A DNA stretch of 21,826 bases, taken from the IMG/VR virus record IMGVR_UViG_3300047552_000539, positions 1-21,826 of that record. The stretch is one strand, 5' to 3'. The translations under genes were made by a program, and so were the position numbers. The notes beneath the pieces were generated by a model. The model was not told the DNA's origin. It ran no database searches and saw nothing but the letters and a program-made list of their open reading frames with translations. Of this stretch, positions 1 through 21,826 are shown piece after piece. The DNA comes from a virus. Every line of letters starts with the position of its first letter. Position 1 is the first letter of the stretch.

Positions 1-159
1 CCTAATGAATCCGTGTGGACAATGGGCTGCGATGCTTGCGGGGCAGAAGACCCTGTTGAGTATGTTTCCCCCATCGGATACCTCTGCGCGTTCTGCCGGC
101 GCAAGGAGTCTATCCAGAGTCTGCTGAAGGAAATGAGGGACGCCAATGACCAGGTATAG
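1..159 (+). CDS. Small zinc-ribbon protein, 5' end cut by window
   Basis: An open frame enters from the left edge and stops at TAG 157-159, giving 52 visible residues. It contains two CxxC pairs (CDAC at residues 10-13 and CAFC at 29-32) separated by 15 residues, which is the spacing of a four-cysteine zinc ribbon. The C-terminal part is charged and probably helical (ESIQSLLKEM). Its end overlaps the next gene by 14 bases, as in other tightly packed phage operons. The true start is outside the window, unless the internal ATG at 22-24 is used, which would leave only the zinc-ribbon part. The function is unknown; small zinc ribbons of this kind in phages may bind nucleic acid or a host protein, but nothing here shows which. 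Confidence 0.7.
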   Translation, partial: PNESVWTMGCDACGAEDPVEYVSPIGYLCAFCRRKESIQSLLKEMRDANDQV

Positions 160-514
160 CGAGCCGTCTTTCATGGTAGCCACGTCCAGCGGGTCGGTAT
201 CATCCGACGAGATGGACCGCCGATGGGAGCAAACATTTGGCGGACGCAGGAGCGACACGTTCGAGGTAACTCCAGATACCGAGGCCTCGCTTCGCTACAA
301 GCTGTGGGTAGCCGAGGCCCGAGCCGAGACAATGGAGCGCGACCGGGCCGACCTACTGGAGGACTACCTTGATTTACAGTCCCTGTACGAGGACGCGCGC
401 AGCCGTGCCGAGTCCCTTGGCGTTGAGGTCCGCAAACTCAAGGCCCAACTCGAGGAGGCGGCCTCGCACCACGGCAGGCTGAATGCCGCGCTGGACGAGG
501 CAATGGGACGATGA
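146..514 (+). CDS. Hypothetical coiled-coil protein, 122 aa
   Basis: The gene starts with ATG at 146, preceded by a GAGGGA ribosome-binding site about six bases upstream, and overlaps the end of the zinc-ribbon gene. The first 45 residues are polar and serine-rich. Residues from about 48 to 118 are almost entirely charged and leucine/alanine-rich with heptad-like spacing (LRYKLWVAEARAETMERDRA, then VRKLKAQLEEA), which predicts one long alpha helix or coiled coil. There is no signal peptide or membrane segment. I do not recognise a family. Its stop overlaps the next start as ATGA, so the two are probably translationally coupled. Confidence 0.72.
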   Translation: MTRYSEPSFMVATSSGSVSSDEMDRRWEQTFGGRRSDTFEVTPDTEASLRYKLWVAEARAETMERDRADLLEDYLDLQSLYEDARSRAESLGVEVRKLKAQLEEAASHHGRLNAALDEAMGR

Positions 515-705
515 GGGCCGCCCTTGCCGGAGCATTCTTGGCTCTTAGCTGCAATAATGGGCCCTGTTGGATGCAGTCGGACGCGGGAATTGTACGGGTA
601 GTCCGATATCAGGCTGGCGGGAATCTGGTGGTTGGCGACAAGGACGATCCGAGCGAAGTGGCCAAGATGCTCGGTTGCGAAAGGATCGAAAATGGCAAGC
701 GTTAA
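511..705 (+). CDS. Small hypothetical protein with hydrophobic N-terminus, 64 aa
   Basis: The ATG overlaps the previous stop (ATGA at 511-514) and the end overlaps the start of the single-stranded DNA-binding protein gene by 14 bases. The N-terminus [14 protein letters not shown] has one basic residue, a short hydrophobic run and a cysteine preceded by LALS, so it weakly resembles a lipoprotein signal. The -3 residue is Ala rather than Leu, and the hydrophobic run is short. The remainder is a small soluble-looking segment ending in ERIENGKR. No family is recognised. The reading frame is supported mainly by the two overlaps that tie it into the operon. Confidence 0.6.
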
Positions 706-1096
706 CAAGGCGATTATCCTGGGCAATCTCGGCAAGGACCCGGAGACCAAGTTCGGACAGAATGGCAACGCGGTCTGCCGTCTCAGCGTGGCCACCACCG
801 AGAAGTGGAAGGACAAGTCCGGGCAGATGCAGGAGAAGACCGAGTGGCACCGAATCTCGGTCTTCGGCAAGCAGGCCGAGAACTGCGGCAAGTATCTCAA
901 GAAGGGCTCCGGCGTCTATGTCGAGGGCAGGATCGAGACGCGAGAGTACGAGAAGGACGGACAGAAGCGGTACAGCACAGAGATCGTGGCCAGCGACGTT
1001 CGGTTTGTCGGCGGCAAGAGCGAGTCCAAGGACCCCGGCGCGTATCGCGGCCCGCCCAGCAAGCCGGTTGTTGATGACGAGGACTTGCCTTTCTAG
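692..1096 (+). CDS. ssb: Single-stranded DNA-binding protein (SSB), 134 aa
   Basis: The protein has the bacterial-type SSB OB fold. The N-terminus [18 protein letters not shown] matches the first strand of the family, followed by a [14 protein letters not shown] segment and the [20 protein letters not shown] strands that shape the DNA-binding surface. A flexible tail ends in DDEDLPF, the acidic peptide that in known SSBs recruits replication and repair partners. I chose ATG 692 over the upstream in-frame ATG at 632 because homology begins exactly there and the intervening 20 residues are unlike SSB. A weak AAGG lies just upstream. It would coat single-stranded DNA during phage replication or recombination. 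Its intact acidic tip suggests it binds host partner proteins. Confidence 0.95.
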
Positions 1097-1106
1097 CGAG
1101 GAATCC

Positions 1107-1451
1107 ATGGGACCACGCATTAAGCCTGGGACTTTCCCATCGACGCGCATCGGAGTGGGCTCCAGTGGCCCGTCTGACCCGTATGCGGCAGAACACGAGC
1201 GCATCTTCGGGCCGCCAAAGGTCCGAGACCAGGACGTTGTCGAGGAGCTGTCTGCGCTGGCAACTGCTCACGGAACCCCGTCCAGGATCATCGTCGGCCC
1301 CGATATGTTTGAGGCCATCCAGCGCGCCAGCAAGGCTCACGGCGCCTTCCGGTGGTTTGACCTGGACCTGGACAACGTGGTCGTAGCCTTCAGGGGCCTG
1401 GACGTCATCCGAGACGAGAACGCCAAGCCCTGGGAGCGCCGCTGTGAGTAA
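1107..1451 (+). CDS. Hypothetical protein, 114 aa
   Basis: ATG 1107 follows the SSB stop by ten bases, with a GAGG ribosome-binding site at 1099-1102. The same frame stays open upstream through the SSB gene, but that part is a shadow of it. The first 35 residues are glycine, proline and serine-rich ([20 protein letters not shown]) and probably disordered. The rest looks like a small alpha/beta fold with [20 protein letters not shown], then [20 protein letters not shown]. No catalytic motif is evident and I do not recognise the family. Its end overlaps the next gene by eight bases, consistent with coupled translation. Confidence 0.7.
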
Positions 1452-1716
1452 CTCGTACTGCGATGTCGCCGACTGCTACCGACTGCGCCAGCCTGGGAGA
1501 CAGTTTTGCCGGACCCATATGTCCAGGCTGGAGCGCGGTACGCCAATCGCCGCGCCAATCCGCGAGCGGCTGTCTCCAGAGATCGCGCTAATGCGCTCTG
1601 CTCATGGCGTGGCCGATGCTCTGTATAGGTCTGATTTCGCCCTGTTGCGTGCAGTCTGGCGCTGGAATATGGCCGTGCTTCGACTCCGGGAGGCGTACTC
1701 GTGCGATGCTGCGTAG
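1444..1716 (+). CDS. Small CxxxxC...CxxH zinc-motif protein, first of a pair, 90 aa
   Basis: The frame starts at GTG 1444, overlapping the previous gene. Residues 6-25 read C-x4-C-x10-C-x2-H (CDVADC, then FCRTH), followed by MSRLERG. This is the N-terminal zinc-binding signature common in small phage proteins and at the front of some HNH endonucleases. No HNH catalytic part follows; the rest is helical and ends with a tryptophan-rich segment (RAVWRWNMAVLRL). It overlaps the next gene by 16 bases, and that gene encodes a protein of the same layout. Zinc and nucleic-acid binding are likely from the motif, but the function is unknown. Confidence 0.68.
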   Translation: MSNSYCDVADCYRLRQPGRQFCRTHMSRLERGTPIAAPIRERLSPEIALMRSAHGVADALYRSDFALLRAVWRWNMAVLRLREAYSCDAA

Positions 1717-1934
1717 ACGGATGCCACAACTGTCGTGATGCTGGAGACAGATGCCTGGTTCACGAATGGCGCATTAGGCGAGCAGCCAACAGGGAGCTGC
1801 GCGCCATGGGCGGGTCCAGGCTGCTGGAGGCCGGCTTGGCTCTGGCCGGCGCAGACTCCGAGAATGACGAGGAGTATCTCAAGGCTCTTACGGAGTGGGA
1901 GCTGGCCATAATGCGAGCGGTGGGCATCGAGTAG
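1701..1934 (+). CDS. Small CxxxxC...CxxH zinc-motif protein, second of a pair, 77 aa
   Basis: The frame starts at GTG 1701 inside the end of the preceding gene. Residues 3-21 read C-x4-C-x9-C-x2-H (CCVDGC, then RCLVH), almost the same spacing as the upstream neighbour. Its C-terminal helix (EYLKALTEWELAIMR) resembles the neighbour's LLRAVWRWNMAVLRL. The two are therefore probably a tandem duplication that diverged. There is no enzyme motif. It is the last gene before the conserved box upstream of the small terminase gene, so it may end the early or middle transcription unit, although no terminator is visible after it. Confidence 0.65.
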   Translation: MRCCVDGCHNCRDAGDRCLVHEWRIRRAANRELRAMGGSRLLEAGLALAGADSENDEEYLKALTEWELAIMRAVGIE

Positions 1935-1940
1935 GCCAGA

Positions 1941-1976
1941 GTATATCTTGCGGCAGCCGTGCCACATGCTAACGGC
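1941..1976 (+). promoter_or_regulatory. Conserved 16-base box plus start-abutting hairpin upstream of small terminase
   Basis: The box GTATATCTTGCGGCAG (1941-1956) differs by one base from the box at 7809-7824. Both lie 36 bases before an ATG. The stem GCCGT (1956-1960) pairs with ACGGC (1972-1976), ending at the base just before ATG 1977. TATATC could be a -10 element, but no good -35 is present at the expected spacing, so a phage-specific promoter is also possible. No Shine-Dalgarno sequence is seen. Promoter function is inferred; the repeat and its placement are directly visible. Confidence 0.55.
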
Positions 1977-2384
1977 ATGGGTCTGTCTCCCCGACATCTG
2001 CGATTTGTCCAGGAATACCTACGGGATTTCAACGCCACTCGTGCAGCCAAAGAGGTCGGCTATAGCGAGAAGAGCGCCCATGTTACCGGATGCAAGCTGC
2101 TAAAGGATCCCAAGATTGCGGATGCCGTCGAAGAGGGCAAGGCCAGGGTTATCCGCAAGGCCGGATTATCGCTAGAGGAATGCTTCGCTGTCTTCTCCGA
2201 CGTGGCCCTCCACGGCGATCCCAGGGACCGAATTGCCGCCGCCGAGAAGCTGGTCAAGTACCAGCACCGTGTTGCTGACAAGGTTGAGCACAGCGGACAG
2301 ATTGGCCTTCTTGACCTGGTTGCCGGAAGCGTCAAGGAAGACGAGCCCGAGCCCGAGCCGGAGCCTTCTGAGGTCGCCGAGTAA
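1977..2384 (+). CDS. Terminase small subunit, 135 aa
   Basis: The protein matches the Terminase_2 (XtmA-like) small-subunit family: LSPRHLRFVQEYLRDFNATR, then AAKEVGYSEKSAHVTGCKLL and DPKIADAVEEGKA form the helix-turn-helix DNA-binding domain. A central helical oligomerisation region follows, then an acidic tail with repeated Glu-Pro (DEPEPEPEPSEVAE). It should recognise phage DNA and hand it to the large subunit. ATG 1977 was chosen over GTG 1959 because the conserved domain begins directly after it and because the upstream box sits at the same distance as at the scaffold gene. Neither start has a Shine-Dalgarno sequence. The stop overlaps the large-subunit start (TAATG). Confidence 0.9.
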   Translation: MGLSPRHLRFVQEYLRDFNATRAAKEVGYSEKSAHVTGCKLLKDPKIADAVEEGKARVIRKAGLSLEECFAVFSDVALHGDPRDRIAAAEKLVKYQHRVADKVEHSGQIGLLDLVAGSVKEDEPEPEPEPSEVAE

Positions 2385-3865
2385 TGGCGCCGGTCAATCA
2401 GCTCAAGCGCGAAAAGGCGCAGGCCAACATTAGGCGTTGGCGAGAGCAGCCAATCGCGTTTGCCCGCGAAGTTCTAGGGGCGGCTCCAGACGTGTGGCAG
2501 GACGAAGTTCTGGAGGCGATGGCAAGGAACCAGAAGATTGCCCTGAAGGCCTGCAAGGGGCCGGGAAAAACCTGCCTAATGGCGTGGGGCGCGTGGTGGT
2601 TTCTAACGTGCCATCCAGAGCCAAACTGCTTGGCAATTTCGATTACTGGAGACAATTTGCACGACGGCCTATGGAAGGAAATGGCCAAGTGGCAAAACAG
2701 GTCTCAGATGCTGCAGGCTGCGTTTCAGTGGACGAGCAGCCGAATCTTCCTGAAGGAGCGTCCTGAAACGTGGTGGATGTCGGCTCGCTCTTGGTCGCGC
2801 GATGCTGACTCTAGCCAGCAAGCCAACACGCTTGCCGGATTGCACGGCGAATACACCCTGGCAATTGTTGACGAGGTTGGCGACATTCCAGCAGGCGTTG
2901 TCGCATCAGCTGACGCTTCGCTATCAGGAGGTACTCGAAACCTGCTTTGGATGGCTGGCAATCCAACCAGGACCGATGGCCCTTTGTGGGACGCCTGCAC
3001 AAGGGAGCGCTCAAGCTGGTATGTAAAAGAGATTACCGGAGACCCCGACGCGCCAGACCGGGCCCCCCGCGTTGACGTCAAGTGGGCGCGCTCCGTCATT
3101 GATCGATGGGGCGCAGATAGCAACGTTGCTCTGGTCAACGTCTTCGGAAAGTTTCCGAAGACACAGTCCGACAAGATGCTTGGGCCGGACGACGTGCAGT
3201 CAGCAATGGCTCGCTATTGCGCTCCTGGTGAATTGTATAACGCGCCGCGCATCATATCCTGCGACGTTGCGCGGACTGGAGACGACCGAAGCGTAATCGT
3301 CTGCCGCCAGGGCCGCATGGTAATGCGCCCCGAGATTTTTCGAGAGCTTCGTAGCGATGAGCTTGGCGACATGGTCTTGCGCGTCGCAGATCGCTGGGTG
3401 CAGCAGGACCCCGAGAAGCGACCGGTAGATGCCATATTCATTGATGAAAGCGGAGGCTACGGCGGCGGAGTTATCGACCACTGCAGGCGCCACAACTTTA
3501 GCGTTCGCGGGGTTTTCTTCGGCGGAAAGGCCTTTGAGCCAGAGCGCTTCAAGAACAAACGAGCCGAGATGTACTGGACAATGGCCGAGTGGATCAAGAC
3601 GTCTGGATGCCTGCCGAATGAGCCAGACATGGCGCGCGAGCTGACTCATATTCCGTACTTCTTCGACGGTCGGCAGAGGGTTCAGATTCCAGACAAGGAT
3701 GAGATTAAGAAAGCGATTGGATGCTCTCCTGACATCTCCGACGCTCTTGCGTTGACCTTCGCTGCTCCTGTCGCTCCGAGAATCTCCATTACAGCCTACC
3801 AGCCGCAGGGAGCGGCAGGCGGACGCTGCATTACCGAAGACGACGTTTCGCGAGAGAGGTACTAG
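2384..3865 (+). CDS. Terminase large subunit, packaging ATPase/nuclease, 493 aa
   Basis: This is the DNA-packaging motor protein. The N-terminal ATPase domain shows a Walker A variant CKGPGKT at residues 57-63, Walker B LAIVDE at 159-164 (Asp163, Glu164) and a coupling-type motif WMAGNPT at 189-195. The C-terminal RuvC-like nuclease shows acidic residues in IISCDVARTGDDRS (Asp294), AIFIDESGG (Asp354) and CSPDISDALAL (Asp450/Asp453). The length is normal for the family. It translocates DNA through the portal into the procapsid and cuts concatemers. The start overlaps the small-subunit stop as TAATG, so the two subunits are probably made in a coupled way. Confidence 0.96.
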   Translation: MAPVNQLKREKAQANIRRWREQPIAFAREVLGAAPDVWQDEVLEAMARNQKIALKACKGPGKTCLMAWGAWWFLTCHPEPNCLAISITGDNLHDGLWKEMAKWQNRSQMLQAAFQWTSSRIFLKERPETWWMSARSWSRDADSSQQANTLAGLHGEYTLAIVDEVGDIPAGVVASADASLSGGTRNLLWMAGNPTRTDGPLWDACTRERSSWYVKEITGDPDAPDRAPRVDVKWARSVIDRWGADSNVALVNVFGKFPKTQSDKMLGPDDVQSAMARYCAPGELYNAPRIISCDVARTGDDRSVIVCRQGRMVMRPEIFRELRSDELGDMVLRVADRWVQQDPEKRPVDAIFIDESGGYGGGVIDHCRRHNFSVRGVFFGGKAFEPERFKNKRAEMYWTMAEWIKTSGCLPNEPDMARELTHIPYFFDGRQRVQIPDKDEIKKAIGCSPDISDALALTFAAPVAPRISITAYQPQGAAGGRCITEDDVSRERY

Positions 3866-3868
3866 ACA

Positions 3869-4246
3869 ATGGGATCTGCATGGGACTGGACGAAGGAACA
3901 CGCCGGATCGCTACTGCTCAGCAGCCACGGTATTTCTCCGTGGTCTCCGCATGCAGACAAGTTTATCAAGGACAACAAGATTATCAGCGGTCCAGACAGG
4001 ACTCCGTACCAGAAGCAAGGAGAGGTGTCCGAGGCGGAGAGAGATCTTGCGCTTAATCGCAACGATCCTTCCGAGATTCTCAGAAAGGCGCGCATTGCTG
4101 CAGTAATGGCCAAGTCCGCTCGCCAGGGTCGCCAGCAGTTCTTTGCGCCAAAGCCCGCTCTCGTCAAGCCGCCTTCGTCGTCTCCGGCCAGCCAAGATAC
4201 TCCATTGGCCATTTCTGCCTCAACAAAGGGCCTGCTCGGCCAGTAG
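3869..4246 (+). CDS. Hypothetical protein between terminase and portal, 125 aa
   Basis: The start is ATG 3869, three bases after the terminase stop, with GAGAGG upstream. The N-terminal part is aromatic and polar (WDWTKEHAGSLLLSSHGISP) and the middle contains the charged helix-like stretch EAERDLALNRNDPSEILRKA. The C-terminal third is rich in Pro, Ser and Ala and looks disordered. There is no signal peptide and no catalytic motif. I do not recognise a family. The position between large terminase and portal suggests a role in head assembly or packaging, but this is inference from context only. Confidence 0.72.
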   Translation: MGSAWDWTKEHAGSLLLSSHGISPWSPHADKFIKDNKIISGPDRTPYQKQGEVSEAERDLALNRNDPSEILRKARIAAVMAKSARQGRQQFFAPKPALVKPPSSSPASQDTPLAISASTKGLLGQ

Positions 4247-4254
4247 GAGCCATA

Positions 4255-6357
4255 ATGTCTAGCCAGCATAATGAGAGCAAGCCGCCCCGCAAGCAGGGCA
4301 ATAGACCCGACGTTGGGCCCATGTCCGCCAACGGTAGCGACCCGGCAGAGAGAAGCGGACCTCGCGTAGAGACAGGGCCGATGTCGGCTCACGAATCGAC
4401 GCCGCCCGAGCGGGTGTTGCGCGAGGCCGCCCCAAAGTCGCCACACCGGGCCACCCAGTACCAGCCCAAGGACAAGGCGCAGAAGAAGGCGAAGCGGGCC
4501 AAGGCACCAGAGGCCTCGGAGCCCGCGTCCCTGCTTCACCAGCCTCCGCAGATGGACGATGGCATCAGCAAGCGGGAGCCGCGCAAGGCAGTCAAGGACG
4601 CCGAGTACGGCACGCGGCAATACTACATCCGGCGCCTGGCGTCGCTGGAGTTGGAGCGCTCGAGCTGGATTACTCACTGGGGCGAGATTGCGGACTACAT
4701 GGCCCCCCGCCGGCAGCGGCGCTACTGGGCAGACCGAAACAAGGGAGTTAAGCGCAACAGCAAAATCATCAACAATACTGCCCCACTTGCCTTGCGCACT
4801 CTCAGTTCTGGTATGCACTCGGGCCTGACTAGCCCGGCCCGCCCGTGGTACAGGCTGACCGCTCCCAGTCCCGAACTGAACGACAACCCGTCCGTTCGTT
4901 CCTGGCTGCACGACGTCGAGCAGCGCATGCGTCTTGTGCACGCACGCTCAAACATTTATAATGTGCTTCCGCAGGTTTACGGGGATTTGGGCGGTTTCGG
5001 TACTGCGTGCCTGTGGCTGGACGAGCATCCTACGCAGATTATCAGAGGGTATGTTTTCCCTATCGGCTCGTATAGCTTGGGCATCGGGGCCGACCAGACG
5101 GTGGACACGGTCTACCGCCGCGTCAGCCAGCCAGTTGGCGCCGTCGTCGATTCGTTTGGCTATGAGAACTGCAGCCCGAAGGTGCGCGACCTGTACGACC
5201 GTGGCCACCTGGACCAGTGGATCTTGCTTGGGCAGGCGTGCGAGCCCAACAGGCGAAAGAATCCCAAGAGTGGGTTGCAGAAGGACAAGGCGTGGTCGAA
5301 CGTCTGGTTCGAGCTGGAGGCCGGGCTGGACCCGCACCAGTTCTTGCGTCTCAGCGGCTATGACGAGTTCCCGTGTTGCTGCCCGCGATGGAACGTGAAC
5401 GGAGAGGACATCTACGGCTACAGCCCCGGCATGGACGCCCTGGGGGACTCCGAGGCGCTCCAGACGCTAGAGCGGCGCAAGCTGGCCACGGCCGACAAGA
5501 TCGTTAACCCTCCCATGGTGGCGCCCGCATCGCTGCGCAACCAGCGAGTCTCGTTGCTGTCTGGTGACGTGACCTACCTTGACTCCGCGACGCCGGCCGG
5601 CTCCGAGTTCCGGCCGGCGATCCAGATTCCCCCCGTCGCCATCCAGATCGAGGAAGCAACAATCCGTGAGCACGAGATGCGCATCAACCGCGCATTCTTT
5701 GCCGACCTGTGGCTCATGATGTCGCAGGACGAGAGGGCCCAGCGCGCCACCGCTGAGGAGGTTCGCGCCAGGCAAGACGAGAAGATGCTTCAGATTGGCC
5801 CAGTTCTTGAGCGCCTACACGACGAGCTACTGGACCCTCTCATTGACCGAACCTTCAACATCATGCTAAAGCGCGGCTTGCTTCCTCCTCCGCCGCAGGA
5901 GCTAATCAGGTCGGCCGAGCAGGGCGAAAACGAGCTAAGGGTCGAGTACATCAGCATCCTGGCCCAGGCCCAGAAGCTCGTTGGCACGGCCGCCATTGAC
6001 CGTCAGGTCGCCTTTGTTGCCAACGTCTCTCAGGCCACTCAGCGCCCCGAGGCCATCGACCTGGTTGATATCGACAAGACCATTCGCGGCTACGCCCAGA
6101 TGCTGGGGACCGACCCGGAAATGCTTCGCTCTGAGGATGAGGTTGCCGCGATTCGAGAGCAGCGCGCCCAGCAGGAAGCCCAGGCCGCCCAAGCGCAGAT
6201 GGCCATGCAGCAGGCTCAGGCCGCCAATCAGGCCGGTAGCGCGGCTCGCAATCTGAGCCAGGCCCAGGTCGGCGGAGAGGGTGGCTCTAGCGCCTTGGAC
6301 CAGCTGCTTGGGTACCTCGGGCCCGAGGCTGCCGCTGCGGCTAACTCGGGCGTCTAG
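4255..6357 (+). CDS. Portal (head-to-tail connecting) protein, 700 aa
   Basis: From about residue 115 on, the sequence matches the podovirus head-to-tail connector family: YYIRRLASLELERSSWITHW, the basic PRRQRRYW stretch, NNTAPLALRTLSSGMHSGLT with SPARPWYRL, and GDLGGFGTACLWL. It forms the dodecameric ring through which DNA enters and leaves the head. Residues 1-114 are an unusual Pro/Lys/Ser-rich extension containing two copies of a GPMSA-containing unit 20 residues apart. The C-terminus from about 630 is Gln/Ala-rich and likely helical. AGGAG at 4245-4249, overlapping the preceding stop, is a good ribosome-binding site for ATG 4255. A terminator hairpin follows the gene. Confidence 0.95.
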   Translation: MSSQHNESKPPRKQGNRPDVGPMSANGSDPAERSGPRVETGPMSAHESTPPERVLREAAPKSPHRATQYQPKDKAQKKAKRAKAPEASEPASLLHQPPQMDDGISKREPRKAVKDAEYGTRQYYIRRLASLELERSSWITHWGEIADYMAPRRQRRYWADRNKGVKRNSKIINNTAPLALRTLSSGMHSGLTSPARPWYRLTAPSPELNDNPSVRSWLHDVEQRMRLVHARSNIYNVLPQVYGDLGGFGTACLWLDEHPTQIIRGYVFPIGSYSLGIGADQTVDTVYRRVSQPVGAVVDSFGYENCSPKVRDLYDRGHLDQWILLGQACEPNRRKNPKSGLQKDKAWSNVWFELEAGLDPHQFLRLSGYDEFPCCCPRWNVNGEDIYGYSPGMDALGDSEALQTLERRKLATADKIVNPPMVAPASLRNQRVSLLSGDVTYLDSATPAGSEFRPAIQIPPVAIQIEEATIREHEMRINRAFFADLWLMMSQDERAQRATAEEVRARQDEKMLQIGPVLERLHDELLDPLIDRTFNIMLKRGLLPPPPQELIRSAEQGENELRVEYISILAQAQKLVGTAAIDRQVAFVANVSQATQRPEAIDLVDIDKTIRGYAQMLGTDPEMLRSEDEVAAIREQRAQQEAQAAQAQMAMQQAQAANQAGSAARNLSQAQVGGEGGSSALDQLLGYLGPEAAAAANSGV

Positions 6358-6392
6358 CCCGCGAAACGCTCAGACATTGTTGCTAGCATTGT

Positions 6393-6423
6393 GTCGGTCG
6401 GCATTGCTGCCGGCCGACGTTTT
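6393..6423 (+). terminator. Rho-independent terminator after portal gene
   Basis: Bases 6393-6402 pair with 6409-6418 in a ten-base-pair GC-rich stem with one T-G wobble and a six-base loop (ATTGCT), followed by GTTTT. It sits between the portal stop and the ribosome-binding site of the next gene. No clear promoter follows, so partial readthrough is likely needed to express the downstream small genes. Confidence 0.75.
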
Positions 6424-6428
6424 GTAAC

Positions 6429-6434
6429 AGGAGG
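6429..6434 (+). promoter_or_regulatory. Strong ribosome-binding site that fixes a GTG start
   Basis: AGGAGG lies four bases before GTG 6439. An upstream in-frame GTG at 6391 would put the terminator hairpin inside the coding region, so the later start is preferred. Confidence 0.75.
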
Positions 6435-6438
6435 CATT

Positions 6439-6819
6439 GTGTCTCGCAAGCCAAACAGCAAGGCCCAGCAAGAGTTACGGGCGCAGGAGAAGCTGGCCCA
6501 GCGCCAACGCGACGACGACTTGCGCGCCATCATGGCTACTCAGCAGGGACGCCGATTCGTCATGGACATCATCGACCGTCGCTGCAACGCCCACGGAACC
6601 GGGCTGTCCTGGTCCGGCTCGGAGATGTACCACAACGCCGGACAGCGTTCCGTTGGCGTGGATCTCAGAACCGACTGCGAGCGCGTTGCGACTGAGCAAT
6701 ACGTTGAAATGCTGACCGAATTCTTTGAGGCCAGGAAGCGTCTCAAGGAGCTGCGAGACGCGGCTGGGCAGCGTGCGGCTAACGAGATGGACGAACAGGA
6801 GGACGACGATGGCCTGTAG
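6439..6819 (+). CDS. Bbp19-like phage protein, 126 aa
   Basis: Start GTG 6439 is set by AGGAGG just upstream. The first 30 residues are a charged helix (ELRAQEKLAQRQRDDDLRAI). The core LRAIMATQQGRRFVMDIIDR, then SGSEMYHNAGQRSVGVDL and a following helix, matches the layout of the Bbp19-type domain known from Bordetella phage BPP-1 and relatives: an invariant GRR near the start and a GxRSVGxxL segment later. The C-terminus is very acidic (NEMDEQEDDDGL). The role of the family is not established; its constant position between portal and scaffold suggests a virion or assembly function. It overlaps the next gene by 11 bases. Confidence 0.75.
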   Translation: MSRKPNSKAQQELRAQEKLAQRQRDDDLRAIMATQQGRRFVMDIIDRRCNAHGTGLSWSGSEMYHNAGQRSVGVDLRTDCERVATEQYVEMLTEFFEARKRLKELRDAAGQRAANEMDEQEDDDGL

Positions 6820-7021
6820 CGACGAGTGCGGATGCGAGCTGTCCAAGGCTGACCTGGAGCTTATCGAGAAGGCCGAGCGAGAGCGGCGCCGATACGAGAT
6901 TGCTCGGGACGTTCTGGCTTCGTGGCACACAGAGTGGAGCGGCAAGCCAACAGTTGAGTCCGCTTGCAATGTGGCCGTTAAATGGGCCGACGCCCTGTTG
7001 GATGCGCTGGAGTCCAAGTGA
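6809..7021 (+). CDS. Small hypothetical protein, 70 aa
   Basis: ATG 6809 has AGGAGG at 6797-6802, six bases upstream, and lies inside the acidic end of the previous gene. The N-terminus carries three cysteines (MACSDECGCELS), then a highly charged helix (LELIEKAERERRRYEIARDV) and a C-terminal helix SACNVAVKWADALLDALESK. The last segment resembles a recurrent ending of small phage proteins, in which a WAxxxADAL helix closes the protein. The function is unknown. Its stop overlaps the next start (GTGA). Confidence 0.72.
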   Translation: MACSDECGCELSKADLELIEKAERERRRYEIARDVLASWHTEWSGKPTVESACNVAVKWADALLDALESK

Positions 7022-7179
7022 CACGAGCCTACCTGGAAATCCGCGACAACCCTCCCTGGTTCGGCATCTGCTTCGAGGATGGTCTCAGCATGCGAGACCA
7101 GAGGCTGCTGCACCAGACGTGGGACCGTAGAGACATGATCGAGTGCGCCGAGTCTTTGCTGGCAGATAGGGGATGGTAA
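7018..7179 (+). CDS. Small hypothetical protein, 53 aa
   Basis: The GTG at 7018 overlaps the previous stop as GTGA and has GGAG at about 7009-7012, well spaced. The protein is a compact, mostly charged 53-residue chain (TRAYLEIRDNPPWFGICFED, then a helical MRDQRLLHQTWDRRDMIEC part). There is no signal peptide, membrane segment or known motif. An in-frame ATG at 6982 lies inside the previous gene and has no better ribosome-binding site. The downstream gene begins on its stop codon (TAATG). Confidence 0.62.
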   Translation: MTRAYLEIRDNPPWFGICFEDGLSMRDQRLLHQTWDRRDMIECAESLLADRGW

Positions 7180-7502
7180 TGAGCACGGTTAACGAGCGCC
7201 TGAAGGCCGAGAACCAGTTCTTGTATGCGCAGGTTGCGCAATACAGGGGAATCGTTGGGCTCCTGGTTGACCGGCTCGGCGGCGAGCAGTCTGTTGCTGA
7301 CGCCGACCTGAAGTCCATGGCCGACGATGGCGCGGTATTCACAATGGGAGTGAAGCCAGGCGAAGCCAAGGAAGACGGAACCAGGGGGCCCGACACGCTG
7401 ACGCTGCGCGTTCTCAAGGGCGAGGCTGCCAAAGCCGTCCAGACCGAGGCCCCTCGAATCGTTGCCCCACAGCAGTCTAGCCTGATTATCCCCGGACGGT
7501 AG
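7179..7502 (+). CDS. Small hypothetical protein with N-terminal coiled coil, 107 aa
   Basis: ATG 7179 overlaps the previous TAA and has AGGGG at 7168-7172, six bases upstream; the in-frame ATG at 7173 is too close to that site. Residues 1-35 (NERLKAENQFLYAQVAQYRG, then a short hydrophobic IVGLLVDRL) predict a coiled coil. The remainder is polar, rich in Gly, Lys and Glu, and ends SSLIIPGR. No family is recognised. It belongs to the run of small genes between portal and scaffold. Confidence 0.7.
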   Translation: MSTVNERLKAENQFLYAQVAQYRGIVGLLVDRLGGEQSVADADLKSMADDGAVFTMGVKPGEAKEDGTRGPDTLTLRVLKGEAAKAVQTEAPRIVAPQQSSLIIPGR

Positions 7503-7504
7503 AC

Positions 7505-7690
7505 ATGCCAAGGCGCACGGGCTGGGAATGCTACGACCATCTTGGGCTGTGCATGGACTCGGAGTCCTGGCGCGGTATCGAGTTTGACCTGGGGTATCCG
7601 GTCCCAAGGCGCCTCAGAAACCGCTTCCTGGCTACGGTAGTTCTCGACGAAACAATCATGCGCCGATACTGCGATGGACATGAAGCGTAG
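7505..7690 (+). CDS. Small hypothetical protein, 61 aa
   Basis: ATG 7505 follows the previous stop by two bases; the only upstream purine-rich element is GGACGG, a weak ribosome-binding site. The 61-residue product is soluble-looking with two basic patches (MPRRTGW and PVPRRLRNRF) and no known motif. The gene is supported by its tight spacing and codon pattern, but it is short and could be spurious. It is the last gene before the tRNA-like sequence. Confidence 0.55.
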   Translation: MPRRTGWECYDHLGLCMDSESWRGIEFDLGYPVPRRLRNRFLATVVLDETIMRRYCDGHEA

Positions 7691-7710
7691 AGCGAAGCTC
7701 GTTTAGTAGG

Positions 7711-7782
7711 ACCACTATCGTCTAAAGGGTAGGATCGCGTTATCGTAAGCGCGAGATGCGAGTTCGAACCTCGCTAGTGGCA
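7711..7782 (+). tRNA. tRNA-like gene, isotype unclear, abnormal anticodon loop
   Basis: The acceptor ACCACTA (7711-7717) pairs with TAGTGGC (7775-7781) over six pairs with an A-C mismatch at 1-72, and the discriminator is A7782. The D arm has GTCT and GGAT around an AAAGGGTA loop. The T arm is perfect: GCGAG, TTCGAAC, CTCGC. The anticodon stem closes as CGCGTT/AGCGCG with a six-base loop ATCGTA, or as a five-pair stem with an eight-base loop; no pairing gives seven. If T33 is the T of ATCGTA, the anticodon would read CGT (threonine), but this is uncertain. CCA is not encoded. Total length is 72 bases, one short of usual. It may be a degraded tRNA or a tRNA mimic. Confidence 0.7.
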
Positions 7783-7808
7783 GGCCCTGGCAATCGCCGG
7801 GGCCTTTT
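7783..7808 (+). terminator. Rho-independent terminator directly after the tRNA-like gene
   Basis: GGCCCTGGC (7783-7791) pairs with GCCGGGGCC (7796-7804) over nine pairs with one T-G wobble, a four-base AATC loop and TTTT. The stem begins at the base after the tRNA discriminator, and the next regulatory box begins one base after the T run, so it marks a clean boundary between transcription units. Confidence 0.88.
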
Positions 7809-7844
7809 GTATAGCTTGCGGCAGGTCGGGCCCATTCTTGGGCC
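7809..7844 (+). promoter_or_regulatory. Conserved 16-base box plus start-abutting hairpin upstream of scaffold
   Basis: GTATAGCTTGCGGCAG (7809-7824) matches the box at 1941-1956 at 15 of 16 bases. GGCCCA (7829-7834) pairs with TGGGCC (7839-7844) around TTCT, and the stem ends one base before ATG 7845. There is no Shine-Dalgarno sequence. It lies immediately after a terminator, exactly where a new promoter would be needed for the capsid genes. TATAGC could be a -10 element; no convincing -35 is seen. Confidence 0.6.
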
Positions 7845-8621
7845 ATGTCCGACACAGCCCAAACGACTCCCGAAGTATCCAGTGCTGCCGCTGCGGCTGT
7901 GACCGCTCCGGCCGCTGAACCTGTTGCCGCTGCCGCCTCAACCCCGGCCGCTGCGCCAGTCGCAACTCCAGCTCCAGCAGCCAGGCCCGCGACGGCGGAC
8001 AAGGCTCCAGAGCCGGCCAAGGATGCCGAGAAGCCCGCCGAGGTGGCGTCACTTCTCAAGGCTCCCGAGAAGTCCGACGCACAGAAGGGCGAAGCAGACA
8101 AAGCTGCCGAGGAGAAATCCGTTAAGGCGGATGTCGAGATCGCTATCCCCGAGGGGCTCAAGGTCAATGACGAAGTGCTGTCTGAGTTCAAGGCCATCGC
8201 CAAGGAGGCGGGTCTGGACTCCAAGAACGCTCAGAAGTTCTTTGACCTCGAGATGAAGGCTGCGCAGGCGCGCGAGGCCGAACAGGCCAGGGCGTTTTCG
8301 CAGTGGAAACAGGACAGCATTGCCAGCCTGAAGAAGGAGTGGGCCGGGGCGTTCGAGCAGAACGTTGCGCACGCGCAACGCGCTATCGACCGTTTCGCGC
8401 CTCCTGGTCTTCTTGAGGCTCTTGGTGGCCTTGAAAACCACCCGGCCGCGATGCAGTTCTTTGCCGCTATTGGCAAGGCGTTTGGCGAGGATTCTCTTGC
8501 TAGCGTCGCTAACGCCAAGAGCGCTCCGGCCGTTGACCATCAGCGAGGAATTACCGGCAACGCGCTTGTAGATAACCTGGCCGGCTCGCTGTACCCGTCC
8601 ATGAACAAGCAATCCGACTAA
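7845..8621 (+). CDS. Capsid scaffolding protein, 258 aa
   Basis: The gene lies immediately before the major capsid gene, the standard scaffold position. Residues 1-95 are an Ala/Pro/Val-rich, lysine- and glutamate-containing disordered tract. A folded segment follows: IPEGLKVNDEVLSEFKAIAK, the EAGLDSKNAQKFFDLEMKAA helix pair, a WKQDSIASLKKEWAG helix, and a conserved-looking FAPPGLLEALGGLENHPAAM region with a final Asp/Lys tail. This order (disordered front, EAGL helices, then a GL-xNHP segment near the end) is typical of scaffolds from podo- and siphoviruses. It would organise capsid subunits during procapsid assembly and then leave. The ATG lacks a Shine-Dalgarno sequence and abuts a hairpin. 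Confidence 0.85.
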   Translation: MSDTAQTTPEVSSAAAAAVTAPAAEPVAAAASTPAAAPVATPAPAARPATADKAPEPAKDAEKPAEVASLLKAPEKSDAQKGEADKAAEEKSVKADVEIAIPEGLKVNDEVLSEFKAIAKEAGLDSKNAQKFFDLEMKAAQAREAEQARAFSQWKQDSIASLKKEWAGAFEQNVAHAQRAIDRFAPPGLLEALGGLENHPAAMQFFAAIGKAFGEDSLASVANAKSAPAVDHQRGITGNALVDNLAGSLYPSMNKQSD

Positions 8622-8661
8622 CTAACTACTTACCGCCTTCTAGGCACATGGAGCAATTAGA

Positions 8662-9702
8662 ATGACTGCCTCTACCGCACAGATCGGGAACACCTTCCCG
8701 ACGTTGGCCGATGTTACCAAGCGACTTGACCCTAACGGATCGATCGCCAATATCGCTGAGGTTCTCGAGCAAAAGAATCCTCTTCTCCAGGACATGAGCT
8801 GGGTTGAGGCGAACATGCCGAGCGCCCACCGCTTCACCAGCCGATCGGCGCTTCCTGCCCTGACCTGGCGGAAGTTCAACCAGGGCGTTGCTCCTGCAAA
8901 GAGCACGACCGACCAGCACGACGAGCCCATTGGCCAGTGCGTTGGTTATTCGAAGGTGGATTGCGCCCTTGCCAAGCTGAACGGCAATGAGGCCGCCTTC
9001 CGTGCGTCCGAGGATCTGGCGTTTGTTAGCGCGTTCAACAACGAGCTGGCGACCGGCATCTTCTATCACTCGTACTCGAGCAACCCTGAGAAGTTCCAGG
9101 GTCTTAGTCCTCGACTGTCTGCGACGTCTGGCAACCCAGCCGCGTCTGGCGGTCCTACCGGCACCGGCCAGATCATCAAGGCCGACTCCGGAGCGTCTGG
9201 CGGCGATCAGACCTCCATCTGGCTTATTGGCTGGGGCCCTGAGACCGTGTTTGGGATCTTCCCGAAGGGGAGCGTCGGCGGCCTGCAGCACGTTGACATG
9301 GGAGAGCAGCTGGTTCCCGACAGCGGTGGAACCAACCAGTTCCGCGCTTACGTCTCTGAGTGGACCTGGCAGGTTGGTCTCTGCGTGAAGGATTACCGCT
9401 ATGTTGCCCGCGTTTGCAACATTGACACCGGGACTGGCGGCTGGACCAACGACCTGAGCACGGGCGCCGATCTTGTGGCCCGTATGCAGGACGCGATGAC
9501 CGCTATCTACGATCTGAACAACTGCAAGCCCGTGTTCTACATGGCGCGCAACACGTTCAACATGGTTGGCCAGCAGATGATGGCCCGCCAAGCGAACTAT
9601 CTCGAGTACGTGGATCGCGGCGGATCGCGCGTTCCCCATATGTTCGGGATTCCGATTCGCTTCTGCGATGCCCTCACCACCACCGAGGCTGTTGTCAGCT
9701 AA
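8662..9702 (+). CDS. Major capsid protein, 346 aa
   Basis: The sequence follows the BPP-1-type major capsid family: LADVTKRLDPNGSIANIAEV, LLQDMSWVEANMPSAHRFTS, the LTWRKFNQGVAPAKSTTDQ segment, NGNEAAFRASEDLAFVSAFN and GWGPETVFGIFPKGSVGGLQ. The C-terminal part contains YRYVARVCNID, KPVFYMARNTF and GIPIRFCDAL, the usual end of HK97-fold capsid proteins in this group. It assembles the icosahedral shell. A GGAG lies about eight bases before ATG 8662. The gene is flanked by two short spacers that share the sequence CTAACTAAC. The length is normal for the family, and no protease or pro-domain is visible. Confidence 0.94.
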   Translation: MTASTAQIGNTFPTLADVTKRLDPNGSIANIAEVLEQKNPLLQDMSWVEANMPSAHRFTSRSALPALTWRKFNQGVAPAKSTTDQHDEPIGQCVGYSKVDCALAKLNGNEAAFRASEDLAFVSAFNNELATGIFYHSYSSNPEKFQGLSPRLSATSGNPAASGGPTGTGQIIKADSGASGGDQTSIWLIGWGPETVFGIFPKGSVGGLQHVDMGEQLVPDSGGTNQFRAYVSEWTWQVGLCVKDYRYVARVCNIDTGTGGWTNDLSTGADLVARMQDAMTAIYDLNNCKPVFYMARNTFNMVGQQMMARQANYLEYVDRGGSRVPHMFGIPIRFCDALTTTEAVVS

Positions 9703-9730
9703 TTCTGGCGCCGTACTAACTAACAAATCA

Positions 9731-9742
9731 GGGCCTAGGCCC
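9731..9742. repeat. Perfect 12-base palindrome between capsid and cement genes
   Basis: GGGCCTAGGCCC is an exact inverted repeat in the 57-base spacer after the capsid gene. It has no T run and no loop, so it is unlikely to be a terminator. It could be a protein-binding or RNA-processing site, or chance. Confidence 0.5.
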
Positions 9743-9759
9743 AGAAAGAGAAAAATCAA

Positions 9760-10227
9760 ATGCTGCTCGATAAGGAACTGACCTTCACCTACACCAGCGC
9801 TACGGATGACTCGCAGACCATCGCGGACGCCGATAACGTCTCCTACAACCAGCTTGACCTTGGCCAGGGGGCCGCTGCTTCTACTCCGACACGCCAGCTT
9901 GGCAACGGCGCCCCGATGTACCTGATCACTCAGGTTGTGACCAAGGACACCGGCCACACCACTCCGACGCTGAACATCAAGCTTGTTGCTGCCACTGATA
10001 CGGCGTTCACGTCTTCGCGTATCATTGCCCAAACTGGCGACATCGCCAACGCGCTTCTCGCTGATAACCAGATCATCGTGTTGCCGGTTCCTCCGAGCAT
10101 CGGATACCGGTACTGGCGGGTTGAGTATCACCTTGGCAACGCGGACAATAGCTATGTTGTGCGTAGCTTCCTGGCCGATTGCGCCCCGAGCCCGCTGTTC
10201 TATACGCAGCCCTCGTATCTGGCCTAA
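9760..10227 (+). CDS. Bbp16-like capsid cement protein, 155 aa
   Basis: The protein sits directly after the capsid gene and has the beta-rich layout of Bbp16-type capsid cement proteins: an N-terminal FTYTSATDDSQTI region, a YNQLDLGQG turn, APMYLITQVVTKDTGHTTPT, LNIKLVAATDTAFTSSRIIA, then LPVPPSIGYRYWRVEYHL. The pattern of a tolerant first third, a strand with the alternating LNIKLVAATD layout and a final RYWRVEYHL strand is typical. It would bind the outside of the mature capsid and stabilise it. The ribosome-binding site is a weak purine run (AGAAAGAG), unusual for an abundant virion protein. A terminator follows the gene. Confidence 0.82.
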   Translation: MLLDKELTFTYTSATDDSQTIADADNVSYNQLDLGQGAAASTPTRQLGNGAPMYLITQVVTKDTGHTTPTLNIKLVAATDTAFTSSRIIAQTGDIANALLADNQIIVLPVPPSIGYRYWRVEYHLGNADNSYVVRSFLADCAPSPLFYTQPSYLA

Positions 10228-10243
10228 TTGAAGCGATAGCAAT

Positions 10244-10273
10244 GGCGGCCTGGCTTCGGCTGGGCCGCCTTTT
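10244..10273 (+). terminator. Rho-independent terminator with TTCG loop
   Basis: GGCGGCC (10244-10250) pairs with GGCCGCC (10263-10269); the stem extends inward through wobble pairs to a TTCG tetraloop at about 10255-10258 and is followed by TTTT. It closes the capsid and cement genes. AAGGAG for the next gene starts a few bases later. Confidence 0.88.
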
Positions 10274-10287
10274 GCAAAGGAGACGCA

Positions 10288-10851
10288 ATGCTGCGAATCT
10301 TTCGAAAGCTGATTAACGGCGACGTTCACGACAGCGCGGCGATTGCGCTTTCCAAGCTTGCCACTGGCGCGCTCGATACTGATATCACGATTGCCGAGGC
10401 GAATCTTACGGTTGCACTGATTGGCAACTATGCCGACGTCACGGTTGCCAACTCCGATCTGCTGACGCTGAACAGCGTTGGCAAGCAGCTGGTTGCGAAT
10501 CCTGGCGCCGGCTACGCCAACATCTTGGACAGTGTCGAAATCTTCTACGACTACTCGTCTGCCGCTTTTGCCTCGAACGGAAATATTACCGTCAACTACC
10601 ACACAGGCTCCGCAATCGACTCTGCGGCAATCGCGACCATCGCCAAAACGTCGTTCTTCGGCGACAGCGAGTCTGCCGATGGCGTTCGGGTTGCGTATCC
10701 GACTAGCACGGCTGCAATCACCCCGATTGCTGGCGGTGCGTCCGGAACCAATGGCGCGCTGTGGCTGACTTGCGCTTCGGCGGATCCGATTACAGGCGGC
10801 GGGCACTTCCACGTTCGAACGTTCTTCCACGTCGTTCCTACCTCGTTCTAA
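10288..10851 (+). CDS. Virion-associated beta-rich protein, first of a tandem paralogous pair, 187 aa
   Basis: ATG 10288 is preceded by AAGGAG. The protein shares a clear pattern with its downstream neighbour: SAAIALSKLATGALDTDITI, EANL, GNYADV, LVANPGAGYANILDSVEIFYDY and FHVRTFFHVVPTSF. The SKLATGAL-type segment resembles motifs in phage fibre proteins, and the GAGYANILDSV to YDYSSAAF region resembles a beta-sandwich seen in head decorations and spikes. The first 11 residues (MLRIFRKLING) are basic and differ from the paralog. It is probably a capsid-surface or appendage protein, inferred from position after the cement gene and from these resemblances. Confidence 0.75.
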   Translation: MLRIFRKLINGDVHDSAAIALSKLATGALDTDITIAEANLTVALIGNYADVTVANSDLLTLNSVGKQLVANPGAGYANILDSVEIFYDYSSAAFASNGNITVNYHTGSAIDSAAIATIAKTSFFGDSESADGVRVAYPTSTAAITPIAGGASGTNGALWLTCASADPITGGGHFHVRTFFHVVPTSF

Positions 10852-10860
10852 GGGGCGACC

Positions 10861-11418
10861 ATGGCGAATCTACCTAGCCCGGCTGGAACTCAAAAGAAGA
10901 CCGGATACGTTAACGCCGACTTCCACGCCAGCGCCTCGATTGCTACGTCTAAGCTGGCGACTGGCGCTCTTCCGTCTGCAATTACGCTTGCGGAAGCCAA
11001 CCTGTCTTCCGAACTGTACGGCAACTATGCAGACGTATCGCTTACTGCTGCCCAGGTAAAGGCTCTTCACACGACCCCGTACACGCTGGTTGCAGCTCCC
11101 GCAGCCGGCTATGCCAACGTGTTTGACGGCGCGCTGCTGTTCCTGGACTACAGCGGCGGCGCCTTCACGTCTGGAAATGCGCTCGTCAAGTATACAAACG
11201 AGGCCGGGCAGTTGGTTGCTACGGTGGCGTCCAGCGGCTTCCTGACTGCCACGTCTGACCAGCTTCGGTATGTGTACCCGGCCAGCACGGCTGCGATTGT
11301 TCCTGTTTCCGCTGCGGCGCTTGTGCTGAACGTCGCCTCAACGGATCCGTCTGGCGCAGCTGCAACAAGCGTGCTGTATGTCCGAACGTTCTTCCACGTT
11401 ATCCCGATGACGTATTAG
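10861..11418 (+). CDS. Virion-associated beta-rich protein, second of a tandem paralogous pair, 185 aa
   Basis: The gene follows its paralog by nine bases, with only a weak GGGG upstream of ATG 10861. Shared blocks include ASIATSKLATGALPSAITLA, EANL, GNYADVSL, LVAAPAAGYANVFDGALLFL and VRTFFHVIPMTY. The middle third has diverged most. A tandem duplication followed by divergence explains the pair, which could provide two versions of one capsid-surface or appendage protein. A 22-base hairpin follows the gene but lacks a T run. No enzyme motif is present. Confidence 0.75.
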   Translation: MANLPSPAGTQKKTGYVNADFHASASIATSKLATGALPSAITLAEANLSSELYGNYADVSLTAAQVKALHTTPYTLVAAPAAGYANVFDGALLFLDYSGGAFTSGNALVKYTNEAGQLVATVASSGFLTATSDQLRYVYPASTAAIVPVSAAALVLNVASTDPSGAAATSVLYVRTFFHVIPMTY

Positions 11419-11435
11419 CAGCAGTGCAGTTAACC

Positions 11436-11457
11436 GGCCCCCGTTAACGCGGGGGCC
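11436..11457 (+). other. Strong hairpin without T run
   Basis: GGCCCCCG (11436-11443) pairs perfectly with CGGGGGCC (11450-11457) around a TTAACG loop. The bases that follow (ATATCCG) are not a T run, so it is more likely an attenuator, RNA-processing or mRNA-protecting hairpin than a full intrinsic terminator. Confidence 0.7.
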
Positions 11458-11478
11458 ATATCCGAGGAACGAACTACG

Positions 11479-11892
11479 ATGGTTGCGCGATACTGGATTA
11501 ATCACTCTGCGTTTCTTCCGACCGGTCCGATGATGGGCGATGGGCAGCCGAGCCATGAGTACCACGCCCCTGGCAAGGAGATTGCGTACGCTGGCGAGCC
11601 TTCTACGCGATGGGAGCCCCTTAATCAGGAGGCCGTTGACGCCATGAGGGCCCTCATTGAGAAGAGGATCGCCAACTCCGAGGAAACACGTAAGTTCATT
11701 CCGGGCGACCCGGCTGGCCTTAGATCGCTTGCTGCGCTGAACGGCCGAATCGGGGCGATGAAGAGCCGCCTTGCCGGATTGCGCATCTCTTCTCGAGCCG
11801 GACCCCAGCCGGAGCCGGCCGCGTTTACGAGGCCCGAGGAGCCGGAGCCGCAGCCGCAGAGCCAGGGCCGACAGCAGGGCCGCCGCCAGTAG
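11479..11892 (+). CDS. Hypothetical protein, 137 aa
   Basis: ATG 11479 has GAGGAA about ten bases upstream. The N-terminus (RYWINHSAFLPTGPMMGDGQ) is followed by a helical region with EAVDAMRALIEKRIANSEET and LRSLAALNGRIGAMKSRLAG. The C-terminal 30 residues are Pro/Glu then Gln/Arg-rich and look disordered. No family is recognised. The position directly before the tail adaptor suggests a structural or assembly role, which is inference only. Confidence 0.68.
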   Translation: MVARYWINHSAFLPTGPMMGDGQPSHEYHAPGKEIAYAGEPSTRWEPLNQEAVDAMRALIEKRIANSEETRKFIPGDPAGLRSLAALNGRIGAMKSRLAGLRISSRAGPQPEPAAFTRPEEPEPQPQSQGRQQGRRQ

Positions 11893-11922
11893 CGTAGCAG
11901 CGAAGCGTAGACAGGAGCCAGC

Positions 11923-12942
11923 GTGTACACGAGCGCACAGACACAGGTGGGAATCATCAACCGCGCGCTGGCTCGCTGCGGCATCAAGCAGTTCATCACG
12001 GCAACAACGGACACGTCCCAGGAGGCCATCGTTAGCATGATGTTCTGGGACCAGGTCCGGCAGCAGCTTCTTGGGGCGTTCCCCTGGAAGTTTGCGATTC
12101 GCCAGGCCCCTCTCGAGGAGTTCGCTCCGGCATGCTCGGCCGTTGAGCGCATCGGGACGGGGCCTGCCGGCTCCACGCTGATTACGGCGCTGGCTGCCTC
12201 TAGCGACCTTGAGGGCAGCTATAACGTGGTCGGCCAGGTGACTACGGCTGGCGGAACGTCTACGGGCTACATCAAGTGGAGCGTTGACGGCGGCATCTCG
12301 TTTGGCTCTCCCGTCGTCTATTCGTCCGGAGCGCAGACCATCGGAAACAGCGGCGGAACCGGCGTTGAGTTGGCTTGCGGCTCCGGCCTCGAGATGACCG
12401 GGACAATCGAGGTCACTCTGGCTAGTGGGCAAACGCTGGTTGCCGGCGACATATACAGGTTTACGGCTACGGATGGCCTGAGCTTCGAATATAACTACGG
12501 TTTTCTTTTGCCGGCCGACATGCTGATTGGGCGGTACATTTGGTCCGGCGCCCGCTCGATTCGTCCGGACCAGCGCATCCCGTTCAAGCGTGGAAACTTT
12601 GGCAGCCTGAACGTGCTGTGGACCGATATCGACCCGTCCGACACGCCCAAGATTATCTACGTCGAAGACGTGACGGACGCCTCGCGCTTCCCTGCCGGCT
12701 TCGCGGATGCGCTGGCATGGAAGCTGGCCTACGAGATTAGCGGCCCGCTCAAGGCCGAGCCCGCCCCGCAGGCGCTGATGCAGGCGTACTTATTGGCAGT
12801 CAACGAGGCCCGCTCTGTCGATTTCATCGAGTTTCAGGAGGATATGCCTCCCGACTCCGAGGTTGTTGCTGCGCGCGGAGACGCCTGGAATCCCTACCAG
12901 GGCTCAACGTATCCGCTCGGCTGGGGCTGGCTGCCCCTCTAG
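11923..12942 (+). CDS. Tail adaptor / tail tubular protein A (gp11-like) with inserted beta domain, 339 aa
   Basis: GTG 11923 has AGGAG at 11913-11917. The N-terminal part (TQVGIINRALARCGIKQFIT, then FWDQVRQQLLGAFPWKFAIR) and the C-terminal part (YNYGFLLPADMLIGRYIW, SRFPAGFADALAWKLAYEIS) match the T7 gp11 family, the ring that joins portal and tail nozzle. Between about residues 72 and 187 is an extra beta-rich domain (YIKWSVDGGISFGSPVVYSS, GDIYRFTATDG) that ordinary gp11 proteins lack. Its stop overlaps the ribosome-binding site of the next gene. Adjacency to the nozzle gene strongly supports the call. Confidence 0.9.
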   Translation: MYTSAQTQVGIINRALARCGIKQFITATTDTSQEAIVSMMFWDQVRQQLLGAFPWKFAIRQAPLEEFAPACSAVERIGTGPAGSTLITALAASSDLEGSYNVVGQVTTAGGTSTGYIKWSVDGGISFGSPVVYSSGAQTIGNSGGTGVELACGSGLEMTGTIEVTLASGQTLVAGDIYRFTATDGLSFEYNYGFLLPADMLIGRYIWSGARSIRPDQRIPFKRGNFGSLNVLWTDIDPSDTPKIIYVEDVTDASRFPAGFADALAWKLAYEISGPLKAEPAPQALMQAYLLAVNEARSVDFIEFQEDMPPDSEVVAARGDAWNPYQGSTYPLGWGWLPL

Positions 12943-12946
12943 GAGG
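12941..12946 (+). promoter_or_regulatory. Ribosome-binding site for a TTG start
   Basis: AGGAGG overlaps the stop codon of the tail adaptor gene and lies five bases before TTG 12952. It decides the non-ATG start of the nozzle gene; no ATG in that frame precedes the conserved N-terminus. Confidence 0.8.
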
Positions 12947-12951
12947 CCCCC

Positions 12952-15900
12952 TTGCCAGCCCATTTCAGGCAGAACAGCTTTAGCGGTGGCGAGATTTCCC
13001 CTACACTCAAGGGGCGGTCCGACGTCGGCAAGTACCATTCCTCGCTGCTGACGTGCCGAAACATGATTCCGCTCAAGCAGGGACCGGTCACTAGCCGGCC
13101 AGGTCTCGAGCATATCGTGTCTGCCGGTAGCGGAACGTATCGCATCATCCCGTTCGTCTACAGCCAGGGCGACAGCTTCGTTCTTGTCCTGGGAGACGAG
13201 ACTCTTGGCGTATACAAGGATGGCGTACTACAAGATACAGTCGTAACGCCCTGGGACAAGGACGACCTGGCTAGGCTGAAGTACGCCCAGCTTGGCAACG
13301 TAATGACCCTCTGCCATCCGGACTACGTCCCCCAGGAGCTGACCCGCAACAGCGACACAGACTGGACTATTGCCAATCTCTCGTTTGACGCCAGCGCTTT
13401 TGATGACTGGTCCTATGACTCCGACCCCGTCCTGATGCAATGGACGATGGATGCCAACTACCCTACCGAGACCACAGACTATCCGGCCTACCAGTGGAAG
13501 TGGTGCGTTACCGCAGTCGTAAAGCGCGCAGACGGCGTCATTTTCGAGACTGCCCCGAAGGAGATCGAGCATATCCGGCAGATTGTATGCGTCGATGGTT
13601 GCACTGTTTGGGACCCAACTGCAACATACGGGGTAGACGACGCGGTCCGAAAGGACAACATTAGCGGGACATTCTGGTACTGCACACAGAATCATGGGGC
13701 CCCTGGACAGGATCCTGAATTTAGTACCGGATACTGGTCGGTTCACACGGATGGAGATGTTGCCTACGATAGCGACTTACAGACGTCAATCAGTCTCGGT
13801 CAGTCGCCGGGCCTTCGCTTCGTCTTCCCACAGGCGTCTACGTCTTCTGACTACTCGATTCTGTACTATAGAATGTACCGAAGGGCTGCTGCCGGGAATG
13901 GCGGGTCAGGCGACGACTCTACAAACCCGGTAGGGTATGACTCCTGGGGATGGATTGGAGACTCAGAGGCAGAGGGGGATCCCCCTGCCGACTATTCTGC
14001 GTCGTTTGCATACGAGCGAGGAGATCTGTGCGTATATGGGGGATCGGAGTGGATATGCTGCAGGGCCGCAACTGGTGTGACTCCGGTTGAGAACTACGGG
14101 GCTGGAGCCGGGGTTGAGCCATACTGGCGCCCGTTCCACTATTACCCACTACAGTATTTCTACGACACAAACCAGACGCCGGACTACACGATTACTCCGC
14201 CAAGCGGCGAGAATCCGTTTGCGGTCTACGACCTGTCCGGTACGCTGACCGCGACCGAGAATCCGGCCGTAGTGTCGTACTACGAGCAGCGCAGAATCTT
14301 TGGCGCTCCCCACAGCGATACGACTGGCGGGCGTCCAGGCTGGCTGTTCGCCTCAAAGACGGGAGACTATAGCAATTTCGACCGAAAGCTAATCCAGACG
14401 AGCGACGATGCCTGCGAGTTCGAGCTTGCCAGCATGCGCTTTGAGGAGATCCGAGGGCTGTTGCCGGTCTCCCGGCTGATGGTCTTCACCTCGGAAAATG
14501 AGTGGGCGGTTAGCGGGTCTGGCGGTGCGCTGGCGTTCGATAGCATTGACGCCAAGGTCCAGGGCAACAACGGCTCGGCGCACTTGATGCCTCTCCAGGT
14601 TGGCAACGAGGCTCTGTTCGTCCAGGAGCGCGGCCCCAACGTTCTGTCCGTCTCCTACCTAGACACTACGGCCAACTATGACGCGACCGGGCTCAACATC
14701 TTCGCCGACCACTTCTTGGACGGTTACTCAATCGTAGCCTGGACGTTTACGCACAAGCCGCACCGGTGCGTCTGGATGGTCCGATCGGACGGCAAGCTGG
14801 TAAGCATGACTTACCAGAAGGAGCAGGAGGTCAACGCCTGGGCGCTGCACGATACGGACGGAGATGTCCTGGACGTGTGCAGCATCCCCGAGGGAAGCGA
14901 GGACGCGCTGTATCTGCTCGTTGAGCGGGACTCTACGACTAGGCTAGAGCGCATGGCGTCGTTCGGAATCGAGACCAGGCTGGACAGCCTGCCGCTGCTG
15001 GACGGCCACAGCCTGACAAACTACGAGTATCCGGCTCTGACGCTGACTAGCGGTGGGGCAATCTCGGCCGGATCCCTGGTGACGCTGACTGCCGCAACCG
15101 ACTGCTGGGAGGCGTGCGAGGCCGCGCGCTCCATCGACTGGCGAAACGATATTCTATACAAGGCTTTGGACTGGGTTCGATACGGAACGAGATATTACAG
15201 GGCGGACTCCGATTCTCCCGGAGAGCCCCACGTCGGGTGGACTAGGTTTTACGAGTGGTCTTCTGGCGTAACCTACAGCTTGGGAGCGTATGTCTTCACG
15301 CTTAGTGGCTCTACGCCCACCATATACAAATGCATCGTTGCAAGCTCAACTAACGAGGCTCCGTCAACCCATCCAAGCGTATGGACGTCCGTTGCTGCTG
15401 CCGCAAGGCGCGTGACGCTGTCGATTGCAACGTCTACTGGAACGGCCGTCCTGGATACCGGAGACAGCTCAACTGGTCGCTCTAGCTCAACGGCAATGCT
15501 GTTCCGCGTTACGTCCAAGACTGGGACGCTTACCAGCGGGCAGGCACTTTCGTCGTGGTCGCGCACTCGGACTCAGGCCGATATTTCTGGAACACAGTCC
15601 GAAGACAACAGCATCGTAATTGATAACGGAGGGACGGTAACAATCAGTAGCATCTCCCCAGAGGCCATCCAGGTATACGCGACCGTAACCGGGACAAAGA
15701 TTGTCTCGGCTTTACTCGGGAACGACTACGTCCAAGAAGTCTCGTTCTTGCCGCCTGCCTCCTCGTCCAAGGAAGTTCGCCCGCTGTTCTGCACGCTGAC
15801 CAGGATGTTCGTCGAGGCCATTGGATACGGCGGCCTCCAGGTGGGCCAGGACGAAGACAACATGCAGTCGGTCTCTATGACTGCTGACTCCACGGACCCG

Positions 15901-16041
15901 CTCGAGATGGTGGAGGAGCTGGTTGAGTGCAGGCCGGCGAATCGCTGGACCAAGGGCGCAGTTGGCATCGTGCGGCAGACGCTTCCCTATCCTCTGACGA
16001 TTCTGTCCGTTATCCGAGAGATAGAGTTCAGGAATCCGTAA
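12952..16041 (+). CDS. Tail nozzle / tail tubular protein B (gp12-like) with carbohydrate-binding-like modules, 1029 aa
   Basis: The TTG start is fixed by AGGAGG five bases upstream. The N-terminus HFRQNSFSGGEISPTLKGRS, then LLTCRNMIPLKQGPVTSRPG, is the hallmark of gp12-like nozzle proteins, as are RLMVFTSENEWAVSG, LMPLQVGNEALFVQERG and KPHRCVWMVRSDGKLVSMTY. At least four segments with the aromatic pattern of CBM5/12 (chitin-binding type 3) modules interrupt it, at about residues 219-263, 348-394, 732-766 and 768-813, each with a Y...G..V...YxC or similar core and a closing W. It should form the tip of the tail. The added modules suggest glycan contact, an inference. At 1029 residues it exceeds T7 gp12 (about 800), as expected with insertions. 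Confidence 0.9.
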   Translation: MPAHFRQNSFSGGEISPTLKGRSDVGKYHSSLLTCRNMIPLKQGPVTSRPGLEHIVSAGSGTYRIIPFVYSQGDSFVLVLGDETLGVYKDGVLQDTVVTPWDKDDLARLKYAQLGNVMTLCHPDYVPQELTRNSDTDWTIANLSFDASAFDDWSYDSDPVLMQWTMDANYPTETTDYPAYQWKWCVTAVVKRADGVIFETAPKEIEHIRQIVCVDGCTVWDPTATYGVDDAVRKDNISGTFWYCTQNHGAPGQDPEFSTGYWSVHTDGDVAYDSDLQTSISLGQSPGLRFVFPQASTSSDYSILYYRMYRRAAAGNGGSGDDSTNPVGYDSWGWIGDSEAEGDPPADYSASFAYERGDLCVYGGSEWICCRAATGVTPVENYGAGAGVEPYWRPFHYYPLQYFYDTNQTPDYTITPPSGENPFAVYDLSGTLTATENPAVVSYYEQRRIFGAPHSDTTGGRPGWLFASKTGDYSNFDRKLIQTSDDACEFELASMRFEEIRGLLPVSRLMVFTSENEWAVSGSGGALAFDSIDAKVQGNNGSAHLMPLQVGNEALFVQERGPNVLSVSYLDTTANYDATGLNIFADHFLDGYSIVAWTFTHKPHRCVWMVRSDGKLVSMTYQKEQEVNAWALHDTDGDVLDVCSIPEGSEDALYLLVERDSTTRLERMASFGIETRLDSLPLLDGHSLTNYEYPALTLTSGGAISAGSLVTLTAATDCWEACEAARSIDWRNDILYKALDWVRYGTRYYRADSDSPGEPHVGWTRFYEWSSGVTYSLGAYVFTLSGSTPTIYKCIVASSTNEAPSTHPSVWTSVAAAARRVTLSIATSTGTAVLDTGDSSTGRSSSTAMLFRVTSKTGTLTSGQALSSWSRTRTQADISGTQSEDNSIVIDNGGTVTISSISPEAIQVYATVTGTKIVSALLGNDYVQEVSFLPPASSSKEVRPLFCTLTRMFVEAIGYGGLQVGQDEDNMQSVSMTADSTDPLEMVEELVECRPANRWTKGAVGIVRQTLPYPLTILSVIREIEFRNP

Positions 16042-16502
16042 TGCCAGCCTACGATATCATTCCTGCTACGATGGAGCTTGCCGAACGCATGGCGCCGAAC
16101 ATGCGCGCCGAGGACGTAGCCGAGGTCCACGCGATTGGCCAGCGTCCGCTAGAGGCCCTCCAGGTCTCCATCTCCATGAGCGACGGGGAGCCGGCCCTGT
16201 GTTGGACCGTGGACGGCGAGCCGGCAATGATGTGGGGCATCCAGTCTCTGGACGGGCGCTTGCTCGGTATTCCGTGGCTTCTTGGGACTCCGCTTATTCG
16301 CGCCAATAAGTACGAGTTTCTAGAGCTGTGCTACAGCGAGCTGGGCCGCTTCCTGTATAGCTGGGGCCGCCTGATTAACTGGGTAGATGTCCGCTACGAG
16401 GTTAGCCTCAAGTGGGCCGCCAGGCTCGGATTTCGTGTCCACCCGCCTTCTGAGTTCGGGCCTCTAAATATGCTGTTCTGCAAGATCGAGATTGAGAGGT
16501 AG
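16041..16502 (+). CDS. T7 gp13-like protein with acetyltransferase-type fold, 153 aa
   Basis: ATG 16041 overlaps the nozzle stop (TAATG). The sequence (AERMAPNMRAEDVAEVHAIG, CWTVDGEPAMMWGIQSLDGR, LLGIPWLLGTPLI, NWVDVRYEVSLKWAARLGFR and a final FCKIEIE strand) follows the phage gp13 family, which has a GNAT-like layout: a helix pair, a central sheet with a PAMMWG strand and a KWAARLGFR helix near the end. In T7 gp13 is needed for assembly of the internal core; it is not known to be an enzyme. The order gp12-gp13-gp14 is the same as in T7-type phages, supporting the call. Confidence 0.85.
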   Translation: MPAYDIIPATMELAERMAPNMRAEDVAEVHAIGQRPLEALQVSISMSDGEPALCWTVDGEPAMMWGIQSLDGRLLGIPWLLGTPLIRANKYEFLELCYSELGRFLYSWGRLINWVDVRYEVSLKWAARLGFRVHPPSEFGPLNMLFCKIEIER

Positions 16503-16504
16503 TC

Positions 16505-17026
16505 ATGGGCTCGGCCATTGGTTCAATCATTACTTCCGCCGTCGGTGGCATTTCAAATGCCGTTGGCACGCGAGCACAGGGCGAAGCGTCCCTGAAGAAT
16601 AACGACTACGAGCAGAACCAGGCCCAGCACAATGCGGACATTGCCAGCATTGCCGCCAAGGTCGCGCTCCAGAAGGGCCGCCAGCAGGAGTTTCAGTCGC
16701 AGCAAAAGTACGGCTCGCTGGTAGGCCAGCAGAAGACCGCCTACGGTGCGTCTGGAGTGGTTGCAAACTCTGGCTCGGCCGCTGCTGCGATTGCCCAGAC
16801 GCGGGCCCTTGGCGAGTACGACGCGGCAGTCATCAAGAACAACGCCTACCGCGAGGCCCTGGGGTATCGCTCGCAGCGCACCCAGGCTCTTCAGCGCAAG
16901 CAGATGCTGGAGGCCGGTCGAGAGGCCCTGTGGGTCGGCGGAATCGCCAACATCTTTGGGGCAAGCGCCAATACTGGCGGAGACATCATCGGCCAGATCG
17001 GCGCCATGCAGTCTAAGAAGGAGTAG
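16505..17026 (+). CDS. Internal virion protein, gp14-like, 173 aa
   Basis: ATG 16505 follows the previous stop by two bases. The N-terminus (GSAIGSIITSAVGGISNAVG) is a glycine/alanine-rich hydrophobic helix that could enter a membrane. A Gln/Ala-rich helical body follows (EQNQAQHNADIASIAAKVAL, QKGRQQEFQSQQKYGSLVGQ), then the segment GASGVVANSGSAAAAIAQTR, which is typical of gp14-type core proteins. The last part contains a second small hydrophobic segment (ALWVGGIANIFGASANTGGD). It would be packaged inside the head and ejected with the DNA, helping to form a channel across the host envelope. Confidence 0.84.
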   Translation: MGSAIGSIITSAVGGISNAVGTRAQGEASLKNNDYEQNQAQHNADIASIAAKVALQKGRQQEFQSQQKYGSLVGQQKTAYGASGVVANSGSAAAAIAQTRALGEYDAAVIKNNAYREALGYRSQRTQALQRKQMLEAGREALWVGGIANIFGASANTGGDIIGQIGAMQSKKE

Positions 17027-17028
17027 CC

Positions 17029-18987
17029 ATGCCTAGGATTCCGGTTCCCGAGGCCCCACAGCAGGTTTCAGAGGGGCCGCGCATGGCCGGCGCGGCTGAC
17101 GCCCCTGCCGGAGCGTTCGGGGAGGCTGCCGCCAAAGGCCTCATGAACGCCGGCGCTGGCCTCAGCAACCTGAGCCACGGCCTCCAGCAGTACCAGGCCC
17201 ACCAGGACCGGGCCGACAACTCGGCCGTAGAGGGAGCCCTTGCCGAGTACGGAAACGGTCTCAACCAGGCCCTCGCGTCGTATAAGAGCCTGCAGGGCGA
17301 GAACGCTCTCAAGCACTATGACGACACGCTGACGGCGATGGAGAGCCACAAGCAGGCCATCTCCCAGCGCCTTGGCAACGATAGGCAGCGTGCTCTGTTC
17401 AACCGAAGGGCTGGCCTCGAGGCCAACCGCGTTGACCGCTCCATGGTTCTACACCAGTCCGAGCAGATTGGTGCGCTTGAAGATCAGAAGTTCAAGGCGC
17501 GCGAGGCATCCGTTCTGGATTCGATTAGGCTCAGTGCGAACGATGATATCTCGGCCGTCCAGGACGCTATTGGAGAGTTTGCTCAGAACGAGCTTGGAGC
17601 GTCTCACGAGAGGCGTGGACTGTCCTATGAGGCCAGGCCGTTGGTCGAGGCCGAGTGGAAGGCCAAGGCATACGGAGAGGCCCTCCGGGCCATGATTCGT
17701 CCCCCCGACGGGAAGGAGCCCAGGCCAGACCGCGTGCAGGCGTTCTTTGAGGCCCACAAGAAGGACCTGGATCCCAAGGATGCCGAGCAGCTTGGCGAGG
17801 TCGTTCGCGAGATCGGATTCCGCCAGCGCGTTGAGGAGCACGTCTCCGGGCTTCTCGGAAAGCACTCCGAAGGCGTTCGGCTACCAAATGGGAATCTGAT
17901 TGCCAAGGTTGACGGTCCTGCAATCGTTGATGCCGCCGAGCAGCTGAAGTTGCCAGAGAAGGAGAAGGAGCGCCTTAGAACCCTGGCTCGTAGCATTGCC
18001 ACGGCAACCGAGGGTCAGTGGTCGAAGCAGCAGCAGGCCGTTTATGAGTCTGCCATGACGGACTACCTTAGAAGCCCTACCAGGGGCGCGGCCGGGCTTC
18101 GTGCGATTCCTCCCGAGACCAGAACGTGGCTCGTCGAGCATGCCCCCGACAGGTGGGAGGCAATCGAGCGCAAGGCGCAGGCTGCAGACGAGCGCGCCAA
18201 CAGGCGAATTCGCGGCTCGGCAGAGGATAGGCGCTGGCAGGAGGAGCAGGACCAGGAGGCCTGGTATCGCTATCAGGAGATGTCTTCAAAAAACGAGGCC
18301 GAGGCTTCCGAGGCCAACGTTGAAGAGGAGTTCCCGTCTGCATCTCCGAAGATGGCCCAGCGCATCAGGGCCGCACAGCAGAAGGACAAGAACAACGTTA
18401 GCGGCGGCGGCCGGGTTGGCTACTCGGATACGAAGTCAATCGCCGAAGAAGAGGCCGGCAGACTCGGATTTACCGTCAAGGGGTCTGCCAACAAGAAGCG
18501 TCTTGAGTCCTTCCAGGGATGGGTACGCGACTATTACGACTCGTTCAGGACAAAGAACAAGCGCAATCCTACGCGCGACGAGGTTCGAGAAGCTGTTGCG
18601 TCAGGCCTTGTCCTTGGTGACGAAAACGGAGACGAGTGGTTTGGCGGGTCTGCTAAGTACAAGTTTGAGACCAAGCCGGGCGACAAGTTCGTTCCGTATG
18701 CGAAGGAAAAGCAGAAGAGCAGGCTTTCGAATGAGGACAGGCCTTCCGCCGAGCCAATGCCTCGGGACATGAAGCTTGGAGACGAACCGGCGCCGAGCAA
18801 GGAAGACTCAGCCAAGGCGCTTAATAGCCTGCGCAAGAAGGTGTCTTCCGGGGCCAAGAATAATGCGCGCAAGGCCGAGAAAGAGGCGGCAGTAAATGCT
18901 ATTCTAGACGAGCATCCAGAGTATAAGGATAAAGACGGAAAGCTGTCTAAAGAGTTCTTCGTTGAAATGAAACGCAGGGGCTTCTAA
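17029..18987 (+). CDS. Internal virion / ejection protein (gp15 position), 652 aa
   Basis: ATG 17029 lies two bases after the gp14-like gene with AGGAG just upstream. The first 60 residues are Pro/Ala/Gly-rich (RIPVPEAPQQVSEGP), followed by a mostly helical, highly charged body. Near residues 487-520 a conserved-looking segment (ESFQGWVRDYYDSFRTKNKR, then NPTRDEVREAV) matches a C-terminal pattern seen in other phage ejection proteins. The last 60 residues are Lys/Glu-rich. No peptidoglycan hydrolase motif is visible in it. Gene order and composition place it as the gp15-type internal core protein; sequence similarity to T7 gp15 itself is not evident. The stop overlaps the next start (TAATG). 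Confidence 0.78.
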   Translation: MPRIPVPEAPQQVSEGPRMAGAADAPAGAFGEAAAKGLMNAGAGLSNLSHGLQQYQAHQDRADNSAVEGALAEYGNGLNQALASYKSLQGENALKHYDDTLTAMESHKQAISQRLGNDRQRALFNRRAGLEANRVDRSMVLHQSEQIGALEDQKFKAREASVLDSIRLSANDDISAVQDAIGEFAQNELGASHERRGLSYEARPLVEAEWKAKAYGEALRAMIRPPDGKEPRPDRVQAFFEAHKKDLDPKDAEQLGEVVREIGFRQRVEEHVSGLLGKHSEGVRLPNGNLIAKVDGPAIVDAAEQLKLPEKEKERLRTLARSIATATEGQWSKQQQAVYESAMTDYLRSPTRGAAGLRAIPPETRTWLVEHAPDRWEAIERKAQAADERANRRIRGSAEDRRWQEEQDQEAWYRYQEMSSKNEAEASEANVEEEFPSASPKMAQRIRAAQQKDKNNVSGGGRVGYSDTKSIAEEEAGRLGFTVKGSANKKRLESFQGWVRDYYDSFRTKNKRNPTRDEVREAVASGLVLGDENGDEWFGGSAKYKFETKPGDKFVPYAKEKQKSRLSNEDRPSAEPMPRDMKLGDEPAPSKEDSAKALNSLRKKVSSGAKNNARKAEKEAAVNAILDEHPEYKDKDGKLSKEFFVEMKRRGF

Positions 18988-21826
18988 TGGCACAGGAAAA
19001 CGACCTCGCTGGCGCCGATAACAACCAGGAATCGGCGCAAGACACCTCTGCGCTTGAGAACGATCCGGATATTCTTGAGGCAGTAGCAAGGCGAAGCTCC
19101 GGGCAGACAGAGCCGCAGGACGCCGTTGATCCGGACATTGCTGATGCGCTGCAACGCCGGGAGCAGAAGTCCATTAGGAGCAATCGCATCAAGGCCCTGT
19201 ACGAAGCCGACCGATTCGGAATCGGAGAGCGTGGACAGCGCGTCATCAGAATGGCCGAGAAGACCGGCCTACATCCGGACGTCATCGACGCAAACCTGGA
19301 CAAGTTCAGCAAGGCCGCCGAGGTCTCCGAGTACGACACGGACAGGCTTGAGCGTGACTATCCAGACCTGGTCGAGACGCTACTTGAGCATCAGCACCTG
19401 GCCGGGCCGATTCTGAAGGATCCGGCGCTTAGGGATATTTCCGAAGAACTGCGAACTGGCGAAGTTGCGTCTCGGGTTGAGCCTGGTAGCTTCGTCAAGC
19501 GGGGGCTCACTTTCGCGGCTGACGCAGTCGGAAAGCTCGGATCCGCCATGGAGTCTGGCTTTGCCGCGTCGTCTCAGGCCGAGGTTGGCCGAAAGATGGC
19601 TGGCTCTGCCGCCCTGTTCGGCGACGAGAAGTTGGCCGGCGAAGCCAAGAAGATGCAGGCCGCTTCCGAAGAGAGCGCCAATAAGGCCATCTCTACCCTT
19701 GAGTCTGTTCCCGAGGCTAGGAAGCCAAACATCATCCAGACTGTTACGGCTCCCGAGGCGAAGCTTGAGGGCGTCGAGCGCCTGAAGATTCTGCCTGCTG
19801 CATACAAGTATTATCGCAGGGACCACGATGCAAGCGTTACGGCTTTCAAGGTAATGATTGGCAAGATCCGTGGACAGGATGTTTTCGAGAACGAAAAGAA
19901 GCTCGTCGCTATGGAGCAAGAGCTTGGCGACGTTCCGTGGTACGGCCAGGGTCCGGCCATGCAGCTTGGGCTTGATGCGGTTCAGGCGTTCGCCTCTAAC
20001 CCGGAAAGCCTTGGAGCGCAGGCCCTTGGCGCTGCCGCAGGACTTGGCGTTGGTAGGATGTTCGGGCCCATGGCTGGCAGAAAGGCTGCCAAGGTTGTAG
20101 GCAGGGCTCTTGGATACACGGCTTCTTTCGTTGCGGAGGGCGGAAGCGCCTATCGACAGTTCAAGAAGGTCAAGGGGCCAGACGGAGAACTCGACGAGCC
20201 TACGCTGATTGGCGCGACCATCTTCTATGCGGCAATCGCCTCCGCCATCGAGGTTGGCGGCAACGAGGCGGAACTCAGGATGCTGGGGCCAATCGGCGAC
20301 AAGCTGGTTGGGCTTGAGAAAAAGGAGGTTGCGCGCTGGCTGGCCTCAGATGGCAAGTTCAGGACGCTGCTCAAGGAGGCTGGCAAGCGTTGGAGTTCCA
20401 GACTTGTGGCTGGCATGTATGCGGAGGGCAAGGAGGAGGCCCAGCAGCAGACGCTGCAGAACGTTATTGATTACGCTCTAAAGCTCAAGATGGGCGAGAC
20501 GTCCGGCCCTGACGTTGCAGCCATGCTTGGTGACGCGGGCGGAGCCTTTGTCGCTGGCGGGATTGGCGCCGCAGGCCTTGGGCCAATCGGATATGGCAGC
20601 CATGTTGTCGGTATGTCCATCGAGCGCGCCCAGCAGTCCAGCTCCGCGCAGCAAGTCTCCGCAGTCCACAAGGGCACGCAAACGCAGCTCGCGAAGGCCA
20701 GCCCGGCTGGCTATGCCAAGGTAGTCGAGAAGGCCACCGGCGAGTCTGGCGCCCCAGTAACGCATATGTACGCCGACGCCGAGCAGTTGCTGACGCTGTT
20801 CCAAGAGGCCGGCCAGCCGCTCGAGCAGGCCGCCACCGATCTGCTCGGGCCGGACGGATACAAGAGAATCAACGCCGCCATCGTTACCGGGTCGAAGCTC
20901 GAGATCCCTGTTGGCGAGTGGGCCGCGAAGATTGCCACGAAGCCGCTTGGCGACGCTCTGGTTAACGGCGGGCACGTCATCGGCCATGCATTCATGGACA
21001 CTCCGGCCCAGGCCGCGCAGAAGCAGGCCTCGATTCAGACCGAGGCAAAGGCGTTGGTCGAGCGCGCCAAGTCTGAGCAGGCTACCGACGCAGAGCGCGA
21101 GTTCATGCAGGTAGTCCAGTCGCAGCTGCTAAAGTCCTACGAGCGAGAGCAGACCGGCAAGGACGGCAAGACTCGCAAGCAGCACATGAAGGTCGAGGAC
21201 AGCGCTGCCAGCGTTGAGCAGCTGGCTTCGGTAGTCGTCACGATGGCGAAGCGTAGCGGCGTGCCAGTAGAAGACATGATGCGTCAGTACGTCGTCACGG
21301 TCCAGCGGCACCAGGACGGCGCCCAGCAGGCCGAGGCGGCCCAGCAGCAGCCTCCAGTTAATCGCACCGAGGCGTCCGGCATTCTGGAGCGGGCCTATCG
21401 CGAGATGGACGACGAGGGAAAGCGAAACCTGTATTACCGGGACGCCACAACAGACCTACTGCACGAGCGCGGAATCAGGGACATGCCCGCCGACGAGGCG
21501 CGGCCGAACTACGGCGTTCTTAGCTTCGGATACAAAAAGGATCTGAACGACGTTAAGGGAAAGGGGCACGACTTCGCAGACGACGTCTTCAGGGACATCG
21601 CCAAGGCGCTGCACGAGATTGATCCGAACGCCGGAAAGGTCGGAGGGGACTTGTGGCTTCCTGCCTTCGGTGACCAGGCCGAGATGGATGCGCTCATTGA
21701 GCAACTCCGCTCCAAGCTGCCCGAGGGCCTCAAGGACATTCCGCTCGTCGGCACGGTCATGGAGCGCAAGGCGGGCGAGGACTGGACCGCAACCAAGCAC
21801 CGTGGCGGCGACACGTTGTCTGCCCA
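18987..21826 (+). CDS. Giant ejection protein with GGDEF-like domain, truncated by window end (946+ aa)
   Basis: The frame opens at ATG 18987 overlapping the previous stop and stays open to the last base. Residues 1-140 are acidic and helical, including a DALQRREQKSIRSNRIKALY stretch. Three Gly/Ala-rich hydrophobic segments follow at about 335-375, 403-430 and 510-545 (GAQALGAAAGLGVGRMFGPM, TLIGATIFYAAIASAIEVGG, AFVAGGIGAAGLGPIGYGSH). A segment KLEIPVGEWAAKIATKPLGD (about 633-652) resembles one found in large ejection proteins of other podoviruses. Residues about 840-910 form a degenerate GGDEF-like domain (KKDLNDVKG, then KVGGDLW at 884-890). It occupies the gp16 position and is probably injected into the host. 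The rest of the gene lies outside the window. Confidence 0.85.
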   Translation, partial: MAQENDLAGADNNQESAQDTSALENDPDILEAVARRSSGQTEPQDAVDPDIADALQRREQKSIRSNRIKALYEADRFGIGERGQRVIRMAEKTGLHPDVIDANLDKFSKAAEVSEYDTDRLERDYPDLVETLLEHQHLAGPILKDPALRDISEELRTGEVASRVEPGSFVKRGLTFAADAVGKLGSAMESGFAASSQAEVGRKMAGSAALFGDEKLAGEAKKMQAASEESANKAISTLESVPEARKPNIIQTVTAPEAKLEGVERLKILPAAYKYYRRDHDASVTAFKVMIGKIRGQDVFENEKKLVAMEQELGDVPWYGQGPAMQLGLDAVQAFASNPESLGAQALGAAAGLGVGRMFGPMAGRKAAKVVGRALGYTASFVAEGGSAYRQFKKVKGPDGELDEPTLIGATIFYAAIASAIEVGGNEAELRMLGPIGDKLVGLEKKEVARWLASDGKFRTLLKEAGKRWSSRLVAGMYAEGKEEAQQQTLQNVIDYALKLKMGETSGPDVAAMLGDAGGAFVAGGIGAAGLGPIGYGSHVVGMSIERAQQSSSAQQVSAVHKGTQTQLAKASPAGYAKVVEKATGESGAPVTHMYADAEQLLTLFQEAGQPLEQAATDLLGPDGYKRINAAIVTGSKLEIPVGEWAAKIATKPLGDALVNGGHVIGHAFMDTPAQAAQKQASIQTEAKALVERAKSEQATDAEREFMQVVQSQLLKSYEREQTGKDGKTRKQHMKVEDSAASVEQLASVVVTMAKRSGVPVEDMMRQYVVTVQRHQDGAQQAEAAQQQPPVNRTEASGILERAYREMDDEGKRNLYYRDATTDLLHERGIRDMPADEARPNYGVLSFGYKKDLNDVKGKGHDFADDVFRDIAKALHEIDPNAGKVGGDLWLPAFGDQAEMDALIEQLRSKLPEGLKDIPLVGTVMERKAGEDWTATKHRGGDTLSA

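Follow-up and report, generated by a model that had tools for sequence, protein, structure and literature searches.

A repeated box before packaging and structural genes as the probable upstream half of a phage-specific promoter

Introduction

How are the packaging, capsid and tail genes of this phage switched on, and how is translation begun at those of them that lack a Shine–Dalgarno (SD) sequence? The question is raised by the start of the small terminase gene in a virus fragment of 21,826 nucleotides (IMG/VR record IMGVR_UViG_3300047552_000539; 'the window' hereafter means this whole stretch of DNA). A preliminary description of the window reported a 16-base box ahead of two genes and proposed that it is a phage-specific promoter for late genes whose short leader begins with a hairpin and starts translation in an unusual way. 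To our knowledge, how late genes are switched on in this phage group has not been worked out.

Results

The phage and the 56-kb contig

A near-identical phage is represented in IMG/VR by a contig of 56,126 bases, which differs from the window at nine positions, none of them at the box sites; coordinates prefixed 'g' refer to this 56-kb contig read in the direction of the window. Eight of the nine differences fall within 250 bases (11994–12244), a cluster that suggests recombination between close phage variants. The contig encodes a serine integrase, an HTH protein resembling a repressor and replication functions, followed by the terminase, portal, scaffold, capsid and tail proteins, a giant protein and tail-fibre-like proteins. 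Because of the serine integrase and the repressor-like gene, the phage is probably temperate. The giant protein, of 3256 amino acids (L102:11803-18909, minus strand, continuing in the window at 18987-21824), has one Pfam match, ddrB-ParB; a giant gene is also found in the equivalent place in the related prophage described below and in phage CP2. Near the repressor-like gene is an open reading frame (ORF) with a long run of ADLSGADL-type pentapeptides that 15-base tandem repeats encode (L104:11510-12388, plus strand), and a gene for a putative replication protein (L104:6475-7320, minus strand) contains an in-frame 21-base repeat (approximately GAGCCGGGAAAAGGACAGTAC) near its middle.

A box heads three late gene blocks

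The box sites of the window and their surroundings comprise the following features.

1941-1954, plus strand: putative upstream promoter box, copy 1, GTATATCTTGCGGC; one base varies among the three copies on the contig
1977-2384, plus strand: small terminase gene, ATG start (Pfam Terminase_2, E 1.8e-18; SD energy +0.6 kcal/mol), proposed leaderless
7711-7782, plus strand: tRNA-like gene directly upstream of copy 2 (ARAGORN; anticodon given as two bases)
7782-7805, plus strand: hairpin resembling an intrinsic terminator, with a T run behind it (10 pairs, of which 8 are G-C; loop of 4)
7809-7822, plus strand: putative upstream promoter box, copy 2, GTATAGCTTGCGGC
7845-8621, plus strand: scaffold-like gene preceding that of the major capsid protein, ATG start (SD energy -2.5 kcal/mol), proposed leaderless

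The full 16-base box is found at 1941-1956 (GTATATCTTGCGGCAG, no mismatch) and at 7809-7824 (GTATAGCTTGCGGCAG, one mismatch). The single recurrence with one change that had been described is accurate, as a search of both strands of the window that allowed up to three mismatches found no further copy (0.10 expected), and none of 100 shuffles contained two. The spacing had also been read correctly: the ATGs at 1977 and 7845 each lie 36 nt after the start of the box. The second gene has 39% identity to a locus immediately before a homologous capsid gene. The tRNA that precedes the terminator-like hairpin and the putative promoter at copy 2 is odd or degenerate. The hairpin itself would insulate copy 2 from upstream transcription, in a region where terminator-like sites are no more numerous than expected by chance.

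A third copy, GTATAGCTTGCGGCGA, is present only on the 56-kb contig (g44328; copies 1 and 2, at window positions 1941 and 7809, correspond to g17508 and g23376). It closely follows the stop codon of the giant gene, precedes the ATG of a 409-aa gene by 51 nt, and has the first 14 bases of the box in common with copies 1 and 2. All three copies are intergenic and on the late (plus) strand, and copies 1, 2 and 3 stand in front of the terminase block, the scaffold/capsid block and the tail-fibre-like block respectively. In 200 shuffled genomes the 14-mer GTATANCTTGCGGC was seen once (about 0.005 expected per genome), as against the three copies present. As copy 3 was unseen when the pattern was first described, it is an independent confirmation of that pattern, including a stem ending at base -1.

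SD signals and inverted repeats at the box-headed genes

SD pairing is absent or very weak at the small terminase and scaffold genes, whereas most other late genes have energies of about -4 to -10 kcal/mol, in agreement with the preliminary description. In contrast, the gene behind copy 3, with its longer distance between box and ATG, has a strong SD sequence, AAGGAGG. An in-frame GTG at 1959, which would also be close to a hypothetical transcription start at 1955, was considered as the terminase start and rejected, copy 2 having no equivalent.

Inverted repeats abut the start codons at both window sites.

1956-1960, plus strand: 5' arm GCCGT of the copy 1 inverted repeat
1972-1976, plus strand: 3' arm ACGGC of copy 1, ending at base -1
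7829-7834, plus strand: 5' arm GGCCCA of the copy 2 inverted repeat
7839-7844, plus strand: 3' arm TGGGCC of copy 2, ending at base -1

The reported stems, ending at base -1 in both copies, are thus real, with 5 bp in copy 1 and 6 bp in copy 2; the copy 3 stem, also ending at -1, is GGGGAG/CTCCCC extended by GCCT/AGGC. Perfect stems of at least 5 bp end at -1 at 1.7-3.8% of all ATGs of the phage, and stems of at least 6 bp at 0.3-1.2%, so that each stem taken singly is weak evidence. When the 22 nt before the ATG were folded, copy 1 was unremarkable (8.5% of ATGs fold as well), copy 2 was unusual (0.4%), and the leader of copy 3 also folded unusually well (0.15%).

The preliminary description placed the hairpin at the beginning of a short mRNA leader. 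In a model of this kind a TATAnC within the box would be the -10 element, transcription would start at about box position 15, and a 22-nt hairpin leader reaching to the ATG would stabilize the mRNA or replace the SD sequence. The TATA-like hexamer does exist, there are purines at the right distance from it (positions 15-16), and the unusually strong folding of the copy 2 and copy 3 leaders also speaks for it. Against this, the hairpin energy of copy 1 is ordinary, the AUG itself is paired in the copy 1 fold, and the strong SD sequence of copy 3 argues that the hairpin is not, as a rule, an SD substitute. Further evidence on this point comes from a related prophage.

A related prophage has the same layout with a different box

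In a sample of 147 genomes of the class containing Anaeromyxobacteraceae, one (G080, 10.2 Mb) carries a related prophage, P080, inside a 631-kb contig. P080 has the same structural module as the window phage, with identities of 48% for terL, 46% for portal, 45% for capsid and 28-46% for the giant protein. The loci L165 and L166 (G080:C54, about 534000-565000) are a chromosomal prophage of this phage group and give a hint at the group's host range.

At four P080 genes (small terminase, scaffold, the gene that follows the giant gene and a fourth gene) a box, GGAAAGCGTCCC (GGAAAGGCTCCC in one copy), is followed after exactly 10 nt by GAnTCT and then, after 6-7 nt, by the start codon. The hexamers are GACTCT, GAGTCT and GAATCT, at -12/-13 of the start. 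With up to two mismatches, GGAAAGCGTCCC-N10-GANTCT occurs exactly four times in the 10.2-Mb genome, in all cases within the prophage and on one strand. All four genes lack an SD sequence (-1.5 to -2.2 kcal/mol). A 5-6 bp inverted repeat abuts the start at three of the four sites, compared with 2.5-4.8% of ATGs in that genome, and was not found at the fourth. The box of P080 differs from that of the window phage, yet three equivalent places are occupied, and in a start-aligned search the box-hexamer pairs rank top in both genomes.

These sites speak against a -10 element within the box, since the P080 box at the equal distance, GGAAAGCGTCCC, cannot be one; the second conserved element of P080 is instead the hexamer 6-7 nt before the start, and one P080 promoter is without a hairpin. 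Together with the points raised above, this makes a hairpin-first leader an unlikely account of the locus. The P080 layout predicts the position of a corresponding hexamer in the window phage.

1965-1970, plus strand: -10-like hexamer CATGCT, separated by exactly 10 nt from the box and by 6 nt from the ATG; position predicted from P080
7833-7838, plus strand: -10-like hexamer CATTCT, spaced as at copy 1 (10 nt from the box, 6 nt to the ATG)

At copy 3, GAGCCT stands 10 nt after the box, and 21 nt separate it from the ATG. Both phages have a 10-nt gap between box and hexamer, and the hexamers of both fit NANNCT. With the position preset from P080, 11 of 15 bases in the three window-phage hexamers agree with GAnTCT (a simple binomial gives about 1e-4). 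Taken without P080, the three window-phage sites show a hexamer no better than chance (conserved columns A, C and T), so the -10 assignment depends on comparison with one prophage. NANNCT keeps the A and the T that are most important in sigma-70-type -10 elements. A good sigma-70 -10 (TAtaaT) is found at the sites of neither phage, and a TTGACA-like -35 with a TATAAT-like -10 16-18 bp apart is absent from both 1941-1977 and 7809-7845.

A -10 element about 12 nt before the start is a published signature of leaderless genes (PMC3160421). CATGCT and CATTCT, at -12 to -7, occupy this position, although their sequence is degenerate; at the copy 1 site the arrangement suggests that transcription may start on the gene's own start codon. 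The missing SD sequences at copies 1 and 2 are better explained by leaderless mRNA, and the fixed 36-nt spacing would then simply be the distance from promoter to +1. By the same rule copy 3 would have a short leader; copy 3 does have a strong SD sequence, and its AAGGAGG begins where the transcript would start. Across both phages, the SD energies of the six genes proposed to be leaderless range from +0.6 to -2.5 kcal/mol, compared with -12.1 for the leadered third gene and -4 to -10 for most other genes.

Six of the seven sites in the two phages have an inverted repeat of 5 bp or more directly before the start, against a background of 2-5%; the repeats are too frequent for chance. In the layout obtained from the comparison, the -10-like hexamer falls inside the hairpin loop. 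If +1 is rightly placed, at the start codon or 14-15 nt before it, then at all three sites the 5' arm precedes the late +1 and the 3' arm lies at the ribosome site, so that hairpin RNA would form only in transcripts reading through from upstream. At copy 1 the hairpin is thus probably outside the late message and not in a short leader, contrary to the original proposal. Predicted accessibility of the starts is far worse in read-through RNA than in RNA beginning at the proposed +1, but does not leave the range seen at ordinary ATGs in this GC-rich genome; a scan of accessibility by 5' end did not by itself pick out a single transcription start.

Candidate activators and other readings of the box

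A phage-made factor acting at the box could be encoded close by.

1444-1934, plus strand: a pair of short Cys/His-rich ORFs, of 90 and 77 aa, immediately before the small terminase gene

Both ORFs have weak similarity (E 4e-4 and 8e-5, each from a single comparison) to a 148-aa P080 protein that has a weak C-terminal HTH match and is encoded shortly before the small terminase gene, one gene further away. Their candidacy as late activators is speculative. No MotA or AsiA match was found in Pfam among the proteins scanned from both phages, which covered part of the ORFs, and no sigma factor was recognized among the early proteins in that same partial set.

The latter result bears on the suggestion that an alternative sigma factor, phage-encoded or of the host ECF type, reads the box, the 10-nt gap and the hexamer as a whole. 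ECF promoters have GGAA at -35 with a short -10, and P080 resembles them in having GGAA at -35 and a short -10; such a factor would have to be the phage's own, as no other GGAAAGCGTCCC-N10-GANTCT exists in the host genome. The sharing of NANNCT by two phages with unrelated boxes, however, fits a common host factor at -10 combined with a phage-specific factor upstream, and we give the alternative-sigma reading little credence. That the box serves not as a promoter but as an operator or some other signal in DNA or RNA (for packaging, recombination or processing) is hardly credible, for while promoter activity is a prediction from sequence, such a signal would not account for boxes at the heads of three late blocks in two phages, on one strand and at a fixed spacing from starts that lack SD sequences, nor for copy 2 directly after a terminator-like hairpin. 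A hairpin promoter for an N4-type virion RNA polymerase was also considered and discarded: ddrB-ParB, the only Pfam match of the giant protein, is no such polymerase domain.

Distribution among wider relatives

The phage group lies near myxobacterial prophages and Xanthomonas phage CP2. The search of the complete genome and of relatives that had been proposed as a check yielded the third intergenic copy on the contig, but the box was absent from the relatives examined. An exact scan of IMG/VR for the box returned 56 stretches, about the number expected by chance, and the intergenic layout was present only in those of the window phage itself. In the 147 genomes of the class the box was at control level only, and no convincing copy was found in 29 distant relatives (terminase identity 40-52%). 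No repeated box or start-aligned pair stood out in CP2, Mx8, BPP-1, Tr60 or several IMG/VR contigs, and scans of IMG/VR for the portal and tail proteins returned the window phage alone. Scaffold starts in relatives are mostly coupled to the preceding gene or SD-led, so the promoter before the scaffold gene would be specific to this lineage.

Four distant relatives in IMG/VR (L060, L061, L063 and L064) have TTGCCG-N17-CATATT/CAAAAT (CAWAWT) 7-9 nt before the small-terminase ATG, no apparent SD sequence, and an imperfect, weak stem abutting that ATG. They may have an equal start geometry at the small terminase gene with an ordinary sigma-70-like promoter.

Discussion

The box very probably supplies the upstream half of a promoter that is specific to the phage and serves packaging, capsid and tail genes. 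This part of the original proposal is well supported by three late-strand intergenic copies heading late blocks and by the analogous set of promoters in the prophage. In the fuller reading, which we consider likely, a 14-bp element, GTATAnCTTGCGGC, at about -36 to -23 would replace the normal -35, and a weak -10 hexamer, NANNCT (CATGCT, CATTCT, GAGCCT), would follow exactly 10 bp later. The upstream element would be bound by an activator (or sigma factor) made by the phage, and host RNA polymerase would be brought in by it, much as by MotA at the middle promoters of T4. Transcription of the terminase and scaffold genes would start at the A of the ATG, giving leaderless mRNA that needs no SD sequence, while that of the tail-fibre-like gene would start about 14-15 nt upstream and produce a short leader beginning AAGGAGG. 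The inverted repeats would form only in RNA reading through from upstream; that they hold back early translation of late genes is a guess by analogy. This layout would explain the absence of SD sequences at copies 1 and 2 and their presence at copy 3, the 36/36/51-nt spacing, and the equal geometry in a prophage with an unrelated box. Copy number, strand, position, spacing, the lack of SD sequences and the recurrence of the layout in P080 are seen in the sequence itself; the transcription start, the activator, the late timing and the role of the hairpin are inferred. Several observations stand against the reading: the -10 hexamers are poor where T4 middle promoters need good ones, the hexamer of the window phage taken by itself is at chance level, the box is absent from the distant relatives examined, the fourth P080 site has no inverted repeat, and start accessibility in read-through RNA is not clearly worse than average.

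A broader possibility, which we put forward tentatively, is that these sites belong to a late-start module of the lineage, in which phages exchange the box but retain the host-type -10, the placing of +1 at the start and the abutting repeat. Late genes would then be translated only from their own late transcripts and be locked in read-through RNA.

The rule of box, 10 bp, NANNCT and start codon predicts transcript starts to the base, and would explain why some late genes in two phages lack SD sequences and one has it. It also separates the part that is swapped (the upstream box, probably with its activator) from the part that is kept (the host -10, the start-codon geometry and the inverted repeat). 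The classic leaderless gene of a phage is lambda cI; if the rule is true, leaderless transcription would here head whole structural operons, not a repressor gene.

Comparison with known systems

T4 middle promoters have a MotA box whose centre is at -30 and which is separated from the -10 by 12 +/- 1 bp (PMC2988021). The proposed promoters are similar in that a phage element near -30 would replace the -35 at a fixed gap from the -10 (here 10 bp), and their -10 retains the A of position 2 and the T of position 6. They differ in serving late structural genes, in the sequence and length of the box, in their poor -10 and in numbering only three copies; moreover, the proteins scanned include no MotA/AsiA homologue, and at copies 1 and 2 transcription would start at the start codon.

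For the T4 genes e, soc, 49 and I-TevI, a late promoter overlaps a hairpin that, in read-through RNA, occludes the ribosome site and holds back early translation (PMC3014915). Here too the late promoter would lie within or beside the 5' arm, giving a late RNA without the hairpin and a longer RNA with it, and the SD sequence of copy 3 is hidden in the hairpin. Unlike the T4 messages, the late RNAs of copies 1 and 2 would be leaderless and not SD-led, and inhibition is in our case a guess, the predicted accessibility being unexceptional.

With leaderless bacterial genes (PMC3160421), the terminase and scaffold genes have in common a -10-like hexamer at -12 to -7 and no SD sequence. In place of a TANNNT box with a normal -35, however, they have a phage-specific upstream box, and the arrangement heads several late structural blocks.

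Follow-up and report, generated by a model that had tools for sequence, protein, structure and literature searches.

A 14-base box stands at the late operon starts of a temperate phage, and we estimate at about 0.6 the probability that it is the recognition element of an activator-dependent phage late promoter, in which the box replaces the −35 element and the messages of the terminase small subunit gene (terS) and the scaffold gene would be leaderless. The window analysed here is a stretch of 21,826 nucleotides (IMG/VR record IMGVR_UViG_3300047552_000539, positions 1 to 21,826), and coordinates refer to its plus strand unless another record is named. A longer IMG/VR record of the same phage, G001, has 56,126 bp and is 99.96% identical to the window. 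It describes a temperate phage, with a serine integrase, an HTH repressor, exonuclease/RecT and a DnaB helicase, and its structural cluster is that of a BPP-1/epsilon15-type podovirus. According to the model, a phage-made DNA-binding activator would bind the box, which covers the −35 region, and would recruit the host's RNA polymerase holoenzyme to a weak −10 hexamer 10 bases past the box. Transcripts from copy 1 (terS) and copy 2 (the scaffold-capsid operon) would start no more than 1-2 bases from the A of the ATG, so that both mRNAs would be leaderless and a Shine-Dalgarno sequence (SD) would be unnecessary. Copy 3, which lies before the first gene past the giant ejection-protein gene, would give a normal leader carrying TAAGGAGG.

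Copy 2 of the box (GTATAGCTTGCGGC) occupies 7809-7822, and copy 1 (GTATATCTTGCGGC) occupies 1941-1954; when read over 1941-1956, copy 1 is GTATATCTTGCGGCAG. In both cases 36 bases separate the box start from an ATG, which is that of terS (1977-2384; PHROG 51, E 1.5e-24) at 1977 and that of the scaffold/protease gene (7845-8621; PHROG 458, E 1.4e-27) at 7845. Judged from the window alone the pair was unconvincing, as a 13-base version with at most three mismatches gave nine matches against 4.7 expected. The longer record resolved the matter: copy 3, at 44328 of the G001 reverse complement, is again exactly GTATAGCTTGCGGC. The repeat described in a first-pass annotation of this DNA is therefore real, with copy 1 confirmed and a third copy added. 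The general form of the box is GTATAKCTTGCGGC, found three times in G001; the next best match anywhere in that genome has three mismatches, and no other intergenic sequence is present three times. All three copies fall in intergenic DNA, which makes up 6% of the genome, and each shares its strand with the coding sequence that follows, which is terS for copy 1, the scaffold and capsid genes for copy 2, and the first gene past the giant ejection-protein gene for copy 3.

We find it hardly credible that the box is a chance repeat without function. Shuffling of intergenic DNA does yield a 14-mer triple of equal quality in 6 of 1000 runs, a figure that rests on three copies, a small sample, and that leaves position and orientation out of the count. 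Against chance stand the shared strand, the use of the same three places in relatives, the equal spacing to the ATG and the distribution of SD sequences. All three distances from box to ATG (36, 36 and 51) are divisible by three, and at copies 1 and 3 the box is in frame with the stop codon before it; read-through is unlikely, since copies 2 and 3 contain in-frame stops.

The first-pass annotation had seen no convincing −35 hexamer near copy 2, and our searches agree: TTGACA with at most one mismatch is absent from the 90 bases upstream of every copy, and no sigma-70-type match occurs in this stretch before ATG 7845. A sigma-54 −24/−12 pattern was also considered and was rejected by eye, with no GG at the right distance. 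Downstream of the box, an offset of 10 nt past the 14-mer is the only one at which all three copies show NANNNT, namely CATGCT (copy 1, 1965-1970), CATTCT (copy 2, 7833-7838) and GAGCCT (copy 3), with A, C and T invariant among them. Shuffling gives a shared NANNNT at this offset a probability of 0.00035 (0.035% of runs). As proposed −10 elements these hexamers are weak, the first T of TANNNT being missing, and they lie 6, 6 and 21 nt from the ATG in copies 1, 2 and 3. Counted in this way, copy 2 is proposed to occupy −36 to −23, in place of a −35 element. An SD is found only at copy 3, in its long leader with TAAGGAGG, and copies 1 and 2 have none. Among the genes of G001, 55 of 64 have an SD match of at least 4; the scaffold gene has no match of at least 3, and terS has just TAA. 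We propose that ATG 7845 is a leaderless start.

A different placement of the promoter would make the box itself a −10 element with its discriminator (TAKCTT-GCGGC), so that transcription would begin near 7823 and a 22-nt leader would fold as a hairpin against the AUG. TAKCTT does fit TANNNT, and the T run that ends at 7808 resembles the arrangement in the metagenomic relatives L008 and L009, where a terminator before MCP is followed by TANNNT-GC and the probable start site coincides with a conserved ACCAAGG. We nevertheless regard this placement as unlikely, because it accounts neither for the identical 36-nt distances at copies 1 and 2 nor for their lack of an SD, it would put the conservation of CT and A in the downstream hexamer down to chance, and the parallel with Rauchvirus-like phages, described below, points to the −35 position.

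Directly before the scaffold gene lies an inverted repeat, GGCCCA-TTCT-TGGGCC (7829-7844), in which GGCCCA at 7829-7834 pairs with TGGGCC at 7839-7844; it overlaps the proposed −10 hexamer and touches ATG 7845. The repeat had been noticed on first reading and is real, though moderately unusual: at least five perfect pairs abutting a start are found at 2-4% of positions as background, and two of the three box genes show them. Folding of the leader, which had been suggested as a check, gives a weak fold, with an RNA fold z of −2.0 for this repeat and further values of −0.8 to −1.3. At the equivalent sites, relatives lack a conserved hairpin. If the first transcribed base is the A of the ATG or a neighbour of it, the 5′ arm of the repeat is untranscribed, and for this reason the repeat is probably not an RNA leader hairpin. 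A translational role has been considered as well, in which the hairpin would bring a distant SD (AGG, 7823-7825) beside the AUG. The hairpin does abut the AUG, and there is a precedent in the split ribosome binding sites of T4 genes 25 and 38, where a hairpin lies directly before the AUG (PMC3014915). The T4 arrangement fails at copy 1, whose hairpin is not preceded by an SD, and the weak folds and their lack of conservation in relatives likewise make such a role very unlikely indeed.

Upstream, copy 2 is preceded without a gap by an intrinsic terminator (7783-7808; −20.6 kcal/mol, z −4.1), which has a 9-bp stem, an AATC loop and TTTT. The stem and loop, GGCCCTGGC-AATC-GCCGGGGCC, span 7783-7804 and the T run spans 7805-7808; a recheck of the coordinates agreed with the earlier placement of the end of the T run at 7808 and the start of the box at 7809. 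This is the strongest terminator-like site in the scanned 20 kb, where such sites number 12 against 15.2 by chance, so that their total is not above chance. The terminator lies directly 3′ of a tRNA-like gene (7711-7782; ARAGORN tRNA-???, Rfam RF00005, 35.5 bits) with an abnormal anticodon arm: its anticodon loop is not 7 nt long, ARAGORN assigns it a two-letter anticodon, and it has no encoded CCA. The gene may be degenerate, or it may be an unusual decoder. Small genes and this tRNA fill 6813-7782, between a Bbp19-like gene and the scaffold gene, and the relatives examined mostly have no such block. Because the terminator closes the inserted, tRNA-containing block, capsid transcription would depend on the box. 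The impression of a late-gene promoter that lacks a −35 element, gained at first from copy 2, fits the genome-wide set of three boxes.

Rauchvirus-like phages (BPP-1, the Caulobacter phages Jess A, SR18 and BL94, Limnohabitans phage DC33 and others) carry a box of their own in the corresponding places, with the core GGTRCCCGTA located 17 nt upstream of TANNNT. The three-copy repeat of Jess A, GGTGCGCATGATY, is found before terS, before 049c and before the gene past the giant gene, and its copy before 049c lies just after a terminator, at the start of the capsid cluster. Taken together, the boxes of Jess A and SR18 precede terS, 049c/050c and the gene past the giant gene. In BPP-1, GGGTGCCCGTGCC occurs in four exact copies, DC33 has three copies of GGTACCCGTATCC, and the Caulobacter-phage version, which BL94 also carries, is GGTGCGCATGAT. 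At ten sites from Jess A, BPP-1 and DC33, TANNNT stands 14 nt past the 13-mer in six and TA does so in eight; every other offset has at most one TANNNT, and none of 5000 shuffles reached this result. The offset rule also holds in zth2-2, MW202640 and MW202722, which are genomes outside the discovery set.

We then have the same architecture from IMG/VR, which was scanned with the pattern GGTACCCGTA-N(13-21)-TANNNT-N(5-7)-ATG and gave at least 120 stretches. Among the matches listed, 93 of 133 (49 of 80 unique sequences) have a spacer of 17, and 6 is the commonest discriminator length. The ATG opens an ORF of 80 aa or more in 34 of the 49 unique sequences with spacer 17 versus 2 of the 31 with other spacers, again among the matches listed. 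A spacer of 17 and a discriminator of 6 imply that the core ends where a −35 hexamer would end and that the A of the ATG lies near +1. The copies before terS and the head genes of the relatives are 38-42 nt from the ATG, which itself comes 5-9 nt after the −10, and no obvious SD accompanies them. A uniform 60 nt separates box and ATG in copies after the giant gene, most of which have AGGAG or a similar SD; in a few other copies the distance is 54-57 nt.

Like the window phage, BPP-1, Jess A, SR18, BL94, DC33 and zth2-2 repeat a box at the late operon starts of their late regions. The likeness extends to a fixed distance to the −10, a proposed one in the window phage, to an ATG about 6 nt past the −10 in the terS and head copies, and to a longer leader before the gene past the giant protein; the window phage has the same ATG and SD layout (6, 6 and 21 nt, with an SD only at copy 3). 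We infer that its box works in the same way, with the start site, leaderless messages and activator that this entails. The differences count against the late-promoter model. In place of GGTRCCCGTA (GGTGCGCATGAT in the Caulobacter phages) the window phage has GTATAKCTTGCGGC, and its −10 is weak, with NANNNT at the shared offset 10 after the 14-mer and the first T missing, and lies 3 nt nearer to the box than in the Rauchvirus-like phages. It also has no detectable homologue of the small HTH gene that these phages carry before terS, and has two Cys/His ORFs there instead. More tentatively, and at somewhat less than even odds, temperate podoviruses of the BPP-1 kind may in general use late promoters in which a lineage-specific box stands for the −35 and the mRNAs of the packaging genes and the capsid cluster are leaderless, with the window phage as a new branch that uses a box and an activator of its own, the latter possibly a zinc-finger protein.

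What reads the box had been left between a phage-encoded polymerase or sigma factor and an activator-dependent promoter. The box / 17-nt spacer / −10 / ATG architecture resolved in the relatives favours the activator, and the other two options found no support. Models of sigma-70 region 2 and region 4 matched nothing in the 56 kb of G001, a possibly incomplete record, and were positive in the control genomes; the sigma-like gene that the first-pass annotation had suggested looking for was therefore not found by these models. A search with PF00940 for a single-subunit RNA polymerase gave no match in G001, nor in the controls. Nearly every G001 protein of more than 300 aa is otherwise assigned, the main exception being a 409-aa gene after copy 3. 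The missing −35 and the conserved, contiguous motif would suit a phage polymerase or sigma factor, but the negative sigma searches, the assignment of the large proteins and the TANNNT that relatives conserve at −10, which points to the host holoenzyme, make this very unlikely.

A candidate for the activator in Rauchvirus-like phages is a small HTH protein encoded directly before terS, gp003c in SR18, with relatives in 13 phage records; all of the records examined carry the box. The window phage has no detectable homologue of this gene. A small Cys/His, zinc-finger-like ORF (1444-1716) takes the position of the HTH candidate, and a second, similar ORF (1701-1934) lies directly upstream of box copy 1; they were picked out by Cys/His pattern and, for the first, position, and neither has a family match. 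As homologues of the Rauchvirus HTH protein they were rejected by hhalign. Since the Cys/His ORFs stand in for the HTH gene without homology to it, we offer the activator of the window phage as a proposal only.

The box could also be an operator, at which a phage repressor would silence late promoters in lysogens. Epsilon15, a related podovirus, has regulatory sites in the three positions where the window boxes stand; its record lists them as repressor sites ahead of terS, gp3 and gp20, and their sequence is ATTACC-N5-GGTAAT; the window phage is temperate as well, with its serine integrase and HTH repressor. The epsilon15 operators are palindromic, however, and the window box is not, no copy of it lies near the repressor gene, and the repeat on the flanks of that gene is another one. 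An operator role is distinctly unlikely on these grounds.

The proposed activator-dependent promoter resembles two known systems in function, and the evidence places it in neither. In T4 middle promoters the MotA box replaces the −35 while the host −10 is kept, with AsiA and sigma appropriation (PMC7403470). The window model is similar in that an activator box would replace the −35, a position deduced from the −10 offset, but the window boxes stand at late operon starts and have an unrelated sequence, and no MotA or AsiA was recognised among PHROG scans of G001, which covered the small ORFs in part. In P2, several late operons share the small zinc-finger activator Ogr/Delta (PMC3931495), and, as proposed here, each late operon has its own activator-dependent promoter. 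The P2 site (TGT-N12-ACA) and the Ogr cysteine pattern (CX2CX22CX4C) both fail to fit the window phage: upstream of the promoters TGT-N12-ACA has a single match, at copy 3, and none at copies 1 and 2, and the Ogr pattern is absent.

The exact box is confined to one phage, so that it offers no phylogenetic test of its own. Among the matches listed in IMG/VR scans, no other genome has the window box as a late-promoter element. In the same scope, the exact 14-mer occurs in IMG/VR at about chance level, with the phage itself as the sole informative contig, and a composite pattern of the window promoter returned, besides the phage, one unrelated and repeatedly sampled sequence before a 34-aa ORF. 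The metagenomic relatives L003-L047 have no window box and mostly no gap before the scaffold gene; those with about 50% identical terL have a scaffold gene without a preceding gap. Two short contigs were the only further relatives in the genome collection. A de novo repeat search in the Xanthomonas phages CP2 and Olaya was set aside, as chance repeats were too many for interpretation. Separately, in L008 and L009 (records G010 and G009) we observed a repeated ACCAAGG, mostly after TANNNT-GC, past terL and before MCP (after a terminator), and in G010 this repeat also precedes the gene past the giant gene.

In the literature searched, whose coverage is incomplete, we found no paper on late promoters of BPP-1-type temperate phages. 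For the switching-on of late genes in such phages a concrete box / 17-nt spacer / −10 / ATG rule is now offered. Together with a candidate HTH activator encoded beside terS and predicted leaderless mRNAs of the packaging genes and the capsid cluster, it is directly testable, for example in the Caulobacter phages. Start sites would be corrected too: in BPP-1 (L175 26255-26318) the annotated start of terS (bbp26), 26318, lies upstream of the box, which predicts an ATG at 26255.

Three further features of the phage were observed. The giant ejection-type protein (window 18987-21824; 3256 aa in G001) contains a ddrB-like ParB domain at 1818-1950. On the reverse complement of G001, GGACAAGCCGG[GC]T is found at 7343 and 7790, on both sides of the HTH repressor gene, and these sites are operator candidates. 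Two near-identical stretches of about 29 bases lie inside the replication initiation gene, at 11331-11439 of the same strand.
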